Origin: Clostridium sp.
GTDB taxonomy: Bacteria; Bacillota; Clostridia; Clostridiales; Clostridiaceae
DNA length: 64,000 nt
Direction: 5' to 3'
Assembly (NCBI GenBank): GCA_022773025.1
Contig: JALEZF010000058.1
Span: 60,236-124,235 of the forward strand
The translations under genes were made by a program, and so were the position numbers. Below the pieces are notes generated by a model. It was given only the letters and a program-made list of their open reading frames with translations. It was not told the origin of the DNA and made no database searches. Of this stretch, positions 1 through 64,000 are shown piece by piece (position 1 is the stretch's first letter; the number at the start of each line of letters is the position of its first letter).

Positions 1-762
1 GGAAAGGAAGAAAAAATTCCGCTAAAAGAAATTGCAGTGATAAGCGAAGAACAAAGCCTTAAATCTATAAATAGAGAAGGTCAAGTACGTTCTATGACAG
101 TAAAGGCGGCTATAGATAGTTCTCATAATATAGGTTTAGTAAGTAATGATTTCAAAAAGAAACTCAAGAATTATGATGTTCCTGAAGGATACACAGTAGA
201 AATGAAAGGTGAAGATCAGTCTATAAAGGATGCCTTCACTGATTTAGTAAAGATGATAGCATTAGCTATAGCTTTTATATATTTAATAATGGTAGCACAA
301 TTCCAATCACTACTATCGCCATTCATAGTTTTATTTACAATTCCTTTGGCATTTACGGGAGGATTCCTTGCTCTTGCCATTACAGGATTTGAAATAAGCA
401 TGATTGCACTTTTAGGATTCCTAGTACTATCTGGAGTTGTGGTGAATAATGGTATAGTATTCGTGGATTACGTTAACCAATTAAGACTAGAGGGTATGGA
501 CAAAAAAGAAGCTATCCTTATAACTGGAAAAACAAGAATAAGACCTATTCTTATGACAGCTCTTACTACTATATTAGGATTATCAACCTTAGCCATGGGA
601 ATTGGTATGGGAGCTGATATGATTCAGCCAATGGCTATAGTAACTATTGGAGGACTTTCATATGCAACTATACTTACACTATTTGTTGTTCCAATAATGT
701 ATGATATACTTCATCGTAAACCTCTAAAACCTATAATTGTAGATGAGGATGATTTGAAATAA
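1..762 (+). CDS. RND-family efflux transporter, C-terminal part (cut by window edge)
   Basis: The reading frame is open from base 1, so this is the 3' end of a longer gene. About 253 residues remain, whereas RND pumps are usually over 1000 aa. The visible part has the end of a periplasmic-type domain and then hydrophobic helices with typical AcrB/HAE-type features: a FQSLLSPFIVLFTIPLAFTG stretch, GVVVNNGIVFVDYVNQ, then RIRPILMTALTTILGL. These are the conserved proton-relay and loop regions of the C-terminal half. The protein would export drugs, lipids or other amphiphiles across the membrane using the proton gradient. In Firmicutes such pumps are often paired with a membrane fusion protein, which would lie upstream and out of view. 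Substrate cannot be inferred. A hairpin terminator follows directly. Confidence 0.9.
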   Translation, partial: GKEEKIPLKEIAVISEEQSLKSINREGQVRSMTVKAAIDSSHNIGLVSNDFKKKLKNYDVPEGYTVEMKGEDQSIKDAFTDLVKMIALAIAFIYLIMVAQFQSLLSPFIVLFTIPLAFTGGFLALAITGFEISMIALLGFLVLSGVVVNNGIVFVDYVNQLRLEGMDKKEAILITGKTRIRPILMTALTTILGLSTLAMGIGMGADMIQPMAIVTIGGLSYATILTLFVVPIMYDILHRKPLKPIIVDEDDLK

Positions 763-767
763 AAGAA

Positions 768-801
768 AAAAATGTCTTACTCCTAAGAGTAGGACATTTT
801 T
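768..801. terminator. Intrinsic terminator, bidirectional
   Basis: A 10-bp stem (TGTCTTACTC with GAGTAGGACA, one G-U pair, loop CTAA) is flanked by A-run and T-run. It lies between the RND gene and the convergent zinc-ribbon gene and can serve both strands. Confidence 0.85.
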
Positions 802-818
802 TATTGTATACATGGATT

Positions 819-1241
819 TTAAGTACGTGCTTTAAATTCATAAGAGCATTTTCGGCAAGTAACTACTATATTCTTTTTGCCTCTAGGAAGTCTGAGTTTT
901 TGATTACACCTAGGACATACTACTATTTTAAATTTGATTTTTTGATTTAAAGAATATTTGAGTTGATTAAAAAGCCTTGGAATTCCATCTAAAGTGGCTC
1001 TTGGGAAATTATCAGGAAGCTTCCTTCCAAATCTGCCCAAAATCCTATTCATGAAATTTGTAAACGTATTAAGCTCTGAAGAACGTTTATATGTGTTCTT
1101 AGAAAAAGCTCTGTATAAAACAATAACATTAAGTATCATTGCTATTATTCTAGTGTGGCTCATAAAGCTAAATATGAAGCTTAATATAAGCAAAAATATA
1201 GAAAGCAAGTCAAATCCATAAGCACCATATAAAAAGTTCAT
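819..1241 (-). CDS. Small membrane protein with C-terminal zinc ribbon
   Basis: The product is about 140 aa. An N-terminal hydrophobic region (roughly residues 5-40) should form one or two membrane helices. The C-terminus holds a CPRCNQKLRLP...CRKC pattern, i.e. two CxxC pairs about 16 residues apart, a zinc-ribbon fold, facing the cytoplasm if the helices form a hairpin. The start at 1241 is preferred over the ATG at 1256 because GGGAGGG sits about 6 nt before it. Family proteins of this type in clostridia are uncharacterised. It is convergent with the RND gene and shares its terminator. No function is assigned. Confidence 0.7.
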   Translation of the reverse strand: MNFLYGAYGFDLLSIFLLILSFIFSFMSHTRIIAMILNVIVLYRAFSKNTYKRSSELNTFTNFMNRILGRFGRKLPDNFPRATLDGIPRLFNQLKYSLNQKIKFKIVVCPRCNQKLRLPRGKKNIVVTCRKCSYEFKART

Positions 1242-1426
1242 GTTATACCCTCCCATTCAGAAAAATAATGTCATTAGATATATTTTAATAGATAAATGAG
1301 GAATGTGTGTGAATTTTTCTTTAATATAATGAGTAAAATGATAAAATTAAAAAAATCACTATTGATTGGTAACGAATTACTTTTGTCTTTCATATAATGG
1401 GTTAAAATAATGAAAGGGTGATTGAG

Positions 1427-1786
1427 ATGAAAACAAGTTTTGAAGATATAGGAAAAAAGATTAGTGAAGGTAGTAAATCAGCAGTAAAAAAGACAAAAGC
1501 AGCAGCTGAAGCTATGAAGATAAAAAATAAATTAACAGAGGAAGAGGACGCTTTAGAAACTCTTTATATTGAACTTGGAGAAAGATACTTTAAGCTTTTA
1601 GGAGACAAACCTGGTGATGAATTTACAAAACTTTGTGCTGCTATAAAAAAATCCAAACATAAGATAGAGGAGTTGTCAAAAGAACTTAATGGATTAAAGG
1701 GAATAAAGACCTGTGATGAATGTGGACTAGAAGTTGAGGATAAAGCGCTTTATTGCAAGAAGTGTGGTGCAAAGATAAAACAGTAA
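1427..1786 (+). CDS. Coiled-coil protein with C-terminal zinc ribbon
   Basis: The product is about 119 aa. It begins with a basic amphipathic segment rich in Lys and Ala (residues 1-35), then a probable coiled coil (residues 37-90), then a double CxxC zinc ribbon, CDECGLEVEDKALYCKKCG. Similar short zinc-ribbon proteins are common in Firmicutes, often annotated only by the zinc-ribbon domain. The start at 1427 is chosen over an in-frame GTG at 1418 because AAAGGGTG ends 6 nt before the ATG. It stands alone between two unrelated genes. The zinc ribbon might bind nucleic acid or a partner protein; nothing in the sequence decides this. Confidence 0.75.
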   Translation: MKTSFEDIGKKISEGSKSAVKKTKAAAEAMKIKNKLTEEEDALETLYIELGERYFKLLGDKPGDEFTKLCAAIKKSKHKIEELSKELNGLKGIKTCDECGLEVEDKALYCKKCGAKIKQ

Positions 1787-1861
1787 GGGAATAGTTTATG
1801 GCTACTGAGATATACTATATTTTAGGTTATGATTTCACAGAAGCACTTAGGAGGAAAAATC

Positions 1862-2674
1862 ATGAAAATATACCGCAAAAATCAATATGATGAGATAAAA
1901 TCATATTTAGTATGCTATCCTGTGAACTTTAGGATTACAGATAGAAACAACGAGTCTTTCAATAAAATAAATTATGAGATGTTATATAACCAGTATAATG
2001 GATTCATTAACAGTATTGTAGAAGAGGGCATAAAACCTAAATTTATAGATATTTCAGATTTTACACAACAGATTTTTACTAGGGATATAGGATTCGTTAT
2101 TAATGATTTATTTTTTATATGCAAAATGAATGAGAAATGCAGAAATGGAGAAACCGAACCACTTAAGAGATTACTTCAGGAAAACAACATTAACTACTAT
2201 GAAATGCAAAATAACATTGAAGGTGGAGACCTTAACCTCCACGGCAATGAAATTTTTGTAGGAATAAGCAGTAGAACCACAATAGAAGCAGCGGAAGAAC
2301 TTCAAAAGGTACTAGATAACAGAAAGTTCAATATAAGAGTTGTACCAATTTATTTTGACAGTGCAAAACTTCATTTAGATTGTGTTTTTAATACTTTGGA
2401 TAAGGATTCATGCGTAGTTTCACCTTATGTATACAATATAGATGATATAGAATTATATATAAAAAATATTTATGAGATAACCAAAGAAGATGCAGATAAT
2501 CTTGGAACAAACTTTATATACTTAGGAAAGAAGAAGCTTCTTACAAGTAACTTAAGAGTATCAAAGTTTCTTAAAGAAAAGGGATATGATACTAAATTTA
2601 TAAAATATGATGAAGTAATGAAAGCAGGAGGAAGTCTTTCCTGCTCTACCTTAGAGCTTATAAGGGAACCTTAA
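1862..2674 (+). CDS. Dimethylarginine dimethylaminohydrolase / amidinotransferase-fold hydrolase
   Basis: The product is 270 aa from the ATG at 1862, which has AGGAGG 8 nt upstream. It matches the guanidino-group-modifying enzyme superfamily: FTRDIGFVI near residues 72-80, the EGGD motif with Glu120, the HLD catalytic His near residue 171, and a nucleophilic Cys in GGSLSCST near residue 261. Together these give the Cys-His-Glu triad of DDAH-type hydrolases, which release citrulline and an amine from methylated arginine or related guanidines. In Firmicutes these proteins are often annotated as DDAH, but the real substrate may be another guanidino compound. The gene is single, with a strong terminator after it. 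An arginine deiminase is less likely because the chain is too short. Confidence 0.8.
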   Translation: MKIYRKNQYDEIKSYLVCYPVNFRITDRNNESFNKINYEMLYNQYNGFINSIVEEGIKPKFIDISDFTQQIFTRDIGFVINDLFFICKMNEKCRNGETEPLKRLLQENNINYYEMQNNIEGGDLNLHGNEIFVGISSRTTIEAAEELQKVLDNRKFNIRVVPIYFDSAKLHLDCVFNTLDKDSCVVSPYVYNIDDIELYIKNIYEITKEDADNLGTNFIYLGKKKLLTSNLRVSKFLKEKGYDTKFIKYDEVMKAGGSLSCSTLELIREP

Positions 2675-2719
2675 TATAAAATCAGGGAGTGAAGGTCATT
2701 CACTCCCTGATTTTATATT
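2673..2719 (+). terminator. Strong intrinsic terminator
   Basis: A perfect 21-bp inverted repeat with loop GGTCA begins in the stop codon of the DDAH-like gene. The 3' arm is T-rich (GATTTTATATT). It probably also stops transcription of the small minus-strand gene ending at 2756. Confidence 0.85.
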
Positions 2720-2755
2720 GTTAAGAAAGGATTTAAATGGTTATAAGGGATGATG

Positions 2756-2905
2756 CTATGACATTTTATTATTATCCACTTTATTTCCAGTTTTTTCCCA
2801 AGCTATCATCACCATATCTTTTCCTGTTTCTTTTTTTAATAAATCCTCAGCCTTTTTTATAGCAGAGAAATCCTTATTATTAATATCAGCTATTTTGTAA
2901 TCCAT
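2756..2905 (-). CDS. Small conserved-looking protein, 49 aa
   Basis: Translation of the minus strand from ATG 2905 gives 49 codons ending in TAG at 2756. The protein starts MDYKIADINNKD and includes LLKKETGKDMVMIAWEK; it is charged, probably helical, and has no signal or membrane segment. An excellent AAGGAGGTGAT ribosome-binding site lies 6-7 nt before the start, which is the main reason to believe it. The gene fills an otherwise empty 360-base gap between convergent or divergent neighbours. Similar short clostridial proteins with a TGKD-plus-hydrophobic pattern seem familiar, but no function is known to me. Confidence 0.7.
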   Translation of the reverse strand: MDYKIADINNKDFSAIKKAEDLLKKETGKDMVMIAWEKTGNKVDNNKMS

Positions 2906-3030
2906 TAAAAATCACCTCCTTACTATTTAAATTTAGTCTATGATTTTTGAGAGGAATATATACAAGTTAAATTAGGGTAAACTATAATACTTGAATTATA
3001 ATGTAAAAATATACTATGGAATAATTGCAA

Positions 3031-3048
3031 ATACTAATGTTATAGTAT
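3031..3048. promoter_or_regulatory. Possible LysR-type operator
   Basis: ATACT and AGTAT arms are separated by 8 nt (ATAC-N10-GTAT), close to the T-N11-A shape of LysR boxes, about 35-50 nt before the flavoenzyme gene. A LysR gene lies just beyond this operon. The link is inference. Confidence 0.35.
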
Positions 3049-3083
3049 AAAAGAAATAAAATATAAGAGAGGAGCTCTGTGAT

Positions 3084-4418
3084 ATGAAGGTTATAATAAT
3101 TGGAGGAATTGCAGCGGGAACAAGTGCAGGAGCAAAATTAAAAAGAATATCTCCTGATACTGAAGTAGTAATATATGAAAAATCAGATATAGTATCTTTT
3201 GGGGCATGTGGCCTTCCATATTTTGTAGCGAATTATTTTGAAGAACCGAACCAAATGATAGCTAGGACACCAGAAGCTTTTGAGAAATCTGGAGTTAAAG
3301 TTAAGACAAAACATGAAATTATAGATGTAAACTTTCATGATAAATTTGTTATAGTTAAAGACCTATCTAATGGTAAGGATTTTAAAGAACACTATGACAA
3401 GCTTATGATTGCAACGGGTGCTAGCAGTATAATACCACCTATAAAGAATGTGAATACTTCGAATGTATGCACATTAAAATCCATGGAAGATGGAGTAAAG
3501 CTAAAGGGGCTAATGAAGGATCCTAGCAATAAAAAAGTTGTCATAGTAGGTGCTGGATTTATAGGACTTGAGGCGGTAGAAGCTGCAAAAGAACATGGAA
3601 AAGAAGTATCAGTGGTGCAGCTAGAAGATAGAATTTTAAAAGATGTATTTGACAAAGAAATAACTGATCTTTTAGAAGAAGAGATTAGAAATAAGGGAGT
3701 AGAACTTTATCTAAATGAAACAGTTAATGAAATAATAGGTAGCGAGAAAGTCACAAAGGTAAAGACAAATAAAAGGGAAATAGATGCGGATATAGTTGTC
3801 ATTGCCACAGGTGTAAGACCAAATACAGAAGTCTTTAAAGATAAAGGATTAGATATGCTTAGAAACGGAGCTATTATAGTAGATAATAAAGGCGCTACCT
3901 CAATAGAGGATGTTTATGCTGCTGGTGATTGTGCAACTATACCTAGCCTTATAGATGGAGAACCTTTATATGTACCTTTAGCTACTGGTGCCAATAAACT
4001 TGGAAGAATAGTAGGAGAAAATATAGGAAATATGAATTCTAAATACCCAGGTTCTTTAGCATCAAGTTGTATTAAAGTTATGGATATGGAAGCAGGAAGA
4101 ACTGGACTTACAGAAGCACAGGCAGAAAAGCGAGGAATAAACTACAAGGTAAAATTCATAAATGATATGAACCAAACAAGCTACTATCCTGGACAAAACA
4201 AAATATATTTAAAGCTTATATACCATAGTAGTACTAAGAGAATTATTGGAGGTCAGATTGCTGGATACAAGGATGCAGTACAAAGGGTAAATGTAATAGC
4301 GGCATGTATATTTGCAGGGCTTACTACGGATCAATTAGGAATGCTTGATTTATGTTATGCACCACCTTTTGCAAGAACTTGGGATGCACTAAATGTATTA
4401 GGAAATGTAAGCAAATAA
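3084..4418 (+). CDS. CoA-disulfide reductase / NADH oxidase family flavoprotein
   Basis: This 444-aa protein belongs to the class III pyridine nucleotide-disulfide oxidoreductases. It has an N-terminal FAD site (IIGGIAAGTSAGAK, residues 5-18), a single redox Cys42 in FGACGLPYF, an NAD(P)H site (VVIVGAGFIGLEAVEAA, about residues 152-168), the FAD-contacting VYAAGDCA motif, and a C-terminal dimer domain with YYPG and CYAPPF. The two tyrosines in those motifs correspond to the active-site tyrosines known in CoA-disulfide reductases. It either reduces CoA disulfide or a related disulfide, or reduces oxygen. The partner gene, a cystine symporter 29 nt downstream, favours disulfide reduction after cystine import. 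Ribosome-binding site GAGAGGAG precedes the ATG. Confidence 0.85.
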   Translation: MKVIIIGGIAAGTSAGAKLKRISPDTEVVIYEKSDIVSFGACGLPYFVANYFEEPNQMIARTPEAFEKSGVKVKTKHEIIDVNFHDKFVIVKDLSNGKDFKEHYDKLMIATGASSIIPPIKNVNTSNVCTLKSMEDGVKLKGLMKDPSNKKVVIVGAGFIGLEAVEAAKEHGKEVSVVQLEDRILKDVFDKEITDLLEEEIRNKGVELYLNETVNEIIGSEKVTKVKTNKREIDADIVVIATGVRPNTEVFKDKGLDMLRNGAIIVDNKGATSIEDVYAAGDCATIPSLIDGEPLYVPLATGANKLGRIVGENIGNMNSKYPGSLASSCIKVMDMEAGRTGLTEAQAEKRGINYKVKFINDMNQTSYYPGQNKIYLKLIYHSSTKRIIGGQIAGYKDAVQRVNVIAACIFAGLTTDQLGMLDLCYAPPFARTWDALNVLGNVSK

Positions 4419-4447
4419 AAACACATATAAACTAAGGAGGAAAAAAA

Positions 4448-5812
4448 GTGAATAGCAAGTCATTTTTATCGGATTTTCTTTTAGTTTCTGAAGGAAAAAC
4501 CATAATGTTTATAGCTCTTTTAATTGCAATATTTTTTGCAGTGAGAGTTATGGAAAAGAAAAAAATTAAATTCTCAGTAAGAATGATTGTATCAACTATA
4601 ATGGGACTTATATTAGGAATAGTAATTCAATGGGTAGCTGGATTTCCAGCAGTACCTAAAGATGTAAAGTGGCTAAGTGAAGTTACTTCCTGGTACGGAT
4701 TATTTGGATATGGATTTATAGATTTACTTAAGATGCTTGTAGTGCCATTAGTATTTTTATCTATAGTTAGAGTTATCATAAATATGAATGGTGAAAATCT
4801 TGGTAAATTAACTTTAAGAAGTATAGTAACTCTAGTATCTACAACAGTTATTGCAGCTATAATAGGAATAGCAGTAGCAAATGTTATGAAGCTTGGTGTT
4901 GGAACGGATATAGGTGCAATAGATACTAGTGCTAAGATGCGAGAAGTCAACAACGTCATTGATACAATAAGAGGTTTGATTCCATCAAATCCAGTGAAAG
5001 CTATGGCGGACTCAAATATAGTTGCAGTTGTTATATTTGCAGGCTTCATAGGAACATCTATAAACAGATTAAAGAAGAAACATAGCGATATTATTGAACC
5101 TTTTGTAGGTTGGATTCAAGGGGCATATAAGATTATGGTAAGTGTATCTATGACTGTAATAAAGTTTATGCCTTATGCAGTAGTTGCTCTTTTAGCAAAT
5201 ACAATAACCTCAAGAGGAGTGTCTTCTCTTTATACTGTTCTTAATTTTATTATAGCTCTTTATCTAAGTGTAGCTATAATGTTTGTGGTTCAGATTATAA
5301 TAGCATCATTATGCGGGATAAGTCCTGTAAGATATTTAAAAGGTGTTATAGAGGCCCTTATATTAGCCTTTACATCTAGGTCAAGTTTGGGGACTCTTCC
5401 TGTAACAATAGAGTGCTTAACTGACAATCTTAATGTGGATGAAGGAGTTTCAAGTTTTGTAGCAAGCCTTGGTGCTAATATGGGGATGAATGGATGTGCG
5501 GGAATATATCCAGCTCTTTTAGTTGTCACTATAGGAAACATGATAGGAATGAATATGGATTTTGGATTTTATGTCATGCTTATAATTGTCATAGCTATAA
5601 CATCTTTAGGAGTAGCAGGTCTTCCGGGTGCAGCTACTATGGTAGTTTCTATAGTTATATCTGGTATAGGAATGTGTACATATTTCCCTCTAGCAGGTGG
5701 AATAATTGCAATAGACCCAATATTAGATATGGGAAGAACGATGCTTAATGTTAATGGTTCTATGGTATCTACCGTTGCTGTTGCAAAGAGTATTGGAAAA
5801 ATAGGTAAATAA
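4448..5812 (+). CDS. tcyP: L-cystine / dicarboxylate-cation symporter (TcyP-like)
   Basis: This 454-aa membrane protein belongs to the DAACS (glutamate/aspartate carrier) superfamily. The re-entrant loop motif SRSSLGTLPVTIE and the following GANMGMNGCAGIYPA segment match the cystine-specific TcyP branch, not the glutamate carriers (SSSAATLP, NMDG). It should import L-cystine with sodium or protons. Translation starts at GTG 4448 behind an AAGGAGG site. The gene forms an operon with the upstream disulfide reductase-like flavoprotein, so import and intracellular reduction of cystine are a natural pair. A shared bidirectional terminator separates it from the convergent LysR gene. Substrate assignment is by family resemblance only. 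Confidence 0.8.
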   Translation: MNSKSFLSDFLLVSEGKTIMFIALLIAIFFAVRVMEKKKIKFSVRMIVSTIMGLILGIVIQWVAGFPAVPKDVKWLSEVTSWYGLFGYGFIDLLKMLVVPLVFLSIVRVIINMNGENLGKLTLRSIVTLVSTTVIAAIIGIAVANVMKLGVGTDIGAIDTSAKMREVNNVIDTIRGLIPSNPVKAMADSNIVAVVIFAGFIGTSINRLKKKHSDIIEPFVGWIQGAYKIMVSVSMTVIKFMPYAVVALLANTITSRGVSSLYTVLNFIIALYLSVAIMFVVQIIIASLCGISPVRYLKGVIEALILAFTSRSSLGTLPVTIECLTDNLNVDEGVSSFVASLGANMGMNGCAGIYPALLVVTIGNMIGMNMDFGFYVMLIIVIAITSLGVAGLPGAATMVVSIVISGIGMCTYFPLAGGIIAIDPILDMGRTMLNVNGSMVSTVAVAKSIGKIGK

Positions 5813-5820
5813 GCTTAAAT

Positions 5821-5858
5821 AAAAGGTTTTAGTTCAACTATTTGAACTAAAACCTTTT
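5821..5858. terminator. Intrinsic terminator, bidirectional
   Basis: Seventeen paired bases (AAAAGGTTTTAGTTCAA and its complement) with loop CTAT, A-rich on one side and T-rich on the other. It lies between the convergent cystine symporter and LysR genes. Confidence 0.85.
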
Positions 5859-5861
5859 TCA

Positions 5862-6755
5862 TTATAAGAATTCTATTTTACTTTGCTCTAAAATAAAATT
5901 TTTAAATAATCTAACCATAGGACTTTGAAATTTTTCTTTTGCAAAAGCTAAGTACATGAACCTTTCGTGGAATGGGTTGTTTATAGGAATAGATTTTATA
6001 TTGAAGCTACTTAGAAGCCCTATTTCGGGTACTATGGCAATGCCATAATTTATATTCACTAAGGAAAGCAGTGTAGATATATCTTTGACAGTACATATTA
6101 TATTAGGACTTATAGCCACCTCACGAAACATAGAATTTATTGATTCCTGGGCAGAGCTTTTAGAATCAAAAGCTATCAAGGGATAATATGATATATCTCT
6201 TAAATCAACATTTTCCTGAAAACTTATCTCATGAAGCAAGGAAGTTATGACTACAAAATCTTGTCTCTTAATAGGAAGAAACTCAATATTATCTGTTTTC
6301 ACTCTATGTGATAATAAGCCTAAATCGTATCTGCCATCTTTAAGACCATCTATAATACAACTGACATCTTCTAGATTAAAAGAAAAAGAAATTTCTCTGT
6401 TCCCATCCTTAGAAGCGTAAAATCTTTCTATAATATTTGGAAGAAAGGCTGAATCTATATCGTTAGTATAAGCTAAATCCACCACACCTTTAGAGGAACT
6501 TATCTTGTAAATTTCTTTTTCACCAAGAGCTAAGATATCTAAAGCATTATCCACATATTTTAAAAATATCATTCCATATTTAGTTAAAGTTATATTTCTA
6601 CCATTTTTCTCAAAAAGTTTAGTACCAAGTTCATCTTCTAAGGAAGAAATAGAATTGCTAAGACTAGGCTGACTTATGGAAAGTATAGCTGCAGCCTTAG
6701 TGTAATGTTTAACTTTTGCAAGGACACTGAAATATTTTAGCTGATTCAAATTCAT
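5862..6755 (-). CDS. LysR-family transcriptional regulator
   Basis: The 297-aa product starts with a standard LysR winged helix-turn-helix (MNLNQLKYFSVLAK; helix-turn-helix about residues 18-50, SISQPSLSNSISSLEDELG) and continues with a LysR substrate-binding domain (about residues 90-290). It resembles the CynR/GltC-like branch. The ribosome-binding site AGAAAGGTG precedes ATG 6755. The gene is convergent with the cystine/disulfide operon and divergent from the SDR gene. Classical LysR logic would target the divergent gene, but a possible ATAC-N10-GTAT site also lies before the flavoenzyme operon. The inducer is unknown. Confidence 0.88.
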   Translation of the reverse strand: MNLNQLKYFSVLAKVKHYTKAAAILSISQPSLSNSISSLEDELGTKLFEKNGRNITLTKYGMIFLKYVDNALDILALGEKEIYKISSSKGVVDLAYTNDIDSAFLPNIIERFYASKDGNREISFSFNLEDVSCIIDGLKDGRYDLGLLSHRVKTDNIEFLPIKRQDFVVITSLLHEISFQENVDLRDISYYPLIAFDSKSSAQESINSMFREVAISPNIICTVKDISTLLSLVNINYGIAIVPEIGLLSSFNIKSIPINNPFHERFMYLAFAKEKFQSPMVRLFKNFILEQSKIEFL

Positions 6756-6813
6756 GATATAATTTCACCTTTCTCCTAAAATAATTTCTATATATTTAAT
6801 AGAAGTATTATAG

Positions 6814-6832
6814 CATAGTTTCTTAAGCTATG
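6814..6832. promoter_or_regulatory. Inverted repeat in the LysR/SDR divergent region
   Basis: CATAG and CTATG arms are separated by 9 nt in the 179-base region between the LysR and SDR start codons. A second imperfect pair (TCATT / AATGA) lies at 6838-6854. Position suggests an operator for the LysR protein; this is inference. Confidence 0.3.
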
Positions 6833-6934
6833 ATTAATCATTCATAAATAATGAAAGTGATTTTTATAATATTTATAAGGTGTTAGGAAAAGCTACTAAT
6901 GTATAATTTATATTTTAAAATTAGGAGGGATAAT

Positions 6935-7801
6935 ATGACGTTTCCAACAACCTTTCCACCTCAGCATCAAAATCAACATCCAGGTATAGAAAGTGAGATG
7001 ACCCCAGCACCCATATATTATGATGAGAAGTACATAAAAAAAGGCGATCTTTTGACTGGAAAGATTGCAGTAATAACTGGTGGAGACAGTGGAATAGGAA
7101 GGTCTGTTGCTGTAGCGTATGCTAGTGAAGGTGCTGACCTAGTTATAGTTTATTATAATGAGCATAAGGATGCAGATGAAACTAAAAAGCTAGTGGAAGA
7201 AGTGGGGAGAAAGTGTATTCTCATGGCTGGTGACATAAGCGACGCTAGTTTTTGCAGTAGTGTTATAGAAAGGACTATAAATGAGTATGGAAAGCTTGAC
7301 ATATTAGTGAATAATGCAGCAGTTCAATATGTATGTAATAATATAGAGGAGCTTCCTGATAATCAATTTGACAAAACTTTCAAAGTAAATGTGTATGGTA
7401 CTTTTTATATGACTAAATGTGCTATGAAATATTTAAAAAGTGGTGGATGTATAATAAATACTGCTTCCATAACAGCTTTTGCTGGAAATGAAACACTTAT
7501 AGATTACTCTATGACTAAGGGAGCAATTGTAACATTTACAAGAAGTCTTTCAACATCCTTAGCAAAAGGGAAAACAGGAATAAGGGTAAATGCAGTAGCA
7601 CCAGGGCCTATATGGACACCTCTTATACCATCAAGCTTTGATGAAAAGAAGGTATCACAGTTTGGGTCTAACACTCCAATGGGAAGGGCAGGTCAACCTG
7701 TGGAATGTGCACCAGCCTATGTATTTTTAGCCTCTGATTCAGCTTCATATATAACAGGTCAAACCATTCATATAAATGGTGGAGAAATAGTTAATGCCTA
7801 G
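6935..7801 (+). CDS. Short-chain dehydrogenase/reductase (SDR)
   Basis: This 288-aa protein is a classical/complex SDR of the general-stress type (YhdF/YhxD-like group, with an N-terminal proline- and His-rich extension PTTFPPQHQNQHPG). The NAD(P) site GGDSGIGRSVA, the NNAA motif, the catalytic Ser in NTASITA and YSMTKGA (Tyr and Lys) are all intact, as is the APGPIWTPL substrate loop. It oxidises or reduces an alcohol/carbonyl whose identity is unknown. ATG 6935 is chosen because TTAGGAGGG lies 6 nt before it; an upstream ATG at 6899 has no such site. It is divergent from a LysR gene that may control it. Confidence 0.88.
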   Translation: MTFPTTFPPQHQNQHPGIESEMTPAPIYYDEKYIKKGDLLTGKIAVITGGDSGIGRSVAVAYASEGADLVIVYYNEHKDADETKKLVEEVGRKCILMAGDISDASFCSSVIERTINEYGKLDILVNNAAVQYVCNNIEELPDNQFDKTFKVNVYGTFYMTKCAMKYLKSGGCIINTASITAFAGNETLIDYSMTKGAIVTFTRSLSTSLAKGKTGIRVNAVAPGPIWTPLIPSSFDEKKVSQFGSNTPMGRAGQPVECAPAYVFLASDSASYITGQTIHINGGEIVNA

Positions 7802-7824
7802 GAAGTTGTTTTAGAAAATCGCTT

Positions 7825-7862
7825 AAGAATCCTCAACATCCTTTTGCTGAGGATTCTTATCT
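7825..7862 (+). terminator. Intrinsic terminator after SDR gene
   Basis: An 11-bp stem (AAGAATCCTCA with TGAGGATTCTT) and a 12-nt loop, followed by a short T-rich stretch. Confidence 0.65.
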
Positions 7863-7954
7863 TTAATTCATAATGTCTTAAATTAAAGCCAGTGATAAGG
7901 AAATAAATAATCTCATAAAATAAATTAAAGTAATTATAATTTGGAGAAAATACC

Positions 7955-8752
7955 TTGAGCCTAGCTGAAAATAAGATGGAACATAAAAAACTTAAATCTT
8001 GTCGTAAAAATAAAAAAGAACTTAATAGAAAATATGGATTAAGCATAGTAAACAAGCCTCAGCAAGGATGGCTTGGACCAGCAATAAAAGATGCAACTTC
8101 AAGCATGATAGCGTCACAGACAGAAAGAGTAGACGATACTATAGGGTTAATGAATCAGCTAGGTTACTCCGTGATTCAAGGGATAGGCATAGCTATGGGA
8201 GTGGAGCTTTTGTCAAAGCTATGGCGTGAAGAGAAGATAAAATACTTAGTAATTATGAAGAAAGCTATTTTTTCAGGCATTGATTTTGGAGTTAAAACTT
8301 TAGGTGTATGGTTTCTAAAAAAACTTGTATGGTCAGGAATGATATTGTTAATTCCAAGTACTGCTGAAGCAGGCACTATATCAAACATATCTTATATAAT
8401 TATTGAAAATATAAAGATTTTAGGATTTTTGATTATAGGAAAATTAAAATTGAGTACATGTTTTAAATCTATGGAGATTACTACTTTAGAAATAATATTA
8501 GGAATAGCAATAAGTGATAGAGGAGTAGAAATTGGTTATCACATTGGAAGAGAGTTTGGATATATATTTGCAGGTGCTTTTGGATTCTTAGGAGGGACTA
8601 TAGGCTATATCTTAGGATTTAAAGCTGCAGAAATAATATTAAACATAATAGATAATTTATATATGAAGGAAAAGAAGATTAGGACAAGTATTGTGAAAGA
8701 GTTGATATATATAATGAAGAATATTATAAGAGAATTGAAAATTATATTTTAA
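7955..8752 (+). CDS. Unknown membrane protein
   Basis: I do not recognise this 265-aa protein. A basic N-terminus (about 40 residues rich in Lys, Arg and Asn) is followed by several hydrophobic segments, about residues 66-80, 105-130, 145-165 and 175-235. The last region is glycine-rich (FGYIFAGAFGFLGGTIGYILGF), suggestive of tightly packed helices. The start is TTG 7955 with TTGGAG about 9 nt upstream; no better start was seen. It stands alone with no clear operon partner. The coding potential (length, RBS, no interruption) is good but the function is unknown. Confidence 0.6.
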   Translation: MSLAENKMEHKKLKSCRKNKKELNRKYGLSIVNKPQQGWLGPAIKDATSSMIASQTERVDDTIGLMNQLGYSVIQGIGIAMGVELLSKLWREEKIKYLVIMKKAIFSGIDFGVKTLGVWFLKKLVWSGMILLIPSTAEAGTISNISYIIIENIKILGFLIIGKLKLSTCFKSMEITTLEIILGIAISDRGVEIGYHIGREFGYIFAGAFGFLGGTIGYILGFKAAEIILNIIDNLYMKEKKIRTSIVKELIYIMKNIIRELKIIF

Positions 8753-8875
8753 AATATAATTAATAATTATAAAGTTGTTCCTAAAAAAAATAAAAGGTAT
8801 AATAAGTTTAAAAAAGGTTTATTAAAACTATATAGATATTTAATGAATTAGATTGACGAGGAAAAGGAAGATTTT

Positions 8876-10207
8876 ATGCCAAAGATAGGAATGAGAATTA
8901 TAAAGTCAGCCATAGCAGTTTTTATCTGCTTTTTAATATCTATGATTAGAGGACAAGGAATTGTGTTTTATTCGGCAATTGCAGCAATTTTATGTATGCA
9001 ACCATATGTGTCTAATAGCTTAAAGGTAGCTAAGAATCGTATTGTAGGAACTTTGATAGGTGGTATATTTGGAATGATTGTATTAATAGTACAAAGAACT
9101 TTTATACCAACTAATATGATGGTTTTAAACTATCTATTTATTTCTATAGCAATAATACCTCTTATATACATAACAGTAATTGTTGAAAAACCTAGTGCTT
9201 CTTATATAACTTGTGTTGTATTTTTAAGCGTTACTGTAGCCCATGGTATTGATGTAAGTATATATGAGTTTGCATTAAATAGAATACTAGATACTCTAAT
9301 TGGGATAGTTGTATCACTAGGAGTGAATGCTTTTCATATGCCAAAAGAAAAAAATTCAGATGTGCTTTTTATAAGTGGCTTGGACGGAACTTTAATTAAT
9401 GATAACGAAAAAATCACATCTTATTCTAAGGTAAAATTAAATCAAATTTTATCAAGGGGGGGGTTATTTACCGTTGCTACCTCTAGAACTCCTGCAACAG
9501 TAACTGCCATAATGAAAGATGTGGAGATAAAGCTTCCAATTATAGTTATGAACGGCGCTGCATTATATGATATAGGGGAAAAGAGATATATGGAGTGCAA
9601 ATATATAGATACAAAAACTTCTTCTAAAATCATGAAAAAGTTTGAAGAATACCATTGTAATTGCTTTGTACATACAGTGATAAATGATATTCTACATATA
9701 TATTACGGTGATTTCAATAATTCCATAGAAGAAAAATTCTATAATGATAGAAAGTTTCTACCTATGCAGAATTATATTTATGGAGATATTCCTAAAAACA
9801 TAGAAGCACTATATTTTATAGCTATAGACAATGCTGAAAATATAAAAAGTGTATATGATTCCATTAAGGGGTTCCAAAAGGATGGCGAAATAAGCATGTC
9901 ATATTATGAGTATTTAAACAATAAGGGATACTACGTATTGGAAGTATATAGCTCTAGGGCTTCCAAGTATGAGGGAGCTAAGACTATAAAACAAATAGCA
10001 AGTGCAGATTTTATAGTTGCTTTTGGAAAGGACATGAATGATGAAAGTCTCATAGAAAATTCCGATTACAGCTATGCAGTTGAAGGGGCATCACATAAAA
10101 TTAAAGAAAAGGCCCACAAAGTCATAGGACCATGTCAGGATGATTCTGTGGTTAAGACCATATCAAAATTGTTTTATTCAAAAAAGTTTTTTCATAGAAA
10201 AAACTAG
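8876..10207 (+). CDS. FUSC/ArAE-type membrane domain fused to a degenerate Cof-type HAD domain
   Basis: The 443-aa protein has two parts. Residues 1-152 form about four or five membrane helices resembling the aromatic acid exporter (ArAE/FUSC, DUF939-like) family, including the typical IRGQG...AILCMQPY and KNRIVGTLIGGIFG segments. Residues 160-440 resemble a Cof-type HAD phosphatase. Key catalytic positions differ: motif I reads SGLDGT, so the nucleophile Asp is Gly168, and motif IV reads FGKDMND, so the first metal-binding Asp is Lys385. The motif II Thr (ATSR) and a Lys near motif III remain. The HAD half may thus be a ligand-binding or regulatory module and not an active phosphatase. A GAGGAAAAGGAAG site precedes ATG 8876. 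Confidence 0.75.
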   Translation: MPKIGMRIIKSAIAVFICFLISMIRGQGIVFYSAIAAILCMQPYVSNSLKVAKNRIVGTLIGGIFGMIVLIVQRTFIPTNMMVLNYLFISIAIIPLIYITVIVEKPSASYITCVVFLSVTVAHGIDVSIYEFALNRILDTLIGIVVSLGVNAFHMPKEKNSDVLFISGLDGTLINDNEKITSYSKVKLNQILSRGGLFTVATSRTPATVTAIMKDVEIKLPIIVMNGAALYDIGEKRYMECKYIDTKTSSKIMKKFEEYHCNCFVHTVINDILHIYYGDFNNSIEEKFYNDRKFLPMQNYIYGDIPKNIEALYFIAIDNAENIKSVYDSIKGFQKDGEISMSYYEYLNNKGYYVLEVYSSRASKYEGAKTIKQIASADFIVAFGKDMNDESLIENSDYSYAVEGASHKIKEKAHKVIGPCQDDSVVKTISKLFYSKKFFHRKN

Positions 10208-10291
10208 GGGATTTTCCATTGTAATGAACATTTAAAAACTAAGCTGAATACTATAAGATTAGGATAATATTAGTAGGAGGCTTAGACTTAT

Positions 10292-10525
10292 ATGAATGCC
10301 TATCAATTAATCATGAAGATACAACGGAAAATGCAGAATGACCCAGCTTTTGCTGCAAAACTTAACAATATTTTAAATCAGCTAAACAGTGTTCCTGGTC
10401 TTCAGCAGGAAGTTATGAAAATAGCTCAAATAGATGATGAAAAAAGAAGACAAAAGGCCATGGAACAATTGCCTGGAAATGTGAAGAACCTTGTGAGTGA
10501 ATTACTAACTTTAATAAATAGTTGA
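10292..10525 (+). CDS. Small conserved hypothetical protein (77 aa)
   Basis: A soluble, helical 77-residue protein (MNAYQLIMKIQRKMQNDP...) with no membrane segment, cysteine cluster or known domain. TAGGAGG lies 10-11 nt before the ATG, and the frame is uninterrupted. Similar short helical proteins of unknown role are widespread in clostridia. It follows the FUSC-HAD gene by 84 nt and could share its transcript. No function is proposed. Confidence 0.65.
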   Translation: MNAYQLIMKIQRKMQNDPAFAAKLNNILNQLNSVPGLQQEVMKIAQIDDEKRRQKAMEQLPGNVKNLVSELLTLINS

Positions 10526-10716
10526 TTTTAACATTTATTCACATGAAAACTTGGAACTTATTATATTTAAGAGTACAATATCTTAAAAAATAGGTATCCA
10601 AGTTTTAAGTTTATGAAAAAATATATATTTCTAGCAAAAAGAAGGAAAAATATAAAAAAAGTATAATTAAATATATATATATAAATATAAATAAAAGATG
10701 TATGGTGGGTTGATGT

Positions 10717-11988
10717 ATGGCTATAAATCTAATGAGCAAAAGAGAAAAATTAATATATGTAAGGCAGCTTTTAAATATAACGCAAAAGGAGCTAGCCAAA
10801 GATAACATAAGCAGAGAGTTTATAAGTATGGTGGAAAGTGGTAAGAGAAGCATGAGAAGAGATATGGCACTTACTGCTATGAAAAATGCTTTAGAGTATG
10901 CAAAAGAGCGTGGTATAGAACTTGATTTAGATGTGGAATTTATCGCAAGGTCTGAAGAAGAAGATTTATGCAAGATATGTGATGATCTTTCAAACTCAAC
11001 TGATAATCTAGAAAAATGTCATGAAATCATTGAGTATGGTGAAGAAAAAGATTTAAAAATGGCCAAGGTATATGCTTTAAAAAAGTTTGGAGACATATTT
11101 TGTGTAAACGGAGAATATGAAAAAGCCAGCAATAAATACTTAGACGCCCTTCAGATAACGGAAACTTTAGGAAGACGTGAGATAAATCAAAAAATATATA
11201 ACAATCTTGGTGTTGTGAAAAATAAACTTGGAGAATATGCTGATGCCGTGAATTATGAAAAGGAAGCTTTGACATTTTGTAACATAAATAATGATGAAAA
11301 AATAAAAGTTACTGTGCTTTATAATTTAGCATCAAATTGTTTTATGCTTAATAAATTTGATTTGTCTAAAAAATATTTAGATGAGTTTTTCAAACTAAAA
11401 CTTAATCATCATTTTTATTGTAAAGGAAGAAGCTTATATGGATATATGTATGTACAGCTAAAGGAATATGATAAAGCTTTAGAGATATACAAAGAACTAT
11501 TAGAAGAAGATTTAGATAAAAGTATTTTGGTGGAAATATATCATAATACAGCTTTGTGCCATCAGGAGAAAAAAGAATTTGAAGAAGCAGAAAAATATTT
11601 TGATATAGCTTTAGAGTTGAGTAAAAATAATTTGACTGATTATTACAAGGTACAAGGGGCCAAGGGTTCAATGTATTTTGACAAGGGAATGTATAGTGAA
11701 GCAGAAGAATATTTATGGAACTCTATGAAGCTCAGTGAAAAATTCGAAGACTTTCATTATAGTATTGATGTGGCAAAGGTGTTATACGAAGTATACCATA
11801 AAAAGAAAGATAAAAATATGAAGAAAGAAATGGCTTTATTCATATTAGATCTCTCAAGGAAGAAGAGTATAAAGGAAGACATTCTATGTAGTATAGATAA
11901 GCTTTTAGAAATTGCCATAGAAGATGATAATTTAGACCTTGTAAGGGAAATTCATCAAAAGATAAAAAGTAGTTTAGAAAATATTTAA
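10717..11988 (+). CDS. XRE-type HTH regulator with TPR repeats
   Basis: The 423-aa protein has an N-terminal helix-turn-helix (about residues 6-45; TQKELAKDNISREFISMVESG) and then a long helical array with TPR character from about residue 110 to 400 (repeated patterns such as GEYEKASNKYLDAL and KEFEEAEKYFDIAL). This is the architecture of Rap/Rgg/NprR/PlcR-like (RRNPP) and related regulators that bind small peptides. No convincing secreted propeptide gene was found beside it, so peptide sensing is only a family-based possibility. A weak GGTGGG site lies before ATG 10717. A terminator follows. Confidence 0.8.
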   Translation: MAINLMSKREKLIYVRQLLNITQKELAKDNISREFISMVESGKRSMRRDMALTAMKNALEYAKERGIELDLDVEFIARSEEEDLCKICDDLSNSTDNLEKCHEIIEYGEEKDLKMAKVYALKKFGDIFCVNGEYEKASNKYLDALQITETLGRREINQKIYNNLGVVKNKLGEYADAVNYEKEALTFCNINNDEKIKVTVLYNLASNCFMLNKFDLSKKYLDEFFKLKLNHHFYCKGRSLYGYMYVQLKEYDKALEIYKELLEEDLDKSILVEIYHNTALCHQEKKEFEEAEKYFDIALELSKNNLTDYYKVQGAKGSMYFDKGMYSEAEEYLWNSMKLSEKFEDFHYSIDVAKVLYEVYHKKKDKNMKKEMALFILDLSRKKSIKEDILCSIDKLLEIAIEDDNLDLVREIHQKIKSSLENI

Positions 11989-12027
11989 ACATAAATTAGA
12001 AGGGAGAAATCTATCCCTATGGATTCA

Positions 12028-12056
12028 AAGAAGTGTACACGGTACACTTCTTATTT
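12028..12056 (+). terminator. Intrinsic terminator after HTH-TPR gene
   Basis: An 11-bp perfect stem (AAGAAGTGTAC with its complement), loop ACG, then a T-rich tail. Confidence 0.75.
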
Positions 12057-12174
12057 TATGTTTTAAAAGAAGAATAAAATTTTGTAATAGATACTACAGT
12101 ATAAAAATGATATAATGTATTTGATTTTATACAGAACATAATAACAAAAATATTATTAGCAAAGAGAGGTAGAG

Positions 12175-13338
12175 ATGAAGATTAATTGGAATACAAAATA
12201 TAATACTATAGCTGTATATGCACTTCTTGTAACATGTGGAGTTTGTGCATTTTATCTTGCCATATCACAACTAGGGGCATTTACTGCAAAAGTTGGAGAA
12301 GTAATAGGAATATTGCAGCCATTCATAATAGGGTTTTCCCTTGCATATATTTTGAATTTTCTTCTGAAATTTTATGAGGATAGAATTTTAGAAATGTCAT
12401 TTTTCAAGAAATTAAAATTGGGATCTAAGAGAGGATTAGGATTACTATTTACATATGTAACAGCTTTTTTCCTTCTTTACTTATTCATGCACTTTGTTTT
12501 TCCACAAGTTGTAGAAAGCATAGTAGGACTTGTCAATGACATACCTTTATATATAGCAAATTTAAGTGATTTATTTGATAAAATTGTAATCAATTTAGAT
12601 ATTAGAGATGAATATATTAATATGATTACAACAAACTTTAATGAGATGAGTAATTATATAGTTAGGCTTGCCACTAACCTTCTTCCGGTACTTGGGACTC
12701 TTGTGACCACAATAGCATCAAGTGTTTGGAATATAATTTTAGGTATTATAATATCTATTTATTTATTGATAGATAAAGAGAAGTTTTTTGGAATGTCTAA
12801 AAAGATTATATATGCTGTATTATCTAGTAGACACGCAGAAAGAACCTTAGAGCTTACCCGTAGAAGTAATTCTACCTTTGGAAAGTTTCTTAGTGGAAAG
12901 ATATTAGATTCTACTATAATAGGTGTTTTAACCTTTGTTATCTTAACAGTATTTAAGATGCCATATACTCTTTTAGTATCATTTATCGTAGCAGTTACAA
13001 ATATAATTCCTTTCTTTGGGCCATTCATTGGAGCAATACCATCGGTTATAATAATACTGTTCGTATCCCCAATAAAGGCATTATGGTTCTTACTTATAAT
13101 ATTTGTGATACAGCAGATAGATGGAAATATCATAGGACCTAAGATCCTTGGAGACTCTATAGGAATTTCAGCCTTTTGGATTTTGTTTTCAATAATGGTT
13201 GCAGGAAAATTCCTTGGGTTTGTGGGAATGATTATAGGAGTTCCATTGTTTGCTGTTATCTATTCTGTTGTAAAAGAAAATGTGGAAGCAAAACTTGAAA
13301 AAAAGGGTTTAGATACGGAAACAAAAAAATATATGTAA
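12175..13338 (+). CDS. AI-2E family transporter (PF01594-type permease)
   Basis: This 387-aa membrane protein has about eight hydrophobic segments and the family's conserved C-terminal block (GNIIGPKILGDSIGIS, then a glycine-rich helix pair). The family includes TqsA (autoinducer-2 export) and sodium/proton antiporters, so the name does not establish a substrate. AGAGAGGTAG lies before the ATG. A strong terminator follows. A second member is at 33270-34421; the two share layout but are clearly divergent paralogues. Confidence 0.88.
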   Translation: MKINWNTKYNTIAVYALLVTCGVCAFYLAISQLGAFTAKVGEVIGILQPFIIGFSLAYILNFLLKFYEDRILEMSFFKKLKLGSKRGLGLLFTYVTAFFLLYLFMHFVFPQVVESIVGLVNDIPLYIANLSDLFDKIVINLDIRDEYINMITTNFNEMSNYIVRLATNLLPVLGTLVTTIASSVWNIILGIIISIYLLIDKEKFFGMSKKIIYAVLSSRHAERTLELTRRSNSTFGKFLSGKILDSTIIGVLTFVILTVFKMPYTLLVSFIVAVTNIIPFFGPFIGAIPSVIIILFVSPIKALWFLLIIFVIQQIDGNIIGPKILGDSIGISAFWILFSIMVAGKFLGFVGMIIGVPLFAVIYSVVKENVEAKLEKKGLDTETKKYM

Positions 13339-13345
13339 TTACACT

Positions 13346-13388
13346 AAAAAGCATTCAGCTCAAATTACTTGGGTTGAATGCTTTTTTT
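13346..13388 (+). terminator. Intrinsic terminator after AI-2E gene
   Basis: A 17-bp stem with two G-U pairs (AAAAAGCATTCAGCTCA paired with TGGGTTGAATGCTTTTT), loop of 7 nt, and T-run. Confidence 0.85.
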
Positions 13389-13470
13389 TAGAAAAATTCT
13401 AAGTTAATCTTTGAATGATTAATAGATATAAATAAAAAATGAAAGAATAAAAAATTGCATAATTTCGAGC

Positions 13471-13503
13471 AATGCATTAAAAAATGAAGTATTTTAATGC
13501 ATT
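13471..13503. other. Hairpin in the 410-base leader before aspA
   Basis: AATGCATTAAAA and TTTTAATGCATT form a 12-bp perfect stem with a 9-nt loop, followed by TTTT. The whole region 13389-13748 is extremely AT-rich and holds no gene I can support. A TATAAT at 13708-13713, about 36 nt before the aspA start codon, is the most likely -10 box, but its -35 is weak. The hairpin could end transcription from outside or be an incidental repeat. Confidence 0.35.
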
Positions 13504-13748
13504 TTTGAGAAAAAACAGTATTTTAAGCTGTGAAGAACTTAGACAGTCTAGGGAAAACATGGTAGTATATTATTAAAAGAAAGAGAAAAAAACGTTTAAC
13601 ATAGGAGTAAATTTTAAAATTCACTTAAAATGAAACTATATGATTATAAACTTGCAAAAAATATTAATAAATGAATAAAAACTATAGTATATTAAAAGAA
13701 TTTAAAATATAATACATCAAATTTTATTTATCGAGGGAGGAAAATAAA

Positions 13749-15140
13749 ATGGATTTTAGATTAGAAAGTGACTCAATTGGAGAAAAAAAGGTACCTAAGG
13801 AAGCTTATTATGGTGTACAATCATTAAGAGGAGCAGAAAATTTTAACATAACAGGACTTAGACTTCATAAAGACTTTATAATTAGTCTTGCAGAAATAAA
13901 GAAAGCAACAGCTATAACTAATCTTGAAGCAGGAGTACTAGAGAAAAAGGTAGCAGATGCTATTGTAGAAGCTTGTGATGATATAATAGCAGGAAGATTC
14001 CATGAAGATTTTATAGTTGACCCTATCCAAGGTGGAGCAGGAACTTCTATGAATATGAACGCCAATGAAGTAATTGCTAATAGAGCAATAGAGATACTTG
14101 GTGGAGAAAAGGGAGACTATAGCATAGTTCATCCTAATGACCACGTAAACAATGGACAATCTACTAATGATGTCATTCCAACAGCAGGAAAGATGACAGC
14201 TTTAAAGCTTCTTCCTATAACTTTAAAGGAATTAAGAAGACTTTATGATGCACTAGTAGAAAAATCAAAAGAGTTTAATGATGTTATAAAGATGGGAAGA
14301 ACTCAAATGCAGGATGCAGTTCCTGTAAGATTAGGTCAAGAGTTCACAGCATATAGTACTGTTGTTAAGAGAGATATAGAAAGATTAGAGAGAGTAGAGG
14401 AAGAACTAATAGTAGTAAACATGGGTGGTACTGCTATAGGAACTGGAGTTAATGCGGATAGAAAGTATTTCCAAAATATCGTTCCAAATCTTTCTAAAAT
14501 TTGTGGATTAAACTTATCTCAAGCAGAAGATCTAGTAGGAGCAACTCAAAACTTAGATGGATTTGTAGCTGTATCTGGAGCACTTAAGACATGTGCAGTA
14601 AATTTATCTAAGATATCAAATGATTTAAGACTTATGTCTTCAGGTCCAAGAACAGGTTTTGGAGAAATAAATCTTCCATCAAAGCAAAACGGATCTTCTA
14701 TAATGCCAGGAAAAGTTAATCCAGTAATACCAGAAGTTATGAGCCAAGTAGCTTTCAATATCATAGGAAATGATATGACAATAACTATGGCAGCAGAAGC
14801 AGGACAATTAGAATTAAATGCCTTTGAACCAGTTATATTCTACAACTTATTCCAATCAATAGAGACTCTAGGCAGAGGAGTTAATACTTTTGTAGATAAT
14901 TGTATAGTTGGAATAACTGCAAACAAGGAAAGATGCAGAGAGTTGGTTGAAAATAGTGTTGGAATAGTTACTTCACTTTGTCCACACGTTGGATACAAAA
15001 AAGCGGCTTCAATAGCTAAAACAGCTATAAAGACAGGAGCATCTGTAAGAAAGTTGATTTTAGATGAGGGCATATTAAATGAAGAAGAGCTTAATGAGAT
15101 ACTAGATCCTGTAGCAATGACTGAGCCAGGAATATTATAA
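13749..15140 (+). CDS. aspA: Aspartate ammonia-lyase (aspartase)
   Basis: The 463-aa protein is a full-length member of the fumarase/aspartase superfamily, with the opening VPKEAYYGVQSLR, the HPNDHVNNGQSTND segment and the signature loop GSSIMPGKVNPVIPE near residue 320. In aspartases this loop continues NPV(V/I)PEV, while class II fumarases read NPTQCE, so aspartase is favoured. It converts L-aspartate to fumarate and ammonia in the cytoplasm. Start ATG 13749 has GAGGGAGG just upstream. The malic enzyme gene follows by 23 nt, giving an operon for aspartate/malate use. Fumarase, needed to link the two, is not in the window. Confidence 0.85.
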   Translation: MDFRLESDSIGEKKVPKEAYYGVQSLRGAENFNITGLRLHKDFIISLAEIKKATAITNLEAGVLEKKVADAIVEACDDIIAGRFHEDFIVDPIQGGAGTSMNMNANEVIANRAIEILGGEKGDYSIVHPNDHVNNGQSTNDVIPTAGKMTALKLLPITLKELRRLYDALVEKSKEFNDVIKMGRTQMQDAVPVRLGQEFTAYSTVVKRDIERLERVEEELIVVNMGGTAIGTGVNADRKYFQNIVPNLSKICGLNLSQAEDLVGATQNLDGFVAVSGALKTCAVNLSKISNDLRLMSSGPRTGFGEINLPSKQNGSSIMPGKVNPVIPEVMSQVAFNIIGNDMTITMAAEAGQLELNAFEPVIFYNLFQSIETLGRGVNTFVDNCIVGITANKERCRELVENSVGIVTSLCPHVGYKKAASIAKTAIKTGASVRKLILDEGILNEEELNEILDPVAMTEPGIL

Positions 15141-15163
15141 GATAAGAGTAGGGAGGACTAAAA

Positions 15164-16393
15164 ATGAGTGATTTAAGAGAAAGAGCATTAAAATTTCACA
15201 AAGATCATGAAGGAAAAATAGCACTTAAGTGTAAGGTGCCTGTAAGAAACAGCGACGATTTAACAATGGCATACACACCAGGAGTTGCAGAACCATGTTT
15301 AGAAATAAATAAGAACTTTGATACAATGTATGATTACACTGCAAAGGGAAATTTAGTTGCAGTAGTGACTAATGGAACAGCAGTATTAGGTCTTGGAAAT
15401 ATAGGAGCAGGTGCAGGAATGCCTGTTATGGAAGGGAAAGCAGTTCTATTTAAAGCTTTTGGAGGAGTAGATGCATTCCCAATATGCTTAGACACAATGG
15501 ATTCAGAAAAAATTATTGAAACAGTAAAGCTTATGGAGCCTACTTTTGGAGGAGTAAATCTAGAAGATATAAAAGCACCAGAGTGTTTCGAAATCGAAGC
15601 TAGATTAAAAGAAATCTGTAATATTCCAATATTCCATGATGACCAACATGGAACTGCTATAGTTACAGTTGCAGGTATAATAAATGCATTAAAGATAGTA
15701 AATAAGAAATTCGAAGATTTAAAGGTTGTTGTTAATGGAGCAGGAGCAGCAGGAACAGCAATAACAAAGCTTATAATGAGCATGGGAACAAAGAATATAA
15801 TTCTTTGTGACACTAAGGGTGCTATATATGAAGGCAGACCAGTTGGAATGAATAAGTTTAAAGACGAGATGGCTGCAATAACAAATCCTAATAAAGAAGC
15901 AGGAACTCTTGCAGAAGTATTAAAGGGAGCAGATGTATTCATAGGAGTATCAGCAGCTAACTGTGTATCTCAAGACATGGTAAGATCAATGAATAAGGAT
16001 GCTATAATAATGGCTATGGCAAACCCAGTTCCAGAAATACTTCCTCATTTAGCTGTAGAAGCCGGAGCAAAAGTTGTAGGTACAGGAAGATCAGACTTCC
16101 CTAACCAAGTTAACAACGTTTTAGCATTCCCAGGAATCTTTAGAGGAGCATTAGACGTTCGTGCAAGTGATATAAATGATGAAATGAAGATAGCAGCAGC
16201 ATATGCTATAGCTGATCTTGTAGATGAAAAAGAATTAAGCCCAGAATTCGTTATACCAAGTGCATTTGACTTAAGAATAGCACCAAAGGTAGCAGCACGT
16301 GTAGCAAAGGCAGCTATAGAAACAGGAGTAGCTAGAAGAACAGATATTACTCCAGAAATGGTTGAACAGCACACAAAAGATTTATTAAAATAG
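15164..16393 (+). CDS. NAD(P)-dependent malic enzyme
   Basis: The 409-aa enzyme is a short bacterial malic enzyme. It has YTPGVAEPC near residue 40, the metal-binding DDQHGTA motif near residue 161, and a dinucleotide site GAGAAGTA near residue 190. It oxidatively decarboxylates malate to pyruvate and supplies reducing equivalents. The cofactor preference cannot be read with certainty. GGGAGG precedes ATG 15164. It is the second gene of the aspA operon, so aspartate-derived fumarate (after hydration to malate by a fumarase elsewhere) could feed pyruvate here. A terminator ends the operon. Confidence 0.92.
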   Translation: MSDLRERALKFHKDHEGKIALKCKVPVRNSDDLTMAYTPGVAEPCLEINKNFDTMYDYTAKGNLVAVVTNGTAVLGLGNIGAGAGMPVMEGKAVLFKAFGGVDAFPICLDTMDSEKIIETVKLMEPTFGGVNLEDIKAPECFEIEARLKEICNIPIFHDDQHGTAIVTVAGIINALKIVNKKFEDLKVVVNGAGAAGTAITKLIMSMGTKNIILCDTKGAIYEGRPVGMNKFKDEMAAITNPNKEAGTLAEVLKGADVFIGVSAANCVSQDMVRSMNKDAIIMAMANPVPEILPHLAVEAGAKVVGTGRSDFPNQVNNVLAFPGIFRGALDVRASDINDEMKIAAAYAIADLVDEKELSPEFVIPSAFDLRIAPKVAARVAKAAIETGVARRTDITPEMVEQHTKDLLK

Positions 16394-16416
16394 GCCATAA
16401 ATAAAGCCTTTTATAG

Positions 16417-16456
16417 AAAACTCACACATAAATATAATTTAGGTGTGAGTTTTTTT
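16417..16456 (+). terminator. Intrinsic terminator of the aspA operon
   Basis: AAAACTCACAC pairs with GTGTGAGTTTT around a loop of about 15 nt; a T7 run follows. Confidence 0.85.
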
Positions 16457-16522
16457 GCAAGCAAAATTATAGTATCATACATATCTATATAAGGAATAAG
16501 CTTTTTTTAGGAGACTTTAAGT

Positions 16523-16996
16523 ATGATAGATAAGATACAAGAAAGATTATATAACTCTATAGACTATAGCAAGTTTAATAAGGATATGATGGCTTTTGTA
16601 AAAGAAAATAATATAAAAAGTCCTACAGAGTATTTCATAATAACTTCATTAGATCTAAAATACACTTATATTTTTAAACAATCCTTAAACGGATGGAGAC
16701 TTCTTTATAAATGGGCTTGTACTGTAGGAAAACCATCTACTCCTACAATAAAAGGAATATTTAATATAAGTGGAAGAAAACCTTCCTTTGGAACTAATAT
16801 ATATTCTGTAAAATATGCCACAAGGATAATAGGTGGATATTACTATCATTCTGTATTATATAATTCAACAGGAGCTTATATAATAGATGGGAGATTAGGA
16901 TTAGCCTTAAGTCATGGCTGCATAAGACTTAGCACAGAAAATGCTAAATGGATATATGAAAATATACCTAATGGAACCACAGTTATAATTCATTAA
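16523..16996 (+). CDS. L,D-transpeptidase (YkuD domain), no signal peptide
   Basis: The 157-aa product carries a YkuD fold ending with the catalytic motif SHGCIRLS (His131, Cys133) near the C-terminus. Preceding conserved elements (TPTIKGIFNISGR; a YYYHSVLYN stretch) support an L,D-transpeptidase, which forms 3-3 peptidoglycan crosslinks or attaches proteins. Oddly there is no signal peptide or membrane anchor: the N-terminus (MIDKIQERLYNSIDYSKF) is polar. TTTAGGAG lies 8-9 nt before ATG 16523, so the start looks real. It may act in the cytoplasm, be a 5'-truncated gene, or use a non-classical route. Other clostridial homologues are usually longer. Confidence 0.78.
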   Translation: MIDKIQERLYNSIDYSKFNKDMMAFVKENNIKSPTEYFIITSLDLKYTYIFKQSLNGWRLLYKWACTVGKPSTPTIKGIFNISGRKPSFGTNIYSVKYATRIIGGYYYHSVLYNSTGAYIIDGRLGLALSHGCIRLSTENAKWIYENIPNGTTVIIH

Positions 16997-17069
16997 ATAT
17001 CTTGTTTTTTTTTCCATATATGAAATAATATACTTAACTAATAAAATTATATAGAAGGGCGGTTATTCT

Positions 17070-18568
17070 ATGGACGGGGGAACTTTAACTTCTAAAATAA
17101 AGAAAATTTTTAGGGGACGAAAGAAAAAAATTGTGATATTTGCTTTATTAGTGATTTTATAGGAGGCATTGTGGCTGTAAATAACTATGATTCAACTCCA
17201 TACGTTAAAGAAGCTAAAAAACTTATGAAGTATAAGGTTATTAAAGCAGAGTTTAACAAAGATTTAGAAAAAATAGTTGATAGCTTAGAATATGGAGATT
17301 ACAAAATTAGTGTCCATGGGGGGAGCAATGAATCTCCTTATGTTGAGGTGGGTTATGATTTTAAAAATTACGATTTTCCATATGAATTAGTAAAGAAAAA
17401 TCTTAGAGAGAATGCTGCAATAATATTTGCTCTTGTAGAGTACCCAGACTAAGTAAAGTTTGACATAAGTAATATATCTGGAATTAACAATGATTATACC
17501 GTAACTTTTAACAGACATGATATTAATGGATGGCTTTCAAAGGATTGTTCAGAGTTTGGAAAGAATTCTAAGGCATTAAAGGAACTTATAGAACTCTTTT
17601 CAAATGAAACTAGATTTTATCCTGAAAAATATAGTTTAAAGATGACAACATCTCCTGGAATAAGGATAAGTGAATTTTTCGTCAAAGAAAATGAAGCAAG
17701 TAATGATATGGACAATAATTATTTCCTTTATAGCTGTGAATATGGCTCCATTTATACTGAAGATAGAGAAGGAGTAATAACTGAAAAAGGTAAGAAATTT
17801 AAATTCAGCTATGGAAAAGATTATGAAGGTGAAGATATCTATTGGAATCCTAGAACAAATGGGGGCATAGAGAAAACTTTTGAAAAGAATATTATAAATT
17901 TGCAGCTTCTTAATAACAATGATGAGATAATAGCTGAAAAGAAAATCTTCATCTACTTACAAGATGGAATCTACACTGCAAGTGATGAAATCTATTTTAA
18001 TGACATTTTTCATAAGAGGGAAAATGATTTCTCAATGGAAATATATAGTTTAAATAAGGATGGTGATAGCAAAGAACTTATAACCATAATAAATGATGAT
18101 GATTTAGAAAAGAACTCATTATTGGCAAGTATCCAGAATAGCAGCAAGGTAAGTAAAAGTTTTAATGAAGTATATGATTACGAGATAGTTAGCTATGAAA
18201 AAGGAAATGTCTCAAAAAAACTATGTTTAAATAGTGATAATGGTATGATGATGTACGAGAATGATAAAGAGTATAGTTATAAGATGAATAAAAAGTCTTT
18301 AGATAATTTGATGCAAATTATAGGAAATAGACGAAGAGACAGCAATATCATAAATGACATGACCTTTAGAGGATTAGTAAAGAAAATTGAAGAAAAAAGG
18401 GAAGGCTATAAACTAATTCAATTAGAAGACAAGTCATCAGGAAGTTCTATAGAAGTTACTGATAAAGATATCTTAAAGTTTAATATAAAAATTGGAGATA
18501 ACTTAGAGATAAATACCATTATGAGAAATTCTATGTTTAAAGTTAAAGAGGTAAGACAGATAGATTAA
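17070..18568 (+). pseudogene. Broken gene for a membrane-anchored DUF4825-like protein
   Basis: Three pieces in two frames belong to one gene of about 500 codons. ATG 17070 (GAAGGG upstream) opens a basic N-terminus plus a hydrophobic helix that stops at 17160-17162. Adding one T to the TTTT run at 17155-17158 restores a frame that reads on through IGGIVAVNNYD. That frame has a second lesion, TAA at 17450-17452, after which it stays open to 18568. The first soluble part (about residues 30-130; NAAIIFALVEYPD) resembles DUF4825. The C-terminal 300 residues are beta-rich and unrecognised. No signal other than the N-terminal anchor was seen. The lesions could be true mutations or, for the first, a homopolymer reading error. 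Confidence 0.7.
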
Positions 18569-18616
18569 AACACTGTACTAATATCAGAAAATTTGCTATA
18601 ATAGCACCATGTAGTT

Positions 18617-18651
18617 AAAACCGCACAGACAATAGAATGTGCGGTTTTTTT
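18617..18651 (+). terminator. Intrinsic terminator
   Basis: AAAACCGCACA pairs with TGTGCGGTTTT (11 bp, loop 11 nt) followed by T-run; ends the broken gene's transcript. Confidence 0.85.
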
Positions 18652-18680
18652 GCACTTAATTTGTGGTAGAGGTGATAGGC

Positions 18681-20579
18681 ATGAAATTATTATTTTTAAG
18701 GTATATATCAAATAGATCCATAGGAGAATCATTAAGAAGTAGCATTTTACATACAGGAAAATATGTGTATGATACTCCAGAGAGTTTGGAGGAAAAAGTA
18801 TTCTATTGGTTTAGTGAAGATGAGGACAAGCTACTTGAAACTGTATTAATAGGATATGACTCAAAAGAAAGAAGAATAACTGAAGGCTGGATAGGAATTG
18901 CACAACCTGTAGCAGATGACTCTTTAAAGATAGTTATAGACGGTGTTAGGCCTTTAGATGAAAAGCAGATTAGAGAAATCGAAGGTCTTTATGTAAATGC
19001 ATCTAAATATAAGAAAAACCTAAAAGATGTGAAGGAATATCTATTCATGAGAGAACTGCCTCAAGATATACTTTACGATATACTCTATGACTTAAAAGAT
19101 AATTGCGTACATAATGCAAAGAAGGATAAGATGTTTAAAGGAGAGTATACATCTCTAGAAAGGGATAATATAAGCTTTTTAGTAAGTGAAATGGAAAAAA
19201 ACCTTCATCCCCTTGCCCAAAGAAGCTATATGGCTAAAAGAGCTATAGGTATAAAAAAGCCTGATGAATGCAGGAGTGAATTTCAAAGAGACAAAGACCG
19301 AATAGTACATTCCAAAGCTTTTAGAAGGACTGTTGATAAAGCTCAAGTTTATAGCACCCATAAGGGAGACCATTATAGAACAAGGCTCACACATACTTTA
19401 GAGGTGAATCAAATAGCAAAGGGCATAGCAAGGTCATTAGGACTGCATGAGGATTTAGTTGAAGCAATAGCTTTAGGTCATGACATAGGACATACACCTT
19501 TTGGTCATGAAGGAGAAAGGCAGCTTGATCTTATAATGTCAGGAAAGCTTAAACTTTGCAGGGAGCATAATCCTGAAAATTTTGGAGGCTTTAAGCATAA
19601 TTATCAAAGTGTAAAACTAGCTAATTATGTGGAAGAAAAATATGTGGAGTGCGAAGGCTTAGATTTGACTTATCAGGTTTTAGAGGGGATGCTTAAACAT
19701 ACAAAGATAAAAAAGTGCAAGGATATAGATTGCAGCACATGCTGTAATAAATGTTTTGACATAGATGAATTTTTGATAATAGGGGATAAAGAACAGCTGT
19801 ATTTGAATCAACCATTTGCTAGTACCTTAGAAGGTCAAGTTGTAGCCTGGGCTGATGAAATCGCTCAAAGGGGACATGATTTGGATGATGGAGTTGCAGG
19901 AAGGCTTGTGGATATAAACGACCTAAAAGAAGAACTGAAAGAATATGATTTTATGGCTCCTATAGTTAGTATAATAGAAAATTCTTTAGATCAGATAAAA
20001 AATTCTAAAAGAGAATTAGTAGATCCCGAAGAACTTTTAAGGGCTAGAGTCACTCCAAAAATAATGAGACTCTTTATAGAGGACATAGCTGAAAACTCAA
20101 AAAAGAATATGGCTGAGTATTTAAGTACTCATGAAATTCATAGAGACGTCATAATAGATAGACACATCGTATGCTTTTCAAAAGAAATGAAAAGAGTAGT
20201 TGACAAGTTAGAAGAGGTTATAAATCTTCAGGTTATAAATTCCCAGGAAGTGAACTGTTTTGATGGAAAATCCATGTACATAATTAAAAAGTTGTTTCAA
20301 GCATACTACAATAATCCTAAACAACTTCCAGACCACACTTTAAGGAGGATACAACGAGAACTTAAAGAGATGAATATTCCTACAGTAGATGTGAGGAAGG
20401 GAAAGAAGAAGGAAGTAGATAGAGAGATATTGATTTTTAAAGGTGTAATATGTACTGAAAACAGAAAAGAAGATTTCCTAAAGCAAAAGATTTTTATGAG
20501 AAATATTGCCGACTTTATCGGAGGAATGACAGATAATTATGCCAATTCGAGATTTAAAGAATTATATAATGGAAATTAA
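18681..20579 (+). CDS. dGTPase-like HD-domain dNTP triphosphohydrolase with N-terminal extension
   Basis: The 632-aa protein starts at ATG 18681 (AGAGGTGA upstream); an in-frame GTG at 18663 is rejected for lack of a site. Residues from about 185 onward match dGTP triphosphohydrolases: SEFQRDKDRIVHSKAFRR, RLTHTLEV and GHDIGHTPFGH supply the metal-binding His/Asp set. It would hydrolyse dGTP or other dNTPs to nucleoside and triphosphate. The first 180 residues are an extension I do not recognise. A Cys-rich insertion (CKDIDCSTCCNKC, about residues 346-358) could bind a metal. The gene is single, with terminators on both sides. Confidence 0.85.
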   Translation: MKLLFLRYISNRSIGESLRSSILHTGKYVYDTPESLEEKVFYWFSEDEDKLLETVLIGYDSKERRITEGWIGIAQPVADDSLKIVIDGVRPLDEKQIREIEGLYVNASKYKKNLKDVKEYLFMRELPQDILYDILYDLKDNCVHNAKKDKMFKGEYTSLERDNISFLVSEMEKNLHPLAQRSYMAKRAIGIKKPDECRSEFQRDKDRIVHSKAFRRTVDKAQVYSTHKGDHYRTRLTHTLEVNQIAKGIARSLGLHEDLVEAIALGHDIGHTPFGHEGERQLDLIMSGKLKLCREHNPENFGGFKHNYQSVKLANYVEEKYVECEGLDLTYQVLEGMLKHTKIKKCKDIDCSTCCNKCFDIDEFLIIGDKEQLYLNQPFASTLEGQVVAWADEIAQRGHDLDDGVAGRLVDINDLKEELKEYDFMAPIVSIIENSLDQIKNSKRELVDPEELLRARVTPKIMRLFIEDIAENSKKNMAEYLSTHEIHRDVIIDRHIVCFSKEMKRVVDKLEEVINLQVINSQEVNCFDGKSMYIIKKLFQAYYNNPKQLPDHTLRRIQRELKEMNIPTVDVRKGKKKEVDREILIFKGVICTENRKEDFLKQKIFMRNIADFIGGMTDNYANSRFKELYNGN

Positions 20580-20598
20580 AAGATTGAGATTAATAAAA

Positions 20599-20624
20599 AA
20601 TCCCAGCATTTATATGCTGGGATT
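20599..20624. terminator. Intrinsic terminator, bidirectional
   Basis: AATCCCAGCAT and ATGCTGGGATT form a perfect 11-bp stem with loop TTAT between convergent genes. Confidence 0.85.
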
Positions 20625-20637
20625 AAATATATTAGAG

Positions 20638-22233
20638 CTAGTTATTTGCACCACTGAACTCTAAATATTCATCATAAGTCATAGTTCTATCAACTATAGA
20701 ACCATCATCCTTTATATCTATAATTCTATTTGCTATTGTTTGAAGGAATTGATGGTCATGAGAAGCAAAGATTAAGTTGCTCTTATAATCATTTAATCCA
20801 TTATTTAAAGCTGTGATTGACTCAAGGTCAAGGTGGTCTGTAGGCTGGTCTAACATAAGAACATTAGCATTGCTAAGCATCATTTTAGAAAGCATACATC
20901 TAACCTTTTCTCCTCCAGAAAGCACACTAGCTTCTTTAAGCGCTTCTTCGCCGGAGAATAGCATTCTTCCAAGGAAACCTCTTATATAGCTTTCAGATTT
21001 CTCCTCAGAGTACTGTCTTAGCCAGTCTACTAGAGTCATATTCACTCCATCGAAGTATTCAGAGTTATCATTAGGGAAGTAAGCTTTTGTTATAGTGATT
21101 CCCCATTTATAGCTTCCGCTGTCAGGTTCCATTTCTCCAGCTAATATTTTAAATAAAGTTGTAATAGCCAAACTATTTCCGATTAAAGCTATTTTATCAT
21201 CTTTATTTAATCTAAAGCTTACGTTGTCTAAAACTTTAACACCATCTATAGTCTTAGAAATACCTTCTACAGTAAGTATGTCGTTTCCAACCTCTCTTTC
21301 AGGTTTGAAGCCTACGAAAGGATATCTTCTACTTGATGGCTGAATGTCATCTAAATTTATCTTGTCAAGAAGCTTTTTACGTGATGTAGCTTGCTTTGAT
21401 TTAGAAGCATTAGCACTAAATCTAGCAATAAAGTCTTGAAGCTCTTTGATTTTTTCTTCTTTCTTCTTGTTTTGATCTTTAGCCATTTGTAGAGCAAGCT
21501 GACTTGACTCATACCAGAAGTCGTAGTTTCCGGTATATAATTTAATCTTTCCAAAATCTACATCAGCCATATGAGTACAAACTGAATTTAGGAAGTGTCT
21601 GTCATGGGATACAACTATAACAGTTCCTTCAAAGTTTATTAAGAACTCTTCCAACCAGTTTACAGCTTTTATGTCTAAATGGTTTGTAGGCTCGTCTAAT
21701 ACAAGTACTCCAGGATTTCCAAATAGAGCTTGAGCTAAGAGAACCTTTATCTTTTCAGAACCAGTAAGCTCAGAAACCTTTTTGTAGTGGGTATCAGTAC
21801 CAAGACCTAACCCTTGAAGTAAAGTTGAAGCTTCAGATTCAGCTTCCCATCCATTTAAATCAGCAAACTCTCCTTCAAGCTCGGAAGCTTTCATTCCGTC
21901 TTCATCGCTGAAGTTTTCTTTAGCATATAAAGCATCTTTTTCTTTCATTATAGAATAAAGACGTTCATTACCCATTATTACCGATTCTAATACTTCAAAT
22001 TCATCATATTTGTAGTGGTCCTGTTTTAATACAGACATTCTTGTATTGGGAGCAAGTACCACTTCACCAGTATTAGGTTCAACTTCTCCTGCTAATATCT
22101 TTAAAAATGTACTTTTACCAGCACCATTAGCTCCGATAACTCCATAGCAGTTACCAGGAGTAAATTTTAAATTTACGTCTTCAAATAGTTTACGTCCGCC
22201 ATATCTTAAGCTAACATTGGATACAGTTATCAA
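20638..22233 (-). CDS. ABC-F family ATPase (YbiT/YkpA type)
   Basis: About 531 aa with two ABC ATPase domains and no membrane segment, joined by a charged linker (about residues 240-310). Domain 1 has a normal Walker A (GANGAGKST) and LDEPTNHLD. Domain 2 has a divergent P-loop, IGNSLAITTLFK, without the usual Lys, and LDQPTDHLD; the YbiT/YkpA branch shows similar drift. ABC-F proteins act on the ribosome, relieving stalls or protecting from antibiotics. TTG 22233 is preferred over ATG 22248 because GAGGGAG lies 6-7 nt before the TTG and family members begin (M)ITVSNVSLRYGG. The first ATG overlaps that ribosome-binding site. Confidence 0.85.
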   Translation of the reverse strand: MITVSNVSLRYGGRKLFEDVNLKFTPGNCYGVIGANGAGKSTFLKILAGEVEPNTGEVVLAPNTRMSVLKQDHYKYDEFEVLESVIMGNERLYSIMKEKDALYAKENFSDEDGMKASELEGEFADLNGWEAESEASTLLQGLGLGTDTHYKKVSELTGSEKIKVLLAQALFGNPGVLVLDEPTNHLDIKAVNWLEEFLINFEGTVIVVSHDRHFLNSVCTHMADVDFGKIKLYTGNYDFWYESSQLALQMAKDQNKKKEEKIKELQDFIARFSANASKSKQATSRKKLLDKINLDDIQPSSRRYPFVGFKPEREVGNDILTVEGISKTIDGVKVLDNVSFRLNKDDKIALIGNSLAITTLFKILAGEMEPDSGSYKWGITITKAYFPNDNSEYFDGVNMTLVDWLRQYSEEKSESYIRGFLGRMLFSGEEALKEASVLSGGEKVRCMLSKMMLSNANVLMLDQPTDHLDLESITALNNGLNDYKSNLIFASHDHQFLQTIANRIIDIKDDGSIVDRTMTYDEYLEFSGANN

Positions 22234-22440
22234 TAAATTCTCCCTCATTTCTTTTGTTATTCATCAGCATATTATACCATAGAATGTCATTATAGAGAAC
22301 AGGTAAGTAATTTTAAACCTATGAAGCCTTGACAGTTTTGTAAATATGATGATAAAATAAAGAAAATTATTTAAATTTGGAGAATAAAATTATGATATGC
22401 TTAATTGTTGAAAAGGTAAAATTTAATAAAGTGTATTATT

Positions 22441-22586
22441 CTAACTATTATAGATAGAGCTTGCATTATTAGTTTAGATGCAGGCTGTAAGGAAACTTTA
22501 GTTTGCATCTATGATGGTTGGAACTTTTGATGTTGTCCAAATTACACCACATAGATTATGCTGTGTGGTGATAGTAGTATGGTTAG
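22441..22586 (+). ncRNA. Structured mRNA leader, riboswitch-like (class not assigned)
   Basis: A closing helix pairs ACTATTAT (22444-22451) with ATAGTAGT (22571-22578), extendable by CTAAC/GTTAG. Inside are three hairpins: TAGATGCA/TGCATCTA (22475-22511), TTGGA/TCCAA (about 22518-22540), and CACCACA/TGTGGTG (22545-22570). An intrinsic terminator and a transporter pseudogene follow. The opening AGATAGAG-N-TTGC resembles the 5' core of lysine (L-box) riboswitches, but the rest does not match well enough. T-box, glycine and TPP signatures are absent. Confidence 0.4.
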
Positions 22587-22594
22587 TTTATCAT

Positions 22595-22630
22595 AAGCCT
22601 CATAGCATTTCGCTATGAGGCTTTAATTAT
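22595..22630 (+). terminator. Intrinsic terminator in transporter leader
   Basis: AAGCCTCATAGC pairs with GCTATGAGGCTT (12 bp, loop ATTTC), followed by TAATTATTTTT. It lies between the structured leader and the transporter start, so it is probably an attenuator. Confidence 0.8.
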
Positions 22631-22648
22631 TTTTAGGAGGATAGTAGT

Positions 22649-23811
22649 ATGGAAAAGAAAAAAAGAGAAAGTTTTAGTAGTAGCGCAGGATTTGTTTTGT
22701 CCTGCATTGGAGCAGCAGTAGGTCTGGGGAATATATGGATGTTTCCATATAGATTAGGTCAGAATGGAGGAATGGTATTTTTAATTCCTTATTTCTTATT
22801 TGTTCTAGTCTTAGGGTCTACAGGACTTATAACTGAATTTGCTTTTGGTAGAAAGTTTAGAAGCGGGTCAATGAATGGAATAAGGACAGTGTTTAAAGAA
22901 AAACACAAAAGAGGAGGTAGAATTTTAGGAATAATACCTGTACTTGGACTTATGGGAGTCTTTATGTCTTACACTATAGTTGTAGGATGGGTAATAAAGT
23001 ATTTTTCTATGGGTATTTCAGGGGAACTTAGTACTATAGATATAAATAGTTATTTTGATAGTTTTTCAGGTACAAGCAATACGATATTATGGAACTTTAT
23101 TGCTATAATATTGACAGTTATCATAGTTTATATGGGAGTCACTAAGGGAATAGAAAAAATAAACAAAATAATTATGCCAGCATTATTTATAATATTTATA
23201 CTTTTAGGAGTGAGATCATTAACCCTCCCAGGAGCTATGGAAGGGGTAAGGTATCTTCTAACTCCAAAATGGGAATACCTTTTTAAGGTTAATACTTGGG
23301 TAATGGCTTTAGGCCAAGCATTTTTTACTGTATCCTTAAATGGATGTGGTATGGTGGTTTATGGAAGCTATATAAAAGAATATTTTGATATACAAAAATC
23401 AGCCTTAAGTACAGCACTTTTAGATACCATGGCGGCCCTTTTAGCATCATTTGTTATAATGCTATCAGTATTTGCCTTTAATTTAGATCCTATGGCAGGA
23501 CCTCCATTACTATTTATTACAATGCCAACAATATTTAAGGCTATGCCAGGAGGAAGAATCATATCAATAATATTTTTCTTAAGTTTATTATTTGCGGCAA
23601 TATCATCATCAATAAATATGTTGGAAGGACCTGTTGAGGCTATGATGTCTCAAACAAAGTTTGATAGAAAAAAGCTGCTGTGGTAATAGCTTCTATAGCA
23701 TTTGTTCTTTCAATACCGTTAAATATGAGTATGACAACATTTGATAATTTTCCTAAAATAATAACTGTAGCTGTTATTATTTTAGGAATAGTATATGGGG
23801 GAATTGGCTAA
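22649..23811 (+). pseudogene. Frameshifted Na+:neurotransmitter symporter family transporter
   Basis: The N-terminus (SSAGFVLSCIGAAVGLGNIWMFPY) and later segments are typical of bacterial NSS/SNF transporters, which import amino acids with sodium. The frame stops at 23684-23686 after about 345 codons. One extra A in the AAAAAA run at 23668-23673 would restore a frame (AAVVIASIAFVLSIPLNMSM...) that runs to TAA 23811. Even so, the repaired protein is about 387 aa against roughly 440-500 for the family. FDNFPKIIT is joined straight to a last helix, so a second lesion, an internal deletion near helices 11-12, is likely. AGGAGG precedes ATG 22649. The structured leader upstream once controlled this gene. 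Confidence 0.8.
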
Positions 23812-23901
23812 TATAATCAATATGTTCTTGTAAGTATTGAATGGGATGGGATGATTGTGATATAATTGATATTAATTATTAAATAATAAGGGGTGTAAAT
23901 A

Positions 23902-24255
23902 ATGAGTGCTTTATTTGTAGAATATCCAAGATGAACCACTTGCAAGAAGGCTTCAAAGTTTTTGAAGGAAAATAATGTAGAGTTTAATGATAGACATATA
24001 GTTGAGAATAATCCAACCAAGGAAGAATTACTTCACTGGATGGAAATCAGTGGATTAGAAACTAAAAAATTCTTTAATACGTCAGGTGTATTGTATAAAG
24101 AGATGAATTTAAAAGATAAAATAAAAGATATGTCAAGAGAAGAGGCGGCAGAGCTTTTAGCATCTAACGGCATGTTAGTGAAAAGGCCTGTTCTAGTAAA
24201 AGACGGCAAGGTTCTTGTTGGATTTAAAGAAGAATCCTATAAGGAAATATTATAA
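23902..24255 (+). CDS. ArsC/Spx-family thioredoxin-fold protein with in-frame TGA, candidate selenoprotein
   Basis: ATG 23902 (AAGGGGTG upstream) begins MSALFVEYPR, then TGA at 23932-23934, then TTCKKASKFL and an intact 106-codon frame to TAA 24255. The full 117-aa product matches the arsenate reductase/Spx family, with NTSGVLYKEMNLKDK and a GMLVKRP loop. Cys homologues read YP(K/R)CTTCxKA, so TGA falls exactly on the first Cys of CxxC, giving UTTC if read as selenocysteine (position 11). A hairpin at 23951-23967 is a plausible bacterial SECIS. The alternative is a nonsense mutation (TGC or TGT to TGA) in a decaying gene, since both neighbours are pseudogenes. Its redox substrate is unknown; arsenate is not implied by the family. 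Confidence 0.7.
23951..23967 (+). promoter_or_regulatory. Candidate bacterial SECIS element
   Basis: CTTCAAA and TTTGAAG form a perfect 7-bp stem closed by loop GTT. The loop G is 24 nt after the TGA. Bacterial SECIS hairpins lie within the coding region just after UGA, with a G (often GU) at the start of the apical loop; this fits. It encodes part of the ASKFLK helix, so the match could be chance. Confidence 0.45.
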
Positions 24256-24288
24256 AGGTAAAAGGCTATAGCATGAGAAGATAAGATA

Positions 24289-24384
24289 TCAATTCAATGC
24301 TATTCCTGTACTTCCATTTCCAAGAACTCCTGTTGTCAATATAACAAGAGCAGTCATAGTAAGAACGATAAATGTATCGATAAA
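24289..24384 (-). pseudogene. Remnant of a sodium/alanine symporter (AGCS family)
   Basis: On the minus strand this piece reads RFIDTFIVLTMTALVILTTG followed by a few residues and TGA at 24289-24291. DT...TALVI(L)TTG is characteristic of a late helix of AGCS amino acid carriers. An in-frame TAG lies just upstream of the piece and no longer part of the gene was found. The rest of 24256-24548 shows nothing I can support. Confidence 0.5.
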
Positions 24385-24548
24385 TCTTAACGACTATTGG
24401 TAATAATGCGTCCATAAAATAACCCATTAAATATTTAATAGTTTATTTACTTTCACAACTTAAAGAAATATTTAAAAGTATGTAAGGCTGAAAGAAAAAT
24501 CATAATAAAAATAAGAACAATTAGTGTTGTGGAACAATATAGATATCA

Positions 24549-24576
24549 TTGACAAATTTTATAATCAGTGTAATAT
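24549..24576 (+). promoter_or_regulatory. Sigma-A-type promoter for the TPP-riboswitch/thiD transcript
   Basis: TTGACA (24549-24554) and TAATAT (24571-24576) are separated by 16 nt. The expected start, about 24583, is shortly before the riboswitch. Confidence 0.65.
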
Positions 24577-24593
24577 ATAAGATATAAAATTAA

Positions 24594-24688
24594 ATAACGG
24601 GGGGCTTGCACCTGCAGGCTGAGAGTAAGCTAAATGTAGCTTTGACCCATAACTTGATTTGGATAATGCCAACGTAAGGAAAGCGGAT
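24594..24688 (+). ncRNA. TPP riboswitch (THI element)
   Basis: Conserved TPP motifs are present in order: GGGGGGCTT, CTGAGAG, the variable P3 arm, GACCC, TTGAT, GGATAATGCC and CGTAAGGAAAG. It lies upstream of an intrinsic terminator and thiD, so thiamine pyrophosphate should switch transcription of thiD off. Confidence 0.92.
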
Positions 24689-24702
24689 AGTAGAATTATT
24701 TT

Positions 24703-24742
24703 AAGATATACGACATATGGCATTGTATATCTTATTTTTTTA
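24703..24742 (+). terminator. Riboswitch-controlled terminator
   Basis: AAGATATAC pairs with GTATATCTT (9 bp, loop 13 nt), followed by ATTTTTTTATTTT. It stands between the TPP aptamer and thiD. Confidence 0.8.
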
Positions 24743-24804
24743 TTTTGTTTTAAATTAGAGTCAAGTTAGAATTCAGTTTATATTATAAGAAAGCGGGAGA
24801 TAAA

Positions 24805-25584
24805 ATGAAAAAAGTACTAACTATAGCAGGGTCTGATTGTAGCGGTGGAGCAGGAATACAGGCGGACATAAAAACTATTACAGCCCATAAGATGTATGCT
24901 ATGAGCGTAATAACTTCTCTTACAGCTCAAAATACAACAGGAGTTTATGGTGTCCTTGATACTGAAGCAGAGTTTGTTGAAAATCAACTAGACTGCGTTA
25001 TGAAGGATATATTTCCAGACAGCATAAAGGTAGGAATGGTTTCATCTTCAAAAATAATAAAGTCTATCGTAAAAAAATTAAATGAATATAGACCAAAGAA
25101 CATAGTTGTAGATCCAGTGATGATATCTACAAGTGGAAGCAGACTTCTTAATGAAGAGGCCATGGATAGTCTAATAAATGAATTGATACCATTAGCTGAT
25201 TTAATAACTCCAAACATAGCAGAAGCTGAATGCCTTTGTGATTTTAAAATAGAAAGTAATGAAGACATGGAGAAAGCAGCAATTAAAATTTCAGAAAAGT
25301 ATAAAGGAAACATCCTGATAAAAGGTGGACACCTTGAACATTGTAGCGATGATTTATTGTATCATGAAGGTGAATTTACATGGTTCAAAGGTATAAAGGT
25401 AAACAATCCTAATACTCATGGTACTGGATGTACACTTTCATCTGCAATAGCTTGTAATTTAGCAGATGGGAATTCCATAGAGGACAGTATAAAAAATGCC
25501 AAGGAATATATAACAGGGGCTTTAGAGGATGGCTTAAATTTAGGACAAGGTAGTGGACCTTTAAACCACTGTTATAGGCTTTAA
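24805..25584 (+). CDS. thiD: Hydroxymethylpyrimidine / phosphomethylpyrimidine kinase
   Basis: This 259-aa ribokinase-fold enzyme has the family's opening TIAGSDCSGGAGIQADIKT, the SLTAQNTTGV segment, and the C-terminal NTHGTGCTLSSAIA anion hole with its catalytic Asp region intact. It phosphorylates HMP and HMP-phosphate for thiamine synthesis, or salvages HMP. A TPP riboswitch and terminator precede it. It is the only thiamine gene here, so it may serve pyrimidine salvage or complement genes elsewhere. Start ATG 24805 has AAAGCGGGAG upstream. A strong terminator follows. Confidence 0.93.
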   Translation: MKKVLTIAGSDCSGGAGIQADIKTITAHKMYAMSVITSLTAQNTTGVYGVLDTEAEFVENQLDCVMKDIFPDSIKVGMVSSSKIIKSIVKKLNEYRPKNIVVDPVMISTSGSRLLNEEAMDSLINELIPLADLITPNIAEAECLCDFKIESNEDMEKAAIKISEKYKGNILIKGGHLEHCSDDLLYHEGEFTWFKGIKVNNPNTHGTGCTLSSAIACNLADGNSIEDSIKNAKEYITGALEDGLNLGQGSGPLNHCYRL

Positions 25585-25590
25585 TCCATC

Positions 25591-25641
25591 AAAATGAAGA
25601 AGGAGAATCTTAAAAAATAAGAGTCTTCTTCTTCATTTTTT
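25591..25641 (+). terminator. Intrinsic terminator after thiD
   Basis: AATGAAGAAG-type arm pairs with CTTCTTCTTCATT over a long stem (about 20 bp with mismatches), ending in a T7 run. Confidence 0.8.
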
Positions 25642-25851
25642 TATATGGGAAAAAATATATAAAAAAATAATAAAAAACAGTAGAATATTTGGTGATTTTA
25701 GTTTATTATTGTAAAGGGAATTTTATATTAAATAAAGTGAAAAATATTAATATATTATAGATGAACGCGAAGAGCATTAAATCTCTGACAAAGGTAAGAT
25801 GCGTCTTTTTTTCATTCTGTATATTTTTATTGAAAAGGAGAGTGTATTCTT

Positions 25852-27219
25852 ATGGCACATTATGGAATTTTGAGCGTTTTACCAGCGTTACTTGTAATTA
25901 TTTTTGCATTATTAACAAAAAGAACCTTAGAAGCTCTGCTTATAGGTACATTGTCCACTTACATAATAATGTATGGATGGGGATTTGGAGTACCTTGGTC
26001 AGAAGCATTCTTTTCAGCGGCAGGAAATCCAGATAATCAATGGGTTCTTATTGTATGTGGGCTATTTGGAAGTTTAATTGCACTTCTTAGAAAGTCAAAA
26101 GGAACTTTAGGATTCTCAGGAAGACTTGAAAAGTATTGCAGCACTCAAAAAAATACTCTATTTATGACATGGGTATTAGGAATTTTAATTTTTGTAGACG
26201 AATATTTAAATATAATGACTCTGGGAGCGTGTATGAAAAATATTTCAGACAAGAAAAAGGTTCCAAGAGAATCTCTTGCTTATATAATTGATTCTACGGG
26301 AGCCCCTATATGTGTTCTTTTACCTTTTTCTACATGGGCTATTTTCTATTCAAGCATGTTTGGAAAGCAAGAAGGCGTAGCTGCCTTAGGCTATGGCAGT
26401 GATATAGCTACATATATAAGGGTAATACCATATACTTTTTATGCATGGGCTGCTGTTATAATAGTTCCACTATTTATAGCAGGTATCATTCCTAAACTAG
26501 GAAAGATGAAAGAGGCTTATAAAAGAGTAGAGAGTACAGGACACGTATTTAGTGATGAAAGCGCAAAATTTAATAGTGATATGCTAGATGAGTATTCAGA
26601 AGGAGAAGGCAAGCTTATAGATTTTTTATTGCCTATAGGAGTACTGATAGGTGCTACTATGATTCTTGATGATTTATTTTTAGCCGTTATAATATCTTTA
26701 TTTGTATGCTTGGTTTTATATGTACCAAGAAAGAAGATGACCTTTGGAGAGTTTTGCGATATATATATAAATGGATTTTGTGATATGGTTCCAACAATAG
26801 CCATCGTATTTATGGCTTTTGTTATGCAGCAGGCAGCTAGTGATATAGGACTTCCTGCTTATGTGATACAAACAGTTACACCTTATTTAAATGGATCAAT
26901 CTTCCCAGCAGTAGCTTTTATAGTAGTAGCTGTTTTAACATTTGTTACAGGTAGTAACTGGGGTATCCCAGCAGTATGTGTTCCAATAATAATTCCATTA
27001 GGATTTTCATTAGGAGCAAATCCTTTACTAGTAATGGCAGCAATACTATCAGGAGGCACATTAGGAAGTCATGCATGTTTCTATTCAGATGCAACGGTTC
27101 TAACTTCCAACTCTTGTGGAATAAACAATATGGATCATGCACTTAGCCAGTTTCCTTATGCAGCAATTGCTACAGGAGTTAGCTTGATTGGATATTTGAT
27201 CTTTGGATTTATAATGTAA
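25852..27219 (+). CDS. NhaC-family Na+/H+ antiporter-like transporter
   Basis: The 455-aa polytopic membrane protein matches the NhaC family (ion transporter superfamily), with FVDEYLNIMTLG, the STGAPICVLLPFSTW re-entrant region and TGSNWGIPA / GGTLGSHACFYSD in the C-terminal half. Some members exchange sodium and protons; others (e.g. malate-lactate MleN) exchange organic acids. GAAAAGGAGAG precedes ATG 25852. The leader holds a small hairpin region (25764-25806, ACGC/GCGT and AGAG/CTCT arms plus T-run) that may be an attenuator; no riboswitch class was recognised. Downstream are two FAD oxidoreductases, perhaps using the transported substrate. Confidence 0.85.
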   Translation: MAHYGILSVLPALLVIIFALLTKRTLEALLIGTLSTYIIMYGWGFGVPWSEAFFSAAGNPDNQWVLIVCGLFGSLIALLRKSKGTLGFSGRLEKYCSTQKNTLFMTWVLGILIFVDEYLNIMTLGACMKNISDKKKVPRESLAYIIDSTGAPICVLLPFSTWAIFYSSMFGKQEGVAALGYGSDIATYIRVIPYTFYAWAAVIIVPLFIAGIIPKLGKMKEAYKRVESTGHVFSDESAKFNSDMLDEYSEGEGKLIDFLLPIGVLIGATMILDDLFLAVIISLFVCLVLYVPRKKMTFGEFCDIYINGFCDMVPTIAIVFMAFVMQQAASDIGLPAYVIQTVTPYLNGSIFPAVAFIVVAVLTFVTGSNWGIPAVCVPIIIPLGFSLGANPLLVMAAILSGGTLGSHACFYSDATVLTSNSCGINNMDHALSQFPYAAIATGVSLIGYLIFGFIM

Positions 27220-27229
27220 TATATAAAAT

Positions 27230-27279
27230 AAAAGGAATGTTACAAAGCGAAAAAATTTTCTGATGTTCCTTTTGTTTTT
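27230..27279 (+). terminator. Probable intrinsic terminator after NhaC gene
   Basis: AAAAGGAA pairs with TTCCTTTT around a 27-nt loop; GTTTTTTGG follows. Moderate strength. Confidence 0.55.
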
Positions 27280-27369
27280 TGGAGAAAAGATTTTAAATTG
27301 AATAAACTGAATAATGAATACGAACAATAAAATATATTAAATGTAACAAAAAGAGGGAGAAGAAAAGAA

Positions 27370-28791
27370 ATGGAGGATATTGTGATTATAGGTGCAGGCG
27401 TAGTGGGATGTGCTATAGCTAGGGAATTATCTAAATATAATTTGAATATATCTGTAGTTGAAAAGAATTCTGATGTGGCGGAAGGAGTATCTAAAGCAAA
27501 CAGTGGAATAATTCATGGAGGCTTTAATGAAAAGGAAGGTACATTGAAATGTAAGTTGAACTTGCAGGGAAATAAAATGATTGAGAATTTATCAAAGGAT
27601 CTTGATTTTAAATTTATTAGAAATGGAGCATTGGTTTTAGCTTTTGATGAAAAAGAAATAGAAAAAATTCAATACTTAAAATCTAATGGAGATAAAAATG
27701 GAGTTCCAAATCTTAAAATACTTGAGGGAGATGAAGTACTGAAACTGGAGAAAAACTTAAATCCTAAGGTTCAAAAAGCGCTATATGTTGAAACTTCTGG
27801 AATAGTAAGCCCTTATGAGATGACTTTGGCTTTTGCCGAAAATGCTTGTGAAAACGGAGTGAAATTTAAGTTTAATGGGGAAGTTTCAAGCATAGTAAAA
27901 GAAGGGGATTGTTATAGCCTATCCTTGAAAAATGGAGAAGAAATGAAGAGCAAGCTTGTAATAAATGCTGCAGGATTAATGGGTGGAATTATAAACAATA
28001 TGGTAAGCAGCAAAAAATATGAGATAAACCCTGTAAAAGGTGAGTATTGCCTATTCGATAAGGAAGTTGGAACTAGCTGCGAAAAGACCTTGTTTCAGGT
28101 ACCAACTGAATTAAGCAAAGGTGTTTTAATTACGCCTACGGTGGATGGAAATCTCTTATTGGGACCTAATGCAAAAGCTCAAGAAACTGCAGGAACATCA
28201 AGGAAAGGTATAGATGAGATAATCGAAAAGAGCAAGAAATCCATAGAAAATCTTCCTCTAAATAAAGTCTTGAATACTTTTAGTGGTTTAAGACCTAAAA
28301 TTAAAGGTGATGACTTTATAATTGAAGAAGCAGAAGGAAATGAGAGATTTATAAATGTAATAGGCATAGATTCTCCAGGTCTTACAGCAGCTCCAGCCAT
28401 TGGATGCTATGTAGCTGAAATCATAGAGAGAAAAATGGAATTAAAGAAAAAAGATAATTTCAAAAGCAAGAGAAAAGGAATTGTAAAATTTTCCTCATTA
28501 AGCCTAGAAAAGAAGAATGAAATCATAGCTGAAAATCCAGCCTATGGCAAAATGATTTGCAAATGCGAACTTGTTACAGAGGGAGAAATTATAGATTCTA
28601 TAAGGAGACCTCTTGGAGCTACAACTATAGATGGAGTTAAAAGGAGAACTCGTGCTATGATGGGAGGATGTCAAGGCATTGGATGCATGATTCCTATAAG
28701 TACAATTTTAAGCAGGGAACTTCATAGAGATATAGTATCTATAAATAAAAATAAGGATAATTCATCTGTTATCGGATTTAAGGAGGAGTAA
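27370..28791 (+). CDS. FAD-dependent oxidoreductase, GlpA-like with BFD-type Fe-S domain
   Basis: The 473-aa protein has an N-terminal DAO/GlpA fold ([16 protein letters not shown] at residues 7-22, FAD binding; an NSGIIHGGF substrate region) and, after about residue 390, a BFD-like [2Fe-2S] domain with CKCE and GGCQGIGC cysteines. This is the layout of the anaerobic glycerol-3-phosphate dehydrogenase A subunit and of related enzymes in clostridia. It would oxidise a 2-hydroxyacid or glycerol 3-phosphate. The next gene is a GlpB-like partner 3 nt away. A third small subunit (DUF1667) often seen in this cluster is absent here; a lysozyme remnant follows instead. Confidence 0.85.
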
Positions 28792-28794
28792 AGA

Positions 28795-29685
28795 GTGAAA
28801 GAATATGATTTGATTATCATAGGTGGAGGAGCCTCCGGAATGTTATGTGCAATATATGCTTCAAAGAAAAATATAAAAAATATATTGCTCATAGAAAAAG
28901 ATCCTGTCCTAGGTGGAGCATTAACTCTTGGAAATTATAATATAAGTAGCGAGAATTTTATGACGGGAAAAGAGTATAAAGAAAAGTTATTAAATGAGTT
29001 TGAAAGTTCAGATGTAGAAGTAAAATTAGGCACTATGGCTATAAAAATAGATGATAATAATGAGATTATTTGTACAAGTGAAAAAGAAGGGATAGCTAAG
29101 TATAAAGGACGTAAGATAATTTTGGCTAATGGAGCAAAAGAAACTAGCAGAAAAGCTGTAAACATGGTTGGAGATAGATGCAGTGGCATTTTAACAGTTG
29201 GCATGGCTAAAAAGATATTTGCAATGAAGGATGTTATTCCGGGGAAAAATATACTTATATATGGCAATGATATTTTGTATATGTTAGAAAATGAATTGAA
29301 GGAACATAATTTAAAGATAGTAGGCATAATCTGTGACAAGGGACAACAAGAGACTTTTGGATTAACAGACAAGATATATGAAGGCTATGACATATGTAGA
29401 ATTCAAGGAGAAGGTAGAATTGAAAGTGTAATCTTGTGCAAAGGTAAAGAAGAAACGGAAGTTAAGTGTGATACATTAATTTTTGCAAAACCTATGCTAT
29501 CAGATGGGTTAGTTGCAAAAAGAAGCGGCATTAAGCTGAATATGAAAACCACAGGGCCAGCAGTTGATGAGGAGTTTGCTACATCAAAATCAAATATCTT
29601 TGCATGCGGTAACGGTATCTATATACATAATTCCATTGAGGAAATAGAAAGAGGATGCAAGAAGGTTATAGAATCATTAAGCTAA
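28795..29685 (+). CDS. FAD-dependent oxidoreductase, GlpB-like partner
   Basis: The 296-aa protein opens with a FAD-binding motif, GGGASGMLCAIYASK, and has an internal NAD-like segment and a C-terminal FACGNGIYIHNS FAD site. It resembles the NAD(P)/FAD-dependent subunit that pairs with GlpA-like proteins. It probably passes electrons from the substrate flavoprotein to an acceptor. GTG 28795 is the start, with AAGGAGG within the end of the upstream gene; spacing of 3 nt suggests translational coupling. Substrate is not known. Confidence 0.82.
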   Translation: MKEYDLIIIGGGASGMLCAIYASKKNIKNILLIEKDPVLGGALTLGNYNISSENFMTGKEYKEKLLNEFESSDVEVKLGTMAIKIDDNNEIICTSEKEGIAKYKGRKIILANGAKETSRKAVNMVGDRCSGILTVGMAKKIFAMKDVIPGKNILIYGNDILYMLENELKEHNLKIVGIICDKGQQETFGLTDKIYEGYDICRIQGEGRIESVILCKGKEETEVKCDTLIFAKPMLSDGLVAKRSGIKLNMKTTGPAVDEEFATSKSNIFACGNGIYIHNSIEEIERGCKKVIESLS

Positions 29686-29707
29686 TCAGTATTAAATCAT
29701 ACCATAA

Positions 29708-30294
29708 GCCTTTTTTAGAGCAAATATAGATGCTAGAGAGCAAGCTAGATACTTCGTACAAAATATAGGAAGCAAAATTTCAGACTGTAGATTGACTCTA
29801 GATATAGAAGTATCAGAAGGCTATGATGCAAATACATTGACCAATATGTGTATGGATTTTTTAGAAGAGGTAAAAACCTTATCGGGAAAAGATGTAGTAG
29901 TTTATACCTACAGTAATTTTGCACAAACTTCTTTAAATTCAAGATTATCTGCATATCCTTTGTGGATAGGGGATTATGGAGTGAATACACCTCAAAGTAA
30001 TGGTATATGGAATAGCTGGATAGGCTTTCAATATTCTGATACAGGAAGAGTGTCAGGAGTTAATGGCAACTGCGATTTAGATGTTTTTACTGAAGAAATA
30101 TTTTTATCAAAAGATACATCTTCAGGTGGGAATCAAAATTCATTAACTGGAGATGTAATCTATAAGGTAAAATCGGAGATACCTTAAGAGAAATAGCAGA
30201 GCTTTATGGTACAACATGGCAGCATTTAGCTGAGATAAATAATCTAAGTAATCCTAATTATATATATCCTGGTGAAGTAATAAAGATAAGATAA
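29708..30294 (+). pseudogene. Remnant of a GH25 lysozyme with C-terminal LysM
   Basis: From about 29708 the frame reads AFFRANIDAREQARYFVQN and then LDIEVSEGYD, DVVVYTYSN and AYPLWIGDYG, typical of the C-terminal half of GH25 muramidases. The first 80 or so residues, with the catalytic start, are missing. At about 30174 the frame ends in TAA (30184-30186). One extra G in TCGG would give KSGDTLREIAELYGTTW and a complete LysM repeat ending at TAA 30294. So it has at least two lesions and is not functional as read. Confidence 0.75.
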
Positions 30295-30406
30295 GATTTA
30301 TAGCAGTGGCTAGTAATTAATTTTACTAGCTATTTTTACATAAAAACTTAAAATAGGGTATAATGAATAGATAGCAAATTTAATTCATTGGTACCAAGGA
30401 GGGAAA

Positions 30407-31843
30407 ATGAAAAATCATTTTAAAAAATTTAAATTAAGTGAAGATATATTAAAATCTATAGATGAGCTGGGATATAAGAAGCCTTCAGATGTTCAGGAAA
30501 AAGTTATTCCTGAAATAATGTTTAATAAAGATGTCATTGTAAAGTCTCAAACAGGTAGTGGAAAGACAGCTGCTTTTGGTATTCCATTGTGCGAAAAGAT
30601 AGAGTGGAATGAGAATAAGCCTCAAGTTTTGATATTAACTCCAACTAGAGAGCTGGCAGTTCAAATAAAAGATGACCTTGCAAATATAGGTAGATATAAG
30701 CGATTAAAAACTATAGCTGTATTCGGAAAACAGCCATTTTCAGAGCAAGTAGCTGCATTAAAACAGAGAACTCATATGGTAGCAGGAACTCCAGGAAGGG
30801 TACTTGACCATATAGATAGAGGAACTTTAGATGTTAGCAAAATAAAGTACTTTGTAATAGATGAAGCTGATGAAATGCTAAATATGGGATTCATAGGCCA
30901 GGTTGAAGGTGTTATAAGAAGAATGCCTAAAAATAGGGTAACTATGCTGTTTTCTGCAACAATACCAGAAGAGATAGAGTCTCTTTGCAAGAATCATATG
31001 AGAAGACCAGTCAAAATAGAAATAAAAGCTCAAAAACTCATAACGGACAATATAGAACATAATTTATACAGAATTGATGGTAATGAAAAATTAGAAGCTT
31101 TAAATAAAATATTATTGATAGAGACTCCTAAAACAGCAATTGTGTTTTGTAGGACTAAGGATAATGTTGATTTAGCCTATGACTATCTAAAGGAAAAAGG
31201 GTATTCCATTGGTAAAATTCATGGAGGTATGCTTCAAAAAGAAAGACTTGATATAATGGAAGCCTTTAGAAGAGGTGACTTTAGAATACTTATTGCAACA
31301 GATATAGCAGCAAGAGGTATAGACATAGAAGGTATAACTCATGTAATAAATATAGATGTGCCTATGGAAAAGGAAGCTTATGTCCACAGGATAGGAAGAA
31401 CGGGAAGAGCAGGAAGTAGTGGAAAAGCTATCACTTTTGCAACACCATATGAAGATAGATTCTTAAATGATATATTTGACTATATAGGTTTTAGCATAGA
31501 GGAAAGTCAGCTTACGGAACCATCTAAAGAAGAAATCACAAAATCTATTAATATATTAAAGTCGAAGCCTGAAGCTAAAAATGTAAAATCTAAATCTGTT
31601 AACAAAGGAATAACTAAGCTTTATCTCAATGGTGGAAAGAAAAAGAAGATAAGAGCAGTAGATATAGTAGGAGCTGTTTCTAAAATAGAGGGAGTAAATG
31701 GCGATGATATAGGAATTATTGAGATACAAGATATGGGTTCCTATGTAGAGATACTAAATGGTAAAGGAAATCTAGTAATGACAGCTTTAAAAGATGCAAC
31801 CATAAAGGGAAAGAAGCTAAGAGTTGAAAAAGCAAGAAAATAA
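30407..31843 (+). CDS. dbpA: DEAD-box RNA helicase DbpA/YxiN
   Basis: The 478-aa protein has the DEAD-box core with SQTGSGKT (Walker A), PTREL, DEAD (IDEADEML), SAT and [10 protein letters not shown], and a C-terminal RNA-binding domain from about residue 405 ([21 protein letters not shown]). That tail is typical of DbpA/YxiN, which recognises hairpin 92 of 23S rRNA and works in large-subunit assembly. AAGGAGGG precedes ATG 30407. The gene is single, with a terminator shared with the convergent kinase remnant. Confidence 0.92.
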
Positions 31844-31907
31844 GTTTTTAGAATTACTAAAATGAATATAGTGTTTTAACAATGATTTTTAAACACTCAG
31901 AGCATTA

Positions 31908-31950
31908 AATAAATGCCATGGAGAATTTTTGGTTTTCCATGGCATTTATT
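31908..31950. terminator. Intrinsic terminator, bidirectional
   Basis: AATAAATGCCATGGA and its complement form a 15-bp stem with a 13-nt loop between convergent dbpA and the kinase remnant. Confidence 0.85.
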
Positions 31951-31961
31951 ATTAGAATGTA

Positions 31962-32969
31962 TTAAGTTAAAGGGAATTTGAATGTAAAACAGGTTTCTAT
32001 ATATGGTTCACTAGTGACATCAATGGTTATATTATGGCGATTAGCTATCTGATTTGCGATGGCAAGTCCTAGACCCGTACCATTTTTATTTTCATTACTG
32101 TTTGATTTATGAAACCGATCAAATATATGAGGAAGATTTTCCTTAGAAATTCCACAGCCATTATCAACTATTGATAGCTTTATATAATTTTCATTTTTTA
32201 TAAGATTTACTGTGATTAAAGAGTATTCTTTCGAGAATTTAATTGCATTATCTAAAACTATCATAAGCATTTGTCTTATACGGCTGTAATCTCCAACTAT
32301 AGCACAGTGAGATAGTGATAGATTTGAAATTATTTTTATATTACGGTTTGAAGCTATCCTATTCATGCTGTGGATGACTTCTTCAGTTATTAAGGAAAGA
32401 TCTAAATTATCTATTTCAATTTTAAAGTCAACATTTTGAAGCTTTGATAAATCTAAAAGGTCGTTGACAAGACGCTGAAGGTGAATACTTTCATGTAACA
32501 TGTGATTGTGGTATTCAGATACTTTATCTGGCTTAGTGATTATTCCATCACATTGATGTACTTCTGTTTTGACTTTATAATTACCTTTAGAGAGGAGAAT
32601 AGCTGTATCCTTCATTTTGCTTAAAGGTTTAGTAAAACTTAAAGACATAAACATACTGATTATAATAGCTATAATTAAAGCTAATGCTATACTTACAATT
32701 AAAATTTTAAATCCTCCATGGATAGAAGAGGATATATCTTCTACTGGAGAATGGAGAAGAACAACCACTATAACACTGTCATCATAATTCTTTATTGGTG
32801 TACCAACAGTGATGGATTTTGTGTTTAGTATATCGCTGAAGCTTTTACTAAATGATGTCTTCCCTTGAAAAGCTTCCTCTATGACATATTCGGCATCCTT
32901 AGGAAGCTCTGAATAATTTAAATTCATATTTCCCTTTCCGCGGGTGATAAGCTGAGATTCTTTGATTAG
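31962..32969 (-). pseudogene. Histidine kinase remnant without the phosphoacceptor region
   Basis: The frame (ATG 32927; open upstream as KESQLITRGKGN to about 32963, then a codon run that no longer looks kinase-like) encodes a periplasmic remnant, one transmembrane helix, a HAMP-type KPLSKMKDTAILLSKGNYKV, then jumps to YHNHMLHESIHLQRLVND and an intact ATPase domain (DNAIKFS, DNGCGI, GTGLGLAIA). The segment that normally holds the HisKA His (SHExRTP) is missing, about 60 or more residues. The N-terminal membrane helix is missing too. No response regulator is adjacent. I read it as a decayed kinase; as written it could not autophosphorylate. Confidence 0.7.
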
Positions 32970-33082
32970 GAAAAGGCAATAAAAATGGTAGTGGAATGAG
33001 AAGAGGACAGATGGGAAAAATAATTAGTTTTTTAATAGAGTATAAAATCAAAACTAACTAGAAAATAATAAATAAATTTATG

Positions 33083-33117
33083 AAATTACGAATAGGAGAT
33101 CTGTTCGTAATTTTTTT
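33083..33117 (+). terminator. Orphan intrinsic terminator
   Basis: AAATTACGAA pairs with TTCGTAATTT (10 bp, loop 11 nt) followed by a T-run. No plus-strand gene lies upstream; it may be a relic of a lost gene or end a small RNA. The rest of the gap 32970-33239 shows nothing else I can support. Confidence 0.65.
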
Positions 33118-33269
33118 ATCCAATTAAGGGAATGCTTATATTAATAATATAAAAGTTAATAAATATTAACAAATTTAAATCTATATTATTTTTATAAAAA
33201 ATCCCCAGTATGATATAATTGTTATTACTGCAATAAATTTTGTCACAGTATGGGGAGTTGAAAAGGAAA

Positions 33270-34421
33270 ATGAATTACATGAAAGATCCAAAATTTAAAT
33301 CAAATTTAATGTTATCAACCTACATAGTTGTTTTAGCATTTGCATTATTAAACTTGAAAACAGTAGGAGCAGTTATAGGCGGAGCCTTAGGTATGCTAAA
33401 GCCATTTTTAATAGGTATAGCTATTGCTTTTGTTTTCAATCTTCCTATGAAACTTATAGAGGGTAAAATTGTAGAACCTATTTTAAAAAAGATGAATATA
33501 AAAAAAGGGACTAGAGGTATTTCTCTTGTTTTAACTATTTTGACTATATGGGGACTATTTATAGGACTTATAGTTTTTGTAATTCCTCAGCTTATAGAAA
33601 GTGGATCCACATTGGTTAAAAATATACCAGATTATTTAACGTCTTTAGAGCAACTTCTTCTTAAATATGTAGGGACTACAGATGTTCTAACTGAGATAGT
33701 CAATGGCATATTGTCTATGGGAGAAAGCATACTAAAAGTTGTAGGACAAATAACAGGAAATGTACTAGGTCAGATTTTACAGGTTACTGTTGGACTTACA
33801 TCAGTGATAGCAAATTTCTTTATGGGATTTTTAATAGCTATCTACATACTATTAAGCAAAGAAAAACTTGGACTTCAAGCAAAAAAGATGCTTTATGCTT
33901 TTGTAAATGTAGATAAAGCTGATAAGGTCATGGGAGTAGCTAAAATATCTCACTGGAAGTTCTCCAAATTCATAGCAGGACAATGTCTTGAAGCAATTAT
34001 ACTTGGTTTACTATGTTTAGTAGGAATGAAGCTTCTATCTCTTCCTTATGCAGTGCTTATAAGCACAATAATAGGAGTTACTGCTTTGGTACCTATCTTT
34101 GGAGCTCTAATAGGAACAGTACCAGCTGTATTTATAATCTTTATGATAGATCCAGCTAAGGCTTTATGGTTTATACTACTAATAATAGTTATACAACAGC
34201 TTGAAGGACATTTGATTTATCCTTTTGTTGTTGGACATTCTATAGGACTTTCTGCTTTATGGGTACTTCTTGCCATAACCATAGGAGGCAGCACTTTTGG
34301 AATCCTTGGAATATTGATAGGAATACCGCTTCTTGGTATTATATATAGTATAATGTCTACAATCATTAATAATAAACTTGCTAAAAAGAATATTAATGAT
34401 GAAGAACTTGAAAGGAAATAG
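33270..34421 (+). CDS. AI-2E family transporter (second copy)
   Basis: This 383-aa protein shares family features with the 12-kb paralogue: about eight membrane segments, the GHLIYPFVVGHSIGLS block and a glycine-rich C-terminal helix pair. Substrate is unknown; the family covers AI-2 export and sodium/proton exchange. The upstream TTG at 33240 has no usable site; GGGAG/AAAAGG-like purine runs precede the ATG codons at 33270 and 33279, so 33270 is a best guess. It leads a likely operon with two small genes downstream (14 and 15 nt gaps). Confidence 0.82.
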   Translation: MNYMKDPKFKSNLMLSTYIVVLAFALLNLKTVGAVIGGALGMLKPFLIGIAIAFVFNLPMKLIEGKIVEPILKKMNIKKGTRGISLVLTILTIWGLFIGLIVFVIPQLIESGSTLVKNIPDYLTSLEQLLLKYVGTTDVLTEIVNGILSMGESILKVVGQITGNVLGQILQVTVGLTSVIANFFMGFLIAIYILLSKEKLGLQAKKMLYAFVNVDKADKVMGVAKISHWKFSKFIAGQCLEAIILGLLCLVGMKLLSLPYAVLISTIIGVTALVPIFGALIGTVPAVFIIFMIDPAKALWFILLIIVIQQLEGHLIYPFVVGHSIGLSALWVLLAITIGGSTFGILGILIGIPLLGIIYSIMSTIINNKLAKKNINDEELERK

Positions 34422-34435
34422 AATGAGGTACTAAT

Positions 34436-34780
34436 ATGGATAAAAACTTTATAAGCGCATTAAAGTTAGCGGAAAAATTAAATGTACATCTTAAGATTGC
34501 CACATCAATGAAATCTTTTGATACCTACAATAGCTTTTATAATATTTATACGGAGTCAGATGAACCATGCAGGAGAATAGCTGTACTAACACCTTATAAA
34601 GAGTTAGAGGAAGTTTATGATGAGGCTCCTGACAAACCCGTAGATAACATCATGATGGTAGATGGTAATGTATGGATTAAAGATTATACTTTAACTACGA
34701 ATCCTAAAAATATAAACTTAGAGGAAATCTTAATAGAAGAAAATCAGGCTAAAGCAATTGAAAAGTATTTTAAGGGATAG
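34436..34780 (+). CDS. Hypothetical protein, 114 aa
   Basis: A soluble protein with no membrane segment or metal motif, starting MDKNFISALKLAEKLNVHLK. I do not recognise a family. It lies between the second AI-2E gene and the ArsC-like gene with gaps of 14 and 15 nt, so all three probably form one transcript. The start has a modest GAATGAGG region upstream. No function is proposed. Confidence 0.65.
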   Translation: MDKNFISALKLAEKLNVHLKIATSMKSFDTYNSFYNIYTESDEPCRRIAVLTPYKELEEVYDEAPDKPVDNIMMVDGNVWIKDYTLTTNPKNINLEEILIEENQAKAIEKYFKG

Positions 34781-34795
34781 GAGGTATATAAAATC

Positions 34796-35134
34796 ATGAA
34801 CATACAAATCTTTGGTATAAAAAAGTGTTTTGATACAAAGAAAGCTGAGAGATACTTTAAAGAGAGAAATGTAAAGTTTCAGTTTATAGATCTAAAAGAA
34901 AAGGCTATAAGCAAAGGGGAACTTACTAATATAAAGAATGCTGTAGGATTAGAAAATCTCATAGACAAAAAATCTAAAGATTATAATAAGCTTAATTTAG
35001 ACAAGATACGAAGTGCGGAGATGAGGGAAGAGATACTTCTAAAAAATCCTTCACTGTATATGACACCAATAGTTAGAAATGGAAAGAAAGCTACTGTTGG
35101 CTATAAGCCTGAAGTATGGCAAACTTGGGAATAA
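34796..35134 (+). CDS. ArsC/Spx-family thioredoxin-fold protein (Cys form)
   Basis: The 112-aa protein has a thioredoxin-like fold of the arsenate reductase family: MNIQIFGIKKCFDTKKAERYF places a catalytic Cys11 in KCFDTKK, with no second Cys at the CxxC position, and the C-terminal part reads NPSLYMTPIVRNGK. It is therefore the Cys counterpart of the TGA-containing gene at 23902. Family members include glutaredoxin-linked ArsC and the RNA polymerase-binding Spx; this one is neither clearly. GAGG is 11 nt before the ATG. A terminator follows. Confidence 0.82.
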   Translation: MNIQIFGIKKCFDTKKAERYFKERNVKFQFIDLKEKAISKGELTNIKNAVGLENLIDKKSKDYNKLNLDKIRSAEMREEILLKNPSLYMTPIVRNGKKATVGYKPEVWQTWE

Positions 35135-35140
35135 TAAGAA

Positions 35141-35182
35141 AGATGTGCTGCGAAACTAATAATATTGCAGCACATCTTCTTT
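35141..35182. terminator. Intrinsic terminator, bidirectional
   Basis: AGATGTGCTGC and GCAGCACATCT form an 11-bp perfect stem (15-nt loop) with T-rich tails in both directions, between convergent genes. Confidence 0.8.
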
Positions 35183-36354
35183 TATTTATACATATATGTT
35201 CTTGTCATAGGAAGATCATTATTTACACCCTTAGTTATAAGAATTTGATGAAGGTCAACAACGCCACTGTTAAAACATGCAGCACAGGAAGCTAGGTAAA
35301 GTTCCCACATCCTTATGAAACTCTCATCAAACATTTCTGAAATCTGATCTTTGTTTTTGTTGAAGTTTTCAAGCCAGCATAATAGGGTCTTTGTATAATG
35401 CCTTCTTAAACTTTCTACATCAACAGTATAAAAATTATAGTCAGTAAATATAGAAATAATCTCTCTAAGACTTGGTATTACGCCGCCAGGGAAGATATAC
35501 TTTTTAATCCATGCATCTCCAGGAGACTCCACTAGGGAACTTATGTAGTGAAGTAGGAAAACCCCCTTAGGCTTCAATACAGCATTCACATTTTCCATAA
35601 ATAAATCATAATGTTCACGGCCTACATGCTCAAGCATCCCAACACTAACTACTCTATCGAATTTTAATTCAGATTTGGAAAGCTCTCTATAATCCATAAG
35701 CTTAACATCTATAAATTGGGACAAGTTTTCATTCTCTATCTTCTTTTTGAATTCTTTGTACTGTTCTTCACTTAAGGTTATGCCAACACCATTAACCTTA
35801 TATATCTTTGCAGCTTCTATAAGAAGATGTCCAAAACCGCAACCTATATCTAGAAGAGTCATGCCCTCCTTTAAGTTTAGCTTTTTTAAAATATGATGGA
35901 TTTTGTTCATTTGAGCATCATATAGACTGTCATTCTCATTTTTGAAATAACCACATGAATAGCTTAAAGTCTTATCTAACCAAAGACTATAAAAGTCGTT
36001 GCCCAAATCATAATGAGAAGACACTTCATCTTTTTGTTTCTTCATAGAGCCTGCCTTAGAAAAAATCTTATGTAAAAGGAAAAAGTTTGTGTGAAATTCA
36101 TCTTTATATCTTAGTATGCTATCTAAAGCGAAGAAAAGGTCACCATCAATGTCTAAATCCTTTTTCATATAGGCTTCACCTAAAGCTAAAGATGTACTTG
36201 TTAGCATGGCTGTATTGCTTATAGGTTTATTGAAGGTAACCTTAAAAAGAGGAGTGCCAGTGCCTATTAAAAATTCTTCTCCATCCCAAAACTTTATACT
36301 AAAGGGATTGTCATCAAATTTTGATAGAAAATCCTTTATGAATTTTTTATCCAT
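35182..36354 (-). CDS. Cyclopropane-fatty-acyl-phospholipid synthase family protein
   Basis: This 390-aa SAM-dependent enzyme has the CFA synthase layout: a substrate-binding N-terminal region, then HYDLGNDFYSLWLD, the SAM site LLDIGCGFGH (about residues 169-178), MLEHVG, and the C-terminal RRHYTKTL and LYLASCA segments. It should add a methylene bridge to unsaturated acyl chains of membrane phospholipids, stiffening the membrane in stress or stationary phase. AAGGAG lies 11 nt before ATG 36354. It is on the minus strand, between an FMN oxidoreductase gene and an unrelated convergent gene. Confidence 0.88.
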   Translation of the reverse strand: MDKKFIKDFLSKFDDNPFSIKFWDGEEFLIGTGTPLFKVTFNKPISNTAMLTSTSLALGEAYMKKDLDIDGDLFFALDSILRYKDEFHTNFFLLHKIFSKAGSMKKQKDEVSSHYDLGNDFYSLWLDKTLSYSCGYFKNENDSLYDAQMNKIHHILKKLNLKEGMTLLDIGCGFGHLLIEAAKIYKVNGVGITLSEEQYKEFKKKIENENLSQFIDVKLMDYRELSKSELKFDRVVSVGMLEHVGREHYDLFMENVNAVLKPKGVFLLHYISSLVESPGDAWIKKYIFPGGVIPSLREIISIFTDYNFYTVDVESLRRHYTKTLLCWLENFNKNKDQISEMFDESFIRMWELYLASCAACFNSGVVDLHQILITKGVNNDLPMTRTYMYK

Positions 36355-36447
36355 AAAATTATCAACTCCTTACCTAAGGAAGTATATCCAAAACTGAACA
36401 AATTAAACAAAGGTAAAGGAGACTTAAAGCTTCATGAACAAAGGAAA

Positions 36448-37518
36448 CTAGTTTGCACTAATGATCTCTTCTTTAAGCTCATTCATTATTTCAGATACGG
36501 AAGAAATTTTATTTATCCTAGAAGCATTTTCGCCACAAAATATCAATCCTTCTTCTATATTGCCAGATACAGCATTTATAAGCGCTTTACTTATGCAATA
36601 GGGGGTAGTGGCATGATTACATGGGGCTAAACAGTTGTAGCATTTTGTAACTTTGATATTGCCCATCTTAGTCTTTCTTACAAAATCATTTAAAATAGCA
36701 CGGCCAGGCATTCCTACAGGACTTTTAACTATTACTACGTCTTTAGAGTCTGCATTTATATAAGCTTTTTTAAATTCTATGGAAGCATCACACTCATTAG
36801 TTGCTACAAATCTTGTAGCCATTTGAACTCCATCTGCCCCAAGCTTTAGATATTTTGCAATATCAAAGCCGTTAAATACACCACCAGCTACTATTACAGG
36901 AATATGTTTCGAATATTTTTCACTATAAATTTTTACTTCTGATATTATGTCTAACACTGTGTCATCAAAATTTTTGCTTTCAATCTGAAGAGAATCTTCT
37001 TTAAAACCAAGGTGTCCACCAGCTTTAGGTCCTTCTATGATTACCATATCAGCTGTTACATTATCATGTTTATCCCAAAGCTTCAAAATTACCTTTGCGG
37101 CTTTTAAAGATGACACTATAGGGGCTATTTTTACCCCTGAACCTTTAACTAGTTTGGGAAGAGCTGTTGGAAGACCGGCTCCAGAAATTATAAGATCTAT
37201 ACCAGCTTCTATTGAAGCTTTTACGTGGTCTTCATAAAAGTTTGTAGCAACCATAATATTTACACCTAATATTCCATTATGGCACTTTTCTTTTGCTGAT
37301 AGTATTTCTTTTTTTAATGCTCTAAGGTTTGCAGATAGATTATTTGTTTCAAAATCCTCTTCCCTATAACCGCATTGAGCAGCAGAAATAACTCCTATTC
37401 CACCAGCCTTAGTGACGCTTGAAGCTAGATTTGACAAAGAAACTCCAATTCCCATGCCTCCTTGAATGATGGGAAGGCTGCATATAAGGTTTCCTATTTT
37501 TAATGGCTTTATAATCAT
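36448..37518 (-). CDS. FMN-dependent nitronate monooxygenase / FabK-like oxidoreductase
   Basis: About 356 aa with a TIM-barrel of the NPD/FabK family: PIIQGGMGIGVS near the start, GAGLPT, EGPKAGGHLG and a VAGGVFNG flavin-phosphate loop. A late KCYNCLAPCN...YC cysteine cluster is common in clostridial members and may hold a metal. It may oxidise nitronates or act as an enoyl-ACP reductase; the sequence alone does not decide. An ATG at 37536 overlaps GGAGG, so translation more likely starts at ATG 37518, 11 nt after that site. It is not closely linked to other fatty acid genes apart from the CFA gene 93 nt away. Confidence 0.8.
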   Translation of the reverse strand: MIIKPLKIGNLICSLPIIQGGMGIGVSLSNLASSVTKAGGIGVISAAQCGYREEDFETNNLSANLRALKKEILSAKEKCHNGILGVNIMVATNFYEDHVKASIEAGIDLIISGAGLPTALPKLVKGSGVKIAPIVSSLKAAKVILKLWDKHDNVTADMVIIEGPKAGGHLGFKEDSLQIESKNFDDTVLDIISEVKIYSEKYSKHIPVIVAGGVFNGFDIAKYLKLGADGVQMATRFVATNECDASIEFKKAYINADSKDVVIVKSPVGMPGRAILNDFVRKTKMGNIKVTKCYNCLAPCNHATTPYCISKALINAVSGNIEEGLIFCGENASRINKISSVSEIMNELKEEIISAN

Positions 37519-37644
37519 AATTTTTAAATCCTCCATATGTTTTGAATATAAAATATTTTGATTATCAAAATATATGAATTAATTATATTCTATTAATGAA
37601 TTTCACACAACAGTTTTATAAAAATTTTTGAATAACATAAAAAA

Positions 37645-37686
37645 TAGAGGAGAGTGTAGAGTTCTTTTATTTTTCACCATCCTCTA
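37645..37686 (-). terminator. Possible terminator after TPM gene
   Basis: TAGAGGA and TCCTCTA (7 bp, long loop) with an A-run on the plus strand that is T-rich on the minus strand. Weak. Confidence 0.4.
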
Positions 37687-37712
37687 AATTCTAAAGTATT
37701 TTCATTAAAAAC

Positions 37713-38477
37713 TTACCAGTTACCAGAAGAGCCACCGCCATTAGAAGAACCACCACCAAAACCACCAAAGCCACCGCCATTGCCACCTCCAGGACCTCTA
37801 CGGTTTCCAATGTTGCTCCAAAACACTAGCTGAAGTATAGTGGACACAACTCTTCCTCTGTTTAGAAAAACATCTAAGAGAACCAAGGCTAAAAAACCAA
37901 ATACTGCAAATTTGCCTCTATTAAAGTTAGGAGTGGTTTCATTAGGCAGATTTATATTTAGTGATTTATCAAGAGTCACTCCATAGTCTTTGGCTATGTA
38001 ATCTGCAAAAGTGCTATAGCTATTTAATATACCATCACCATAGTCTCCCTCTGCAAAACTAGGTTTTGCCAAGGATTCCATTACTCTGTTACTTAAAGCA
38101 TCTGGCACTACGCCTTCGAGACCTCTTCCAACTTCAACTCTAAAAGCTCTGTCTTTCACTGCTACCAATATAAGAAGACCATTATCCTTTCCACTTTCAC
38201 CTATTCCCCAAGACCTAAAAAGTTTTATAGAATAATCTTCTATAGGAATACCTTCAGTGGAATCTACTACGACAACTACTGCTTGAGATCCAGTTTTAGT
38301 TTCAAGTTCTCGTCCTATAGAAATGATTTTTTCACTGTAGGTATTAGTAATGATTCCAGCATAATCATTCACGTACTTATATGAGGTAGGAGAAGGAAGT
38401 TCCGGAAAAGCCTGTGCAGTAAATGGAAAAAGTAACATTAATATTAAGAGAGAAGAGAGAAAAATTTTCTTTTTCAT
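37713..38477 (-). CDS. TPM-domain (YgcG-like) membrane protein
   Basis: The 254-aa product has a signal peptide (MKKKIFLSSLLILMLLFPF, cleavage after AQA), a TPM domain (DUF477; VNDYAGIIT, DNGLLILVAVKDRAFRVEVG) and a transmembrane helix near residue 200, then a Gly/Ser-rich tail. TPM proteins have been linked to photosystem repair in plants, but bacterial roles remain vague. It is encoded only 4 nt after the LemA gene, the usual pairing in bacteria, and its start depends on coupling since no clear ribosome-binding site is present. The pair probably acts at the membrane. Confidence 0.85.
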   Translation of the reverse strand: MKKKIFLSSLLILMLLFPFTAQAFPELPSPTSYKYVNDYAGIITNTYSEKIISIGRELETKTGSQAVVVVVDSTEGIPIEDYSIKLFRSWGIGESGKDNGLLILVAVKDRAFRVEVGRGLEGVVPDALSNRVMESLAKPSFAEGDYGDGILNSYSTFADYIAKDYGVTLDKSLNINLPNETTPNFNRGKFAVFGFLALVLLDVFLNRGRVVSTILQLVFWSNIGNRRGPGGGNGGGFGGFGGGSSNGGGSSGNW

Positions 38478-38481
38478 AAAA

Positions 38482-39051
38482 TTACTTAGTAAAATCTACA
38501 GAAGGAACTTCTTGGCTTCCTTCACTAGCTTTATAAAGAGGTTTTTCTTCGAAACCAAAAATTGAAGAAATCATATTTGTAGGAAATCTTCTTCTCTTAG
38601 TATTGTATTTTGTAACGGCAGTATTGTAGTCTTGTCTTGCTACTGCAATTCTATTTTCTGTACCCTCTAGTTGAACTGTTAAATCTCTAAAGTTTTGATT
38701 TGATTTTAAATCAGGATATCGTTCAACCACTACTAAAAGTCTAGATAATGCATTTGAAAGATCATTATCTGCATTAGCTTGATCGGAGACATTGTTAGCT
38801 CCAGCTAGTTTGCTTCTTGCATTTGCGATATCAGTAAAGATATCTTTTTCTTGAGATGCATAGCCCTTTACCGTATTCACAAGGTTAGGGATCAAGTCGG
38901 ATCTTCTTTGAAGCTGAGTATCGATATTTGATTGAGCAGCTTCTAGGTTTTGATCCAGGGAAACTAAACTATTGTAGCTACTTACTAAAGGAAAAGCAAC
39001 TAAGACCAGTACTATTAGAACAACTATCCAGATTTTTGCGTTTCTATTCAT
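38482..39051 (-). CDS. lemA: LemA family membrane protein
   Basis: The 189-aa protein has an N-terminal membrane helix (about residues 6-26) and a LemA four-helix domain: YNSLVSLDQNLEAAQSNIDTQLQRR, RSDLIPNLVNTVKGY. LemA proteins of this kind accompany TPM proteins in many genomes; their role is unknown. ATG 39051 has AAAGGAGG just upstream; a longer in-frame start at 39126 lacks a site. The gene leads the LemA-TPM operon on the minus strand. Confidence 0.9.
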   Translation of the reverse strand: MNRNAKIWIVVLIVLVLVAFPLVSSYNSLVSLDQNLEAAQSNIDTQLQRRSDLIPNLVNTVKGYASQEKDIFTDIANARSKLAGANNVSDQANADNDLSNALSRLLVVVERYPDLKSNQNFRDLTVQLEGTENRIAVARQDYNTAVTKYNTKRRRFPTNMISSIFGFEEKPLYKASEGSQEVPSVDFTK

Positions 39052-39264
39052 AATAAAAACCTCCTTTCTTCTAACAGTAGTATTCCTATAAATACTACAA
39101 AATAAACTGGAAAGATTGGTTGACAATATATTACATTAGAGATATAATATACAAGCATTTCACCTTAAATTTTATATGCCATCTTAAAATTATATTTTAT
39201 GTTTAAAGCAAAAAAGCATAAAATGCGGCTGATTCAAAGATGTTATATCATTGGAGGGAGTTCT

Positions 39265-40239
39265 ATGATTGAAGTTAGAAATTTGACCAAAACATTTAAG
39301 GTTTACAAGAGAAATTCAGGTGTTAAGGAAGCTTTAAAATCTATGGTGAACAGGAAATACGAAGTAGTAGAAGCCCTAAAGGATGTATCCTTTTCCATAG
39401 ATTATGGAGAAATGATAGGCTATATAGGACCAAATGGAGCTGGAAAAAGCACCACCATAAAAATCATGAGCGGAATACTTAATCCAGACAGTGGAAGCTG
39501 TATAGTAGATGGATTAGTGCCATGGAAAGATAGAGTGAATCATGTGAAAAACATAGGAGTTGTCTTTGGACAGAGGTCTCAGCTGTGGTGGGACGTGCCT
39601 GTTGTAGATTCCTTTCAGCTCATAAAGGACATATATGAACTACCAGAATCAAAATTCAAATCTAATCTATCTGAACTCACAAAGATGCTGGATATAGAAG
39701 ATATCATTAGGATGCCAGCACGTCAACTGAGTTTAGGCCAGCGTATGAGGTGTGAAATTACTTCATCTTTATTACACAATCCCAAAATATTATTTTTAGA
39801 TGAACCAACTATAGGACTTGATGCTGTTTCAAAAATTGCAGTAAGAGAATTTATAAAAAAAATCAATAAGGAAAGAGGAACAACTATCATACTAACTACC
39901 CATGATACAAAGGATATAGAAGCTTTGACTGAAAGAATAATTCTAATAGGCAAGGGAAGAGTTCTTTTAGATGGAAAGCTTGACACACTTAAGCAGAAGT
40001 ACGGAAATATTAGAACTATCTTTATAGAATATGATGGTGTTTTAAAAGATTTATGTGAAGGACTTTTGATATTAGAAGATAAAAGCGGCAGAGCTTCTAT
40101 AAAAGTAGATATGAATGTAATGACTATACCTGAAGCAATAACATACCTTTCGTATAAGGTTAATATAAGGGATATAGAAGTGAGTTCTGCAGATATGGAT
40201 GATATAGTTGTTGCTATGTACAAGGAGTATAGCATATGA
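39265..40239 (+). CDS. ABC-2 exporter ATP-binding protein
   Basis: The 324-aa ATPase has Walker A GPNGAGKST, a Q-loop, the variant signature LSLGQRMR and Walker B ILFLDEPT. This signature marks the DUF990-associated ABC-2 exporters of bacteria. It powers the two permeases that follow. ATG 39265 has TTGGAGGGAG 4 nt upstream; the ATG at 39199 has no site. It overlaps the next gene by 4 nt. Substrate is unknown; related systems export lipids or antibiotics. Confidence 0.88.
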   Translation: MIEVRNLTKTFKVYKRNSGVKEALKSMVNRKYEVVEALKDVSFSIDYGEMIGYIGPNGAGKSTTIKIMSGILNPDSGSCIVDGLVPWKDRVNHVKNIGVVFGQRSQLWWDVPVVDSFQLIKDIYELPESKFKSNLSELTKMLDIEDIIRMPARQLSLGQRMRCEITSSLLHNPKILFLDEPTIGLDAVSKIAVREFIKKINKERGTTIILTTHDTKDIEALTERIILIGKGRVLLDGKLDTLKQKYGNIRTIFIEYDGVLKDLCEGLLILEDKSGRASIKVDMNVMTIPEAITYLSYKVNIRDIEVSSADMDDIVVAMYKEYSI

Positions 40240-41039
40240 AAAAGTATTTAAGCTTTTTTAAAATACGATTTATAAATGGACTCCAATATAGAACTGCCGC
40301 GTATGCAGGAGTAGCTACACAGCTTGCATGGGGTTTTATGTATATAATGCTCTATAATAGTTTTGCTGAAAGTAATATTTATGCCATGAATATGACGACT
40401 AAAGAACTTGCCAATTATATATGGCTTCAGCAGGCTTTTTTGGCTTTATTTATGACTTGGTTTTTAGATAATGATATATTTCGCATAATAGGAAATGGAG
40501 ACGTAGCCTATGAACTTATAAGGCCAATGGATTTATATAATATGTGGTTTGTGAAAAACTGTGCTTTAAGGCTTTCAAAAACACTTTTAAGATCTGTGCC
40601 TATACTTTTTATAGCCCTGTTTCTTCCTGAGCCATACAGATTTACCATGGCAAAATCACCAGCTTACTTTATGCTATTTTGCATTTCTATGTTTATGGCA
40701 TTTATTGTTGTAGTGGGCTATTGTATGATTGTTTATATATGCTGTTTTTACACTATATCACCTATGGGAGTAAGAATGGTTTTTGTAATGACTGCGGATT
40801 TTTTATCTGGAGGCATTATACCTATTCCACTTATGCCAGAATGGTTTACGAAATATCTTTATTTATCGCCTTTTGGAGCCATGCAAAATGGACCTTTTAG
40901 AATTTATAGCGGAAATATTCCCCTAAATAATGCACTGATAACTATAATGCTTCAATGTTTTTGGGCTGTAATCTTAATTTTTATAGGAAGAGGGCTTATG
41001 AAAAGAGCATCAAAGAAAATAGTGGTTCAAGGGGGATAA
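40236..41039 (+). CDS. ABC-2 permease, DUF990-type (first subunit)
   Basis: The 267-aa membrane protein has about six helices and resembles the DUF990/ABC-2 permease group. It starts inside the stop region of the ATPase gene (ATGA overlap), so coupling is expected. It has no extracytoplasmic loop large enough to be a binding domain. It should form a heterodimer with the next gene's product to build the channel of this exporter. Confidence 0.82.
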   Translation: MKKYLSFFKIRFINGLQYRTAAYAGVATQLAWGFMYIMLYNSFAESNIYAMNMTTKELANYIWLQQAFLALFMTWFLDNDIFRIIGNGDVAYELIRPMDLYNMWFVKNCALRLSKTLLRSVPILFIALFLPEPYRFTMAKSPAYFMLFCISMFMAFIVVVGYCMIVYICCFYTISPMGVRMVFVMTADFLSGGIIPIPLMPEWFTKYLYLSPFGAMQNGPFRIYSGNIPLNNALITIMLQCFWAVILIFIGRGLMKRASKKIVVQGG

Positions 41040-41043
41040 AACT

Positions 41044-41826
41044 ATGAAACTATATATGAAATATTTATTGATACATTTAAAAAGTGCCATGGAGTATAAG
41101 ACTTCTTTTATATTAACAGCTCTAGGACAAGGTATAACAACTTTAACATCATTTTTGGCCATGTATTTTTTGTTTCAACGGTTTGGAGGAATAAAAGGTT
41201 ACAGTTTTGAAGAAGTTCTTCTATGTTTCAGTACTATCTTCATAGCTTTTGCTATAGCAGAGTGCTTTGGAAGGGGATTTGATAATTTTTCATCCATAAT
41301 ATCCAATGGAGACTTTGATAGAATAATGGTTAGACCAAGAAATGAAATTCTTCAAGTTATGGGCACAAAAATAGAACTAACAAGAGTTGGAAGGCTTCTT
41401 CAAGGAATGGCAATACTTTTCTATGCACTTTATAGAACTACTGTAGATTGGACTTTTATGAAGATATCAGCTTTAATTCTCATGATATTAGGTGGAGTAG
41501 CATTGTTCTTTGGAATCTTTATGATAGGAGCAGCATTAAGCTTTTTCACCATAGAAGGATTGGAAATAATAAATATATTTACGGATGGGGGAAGAGAAAT
41601 AGCTCAGTATCCAATTGATATATACAAAAAATCAGTGCTAAAGTTTTTCACCTTTGTAGTTCCTTTAGCTTTTGTAAACTATTATCCATTTATATATATA
41701 ATAGATAAAGTGCCTCAGGATAAAATCTTATATGCCTTAAGTCCTTTAGTGGCTATAGCTTTTTTGATTCCAAGTTATCTTATATGGACAGTAGGAGTGG
41801 CGCATTATAAATCAACAGGATCATAA
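41044..41826 (+). CDS. ABC-2 permease, DUF990-type (second subunit)
   Basis: The 260-aa protein has about six membrane segments, with conserved DRIMVRPRNEILQVMG and FAIAECFGRGF in the cytoplasmic/loop regions. It follows the first permease by 4 nt with AAGGGGG as a ribosome-binding site. The three-gene unit (39265-41826) is a complete exporter of unknown substrate, ended by a strong terminator. Confidence 0.82.
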   Translation: MKLYMKYLLIHLKSAMEYKTSFILTALGQGITTLTSFLAMYFLFQRFGGIKGYSFEEVLLCFSTIFIAFAIAECFGRGFDNFSSIISNGDFDRIMVRPRNEILQVMGTKIELTRVGRLLQGMAILFYALYRTTVDWTFMKISALILMILGGVALFFGIFMIGAALSFFTIEGLEIINIFTDGGREIAQYPIDIYKKSVLKFFTFVVPLAFVNYYPFIYIIDKVPQDKILYALSPLVAIAFLIPSYLIWTVGVAHYKSTGS

Positions 41827-41827
41827 A

Positions 41828-41867
41828 AAAATCTCTCTGAAATTTTAAATGATTTCAGAGAGATTTT
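41828..41867. terminator. Intrinsic terminator, bidirectional
   Basis: AAAATCTCTCTGAAAT pairs with ATTTCAGAGAGATTTT (16 bp, loop 8 nt) between the exporter and convergent tyrA. Confidence 0.9.
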
Positions 41868-41870
41868 GTT

Positions 41871-42707
41871 TTACTCCAAATTTTCTCTTCTAGTAGAAGA
41901 TTCTTTAAATAGCTCCATAAGGAGATTTTCATCATTAGCTATAAGACCATTTTTCAAAAGATGGAGTTGTGTTTCAAAGTTTTCAATGGACCTTAAAAGA
42001 TTTTCCTTGTTATTAAGAAAGAGCTCTGTCCAGAGAGAACCATTTATATTTGATATTCTAGTTAGCTCTCTGTAGCTGTCGCCTATGAATTTTCCAGTTT
42101 CATATTTTTTATCATCGCTGTTTATTAAGGCTACAGCTATAATATGAGGAAGTTGGGAGGTAAAGGCTATGAGAGCATCATGTTCTTCTGGATGCACCCT
42201 TGTAACTCTCTTAAATCCCATATCTAAAGCTAAATTTTCAACTATACTAGCTGCATAGGACGAAGTCCTATCAGTGGGAGTTATTATGTAGTTGGCTCCT
42301 TTAAAAACATTGCTATCGGCAAAGGCTATTCCTTTTTTCTCTCGTCCAGCCATAGGATGTCCAAATACAAATTCAATATCATCTCTTAAGATTTTTTCAA
42401 TATCAGAAACTATGACTCCCTTCACTCCTGTGGCATCAGTTATTATAGCTCCTGCTTTGAAAAAAGGTTTATTTTCAGTTAAAAATTTTGTTACAGAGTC
42501 GGGATATATACTTAAGATAACTAAATCACATTGACCTAAGATATCCTCTCCATGGGTAAAGCCTTTTTTTATTATTCCCTTATTTTCTGCAGTTTTTAAA
42601 GTTTCAAAATTGGTATCAATCCCATATACATGTGTATAACCACAATCCTTTAATGCCAAAGCATAGGAACCTCCAATGACGCCTAATCCTACAATAACTA
42701 TATTCAT
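41871..42707 (-). CDS. tyrA: Prephenate dehydrogenase
   Basis: The 278-aa enzyme has an NAD site GLGVIGGSYALAL (residues 7-19), GHPMAGREKKG with the catalytic His, and a C-terminal helical domain (HPEEHDALIAFTSQLPH). It oxidatively decarboxylates prephenate to 4-hydroxyphenylpyruvate for tyrosine synthesis. No ACT domain is visible, unlike some Firmicute TyrA proteins. The start has an AGGAGGA site. The gene is monocistronic and far from other aromatic genes. A perfect 22-bp palindrome lies 34-55 nt upstream of its start and may be an operator. Confidence 0.9.
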   Translation of the reverse strand: MNIVIVGLGVIGGSYALALKDCGYTHVYGIDTNFETLKTAENKGIIKKGFTHGEDILGQCDLVILSIYPDSVTKFLTENKPFFKAGAIITDATGVKGVIVSDIEKILRDDIEFVFGHPMAGREKKGIAFADSNVFKGANYIITPTDRTSSYAASIVENLALDMGFKRVTRVHPEEHDALIAFTSQLPHIIAVALINSDDKKYETGKFIGDSYRELTRISNINGSLWTELFLNNKENLLRSIENFETQLHLLKNGLIANDENLLMELFKESSTRRENLE

Positions 42708-42740
42708 TTTTTATCCTCCTGCCATACTGCTATACTACTC

Positions 42741-42762
42741 TTAAAGTGATATATCACTTTAA
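42741..42762. promoter_or_regulatory. Perfect 22-bp palindrome upstream of tyrA
   Basis: TTAAAGTGAT and its exact complement with central AT form a symmetric site (TTAAAGTGATATATCACTTTAA is longer than needed; the core is AGTGATATATCACT). It lies between the divergent tyrA and acyltransferase genes, so it may serve either. Confidence 0.45.
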
Positions 42763-42919
42763 TTCTGTTTAGATTATTAAAAATATTATATCAAATAATA
42801 ATGGTTTTGGATAATTAAATATTAATTTCATAGCAAATGTAAAGGGATCCTATATAAATGATAAAAAAACTAGGTTATAATTATAGTGGATATAAAAATT
42901 TACTATAAGGAGTGACAGA

Positions 42920-44011
42920 ATGAGAAGAAGAGAAATTGATTGGATTAGAAACATATGTATACTAATGTTGTTTATATATCATACATCAGTAATGTTTACA
43001 GACTTAGGGGACTTTTATGTAAAATCTGAAAGCACAAATCTTTTTTCAAACTTATTTATAATATTCACATTTTCTTGGTATATGCCATTACTATTTTTCC
43101 TAGCAGGAGCATCAACTTACTTCGCATTATCGCGAAGAAACTGCAAAGAGTATTTAAAGGAAAGAGTAAAGAAACTTGTTATTCCCTTTATCTTTGGAAT
43201 TGTAGTTTTAGTACCGCCACAAACCTATATGGCAAGGCTTTGGAGAGGGGAAAAAGGTATAAGCTATATGGAGCACATGAAATATTTTTTTACTAATGTA
43301 AATGATTTTATGGGCTTTGACGGAAGTTTCACTCCAGCTCATTTGTGGTTCATAGCATTTTTATTTATTATATCTTTAGCGGGAATAGGAATCATAAAGA
43401 TACTAAGGACAAAGAGGGGAGAAATGTTCCTTGAAAAGTTCAAAAGTGTATTCTTAGGTAAGATGGGTCTCGTTTGGGTGATGGTATCAATAATACTTGT
43501 GGATTTAGTTCCTAACATAGGGGGAAAGGGATTCGTCACTAATCTTTTAATTTTTCTATTAGGTTATGTAGTATACAGTGACGAGGAATATTTGAATCAT
43601 ATAGTAGATAAAAGAAGAAAATTTATAATTGCAAATGTGATTTTTAGTGTATTAGGGCTTGGATATTTTGCATGGTTTAAAGCTATGGATTTAGGAAAAT
43701 CAGCATATATAATAGAAGGTGTACTTAAAAATTCAGTGATGATAACTATGATTTTAGTTGTTATTTCCTACGGTATAAAATATTTAAACAGAAATCATAG
43801 GCTTTTAAAGTATTTAAATGAAGCATCATTTCCAGTTTATATACTTCATCAGACTATTCTTTTAGCTGTAGCATTTTATATAATTCCATTTATGATGCCT
43901 CATTGGCTTTCTATGATAATAATAATTGCCTCATCTTTTGTTATAACCTTCATTGTTTATGAAATGTGCAAAAGAATAGCATTTACTAGAATACTTCTTG
44001 GAATAAAATAG
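42920..44011 (+). CDS. Acyltransferase family protein (Acyl_transf_3)
   Basis: The 363-aa integral membrane protein has about ten helices and the family's N-terminal RREIDWIRNICILMLFIYHTSV with the catalytic-type His, an R/G-rich first loop, and a C-terminal AFPVYILHQT-like block (ASFPVYILHQTIL). Members O-acylate sugars, peptidoglycan or exopolysaccharides. It starts with AAGGAG near ATG 42920 and ends 15 nt before the histidine kinase gene. Being the first gene of this run, it may be co-regulated with the antibiotic-type export module. Confidence 0.85.
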   Translation: MRRREIDWIRNICILMLFIYHTSVMFTDLGDFYVKSESTNLFSNLFIIFTFSWYMPLLFFLAGASTYFALSRRNCKEYLKERVKKLVIPFIFGIVVLVPPQTYMARLWRGEKGISYMEHMKYFFTNVNDFMGFDGSFTPAHLWFIAFLFIISLAGIGIIKILRTKRGEMFLEKFKSVFLGKMGLVWVMVSIILVDLVPNIGGKGFVTNLLIFLLGYVVYSDEEYLNHIVDKRRKFIIANVIFSVLGLGYFAWFKAMDLGKSAYIIEGVLKNSVMITMILVVISYGIKYLNRNHRLLKYLNEASFPVYILHQTILLAVAFYIIPFMMPHWLSMIIIIASSFVITFIVYEMCKRIAFTRILLGIK

Positions 44012-44026
44012 TTTTAGGAGATAAAT

Positions 44027-45181
44027 ATGAAAAAGTTAAAGGAATTTATTTTGATAAGATATATTATGATAGCAGCAATTTTATTTCAGCTAATTGTAAA
44101 TCATAAAGATATGAGCACTATGGCAGTTATAATAATGGGGCTATTTATAGTGAACAATCAGTTAAGGCTATTTTATTTTAAAAATAGACTTGGATATATT
44201 TCTGTGGCTTTAGAAATAATACTAGCATTTGCATCTTATGCCGTCTATTCTGGAGAGCTTATTTTATATTTAATGCCATGTATTTTAGATTGTTTTATAA
44301 TGCTTAAGGTAAAGTACTCCAAATGGTTTGTAGAGATTATTGCTGTGGGAATATTTATCATGTCATTAGCCTATGGACAAGACAAAATTGTGATGAATTT
44401 AGTTTATACAGCTATAATTATTATACTTTTATTTTATGTTAGCAATGAAAACAAAGAAAAGGTCAATGCTCAAGCTTTATATGATGAACTGAGAGTTAAG
44501 GAAAAGGAATTAAAGAAAGCAAATATAAATTTAGAAAACTATGCATCTTCTATAGAGGAACTCACACTTTTAAAAGAAAGAAACAGGATATCAAGAGAAA
44601 TTCATGATAGTGTAGGACACGCTTTGTCAACAGCTATGATTCAGCTTGGAGCTATGGAAAGAATGGCATCAAAAGAAAACAGCCCCTTAGAATCCATGGC
44701 AAAAAATTTGAGGGGATTTATAAATGATAGTCTGAAAGACGTGAGAAGAGCGGTAAAAGAGCTTAAACCCATAGAATATAGTTCTTTTGAAGGAATATTC
44801 AAGGTAGAGGAGCTTTCAAAAAACTTTAGCAGCCTTACAGGAGTTAAGGTGGATTTTAAAATTGCAGGAACACCTTGGGGAATGTCTTCAAAACAAATAT
44901 CAAATATATATAGAATAGTACAAGAAGGATTTTCAAACAGTTTAAAGCATGGTAATGCAACTAAGATTAAATTAAATCTTAACTTTTCAGAAGAGGGTCT
45001 AGCTATTATAATTTCAGATAATGGTCTTGGTACAAGCATCATAGAAGAAACTGGTGTTGGATTAAAAAATATGAGGGAAAGAGTAAATGAATTAAACGGG
45101 GAATTGAGAATTTCATCTAAAGAAAAAGAAGGCTTCAAAATATTCTTTACTGTGCCTCGTGAGAAAAAGGAGGAATTTTAG
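44027..45181 (+). CDS. Sensor histidine kinase, HisKA_3 type (LnrJ-like)
   Basis: The 384-aa kinase has an N-terminal membrane region of about five helices without a large external domain (residues 5-140), a coiled coil, the HisKA_3 dimer/phosphoacceptor motif SREIHDSVGHALSTAM with the His, and an ATPase domain (ISDNGLGTSI, GVGLKNMRERV). This intramembrane-sensing form is typical of kinases that detect membrane-active compounds. It is followed at once by its NarL/LuxR-type regulator and an ABC exporter, in the gene order of B. subtilis LnrJKLMN. The stop codon abuts the regulator's GTG start. Confidence 0.88.
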   Translation: MKKLKEFILIRYIMIAAILFQLIVNHKDMSTMAVIIMGLFIVNNQLRLFYFKNRLGYISVALEIILAFASYAVYSGELILYLMPCILDCFIMLKVKYSKWFVEIIAVGIFIMSLAYGQDKIVMNLVYTAIIIILLFYVSNENKEKVNAQALYDELRVKEKELKKANINLENYASSIEELTLLKERNRISREIHDSVGHALSTAMIQLGAMERMASKENSPLESMAKNLRGFINDSLKDVRRAVKELKPIEYSSFEGIFKVEELSKNFSSLTGVKVDFKIAGTPWGMSSKQISNIYRIVQEGFSNSLKHGNATKIKLNLNFSEEGLAIIISDNGLGTSIIEETGVGLKNMRERVNELNGELRISSKEKEGFKIFFTVPREKKEEF

Positions 45182-45817
45182 GTGAAGCTACTTATTGTAG
45201 ATGATGAAAAACTCATAAGAGAAGGATTAAAAATAATGCTGTCTACTTATGATGATATTGACGTTGTAGGTGTTGCTGAGGATGGATATGAAGCTTTGGA
45301 GTTTTGTAGGCATAATTCTGTAGATGTAATACTTATGGATGTTAGAATGAAAAACTGCAGTGGTGTTATGGGAACTAGGCTTATAATGGAACAATTTCAT
45401 GATATAAAGATACTGATACTCACTACTTTCAAAGATGAAGAGTATATAAGAGAAGCTCTACATTATGGAGCCTGCGGTTATCTTTTGAAAGACAGTTCCT
45501 GCGAAGTAATATATGAGGGTATAAAGAGTGCCTACACAGGAAATATAGTCGTTCACCCCGAAATAGCAAGTAAGATGATACAGGGGATTCATGAAAATAA
45601 TCATGAGGAAGATATAGATGACTATGGACTTACGGAAAAAGAAATAAATATAATAAAAGGTATAGCAGAAGGATATAGCAATAAGGAAATAGCTGAAAAA
45701 TTATATTTGTCTGAGGGAACTATAAAAAATAATATAACATCTATATTAGGAAAGTTATCTCTTCGAGATAGAACTCAAATCGCAATTTTTGCATTTAAAA
45801 AAGGAATAGTGACTTAA
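45182..45817 (+). CDS. NarL/LuxR-family response regulator (LnrK-like)
   Basis: The 211-aa protein has a receiver domain (phosphorylated Asp in VILMDVRM near residue 54; conserved Lys near residue 104) and a C-terminal LuxR-type helix-turn-helix (LTEKEINIIKGIAEG...LSEGTIKNNITSILGKL). GTG 45182 follows the kinase stop codon directly, with AAGGAGG upstream. It should activate the exporter genes that start 88 nt downstream beyond a terminator-like hairpin. Confidence 0.9.
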   Translation: MKLLIVDDEKLIREGLKIMLSTYDDIDVVGVAEDGYEALEFCRHNSVDVILMDVRMKNCSGVMGTRLIMEQFHDIKILILTTFKDEEYIREALHYGACGYLLKDSSCEVIYEGIKSAYTGNIVVHPEIASKMIQGIHENNHEEDIDDYGLTEKEINIIKGIAEGYSNKEIAEKLYLSEGTIKNNITSILGKLSLRDRTQIAIFAFKKGIVT

Positions 45818-45847
45818 GTCATTTAAAGTTATGACCTAAGGGTATTC

Positions 45848-45905
45848 ATTACCTCTCTAGAATTTACTATCATTAGTACATAAGATCTAGGGAGGTAATT
45901 TTTTT
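45848..45905 (+). promoter_or_regulatory. Attenuator hairpin that also sequesters the ABC gene's ribosome-binding site
   Basis: ATTACCTCTCTAGA (45848-45861) pairs with TCTAGGGAGGTAAT (45886-45899) over 14 bp with one G-U. A T-run (45899-45905) follows and the ATG of the ABC ATPase comes immediately after. The GGGAGG ribosome-binding site lies inside the 3' arm. So the same hairpin could end transcription and block translation of the exporter. Confidence 0.75.
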
Positions 45906-46841
45906 ATGAGTATTATAGAAGTAAATAATGTAACAAAGAGATTTAAAGATAAATTGGTTTTAGATAATGTTTCTTTTAAGGTAGAAGAGGGAGAGATTTT
46001 TGGACTGCTGGGGCCTAATGGAGCAGGAAAATCTACGCTAATAAATATAATAAGCACATTGCTTAACAGTGACAGTGGAAACATCACTATATGTGGACAT
46101 GATATAAAAAAGGAACCTATTGAAGCAAAAAAATATCTGGGGGTAGTTCCTCAAGATTTAGCTCTTATGGAGAATTTAAGTGCATATGATAATTTGGAAT
46201 TCTTCGGAGCTTTATACGGACTAAAAGGAAAAGAACTGAAACAAGGTATACTTGGAGCTTTAGAAGTCACAGGTCTTGGAGATAAGAAAAAAGAAAAAGT
46301 TAAAAAGTTCTCTGGAGGTATGAAAAGAAGGCTTAATATAGCAGCAGCTATAATGCACAATCCGAAAGTTCTTATAATGGACGAGCCAACTGTAGGAGTA
46401 GATCCTCAGTCAAGAAATCATATATTCACTTTTGTAAAAAATATATGTGAGGAAAGGAAAACAACCATCATATACACATCTCACTATATGGAGGAAATCG
46501 AGGAGCTTTGCAAAAGGGTTTTTATAATGGATTTAGGACAAGAAGTTGCTTATGGAACTCAGGAGGAAGTAAAATCATCAGTATTTAAGAATCATAAGGT
46601 TGTAATAACTCTTTCAAAGAGAAATGCAGAAGCTATCTTTGAACTTAAAACTTTAAAGGGAGTCATAGATTTAAAGGAAGATGAGAAAAACATCATAATA
46701 AACATTGGAGATGGATTTAAACTTGGAGATACCCTTAATATCCTTGAAAAATATGATTGCAGCATAAATAAAATAAATTATGAAGAGCCAAAACTTGAAG
46801 ATGTATTCTTAGCACTTACAGGAAAGACTTTGAGAGATTAG
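45906..46841 (+). CDS. ABC exporter ATP-binding protein (LnrL-like)
   Basis: The 311-aa ATPase has Walker A GPNGAGKST, signature FSGGMKRR and Walker B LIMDEPTVG, plus a C-terminal extension typical of DrrA-type drug exporters. The start is ATG 45906; its ribosome-binding site lies in the hairpin described above. It is followed by two ABC-2 permeases, 9 nt away for the first. Together with the two-component system the set resembles linearmycin-type resistance; actual substrates are unknown. Confidence 0.9.
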   Translation: MSIIEVNNVTKRFKDKLVLDNVSFKVEEGEIFGLLGPNGAGKSTLINIISTLLNSDSGNITICGHDIKKEPIEAKKYLGVVPQDLALMENLSAYDNLEFFGALYGLKGKELKQGILGALEVTGLGDKKKEKVKKFSGGMKRRLNIAAAIMHNPKVLIMDEPTVGVDPQSRNHIFTFVKNICEERKTTIIYTSHYMEEIEELCKRVFIMDLGQEVAYGTQEEVKSSVFKNHKVVITLSKRNAEAIFELKTLKGVIDLKEDEKNIIINIGDGFKLGDTLNILEKYDCSINKINYEEPKLEDVFLALTGKTLRD

Positions 46842-46850
46842 GAGGAAATT

Positions 46851-47933
46851 ATGAAAGCATTAACCTATATTAAGATTCAGCTTAAAAACTTATTTTCAAA
46901 TTTTCAGGTAAGCATACTATATTTTATAGGGCTACCTCTCATAATAGGCGGTGCCATGGGATTCATGAACAAATCTCTTCATGGAGGGGAATTTAAAATA
47001 GATACAGTAAAGGTTGCAATAGTAGATGAGGATAAATCCCAATTCTCAGAAAACCTTGTGAAATTTTTAAATAATGATATAAGCAAAGATGTGCTAGCCG
47101 TTGTAGAAGAGGACATGGATGGAACTATAGTGATTTCAAAAGGATACGGTGAAAACATGAAAGGACTTCAAAATGCTGATATAACTATAAAGGATAATGA
47201 TACCAGCATAGGAAAGCTAAACACTGTAAAGTCTATAGTAGATAGTTATAATAAGGCTGTCTATGACGGCATAAAAGGAGTCAATAGGGAAGCGGTAGTG
47301 GAAAACATAAAATTAGAAAGCAAACAGCAGGAAGATCCCTTTGCCTTTTATTCTGTAAGCCTGATTGGACTTGTATGTAGCATGATAATAATGGGACTCT
47401 CAGGAGTTAATGTGGAAAAAAACGATAAAAATTTTAATGATAGAGTTTTATCAACTCCAAATAGCAAAAGTAAGATTTTAAATTTGAAGTATATAACTTA
47501 CTTTATATATAGCTTTTTAAGTATAGCAGCCTACTGTTTTATTTATAGGTTTTCTGGAGAGGCCTTCACAGGAAATTTGATACAGCTTTTAATGATAATC
47601 GCTATGGCAAGTTTTTTAATAACAAGCCTTGTTATATTCCTCATAACCATGTTTACTGAAAAGTATGCAAAAATTGCAGCTATGGTATTATTTATGCTAC
47701 CTATACTTGGAGGAGGGATGTTCACTTCAAAGGCAAACTTTCTTTCAAAAATCACTCCAACTTATTATATATCAGAAGTTTTTAGTGCCTATGAAAGGAT
47801 GGGAAATATAAAGGAAAGCATGATCATAGTATTTACAATAATTATTGCAGGAATTTTATTATATGTAGCATCTATAATTAAGATAAATTCGAGGGGGAAT
47901 AAAAATGAAGTTGCTAAAGCTCACATGGGTTAA
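46851..47933 (+). CDS. ABC-2 permease (LnrM-like)
   Basis: The 360-aa membrane protein has one N-terminal helix, a large extracytoplasmic loop (about residues 40-165; AIVDEDKSQFSENLVKFLNN) and five further helices, the ABC-2 layout of LnrM/YhgE-like permeases. AGGAGG precedes ATG 46851. It overlaps the next gene by 29 nt in another frame, indicating coupled expression. It should pair with the following permease. Confidence 0.85.
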   Translation: MKALTYIKIQLKNLFSNFQVSILYFIGLPLIIGGAMGFMNKSLHGGEFKIDTVKVAIVDEDKSQFSENLVKFLNNDISKDVLAVVEEDMDGTIVISKGYGENMKGLQNADITIKDNDTSIGKLNTVKSIVDSYNKAVYDGIKGVNREAVVENIKLESKQQEDPFAFYSVSLIGLVCSMIIMGLSGVNVEKNDKNFNDRVLSTPNSKSKILNLKYITYFIYSFLSIAAYCFIYRFSGEAFTGNLIQLLMIIAMASFLITSLVIFLITMFTEKYAKIAAMVLFMLPILGGGMFTSKANFLSKITPTYYISEVFSAYERMGNIKESMIIVFTIIIAGILLYVASIIKINSRGNKNEVAKAHMG

Positions 47934-48969
47934 TATAAAAAGATTAATTAAAAAACCTCAGATATTGTTGATGCTACTTTTGGTGCCATCTATAATTATA
48001 GTTAGTATCTTTTACGAAAATTTATTAAAGAACGACTCTGAGAAACAGACTTTATCAATAATAGATGAAGATAAAAGTGAAAAAAGTAGGGAGCTTATAA
48101 ATAGACTAGAGAATAGTTATGAAATAAAGATTATGAACAATAAAGAAGAGGCCTATGAGAAAATAAAAGATGGTTCCTTGTCAGATGCCTTTTATATAGA
48201 AAATGGCTTTGGAGAGAAGCTTTCAAAAAAGGAAAATCCAAAGGTAAAAATGGTGAGTACATCTGATAATACGGGAAGATTTACTGCAAAAAATATCATA
48301 GATGATTTTGTGAATGGAGAAATAGCTGGAGATCATTCAAATGTGATACCAGAGGCCAAGATAGAAGTGAACAAAAAGGAAAACACCATAGGATTTATAA
48401 CTATGATTCTTATGATGTGCTACTTTATGATAATTTCAGGCTCCGTAATAGGAGAAGATCTTATAATTCTTAAAAAGCAGAATATAATTAAAAGAGCTAT
48501 AACTACTGCCAATAAGGATCGTGAAGTTTTAGGAGGAATATTTTTAGCTATATTTATATGTCAGTCTGTTTCAACCACTTTAGTATTTACAGCTATATAT
48601 AAATTTGCTGGAATATCACTTAATATACTGCCTCAAGCTATTTTGGTGATACATTTATGCAGTTTATTATCTACAGCCCTTGTCATAGCATCAGTTAGAT
48701 GGATAAAAAATGCCACTATAGCGTCCTTAACAGTGGTTATATATGCTTTTGTAACTTTTGTTATATCAATGGTAAATCTTAATTTAACATCTTTAGGAAG
48801 TAATATATCCATCATAGGAATAATAAACAAGCTAACACCATTTTACTGGATGGGGAATATTCTTAAAAATACAGATGTTATTCTTAGTGTAGGAATGATT
48901 TTGCTGATGTCAGCTTGCTTTTTTACAGCAGGAAGTTTCAAATTGATGGATTTTGCAAAGGATAATTAA
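47905..48969 (+). CDS. ABC-2 permease (LnrN-like)
   Basis: The 354-aa protein shares the same layout: first helix, an external loop of about 140 residues (LSIIDEDKSEKSRELINRLE), and five C-terminal helices. It starts within the preceding permease gene at 47905 with GAGGGGG as a ribosome-binding site. It completes the three-gene exporter. A 28-codon reading frame follows 30 nt later. Confidence 0.85.
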   Translation: MKLLKLTWVNIKRLIKKPQILLMLLLVPSIIIVSIFYENLLKNDSEKQTLSIIDEDKSEKSRELINRLENSYEIKIMNNKEEAYEKIKDGSLSDAFYIENGFGEKLSKKENPKVKMVSTSDNTGRFTAKNIIDDFVNGEIAGDHSNVIPEAKIEVNKKENTIGFITMILMMCYFMIISGSVIGEDLIILKKQNIIKRAITTANKDREVLGGIFLAIFICQSVSTTLVFTAIYKFAGISLNILPQAILVIHLCSLLSTALVIASVRWIKNATIASLTVVIYAFVTFVISMVNLNLTSLGSNISIIGIINKLTPFYWMGNILKNTDVILSVGMILLMSACFFTAGSFKLMDFAKDN

Positions 48970-48999
48970 TTTAGTCTACTATTGTAAGAGGTGAAATTA

Positions 49000-49086
49000 T
49001 TGGAAAGATCAATACAGATACTAACAGCATTGTTTATGACATTAGTAATTATAGGTTTCTTTGATAAAAAGAAAAAGGATAAATAA
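49000..49086 (+). CDS. Possible 28-aa membrane peptide
   Basis: TTG 49000 (AGAGGTGA 6-9 nt upstream) opens 28 codons with a hydrophobic helix (ILTALFMTLVIIGFF) and a Lys-rich tail (DKKKKDK), then TAA. It lies between the LnrN-like gene and a terminator, so it would be on the exporter transcript. It might be a small accessory membrane peptide, or a random frame. Confidence 0.4.
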   Translation: MERSIQILTALFMTLVIIGFFDKKKKDK

Positions 49087-49119
49087 TAATTATATTCTTA
49101 TATTTTATTAGTTTATATT

Positions 49120-49155
49120 AAAAGAGGAGTGATCAAAAAGCACTCCCTTTTTTAA
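49120..49155. terminator. Intrinsic terminator
   Basis: GGAGTG and CACTCC with flanking A/T pairs form a stem around a 9-nt loop, with T-run following; it serves the exporter operon and may serve the convergent gene. Confidence 0.75.
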
Positions 49156-49565
49156 GCCTCTCCACAGGATTCGCTAGAGCTTATTAGGAATCCTATACAT
49201 GAGGATAAAGTATTTTTTAATAAGACTAGAGATGGATCATATATATTGATAGCAGCTAAAGAGGCCATCATTATGACAATTGTTATAATGATGGCTATTA
49301 CGCCTATAGTGAAATTTCTTATTGCAAGCTGCTTATCACCACATACCAGTTTTTTGCTGGCACTTTCTAAAAGATAGCCTATTATGGCTGAAAAAGAACT
49401 TCGAATAATCACTATATTTCCATCAGTAGTAAGGGCTGGTACAAACACAGAAATACATATAAAAATTAGACACATAAAACAAAGTATCAATAAAAATTTA
49501 CTGCTAGAATATAGAAATAGAAAACGTTTGGCTATTCTATTTATCAAATTTCTAAAATATCTCAT
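49152..49565 (-). CDS. Unknown small membrane protein (137 aa)
   Basis: The protein has a basic N-terminus, and hydrophobic segments at about residues 24-45, 52-68 and 86-112, with a short Cys-containing tail (ESCGEA). I do not recognise a family. ATG 49565 has GAAGG 9-10 nt upstream. It is convergent with the exporter operon and alone on the minus strand. It might be a stress or phage-like small membrane protein, but the sequence gives no firm clue. Confidence 0.55.
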   Translation of the reverse strand: MRYFRNLINRIAKRFLFLYSSSKFLLILCFMCLIFICISVFVPALTTDGNIVIIRSSFSAIIGYLLESASKKLVCGDKQLAIRNFTIGVIAIIITIVIMMASLAAINIYDPSLVLLKNTLSSCIGFLISSSESCGEA

Positions 49566-49640
49566 AGCATAACCTTCTTTTGTTAAAAATTAGCTCACCT
49601 CACATAGTACATAATATGAAAAGTATTTTATATAGTTAAT

Positions 49641-49690
49641 AAAAAGATTACGGATTTAAAGAAACTTTCTTTAGTCTGTAATCTTTTTTG
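49641..49690. terminator. Isolated terminator-like hairpin
   Basis: AAAAAGATTACGGA pairs with TCTGTAATCTTTTT (about 13 bp with a mismatch or wobble) over an internal palindromic loop; T-run follows on the plus strand and the minus strand also has one. It precedes the DedA gene by 130 nt and no gene ends there. Confidence 0.55.
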
Positions 49691-49822
49691 TCGTTTCCAG
49701 ACATAAGCAGTCTTTAAGAAATTAAAAGAAACCCTTTAGAATTTCTTTAGATTTTTATGAAGCTATTCTTAAATTTTAGAAGTTATCATTAAATCATAGC
49801 TTAAGAGAAGGAGAAAAAGAAA

Positions 49823-50332
49823 ATGGATGCTTCTAATTTGACAAATTATTTTTATCAATACGGATCACTATTTGTTTTTATTATAGTGTTTTTAGAATAT
49901 TTAAATCTTCCAGGACTTCCAGGAGGAATAATAATGCCAATGGCAGGGGTGTGGGCTGCAACGGGAAATATGTCCCTTATTTCAGCTATATTGCTATCTG
50001 TGTTGGCTGGAGTGTTGGGTAGTTGGGTGCTTTATAGCATAGGAAGATTTGGTGGCAATTTTTTATTAGAAAAATATCTTAAGAGGTTTCCGAAACATGA
50101 GAAGTACATAAATGAAAAAATTGAATTCTTAAGGGAAAAGGGTAATATAGGAGTTTTTATAAGCAAGCTTATACCTGTAGCAAGAACACTTATATCACTT
50201 CCAGCAGGCCTTTTAAAGATGAATTTCTTAAAGTACAGCCTATATTCGGCATTAGGAATTTTGGTGTGGAACTGTACTTTTATAAGCGCTGGATATTTCT
50301 TTTCTACAACAGTGATTCACATGATAGGTTAA
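49823..50332 (+). CDS. DedA family membrane protein
   Basis: The 169-aa protein is a short DedA (SNARE-associated Golgi family) member with the re-entrant motif GLPGGIIMPMAG, the FGG...ERF-like RFGGNFLLEKYLKRFPKHEK segment, and SKLIPVARTLISLPAGLLKMN, the conserved Arg-containing loop. Members act in lipid-carrier (undecaprenyl phosphate) or phospholipid scrambling. AAGGAG precedes ATG 49823. It is the first gene of a lipid-related set with a glycosyltransferase and an acyltransferase. Confidence 0.88.
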   Translation: MDASNLTNYFYQYGSLFVFIIVFLEYLNLPGLPGGIIMPMAGVWAATGNMSLISAILLSVLAGVLGSWVLYSIGRFGGNFLLEKYLKRFPKHEKYINEKIEFLREKGNIGVFISKLIPVARTLISLPAGLLKMNFLKYSLYSALGILVWNCTFISAGYFFSTTVIHMIG

Positions 50333-50350
50333 AGTTTTAGGAGGGTTTTT

Positions 50351-51610
50351 ATGAGAATAGCAATGATGACAAACAATTACAAACCATTTGTTGGGGGAGT
50401 GCCTATATCAATAGAAAGATTAGCAGAAGGATTAAAAAGTCTAGGACATGAAGTCTTTATATTTGCCCCAACCTATGGAAATAGTGAAAGGGATGACGAT
50501 GTAATAAGATACAAATCTCTTAAAAGAAAATTAGGTCAAGGAGGAATGGTGATTCCAAATATGTTTGATCCAAACATTGAGAGGAAATTCAAAAAGCTTA
50601 ATATAGATATGATTCATGTTCATCATCCTATGATCATAGGAAATATAGCTCTTTATTTAGGGAAAAAGTATGATGTGCCTGTGGCTTTCACCTATCATAC
50701 AAGATATGAGCAGTATCTTCATTATATAAAGCCTTATGAATACTTAGAGTATAAGAGTAAAAATACAAGAAATAATGACATAAGAGAGCTTGAATTAAAA
50801 ATCTTAAATTCTACTAGAGAGAAGATTGTACCAAATTATATAAAAGGATTTGCGGATAAATGTGATATAGTATTCTCTCCAACAGAATCTATGAAAGAGT
50901 ATCTAAGAGGAATTGGAGTATCTTCTCGAATCCAAATTATGCCTACAGGATTAAAGGATCAATATTTTAGTAAAAATAATATTTCAAGCAGTGACATAAG
51001 AGAAACATATAAGAAAGATAAAAAATATCTCTTTTGCACAGTAGCTAGGCTAACTAAAGAAAAAAATATGGAGTTTTTGATAGATGGTTTAAGGAAAATT
51101 AAAGACAATATTGGTGATTGTTTTAACTGTCTCATAATAGGTGATGGACCTTTGAAGGAAACTTTAAAGGAAAAAGCTAGAGACTTAAATCTTCAAGAAA
51201 ATATCACTTTTTTAAGTACTATAAAAAATGAAGCTATAAGTGACTACTATAAAGCTTGTGACTTATTCTTATTTGCTTCAAAATCAGAAACCCAAGGTAT
51301 AGTTCTTCTAGAAGCCATGGCGGCAGAAAATCCTGTGGTAGCGGTGAAAGGTACTGGTGTTTTAGATGTAGTCTATGATGGCATAAATGGTTATGCTACA
51401 GAGGAAAATTTAGAAGAGTGGTCTTGTAAGGTTATAAATATATTAAAAGACGAAAACTTAAGAAACATATTGAAGAAAGGCGCTTATGATACTGCATTAA
51501 ATTATAGGAGCAGCAATATAGCAAGAATTGCTGAGCGTAACTACGAGGATCTACTTAGGACATATTATAATAAAGAATGTTTATATGGAGATAAGGTGCA
51601 TGTGGGATAA
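50351..51610 (+). CDS. Family 4 glycosyltransferase, probable glycolipid synthase
   Basis: The 419-aa GT-B enzyme begins IAMMTNNYKPFVGGVPISIERLA, has HVHHP, the Lys/Arg-rich acceptor loop (KKNLDM-like NMEFLIDGL) and the EAMAAENPVVA donor-site motif near residue 320. It resembles 1,2-diacylglycerol 3-glucosyltransferases and cell-wall lipid glycosyltransferases of Firmicutes, which make membrane glycolipids or lipoteichoic acid anchors. TAGGAGGG precedes ATG 50351. It lies 18 nt after dedA and overlaps the acyltransferase gene by 11 nt, so the three genes are co-expressed. Confidence 0.85.
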   Translation: MRIAMMTNNYKPFVGGVPISIERLAEGLKSLGHEVFIFAPTYGNSERDDDVIRYKSLKRKLGQGGMVIPNMFDPNIERKFKKLNIDMIHVHHPMIIGNIALYLGKKYDVPVAFTYHTRYEQYLHYIKPYEYLEYKSKNTRNNDIRELELKILNSTREKIVPNYIKGFADKCDIVFSPTESMKEYLRGIGVSSRIQIMPTGLKDQYFSKNNISSSDIRETYKKDKKYLFCTVARLTKEKNMEFLIDGLRKIKDNIGDCFNCLIIGDGPLKETLKEKARDLNLQENITFLSTIKNEAISDYYKACDLFLFASKSETQGIVLLEAMAAENPVVAVKGTGVLDVVYDGINGYATEENLEEWSCKVINILKDENLRNILKKGAYDTALNYRSSNIARIAERNYEDLLRTYYNKECLYGDKVHVG

Positions 51611-52214
51611 GATTTTAGTTAGACTTTCACTGATTTATATAGAGCTGGTTTATAGAACTATGAAATGGGAATTTCATGGGGAATTTAATCCAGAGGAACA
51701 AGATTTAAAGAACTGTATTTTAGGATTCTGGCATGGACAAAGCTATGTGATGAATTTTTTAATCAAGAAGATTTACAAAGGTAAATATCCAATGAGTGTC
51801 ATAGTCACTGCAGATAAAAGAGGTGACTATATAGAAGAGACTATAGGATCATATGGAGTGAGAGCCTTGAGAGTTCCAGATGGTGCTAGAATAAAAAGCT
51901 CTCTAAGAAAGCTAGGAGATGAAAGTAAAATAGAAGGAGCAACTGTGGCAGTTTCTTTAGATGGACCACTTGGACCATTCAAAGAACCTAAAAAGCTAGG
52001 ACCACTTTTGGCTAATAAATCAGGTAAAAATTTTATAGGAATAAACTTAAAAGTTTATAGGAAGATTTCTTTGAAAAATAGATGGGATAATTACATGATT
52101 CCACTTCCCTTCTCTACCGTAAAAGTTGAAATATATGACTTTAAAAAAGTGCAAGATGAAGATTTGAGGAGCTTTGAACTTTGCAGAGAAAATATAAAAA
52201 GTAAATTATGTTGA
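51600..52214 (+). CDS. Lysophospholipid acyltransferase-like protein (DUF374)
   Basis: The 204-aa protein (ATG 51600, GGAG upstream) has an LPLAT/DUF374 pattern: FWHGQSYVM with the catalytic-type His, VSLDGPLGPFKEPKK and a GVRALR segment. It probably acylates a lysophospholipid or glycolipid. It starts within the glycosyltransferase gene's end (an earlier ATG at 51528 in this frame has no site and would overlap by 80 nt). The lipid cassette context supports a role in membrane lipid remodelling. Confidence 0.8.
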   Translation: MWDKILVRLSLIYIELVYRTMKWEFHGEFNPEEQDLKNCILGFWHGQSYVMNFLIKKIYKGKYPMSVIVTADKRGDYIEETIGSYGVRALRVPDGARIKSSLRKLGDESKIEGATVAVSLDGPLGPFKEPKKLGPLLANKSGKNFIGINLKVYRKISLKNRWDNYMIPLPFSTVKVEIYDFKKVQDEDLRSFELCRENIKSKLC

Positions 52215-52270
52215 AATAATATTTTATGCTATTATAAAAGAGAAAGTTTATTGGAAATGAGGTTTTAAAG

Positions 52271-52975
52271 ATGAAGTCATATAATATTTTAGTGGTAGAA
52301 GATGAAAAGGAAATAGCAGATGCTTTAGAGATATATTTAACTAATCAAGGATACAAAGTTTTTAAAGGCTATAATGGGCTAGAAGGCTTAGATATAATAT
52401 CAAAAGAAGAGATACATTTAGCAATAATAGATATAATGATGCCAAAGATGGATGGAATAACTCTCACTATGAAGCTGAGGGAGCAGCATGACTTTCCTGT
52501 TATAATGCTTTCAGCAAAGTCAGAAGAGATAGACAAAATAATGGGGCTTAACATAGGTGCAGATGATTATGTGACAAAGCCATTTAACCCTATGGAGCTT
52601 TTAGCTAGAGTGAATTCTCAGCTTAGAAGGTACAGCAAGTTTTTGAATATGATATCAGGAAAGAAAGAGAATAAAAGTACCTTCACCATTGGAGGTTTAG
52701 AGCTTAATGAAGATACAAAAGAAGTGTCCCTTGATGGAAATGCTGTAAAGGTCACTCCTATAGAGTTTAAGATTCTTCACCTTCTTATGAGAAATCCAGG
52801 AAGGGTATTCTCAGCAGAGGAGATATACGAATCAGTTTGGAATGAACAGGCTATAAATACGGATACAGTTATGGTTCATGTGAGAAATATAAGAGAAAAA
52901 ATAGAGATTAATGCTAAAAATCCAAAATATTTAAAGGTGGTATGGGGCGTTGGATACAAAATTGAAAAATACTAA
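52271..52975 (+). CDS. OmpR-family response regulator
   Basis: The 234-aa protein has a receiver domain (acidic pocket VVEDEKE; Asp in AIIDIMMPKMDG near residue 54; Lys in VTKPF near residue 103) and a C-terminal winged helix (about residues 140-232; VWNEQAINTDTVMVHVRNIREKIE). It follows the lipid cassette by 57 nt and overlaps its kinase gene by 26 nt, so the lipid genes and the two-component genes may be one operon with autoregulation. AATGAGG precedes the ATG. Confidence 0.9.
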   Translation: MKSYNILVVEDEKEIADALEIYLTNQGYKVFKGYNGLEGLDIISKEEIHLAIIDIMMPKMDGITLTMKLREQHDFPVIMLSAKSEEIDKIMGLNIGADDYVTKPFNPMELLARVNSQLRRYSKFLNMISGKKENKSTFTIGGLELNEDTKEVSLDGNAVKVTPIEFKILHLLMRNPGRVFSAEEIYESVWNEQAINTDTVMVHVRNIREKIEINAKNPKYLKVVWGVGYKIEKY

Positions 52976-55145
52976 AAACAAGGTTTTATCGAATATAATA
53001 ATTTTTATAATTCTTATAGCATCATCATTAGGAATGATATATACCTATCCTATGATACAAAAAGAAGTTAATGAAAGAAAAGATTACTCTCCTTTTGAAA
53101 TGATGGAATTTGCAGAGGATATATATAACAGCAGTTATGTGATTTATAAGGAGATTCTAGAAGAGAAAGAGGGCAAAGTCTTATATCCTGAAGATATTTT
53201 TATGAGACCTAAAAGTCAAAGCTATGATAGCACAAAAAATTATGTTAATGAAAAAGCGTCTATATCAGGATACATAAGACGTAAGTTTGAATATTCATCT
53301 AAATCGCTAAAATATTCATTGAAAAATCTAGAGTATTACGCTTCCTTAAAAGATGAAAATATCGTTAAAATAAATAGTGAAAATGATATAGCAAAATATG
53401 CACAGAATAAAAATTTATCAGATGAAGAAATGGAAAATCTAAAAAATACTTATTCATTCTATGTTGATTTAAGCTTTTTGGACAATGGAGAAATTAAGGT
53501 CAATAATGCTATAGGGGCGAGTCCTTATATTGTGCAACAAAGATTAGACAGTGTTATGTTAGATGAGTTTCATAATAATTCATATAATGCCTATGAAGTG
53601 AATCCAATAAAAAATATAGACATCATATATGCAGTGCCTAGAGACATGAAATATACTGATGATATAACAAGACTAATTAGTTCATTGAATTATCGAGATT
53701 ATAGAAATGGATCTTCTATATTTATATTTGTAATAGGAGCAATAGTTCTATTCTTATCATTATTATTCCCATATAGACTAGGAAAAGATTTTATAGGATT
53801 TGAAGCTTTAGCAAAGATACCATTTGAGTTTAATATAATGATAGCGCTATTGGCTGTGGGTATATTTATAGGTGCGTCCCCTGAGATAATAATAATGAAC
53901 ACCCTAAATGGAGGCATTACAGAACTTGTTAGAGAAAGTTTTAGCATAGATATGTCAGATGTTATAGTATACCTAGTTAATGTGATTTATTATATCATAA
54001 TATTTGCAGTGCTATTCTTAGAAACTACTATGATAAAACATATCTTCCATGAAGGAGTAAGAAAATACTTTAGAGAAAGATCTCTTTTCGTTGCTATATT
54101 GAGAGCTATAAAGAATGGCTATCATAAAGTTTTTGACTCAATAAGAAATACAGACTTAAGAGATAACCAGAACAAAAAATTATTTAAGATAGTATTAATT
54201 AATTTTGCTGTAGTCACAATTATGTGCAGTACATGGTTCTTTGGAATAATTGGAGCTGTAATATACAGTGTAATATTATTTAAAATTCTAAAAAAATATG
54301 TGGAAGATGTAAGTGGAAAATATAAAAAGCTTTTAAAAGCTACAAATGAAATTGCAAAGGGAAATCTTGATGTGAAGATTGAAGATAACTTAGGTGTATT
54401 TGAACCATTCAAGGAAGAAGTATCAAATATACAAAATGGTTTTAAGAATGCAGTTGATGAAGAGGTAAAGAGTCAAAAGATGAAGACGGAACTCATATCA
54501 AATGTATCTCATGATTTAAAAACACCACTTACATCAATAATTACCTATATAGATTTACTAAAGGATGAAAATATTAATGAGGAAACTCGCAGACTGTATA
54601 TAGATACTTTGGATAGAAAGTCTCAGAGATTAAAGGACCTTATAGAAGATTTATTTGAAGTGAGCAAAGCTACCAGTGGAAACATAAGTTTAAATATCAT
54701 GAATGTTGATATAGTTTCCCTTATGAAACAGGTGCAACTTGAGCTTTCAGACAAGATAGAAGAATCAACTTTAACCTTTAAGAACAGTTATCCTGATCAC
54801 AAGATTATGCTTCCTTTAGACAGTCAGAGAACCTTTAGAGTTTTTGAAAATCTTATAGTAAATGCCTTAAAGTATTCTATGGATAACTCTAGAGTATATG
54901 TAGCTATTCTTGAAGATGAAAGAGAAGTAAAGATAACATTAAAAAATATGTCCTATGCGGAAATTGATTTTAATGTTGATGAAATTGCAGAAAGATTTGT
55001 GAGAGGAGATAAGTCACGAAATACTGATGGTTCTGGTTTAGGCCTTGCTATAGCAAAAAGCTTTGTAGAGCTTCAAGGTGGAAAGCTTAAGATAGATATA
55101 GATGGAGACCTGTTTAAAGTAACAATTTCTTTTCTAAAAAAATAA
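52950..55145 (+). CDS. Multi-pass sensor histidine kinase
   Basis: The 731-aa kinase has an N-terminal helix, an external region of about 210 residues (40-245), then about six more helices (250-460), a HAMP-like region (NEIAKGNLDVKI), HisKA with NVSHDLKTPLTS (the His near residue 520), and an ATPase domain with NLIVNALKYS and DGSGLGLAIAK. TTG 52950 with AAAGGTGG 9 nt upstream is the likely start; a TTG at 52962 is possible. Large external sensors with extra helices are common in clostridial envelope-sensing kinases. It is the partner of the OmpR-type regulator upstream. Confidence 0.88.
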   Translation: MDTKLKNTKNKVLSNIIIFIILIASSLGMIYTYPMIQKEVNERKDYSPFEMMEFAEDIYNSSYVIYKEILEEKEGKVLYPEDIFMRPKSQSYDSTKNYVNEKASISGYIRRKFEYSSKSLKYSLKNLEYYASLKDENIVKINSENDIAKYAQNKNLSDEEMENLKNTYSFYVDLSFLDNGEIKVNNAIGASPYIVQQRLDSVMLDEFHNNSYNAYEVNPIKNIDIIYAVPRDMKYTDDITRLISSLNYRDYRNGSSIFIFVIGAIVLFLSLLFPYRLGKDFIGFEALAKIPFEFNIMIALLAVGIFIGASPEIIIMNTLNGGITELVRESFSIDMSDVIVYLVNVIYYIIIFAVLFLETTMIKHIFHEGVRKYFRERSLFVAILRAIKNGYHKVFDSIRNTDLRDNQNKKLFKIVLINFAVVTIMCSTWFFGIIGAVIYSVILFKILKKYVEDVSGKYKKLLKATNEIAKGNLDVKIEDNLGVFEPFKEEVSNIQNGFKNAVDEEVKSQKMKTELISNVSHDLKTPLTSIITYIDLLKDENINEETRRLYIDTLDRKSQRLKDLIEDLFEVSKATSGNISLNIMNVDIVSLMKQVQLELSDKIEESTLTFKNSYPDHKIMLPLDSQRTFRVFENLIVNALKYSMDNSRVYVAILEDEREVKITLKNMSYAEIDFNVDEIAERFVRGDKSRNTDGSGLGLAIAKSFVELQGGKLKIDIDGDLFKVTISFLKK

Positions 55146-55153
55146 TAATTGAA

Positions 55154-55195
55154 ATTAAAGTCATCTCAGAGCTTTCTGGGGTGATTTTAATTTTA
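55154..55195 (+). terminator. Intrinsic terminator of the lipid/two-component operon
   Basis: A 17-bp stem with three G-U pairs, loop GCTT, and a T-rich tail. Confidence 0.8.
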
Positions 55196-55302
55196 AAATC
55201 ATCCTAGTTTTCTATAGGGGTAAATCAGTGATATAATAACTTGGTAAGGAAAGTTTAGGATTGTAAATGGAAACTTAAGTATTATGTGAAAGGGAAATGT
55301 GT

Positions 55303-55725
55303 ATGAAAACAGTAGCTGTAATAGATGCTCAAGGAGCAGGAATTGGACAAACTATAATAAAGAGACTTAAAAAAGAATGTTCCTATGAAGGATTAAGAAT
55401 AATAGCTCTTGGAACTAATGAATTAGCAGCATCTAATATGATTAAAGCAGGAGCACAAAAGGGTATAGTTGGCTCTTATGATATATGCAATTTCTTAAGG
55501 AAACAACACCTATGGGCTGTAATAGGACCTATTGGCGTCATGTGTAATGGAGGAATAAATGGTGAGGTTACCGCTGATATATCTAGAGAAATATTTAAAC
55601 TAAACTGCAAAAAATACATCCTTCCGTTAAAGATTCACGGTATATATATTCCTGGTACTATTAGCATGGAAATAAAAGATATGATAAGTGACATCATAAA
55701 AAATATAAATGAAGAATTAAAATAA
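55303..55725 (+). CDS. DUF3842 family protein
   Basis: The 140-aa protein (KTVAVIDAQGAGIGQTII near the start, ASNMIKAGAQKGIVGSYDICN, MCNGGINGEVTADIS, KIHGIYIPGT) matches the clostridial DUF3842 family, a Rossmann-like fold of unknown role. ATG 55303 is preferred over ATG 55297 because AAAGGGA lies 7 nt before it. It is single, with a terminator shared with the convergent ECF gene. Confidence 0.8.
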   Translation: MKTVAVIDAQGAGIGQTIIKRLKKECSYEGLRIIALGTNELAASNMIKAGAQKGIVGSYDICNFLRKQHLWAVIGPIGVMCNGGINGEVTADISREIFKLNCKKYILPLKIHGIYIPGTISMEIKDMISDIIKNINEELK

Positions 55726-55762
55726 AGGGTCAATGACTGTAAAATGTCACTGACCCTTTGTA
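55724..55762. terminator. Intrinsic terminator, bidirectional
   Basis: AAAGGGTCAATGAC pairs with GTCACTGACCCTTT (one mismatch) around TGTAAAAT; starts in the DUF3842 stop codon. It separates convergent genes. Confidence 0.85.
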
Positions 55763-55763
55763 T

Positions 55764-56288
55764 TTAACGAGATAATTCTTTAGAATTAGCTTTTTCCAAA
55801 GCTTTAACTAAAAATGGTATTAAAACAAGCTGTATAACTATACCCCAAAAGGCTGTTACAAAAGCTGAAGTCAAGAATCCAGCTAGTGCAAAGGAACCAC
55901 CTTTTGCAGTTAGAAGAAGGAAATTTGCAATACCAGCTATTACTCTTCCTAAAAGCATAGAGCTAATCAAAGCTACATATATGTTTTGCCTTTTTTCCTT
56001 ATACAATAATCCAGCAAAGAAACCGTAAGCTCCAAGTTCTAGTGCCATAGATATAGCTACAGGATACATTGGAGGCATTCCTGTAAAGATAGAATTTAAA
56101 AGAGGAGTTAGTATTCCTATTATGAGTCCATATCTGCTACCTAATATAAAGCCACATAAAAGCACTGGTATATGCATTGGAAGAAATACTGTGCCAGGTA
56201 TTCCTGTAACATGAAATATATAAGTTATTATAATTCCCAAAGCTAGAAATAGCCCTGCTTTTACTAAAGTATTCGTCGATGATTTCAT
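55764..56288 (-). CDS. ECF transporter S component (substrate unknown)
   Basis: The 174-aa membrane protein has about six helices and a PMHIPVLLCGFILGSRYG segment and GMPPMYPVAISMALELGAYG, typical of energy-coupling factor substrate-binding subunits of vitamins or related compounds. No ThiT, BioY, RibU or FolT signature could be assigned with confidence. It would share an EcfAAT module encoded elsewhere. GGGGGAAT lies before ATG 56288. Its mRNA leader carries an attenuator-like hairpin. Confidence 0.75.
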   Translation of the reverse strand: MKSSTNTLVKAGLFLALGIIITYIFHVTGIPGTVFLPMHIPVLLCGFILGSRYGLIIGILTPLLNSIFTGMPPMYPVAISMALELGAYGFFAGLLYKEKRQNIYVALISSMLLGRVIAGIANFLLLTAKGGSFALAGFLTSAFVTAFWGIVIQLVLIPFLVKALEKANSKELSR

Positions 56289-56319
56289 TGATATTCCCCC
56301 TTGATTTTAAAATAAAAAA

Positions 56320-56346
56320 GAAGGTAGAGAAATAAACTCTACCTTC
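56320..56346 (-). terminator. Attenuator terminator in the ECF S leader
   Basis: GAAGGTAGAG and CTCTACCTTC (10 bp, loop 7 nt) followed, on the minus strand, by TTTTTTATT. It lies between promoter and gene, so it probably controls read-through. Confidence 0.75.
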
Positions 56347-56429
56347 GTGGTAAACATAAAAAAATAATGTGTGTGCTAAGAGGTTTGCAAATTTAAAACT
56401 TGTAAGAATCTTCGTGATTCTTATGCATA

Positions 56430-56458
56430 ATTATATCATTAAACAAAATAAATGTAAA
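56430..56458 (-). promoter_or_regulatory. Sigma-A-type promoter for ECF S gene
   Basis: On the minus strand TTTACA (56453-56458) and TATAAT (56430-56435) are 17 nt apart. Transcription would start about 56423, giving a leader with an AAGAATC/GATTCTT hairpin (56403-56422) before the attenuator. The leader sequence did not match a riboswitch class I know. Confidence 0.7.
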
Positions 56459-56621
56459 CTTCATTTTATTTCATATTGATTAATAAGAAATATTTTAGTA
56501 TTCTATAATAGCGATTTATTTGAGAATATATTTTTAATAGAAATTAAAGGTAATTATAATACTGAATGTAGTAGATAATTATAGAATAATTGTATCAATA
56601 GTTGTGGAAGGAACGGTGAAG

Positions 56622-57272
56622 ATGGTGATCGTAGTAGGTGGAATGATAGGACTTGGAAAAAGTTCTGTGGCTGAGATGTTAGGAAAACATTTTGGAAGTG
56701 ATGTGTTTTATGAAAGTGTAGAGGAAAATCCTATATTACCTTTGTTTTATACAGCATCTCCAGAAGAGATAGAAAAGAAGCGATATCCATTTTTGTTGCA
56801 GCTATATTTCTTAGATACTAGATTTAAGAGTATAAAGCAGGCATTAGTGCAGGATAATAATATACTAGACAGAAGTATATATGAAGATTGGTATTTTGCA
56901 AAGAAGAATATGGAGCTAGGAAGAATAACTGAATTAGAAATGCATGTCTATGAGAATTTAGCTGATAACATGATGGAAGAACTAAAAGAACTTCCAAAAA
57001 AATCCCCTGATCTTATGGTTTATCTTAAAGGAAGTTTTGAAACAGTATTAGATAGAATAAGAAAAAGAGGCAGAAGCTATGAACTAGATTCAGAACTTGT
57101 AGATTATTATAGAGTTTTATGGGAAGGATATGATGAGTGGGTTAACAATCATTATAAAGCTTCTCAAGTTTTAATAATTGATATGGACAAGATTGATATA
57201 GTTGAAAATGAAGAGGACAAGCATTTAGTTATAGCGCAGGTAGAAGAGAGATTAAAGAACATAAGAGGATAA
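56622..57272 (+). CDS. Deoxynucleoside kinase
   Basis: The 216-aa enzyme has a P-loop, GGMIGLGKSS, followed by FYESVEENP, the DRS motif in ILDRSIYEDWYF and a lid RIRKRGRSYE. It belongs to the deoxyadenosine/deoxyguanosine kinase family, salvaging deoxynucleosides to monophosphates with ATP. ATG 56622 is preferred over a GTG at 56604, GGAAGGAACGGTGAAG being upstream. The gene is single; it may work in dNTP salvage alongside the dGTPase-like protein at 18.7 kb. Confidence 0.87.
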   Translation: MVIVVGGMIGLGKSSVAEMLGKHFGSDVFYESVEENPILPLFYTASPEEIEKKRYPFLLQLYFLDTRFKSIKQALVQDNNILDRSIYEDWYFAKKNMELGRITELEMHVYENLADNMMEELKELPKKSPDLMVYLKGSFETVLDRIRKRGRSYELDSELVDYYRVLWEGYDEWVNNHYKASQVLIIDMDKIDIVENEEDKHLVIAQVEERLKNIRG

Positions 57273-57273
57273 T

Positions 57274-57313
57274 ATTAAAGCCGTTGTTTATTTTTTTAAA
57301 CAATGGCTTTAAT
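57274..57313. terminator. Intrinsic terminator, bidirectional
   Basis: ATTAAAGCCGTTGTTTA and TAAACAATGGCTTTAAT (17 bp, one G-U) with loop of T; the plus-strand tail is T-poor. It overlaps the MATE stop codon on the minus strand. Confidence 0.7.
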
Positions 57314-58636
57314 TGATCTATAAAGATATATTCCTAATATGAGAGTTAAGAAATCACTTAATGGTAAGGATAAAAATATAGCATTTACAGGGCTTTTGCT
57401 GAAGATCATAGGTAAAACTATAGCTAAAGGCACTAAGGCTATAAGCTGCCTTACAACGCCTAAGGCCATTGCATATTTCTCCTTATCTGTAACTTGGAAT
57501 AAGGAAATAAGTGTGTATACTATTCCTAGCATAAAGAAAAGAGAAAAACAAATTTTTAAAACTACCGATGCAGCAGTTATTATATCTATACTGTCGCTGA
57601 ATATTTTAACAGCATAATTTCCAAATAGGAAAACAAACATAGTAATAGTAATTCCATAAGCTAAGGAGTAAATTATAGATTTCTTAGTGACGGAATGTGC
57701 TCTTTCCTTATTATTATTTCCTTTAAAGTAGGAGAGGATTGACATAAGCCCCTGAGTTATACCGATTATAGGCATCAAAGCTGCACTGTGAATCTTTTGG
57801 ACTATAGCCCATGCGCTTACGCTTAAGGCACCACCAAAATATAGAAGTCTATTATTTATTATAAGTCCTGATAAACTTGTAAGACATTGAACGCCAAATT
57901 GAACAAAGCCTACCTTAGTCATCTTTTTAATTATAGTAAATACAAAATTCTTAGATAATTTATTATGAGAAAACCACAATTTATGTTTATATAAGAAGTA
58001 TGCTCCAGCTAAAGTATAGAATACTTCACTTATAAGAGTTCCCAAAGCTATACCCCTAAGACCCATATTCATTTTGAATGTGAATATGAAATTAAATATT
58101 ATATTTAGTATGGTAGAAAAAGAAGCTATAGTAACTTCTAATTTTGGATATCCAAAAGCTCTTAATATATTTACAAGATTATAACCAACGGAGCTAAAAA
58201 CATTACTTAATAATGCTATAGAAAAATATTCTTTTGCTAAAATATAAGTCTTACCCTCAGCACCTAAAAGATGCAATAGGGGATTCATAAAGATAAAGAG
58301 CAAAAGGGATATGGAAGAAGCGAATATAAGATTTACATAAAAGCCTATCTGAAAGGTGTTATTCACCTTTTCCTTATTATTTTTTCCTAAATATCTAGAT
58401 ATAAAAATCCCTGTAGATACACCAAATAAAAGCTGAGCTGCAATAAGTATTGATATAACAGGAGATAATAATCCTATAGCAGTGAGGGCTTCAGTACTCA
58501 CAAATGGAATATGCCCAGCAAAGGCAGTATCTATTATAGAAGTAAGTGATTCCAAAAATAAAGAAATTATAGATGGAATTGCAAATAAAAAAATAAGCCT
58601 ATTGTCTGAATAGGTTTCATAAACGTTCTTTGTCAT
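57296..58636 (-). CDS. MATE family efflux transporter
   Basis: The 446-aa protein has twelve membrane segments with typical MATE elements (LESLTSIIDTAFAG near residue 28; GVSTGIFISRYLGKNN near residue 73; QGLMSILSYFKGNNN near residue 290). It exports cationic drugs or metabolites by sodium or proton exchange. ATG 58636 has GGGGTGA before it. It is not in an operon. Confidence 0.9.
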   Translation of the reverse strand: MTKNVYETYSDNRLIFLFAIPSIISLFLESLTSIIDTAFAGHIPFVSTEALTAIGLLSPVISILIAAQLLFGVSTGIFISRYLGKNNKEKVNNTFQIGFYVNLIFASSISLLLFIFMNPLLHLLGAEGKTYILAKEYFSIALLSNVFSSVGYNLVNILRAFGYPKLEVTIASFSTILNIIFNFIFTFKMNMGLRGIALGTLISEVFYTLAGAYFLYKHKLWFSHNKLSKNFVFTIIKKMTKVGFVQFGVQCLTSLSGLIINNRLLYFGGALSVSAWAIVQKIHSAALMPIIGITQGLMSILSYFKGNNNKERAHSVTKKSIIYSLAYGITITMFVFLFGNYAVKIFSDSIDIITAASVVLKICFSLFFMLGIVYTLISLFQVTDKEKYAMALGVVRQLIALVPLAIVLPMIFSKSPVNAIFLSLPLSDFLTLILGIYLYRSIKAIV

Positions 58637-58689
58637 AATTTCACCCCAATTCTATTATAGCATAACTTTTTTTGGGATGATGAAAGGAA

Positions 58690-59026
58690 GACAGAAATTT
58701 TAATGAAAGAATGCCAGAAGTCACAATTTTTGAAGGGTCAGCTACTTCAGATCCTGTACCAATAGAGCCATACACTAATGCATTAAAAAGAACTATAGAA
58801 TTTTTTGCTCAAAGGGAAAACGGAAGGTTTAGATTTGTAACTAAATACGATGATGTGGATAGTCTTTTAAATTCCCATGAATGATGAAGAAAGAAAATAT
58901 AAGCATGGACAGTTTGGATATGGGAAATTTGTATATAAAAATGATGAACTGAAAGAAATGAAAGAGTTTTTTTACAAAGAAATAGGAGATATATTTAAAG
59001 ATGCTGAAATAAAATATATAATCTAA
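58690..59026 (+). pseudogene. Remnant of spore photoproduct lyase (SplB)
   Basis: Frame 1 reads NFNERMPEVTIFEGSATSDP, then PIEPYTNALKRTIEFF and GRFRFVTKYDDVDSLLN, ending TGA at about 58883. A second frame reads MNDEERKYKHGQFGYGKFVY to a stop at 59026. Both are recognisable pieces of the radical SAM enzyme SplB. The N-terminal part with its CxxxCxxC cluster is gone, and about 100 codons are missing in the middle. Neither start nor ribosome-binding site remains. Confidence 0.8.
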
Positions 59027-59063
59027 TCTTAATGCAATGTATAATTAAAATGGTGATAACTTT

Positions 59064-59972
59064 ATGAAGGTTAATAGATTAGTAGAAATTATAATAATAC
59101 TTTTAAAGAAAGAAAAAATTACAGCTCGGCAGCTATCGGAAAGATTTAATGTATCTATGAGGACGATTTATAGAGATATAGAAGATCTTTCTTCTGCTGG
59201 GATTCCAGTTTATATGAATAAAGGAAAAGGCGGCGGTATACAGCTTTTAGAAGAATATACTTTGGATAAAAATATTTTTAATGATGAAGAAAAAGCAAAT
59301 ATACTAATTGCTTTAAAGACCTTGAATTCTACCAAGGATTTTAAAATGGAGAGTACTTTAGAAAAAATACAAGGTGTATTTAATAAAGGAAACTTTATTG
59401 ATTGGATAGATGTGGACTTGAGTCCTTGGGGTAGTAGCGGAAAGCTAGATGAGAGGTTTAATATTATAAAAGAGGCAATTTTAAATGAGAACATACTTGA
59501 GTTTCAATATGTTAATTCACAAAACCAGTTAACATATCGGAAGGTGGAGCCTTTCAAGATAATGTTTAAAAGTCAGAGTTTTTATCTTACTGCCTACTGT
59601 TTAGAAAAAAATAGTCCTAGAATATTTAAAATTTCACGGATGAGGAATGTTAAGAAAAATGAGGATAAGTTTAAAAGAAGAGAGCTTAAGAACCTTTTTT
59701 CTACAGAAGAGAACCATGAAGAGTTTAATATGATAACTTTAAAACTTAAATTTCACTCAAGGATGCTTTTTAGACTCATGGATTATTATGAGGAAGAAGA
59801 AATAAAGAGGGAAGACTCAGGTGGATATTTAGTTACAGTTGAATTTCCTTATGGTCAGTGGATATATTCTCACATATTATCCTATGGCAAGGATGTTGAA
59901 GTCATAGAGCCAGTTTTTATAAAAAATAACGTTAAGGATATTTTAAAAGAAACTCTAAAAAAATATTTATAG
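59064..59972 (+). CDS. WYL-domain transcriptional regulator (YafY-like)
   Basis: The 302-aa protein has an N-terminal HTH_11 winged helix (about residues 4-58; ARQLSERFNVSMRTIYRDIEDL), a WYL domain (about residues 140-215; KVEPFKIMFKSQSFYLTAYC) and a C-terminal WCX region. WYL proteins sense small ligands or nucleic acids and are often linked to DNA stress. GGTGATAA precedes ATG 59064. It is followed by a zinc-ribbon gene 69 nt later and a radical SAM gene. Whether it regulates them is unknown. Confidence 0.87.
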   Translation: MKVNRLVEIIIILLKKEKITARQLSERFNVSMRTIYRDIEDLSSAGIPVYMNKGKGGGIQLLEEYTLDKNIFNDEEKANILIALKTLNSTKDFKMESTLEKIQGVFNKGNFIDWIDVDLSPWGSSGKLDERFNIIKEAILNENILEFQYVNSQNQLTYRKVEPFKIMFKSQSFYLTAYCLEKNSPRIFKISRMRNVKKNEDKFKRRELKNLFSTEENHEEFNMITLKLKFHSRMLFRLMDYYEEEEIKREDSGGYLVTVEFPYGQWIYSHILSYGKDVEVIEPVFIKNNVKDILKETLKKYL

Positions 59973-60041
59973 TATGACATGTTGTTGTCATATTATATTG
60001 AGTATTATATACTCAAAAGATATTAAAGGAGTGTATATTTT

Positions 60042-60305
60042 ATGGAAAGAAAATATTGTGAGAGCTGTGGTATGCCACTAATGGATGAAAAAGAATTTGG
60101 AACAAATAGAGATGGAAGCAAAAATGAAGAGTATTGTATCTACTGTTTTGAAAATGGAGATTTCAAAGGTGATATGACCATGGAAGAGATGATTGATTTT
60201 TGTGCACCTTTTATGGTAAAGTCTAATCCAAATATGACAGAGGAAGAGGCTAAAGAAAATATGAGAAAGTTTTTCCCATGTCTAAAAAGATGGAAAAATA
60301 AATAG
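60042..60305 (+). CDS. Small zinc-ribbon protein (PF12674-like)
   Basis: The 87-aa protein starts with CESCGMPL and has a second pair YCIYC, giving a C4 zinc ribbon of about 35 residues. A helical tail (MTMEEMIDFCAPFMVKSNPN) follows, which is typical of this family. Partners are unknown. TTAAAGGAG precedes ATG 60042. It is 11 nt from the radical SAM gene and probably co-transcribed. Confidence 0.8.
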   Translation: MERKYCESCGMPLMDEKEFGTNRDGSKNEEYCIYCFENGDFKGDMTMEEMIDFCAPFMVKSNPNMTEEEAKENMRKFFPCLKRWKNK

Positions 60306-60316
60306 GGAGTAATGGA

Positions 60317-61210
60317 ATGGAGTATATAACTGCAAAAACTATAATTTCGCAATATATGGAGGGAAATCCTTGGTTTGGAATCAATTATAATATGAACATA
60401 TATAAAGGATGTTGTCATGGTTGCATTTATTGTGACTCTAGGAGTGAATGCTATCAGATAGAAAATTTTGATAAGGTAAGAGCAAAGGATAATGCGGTTA
60501 ATATAATTCATAAAGAGCTTAAGGGTAAAAAGAGGACAGGTGTTGTAGGTACAGGAGCCATGAGTGATCCCTATAATCCTTTTGAAAAAGAACTTATCCT
60601 TACAAGAAACGCTTTAAAAGAAATAAATCTAAATGGATTTGGGGTAGCAATTGCAACTAAAAGCTCGCTTATCACAAGGGATATAGATATTCTTAAAGAA
60701 ATAAAATCCCATTCTCCTGTCCTTATAAAAATAACAATAACAACTTTTGATGATGAATTATGTAGAAGAATAGAACCTAATGTATCATTATCATCAGAAA
60801 GGTTTAAAGCTATAGAGGAGCTTTCATCTAATGGCATATATACAGGAATTCTTTTGATGCCTATACTTCCATTTATAAATGACAATGTAGAAAATATAAG
60901 AAATATTGTAAGGAAAGCATCACGTTGTGGAGCTAAATTTATTTATGCTTATGGTATGGGAGTCACGCTAAGGCAGAATCAGAGAGATTATTATTATGAG
61001 CAGCTATACAAAAATTTTCCTGAAGAAAATCTTGTGAAAAAGTATATAGAAACTTTTAATAATCAGTATGAATGCCCATCTTTAAAATCTAAATCCCTAT
61101 GGAAGGCCTTTGTAGAGGAATGCGAGAATAATGGGATTGTCTATAAGATGAAGGATATAATAGAAGGATATAAAAAACATTATAATAAGAAGCAGATAAG
61201 CTGGTTTTAA
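60317..61210 (+). CDS. Radical SAM protein of the SPL/photolyase-like family
   Basis: The 297-aa protein has the radical SAM cluster motif CCHGCIYC (CxxxCxxC), followed by a SPL-family GTGAMSDPYNPFEK segment and TKSS. It is related to spore photoproduct lyase and archaeal/bacterial DNA repair photolyase-like proteins (Rv2578c group), but is not SplB itself. A role in DNA repair or RNA modification is possible only. GGGAG lies 7 nt before ATG 60317. It is interesting that an actual SplB gene next door is broken. Confidence 0.82.
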   Translation: MEYITAKTIISQYMEGNPWFGINYNMNIYKGCCHGCIYCDSRSECYQIENFDKVRAKDNAVNIIHKELKGKKRTGVVGTGAMSDPYNPFEKELILTRNALKEINLNGFGVAIATKSSLITRDIDILKEIKSHSPVLIKITITTFDDELCRRIEPNVSLSSERFKAIEELSSNGIYTGILLMPILPFINDNVENIRNIVRKASRCGAKFIYAYGMGVTLRQNQRDYYYEQLYKNFPEENLVKKYIETFNNQYECPSLKSKSLWKAFVEECENNGIVYKMKDIIEGYKKHYNKKQISWF

Positions 61211-61216
61211 ATTAAT

Positions 61217-61253
61217 AAAAAATAAGAGGACTGAAATCAGTCCTCTTATTTTT
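61217..61253. terminator. Intrinsic terminator, bidirectional
   Basis: AAAAATAAGAGGACTGA pairs perfectly with TCAGTCCTCTTATTTTT (17 bp, loop AAA). Confidence 0.9.
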
Positions 61254-61295
61254 GAATGTAGTGAAGTTCGTCTACATTTCTTTTGTATTCTTAAA

Positions 61296-62156
61296 TTAAT
61301 TTGCAAATAGCTGAGCTTCATAAGCTAAATTGCCATCTGATGAGAAAGCCACTCCAATTCCCATTCTTCCAAAGCTGCCATTCAATATATTTGCTCTGTG
61401 TCCAGAGGAATTCATCCATCTAGTCACTATAGATTGAGCTGTTACAGAAGCCTTACCTGCACCAGTGCTTGATTGAATATTTTCGCCTGCAGTGTTGTAG
61501 GAAACATTAAATTTTTGAAGTAGCTGAAAAGGACTTCCTGTATATGGTGAGTTATGATCGAAGTATCCATATTGAAGCATTTCTTCAGCTTTGTATCTTG
61601 CAGCCTTTCTCATAGTTTCATCCATAGACAATGGTTTTAATCCAGCCTTTGACCTCTCATTATTGCAAAGGTTAAGGATCTCATTTTCTACCTGAGCTAA
61701 GAATTCAACATTATGGTTTTGTGGAATGGATGGCATTCCACTAACGGTATTGTTTGGCTTGGAAGTAGGCTTGTTTGTAGCACTGTTATTACTTCCAGAG
61801 GAAGAACCTCCAGTGGATGCTTGTCCTTTATTTATATTTGGTTGTTGAGCTTCCTTATTATTCAATGAATAAGCATTAGGCTCAGCAGCTCTAGAGTTTT
61901 CAGAGGATGTATTATTATTTTCAGTATTTACTTCAGAAGCAGATTCATTATTTTCAGTCTGCTCATTAGATTCCTGGGTAGCAATTTGAGAATCAGAAGA
62001 AGCAACATCTATATCTTCACTAGAGTCTTTTGTTAAATCGCTTCCTTCAGAAATTTCTGAAGGTGCATTGTCATTAGTGGTATTTAAAAGAACCGCAGTC
62101 CCTCCCCCTATGACTAGAATTGATGAAATTATCAGTGAAAGTATTTTTTTCTTCAT
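61296..62156 (-). CDS. Secreted or anchored CAP (SCP/YkwD-like) domain protein
   Basis: The 286-aa protein has an N-terminal signal or anchor (KKILSLIISSILVIGGGTAVLL), a low-complexity Ser/Asn/Glu linker of about 100 residues, and a C-terminal CAP domain (about 160-286: NEILNLCNNERSKAGLKPL, YFDHNSP, GENIQSS, HRANILNG). YkwD-like CAP proteins are exported in spore-formers and clostridia; their function is uncertain. ATG 62156 has AAAGGAGGGAT; ATG 62186 has none. Expressed alone from the minus strand. Confidence 0.88.
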   Translation of the reverse strand: MKKKILSLIISSILVIGGGTAVLLNTTNDNAPSEISEGSDLTKDSSEDIDVASSDSQIATQESNEQTENNESASEVNTENNNTSSENSRAAEPNAYSLNNKEAQQPNINKGQASTGGSSSGSNNSATNKPTSKPNNTVSGMPSIPQNHNVEFLAQVENEILNLCNNERSKAGLKPLSMDETMRKAARYKAEEMLQYGYFDHNSPYTGSPFQLLQKFNVSYNTAGENIQSSTGAGKASVTAQSIVTRWMNSSGHRANILNGSFGRMGIGVAFSSDGNLAYEAQLFAN

Positions 62157-62303
62157 CTTATCCCTCCTTTGGTCATAGTATAACAAGAATGGATGTTCTT
62201 TTCTATGGTAATTCTACGGATATATAGGCATATAATCAATCCAATGAATAATATGGGCCTTCAACATATTATTACAATGGAAAAAAATCCAAAAAATAAA
62301 AAA

Positions 62304-62322
62304 AGGGGCAAAATATGACCCT
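62304..62322 (-). terminator. Weak possible terminator after DUF1904 gene
   Basis: GGGTCATATTTTGCCCC could form a short GC-rich stem followed on the minus strand by T-rich sequence. Low confidence. Confidence 0.35.
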
Positions 62323-62328
62323 ATCTAT

Positions 62329-62655
62329 TTAGAAGTGTTTACCGTCCTCATAATAAGCTGATTCTTTAAGTATGGTAAAGAATATATCACAAGGTGCATA
62401 ACCAACATTTCTAAGTTCATTTGTTATAACTTCTGCTACTTTATCTTGAGTATCTTGACCTCTATCAAACCAAGCAACTTCAACTAATGGATAACCAGAT
62501 ACAACTTTCCCTTCACTTATAAAAGTTGAGTTCATAACTTCTATTGTAAAATAGTCTCTAGGGCAAGCTAAAAGCTCTTGTAATTTGTCAACAAGTGGGG
62601 TGCTTAAGGTAAGGATAGAATCTTCCTTTATTCCCCTAAATTTTAATTGTGGCAT
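62329..62655 (-). CDS. DUF1904 family protein
   Basis: The 108-aa protein (MPQLKFRGIKEDSILTLSTP..., CPRDYFTIEVMNSTFI, GYPLVEVAWFDRGQDTQDKV) matches DUF1904, a tautomerase-superfamily-like fold. The N-terminal Pro follows Met, as in 4-oxalocrotonate tautomerase relatives, and could be catalytic. AAGGAGGAG precedes ATG 62655. Its function is unknown. Confidence 0.85.
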   Translation of the reverse strand: MPQLKFRGIKEDSILTLSTPLVDKLQELLACPRDYFTIEVMNSTFISEGKVVSGYPLVEVAWFDRGQDTQDKVAEVITNELRNVGYAPCDIFFTILKESAYYEDGKHF

Positions 62656-62848
62656 AAAAACTCCTCCTTAGTAAAATTTTATATAGTGTTATTTTACCAA
62701 TTTAATCTTTGGTAAACAAGGTTTAAATAAAGTTTAAAATAATTAACAAATATAAGTGTTGAAAAATAATGCAATTTGTCGTAAATTTATTAAGGACCTA
62801 AGGGTTATTGAAGAAAATATAACATAGTTTAAATTTGGAGGATTACAA

Positions 62849-63709
62849 ATGAAAAAACAAAAGAAAAGCCATGGCTTTTACATGCAGATTTTAATCATAC
62901 TTTTAGGTAGTTTTATAACAGCTATATCAATAAATGCTTTTATAATACCACATAAACTTTTAAGTGGAGGAGCTTCTGGACTAGCCTTAATACTTCAATA
63001 TACCACTAAAATTTCATCAGGATACTGGGTTATGATAATAAATATTCCTATATTTATTGCAGGGTACATACTTTTAGATAGAAAGTTTATTCTAAGAAGC
63101 TTCATAGGGATGATGGCCCTTTCAACATTTCTTGTTCTTACAAAAAATGTAGCAACCTATGTAGCTGTTGATGATATTTTATTGTCAACGGTGTTTGGAG
63201 CTGTACTTGGAGGAATTGGGACAGGACTTATATTTAAAGATGGCTCTTCTCAAGGAGGAGGAGATATCGTTGCTATAATAATTCGAAAGAAAAAAGGAAT
63301 TAAAATTCCAACTATATGCCTTACAATAGATATAATAGTTGTGATCCTTGGCACTTTGGTTACAAATCTTTCTATAGGAATGTATACAATGATTCTTATG
63401 TATATAAAATCTAAGGTGGTAGAAAAGGTTATAAATATTTTTGATAAAAAACATATTTTGATGATAGTGACTAAAAAAGAAGATGAGATGGCAAAAGCGA
63501 TTTTAAATAAGCTTGGGAGAGGCGTAACATTTTTATATGGAGAAGGAGCTTACACTCATGAAAAAAAGAGAATGTTATACTGCATAGTGAATGAAAGAGA
63601 GCTAAATGAGATGAAGAATATGATTGAAAATATAGATGAGGGAGCGCTAATATCTATATATGAAACTTATGATGTTCAAGGAAATGGATTTTTAAAAGCA
63701 GCCCTTTAA
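62849..63709 (+). CDS. YitT family membrane protein with DUF2179
   Basis: The 286-aa protein has five or six helices (about residues 10-170; ISINAFIIPHKLLSGGASGL, GGIGTGLIFKDGSSQGGGDIVA) and a C-terminal cytoplasmic DUF2179 (about 215-286; GRGVTFLYGEGAYTHEKK, TYDVQG). YitT proteins are of uncertain role. TTTGGAGG precedes ATG 62849. A terminator follows. Confidence 0.9.
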   Translation: MKKQKKSHGFYMQILIILLGSFITAISINAFIIPHKLLSGGASGLALILQYTTKISSGYWVMIINIPIFIAGYILLDRKFILRSFIGMMALSTFLVLTKNVATYVAVDDILLSTVFGAVLGGIGTGLIFKDGSSQGGGDIVAIIIRKKKGIKIPTICLTIDIIVVILGTLVTNLSIGMYTMILMYIKSKVVEKVINIFDKKHILMIVTKKEDEMAKAILNKLGRGVTFLYGEGAYTHEKKRMLYCIVNERELNEMKNMIENIDEGALISIYETYDVQGNGFLKAAL

Positions 63710-63725
63710 AAAATAGTAATAGGAG

Positions 63726-63760
63726 ATCCTTATGCTAAACAAAGCATAAGGATTTTTTTA
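63726..63760 (+). terminator. Intrinsic terminator after YitT gene
   Basis: ATCCTTATGCT pairs with AGCATAAGGAT (11 bp, loop AAACAA) followed by a T7 run. Confidence 0.85.
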
Positions 63761-63783
63761 TATAGATATTTCAACAAGAGGTA

Positions 63784-63800
63784 TTGATAATCATTATCAA
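63784..63800. promoter_or_regulatory. Fur box
   Basis: TTGATAATCATTATCAA contains TGATAATCATTATCA, a perfect 7-1-7 inverted repeat of the classical Fur consensus. It lies after the YitT terminator, and a TATACT at 63812-63817 could be the -10. It should control iron-dependent transcription to the right. The first gene start to its right is 176 nt away, and the region between (63818-63975) shows no coding sequence. Confidence 0.75.
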
Positions 63801-63975
63801 TTATGTTATGGTATACTAAGAAAACATCATATAAGTATTAATTCTTTTATAGGAATATTGAATTTATAAAAGTGACTTGTTGTAAAATGAAATTGAACTA
63901 ATAAAAAAAATCCATAGTGGATTTTCTGTGTTATGATTTAATTGCTAAACAAAATCAACACGGAGGATAATCACT

Positions 63976-64000
63976 ATGGACTATCAAAATAATAACACAG
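63976..64000 (+). CDS. Start of an unidentified gene, cut by window edge
   Basis: ATG 63976 (CGGAGG 9 nt upstream) begins MDYQNNNT and runs off the window. Eight residues are too few for a family call. Sequence before it contains an alternative-pairing hairpin that would hide the start codon, as seen at transposase starts of some insertion sequences. Confidence 0.5.

Follow-up and report, generated by a model that had tools for sequence, protein, structure and literature searches.

An ArsC-related gene of Clostridium with TGA at its first active-site cysteine codon very probably encodes a selenoprotein

In a stretch of 64,000 nucleotides from a Clostridium sp. genome (contig JALEZF010000058.1; below called the window), an ArsC-like reading frame runs from ATG 23902 to the stop codon 24253-24255 and is interrupted once, by a TGA at 23932-23934. 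This is codon 11, in the context YPR-TGA-TTC, where a first cysteine of a CxxC motif should be. Is the TGA a lesion in a decaying gene, or is it read as selenocysteine (Sec)? The question has a practical side: standard gene finders take the TGA as the end of such a gene, and the active site is therefore lost from the annotation. Judging from the comparison of sequences, we are nearly certain that the gene encodes a selenoprotein with Sec at codon 11. This reading draws on the conserved frame, the conserved TGA, the presence of the sel genes, a hairpin after the TGA and the alternation of Cys and Sec among homologues. The features of the locus, in window coordinates, are:

23837..23866, + strand: promoter-like TTGAAT-18-TATAAT with TG before the second hexamer, from a sigma-70 promoter scan
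23888..23895, + strand: Shine-Dalgarno-like AAGGGGTG, read from the sequence
23902..24255, + strand: ArsC-related gene, very probably of a selenoprotein, 118 codons including the stop and one in-frame TGA; matches TIGR01617
23932..23934, + strand: TGA, by sequence comparison very probably read as selenocysteine, residue 11, first position of UxxC
23941..23943, + strand: TGC, the putative resolving Cys14 of the UxxC motif
23951..23967, + strand: SECIS-like hairpin, 7-bp stem, GTT loop with G first, 23 nt after the TGA
23953..23955, + strand: TCA, codon of Ser18, in the 5' arm of the hairpin; Ser is found here in none of 116 Cys homologues

An initial annotation, based on the letters of the window, had described the TGA as the only in-frame stop, placed at the first Cys of CxxC, with an intact frame on either side and a ribosome-binding site in front. 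The reading frame agrees in full: there is no other in-frame stop in 23902-24255, and a Shine-Dalgarno-like element is read at the expected place. The promoter-like site is no evidence, because the scan of the region gave four such sites versus 6.2 expected from shuffles and is thus uninformative. SelB with Sec-tRNA would decode the UGA of codon 11 under the direction of the hairpin shortly after it, and the product would be a thioredoxin-fold protein of 117 residues with a U-T-T-C active site.

The within-genus comparison consists of one other genome, that of Clostridium cadaveris (NZ_CP076620.1). It has the same gene, of unchanged length, with the TGA kept and the same hairpin. Between the two species there are 30 synonymous and 7 non-synonymous changes (28 of the 34 changed codons are synonymous), corresponding to a dN/dS of 0.037, and the value is the same for codons 12-117 alone. 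The gene is thus under strong purifying selection across the UGA. In codons 1-10 there is one synonymous change and no other. It had been argued that a stop would hardly fall on this codon by chance, and the TGA at the same place in C. cadaveris, together with the predominance of synonymous changes, supports this. Likewise, the picture that would have spoken for decay, close relatives all with Cys, without a hairpin and with disabling mutations, is not the one that C. cadaveris presents. Further, codons 16-28, which have the hairpin inside, are identical in both species, for which the chance is 0.008 under random placement of the changes. The hairpin codons 17-23 alone are also unchanged, with a chance of 0.08, which is not significant.

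How widespread is the TGA among homologues? A protein query was run against 206 genomes of the family, and a 15-row alignment query (E 1e-15) against genomes from the order (225), the class (391) and the phylum (398); these sets overlap, the class and phylum sets are samples, and the counts of TGA genes are lower bounds. Among the matches listed, copies with one TGA occur in at least 6 genomes of the family, at least 3 more in the class sample and at least 34 more in the phylum sample. At least 44 TGA genes are found in at least 43 genomes, one of which has two copies 2.7 kb apart. In all 44 listed TGA genes that were fetched, the TGA is on the codon of the first active-site Cys. Apart from TGA, the matches listed show a single stop, namely a TAA in one partial match (G564).

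The site was then compared over 160 of 174 rows, once 11 identical ones, the paralogues L020 and L021 and locus L074, in which the site is lacking, had been taken out. The codon is TGA in 44, TGC in 59 and TGT in 57 of them, and nothing but TGA or Cys is seen. The TGA/TGC alternation among orthologues that had been proposed as a check is thus found. The resolving Cys14 is kept in 115 of the 116 Cys proteins versus 28 of the 44 Sec proteins; the other 16 have Val, Ala or Ser there. Three Sec ArsC-like proteins with UTSV, and so without the resolving Cys, come from genomes of 1.5-1.7 Mb (L050, L051, L052). In the genome with two copies (L079), the Sec genes lie at 601-951 and 3267-3617 within a 3.7-kb stretch; exonuclease III-like and epoxyqueuosine reductase-like ORFs separate them, and a flavodoxin-like ORF precedes both (all named from sequence).

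Insertion of Sec depends on a dedicated machinery, and the initial annotation had asked for selA, selB, selC and selD in the genome, the lack of all of them being an argument against its reading. All four are present. SelA is found at 534 bits, SelB at 390 bits and SelD, which has one TGA of its own, at 401 bits; among 14 control genomes, just 2 exceed the cut-off for each of these models. The tRNA-Sec scores 62.2 bits against a gathering score of 47, with a model that is over its cut-off in 5 of the 14 control genomes. The genes selD, selA and selB are consecutive on one contig (C19). GrdA of the same genome also has one TGA.

The machinery follows the TGA gene over a wider range as well. Among the matches listed, all 43 genomes with a TGA gene have a SelA match that spans positions 1-366 of 367. 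In the family, SelA at E < 1e-100 is found in 6 of 6 listed TGA genomes versus 82 of 200 other genomes, which include genomes without the ArsC-like gene. For class and phylum together the numbers are 37 of 37 TGA genomes versus 16 of 41 genomes with a stop-free copy, the latter hand-picked from the rows of the phylum search.

The hairpin is formed by the arms CTTCAAA (23951-23957) and TTTGAAG (23961-23967) around the GTT loop, and 23 nt separate the loop G from the TGA. Its energy of -3.4 kcal/mol is equalled by 6 of 5,000 synonymous recodings. The claim of a 7-bp hairpin with a G-first loop after the TGA is upheld for the hairpin itself; the 66-nt region as a whole is no more stable than its shuffled versions, 141 of 200 of which equal or exceed its stability (z +0.57). 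The stem is weak and A+U-rich, and most other Sec members have energies of about -4 to -10 kcal/mol.

To compare TGA and Cys genes we used two rules. The lenient one requires a G as first or second loop base, 16-37 nt past the codon, and an energy of -3 kcal/mol or lower; the strict one also requires a stem of 6 bp or more, a loop no larger than 5 and G as the first loop base. A lenient hairpin is found in 40 of the 44 TGA genes versus 22 of the 116 Cys genes, and a strict one in 32 versus 7, while 4 TGA genes are without any hairpin at -3 or lower. The Fisher value of 2e-17 is no true probability, as the rows are related by descent, and the Cys set leans to near kin because 80 of the loci stem from the search of close relatives. 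In the genome of the window, a 6-bp hairpin whose first or second loop base is G follows both the TGA of GrdA and another TGA near it. The strict rule misses some cases, because the TGA of SelD in this genome has no hairpin that qualifies under it.

By our own count, 30 of the 42 other Sec members carry one of two common stem types. AAGCCAA-GGN-TTGGCTT-like stems, at a spacing of 19-20, are found in 21 and GCGAAAGC-GTG-GCTTTCGC-like stems, at a spacing of 23, in 9. The hairpin of the window gene is like the second type in its 23-nt spacing and its G-first loop of three bases, and different in its stem. The RNA signal also appears to leave a trace in the protein. Residue 18 is Ser in 2 of the 44 Sec proteins, namely in the window and C. 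cadaveris pair only, and in none of the 116 Cys proteins. Residue 19 is Lys in 102 of the 116 Cys proteins and Ala or Asp in 31 of the 44 Sec proteins, in which its codon supplies a loop G in the common hairpin types. This pattern fits amino acid changes that were paid for an RNA signal, with shared descent explaining part of the count.

Two other explanations of the TGA have to be weighed against the selenoprotein. In a pseudogene, a TGC or TGT codon would have mutated once to TGA, which takes a single step, and the gene would be decaying like the transporter before it. That transporter (22649-23686; sodium-neurotransmitter-symporter-like, as named from sequence) is indeed truncated, with 345 aa versus 439 aa in C. 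cadaveris. The flanking genes had been called decayed; this is only half right, because the next gene downstream (24805-25584; thiD-like, again named from sequence) is an intact ORF of 259 aa. A decaying gene would not be expected to show the low dN/dS on both sides of the TGA, the unchanged length and the conserved first ten codons. Further, all 44 TGAs are on one codon, in genomes with SelA, and the TAA of the partial match is the single other stop among the matches listed. We rejected the pseudogene on the purifying selection, the TGA kept in C. cadaveris and the shared codon in 44 of 44 genes, and attach hardly any probability to it.

Alternatively, the UGA might be read as some other amino acid, through near-cognate readthrough or a reassigned code, or translation might restart downstream, for instance at TTG 23962, from which an ORF of 97 aa is open. 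Against these readings stand the first ten codons, which are without amino acid change between the two species, the Cys that all 116 non-TGA homologues have at the site, and the presence of the full Sec machinery; both were rejected. We consider either version extremely improbable.

Some other features of the neighbourhood should be mentioned. A TPP riboswitch candidate (24588-24697) precedes the thiD-like gene; at 51 bits it is just under the gathering score of 54.3, and it is not reported in the whole-window scan at gathering scores. The window also contains a second ArsC-like protein, at 34820-35119, with an ordinary Cys (KKCFDTKKA) and about 33% identity. A search for shared neighbours covered 33 loci, namely the window plus 32 further stretches, each 7-12 kb long; they have no operon in common, and no neighbour is present in more than 9 of the 33. 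The largest cluster is the ArsC-like protein itself (15 loci). An ABC-type ATPase, named from sequence and a common kind of gene, is found in 9 loci (the window at 20638-22248, L202, L204, L207, L210, L214, L218, L219 and L220). A rubrerythrin-like gene, named from sequence, lies in the 12-kb stretch of the Sec gene in three loci (L208, L195 and L196, two of them of one genus), a weak hint of a link to oxidative stress.

Given that the protein very probably contains Sec, where does the Sec come from? A single clade of all Sec rows is rejected, with p-AU 0.002 for 140 rows (the 160 less 20 Cys rows more than 90% alike) and 9e-57 for a hand-chosen subset of 41 rows; an independent conversion of Cys to Sec in the C. 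cadaveris lineage is therefore probable. In the tree the window and C. cadaveris pair is placed among Clostridium Cys rows, with weak support for the exact place. Each other aside, the nearest rows of the pair are Cys, without its hairpin. Two points lead us to prefer a gain over a loss: the Cys state of the close rows and the different sequence of the stem in the pair. These observations suggest that the switch from Cys to Sec and its RNA signal were made independently in this lineage. In the full scenario the conversion would be recent, with the SECIS built de novo inside the coding sequence through the change of residue 18 to Ser, for the 5' arm, and through synonymous changes. The same codon would have been converted several times in parallel within Bacillota, with the resolving Cys lost afterwards in some of the cases. 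We regard this scenario as somewhat favoured.

The Sec of the C. cadaveris lineage may also be ancestral, or transferred from another Sec lineage, with the other Clostridium copies having lost it and no independent gain. The counts on the unrooted tree give no direction, and of the 8 Cys/Sec changes needed on the 140 rows only 2 are forced by well-supported branches. The tree test does not reject a clade that joins the pair to the three g30 Sec rows (p-AU 0.21), and the hairpin has the spacing and the loop of one of the common types. However, the stem sequence is unlike both of these types, and the spacing differs from that of the AAGCCAA-GGN-TTGGCTT type carried by the g30 rows. The rejection of one all-Sec clade and the Cys state of the nearest rows also speak for an independent gain, and we find an ancestral or transferred Sec rather unlikely.

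What the protein does has to be judged from its family. With the TGA read as Sec it matches Pfam ArsC at 73.6 bits (cut-off 24) and, as the best NCBIfam match, TIGR01617 arsC_related at 117 bits (cut-off 75.05), the title of which is "Spx/MgsR family RNA polymerase-binding regulatory protein". It misses the cut-offs of the arsenate reductase model TIGR00014 (40.2 bits versus 106.05) and of the Spx models NF002459 (60.7 versus 123), NF009210 (45.3 versus 159) and NF009885 (44.4 versus 152). Of the earlier assignment to an ArsC/Spx family, the broad membership is thus confirmed, while neither Spx nor arsenate reductase proper is reached. The solved homologue 3gkx matches over residues 1-115 (E 3e-39); 3fz4 and 2m46 are other solved relatives and Spx is more distant.

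We prefer, with reasonable confidence, a small thiol/selenol oxidoreductase to a regulator. The Sec would be the attacking selenolate that reduces an oxidised substrate; a Se-S bond with Cys14 would then form and be reopened by cellular thiols. If the protein were instead a redox switch on RNA polymerase, as in Spx or MgsR, the Se-S bond would be the sensor and there would be no enzyme. The title of the best NCBIfam match points in this direction, and the UxxC aligns with the CxxC of solved Spx (3l78). However, the Spx-specific models are far below their cut-offs. Glu53 is opposite Gly52 of 3l78, presumably the contact to RNA polymerase alpha, although a Gly (residue 51) is two places away and the alignment is weak. 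Further, an internal switch is unlikely to be the general mode, because 16 of the 44 Sec members are without the resolving Cys; this makes the switch doubtful and is why the small oxidoreductase is preferred.

The two Sec species, surrounded by Cys orthologues that are 65-80% identical (among the matches listed), offer a clean natural experiment on the gain of Sec. It displays the codon, the hairpin and the price in amino acids (Ser18), and makes this an unusually readable case of a change from Cys to Sec. The points of interest are the apparently independent origin of the SECIS, as none of the 116 Cys homologues has Ser18, and the Sec relatives without the resolving Cys, which raise the question of what selenium buys in this fold.

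Sec-containing ArsC-like proteins are not new as such. An "arsenate reductase" with UxxS is described in 14 Sargasso sequences (PMC1088965), and two ArsC-like selenoproteins are published (PMC1794560). In the description of PMC2398784, ArsC 1 has UxxS and ArsC 2 ("Arsenate reductase 2", cd03032) has UxxC, the latter listed with 42. NF041106 ArsC_rel_Se_1 is given as UxxC (PMC13188914), and such proteins are also covered in reviews (PMC9312934, PMC13188914). The main text of PMC5029168 mentions neither ArsC nor arsenate reductase. The gene had been put forward as a candidate new selenoprotein; the comparison supports the selenoprotein, and "new" was too strong, because Sec-containing ArsC-like families are already in print (PMC1088965, PMC1794560, PMC2398784, PMC9312934, PMC13188914). 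In the open-access literature we found no report of the Clostridium protein, and among open-access titles and abstracts on C. cadaveris selenoproteins, or on segmented filamentous bacteria and selenocysteine, none was relevant.

How does the window protein compare with the known systems? It resembles the Spx/MgsR family of TIGR01617 in passing the cut-off of that model, and differs in its very probable Sec, as Spx and MgsR use Cys. With the NF041106 "ArsC family (seleno)protein" it shares the ArsC family and the place that is occupied by Sec or Cys; however, it scores 33.4 bits against a cut-off of 85, and 10 other Sec members whose scores were inspected also fall below the cut-off. The published Sec ArsC-like proteins, as far as they are described in the sources above, belong like the window protein to the ArsC/COG1393 family, have Sec at the N-terminal active-site position, and are reported with hairpins after the UGA. 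The cd03032 group has the same UxxC motif, and its "Arsenate reductase 2" may or may not be of one branch with the window protein. The descriptions name marine metagenomes and deltaproteobacteria, whereas the window protein is from Clostridium and nested among Cys orthologues.
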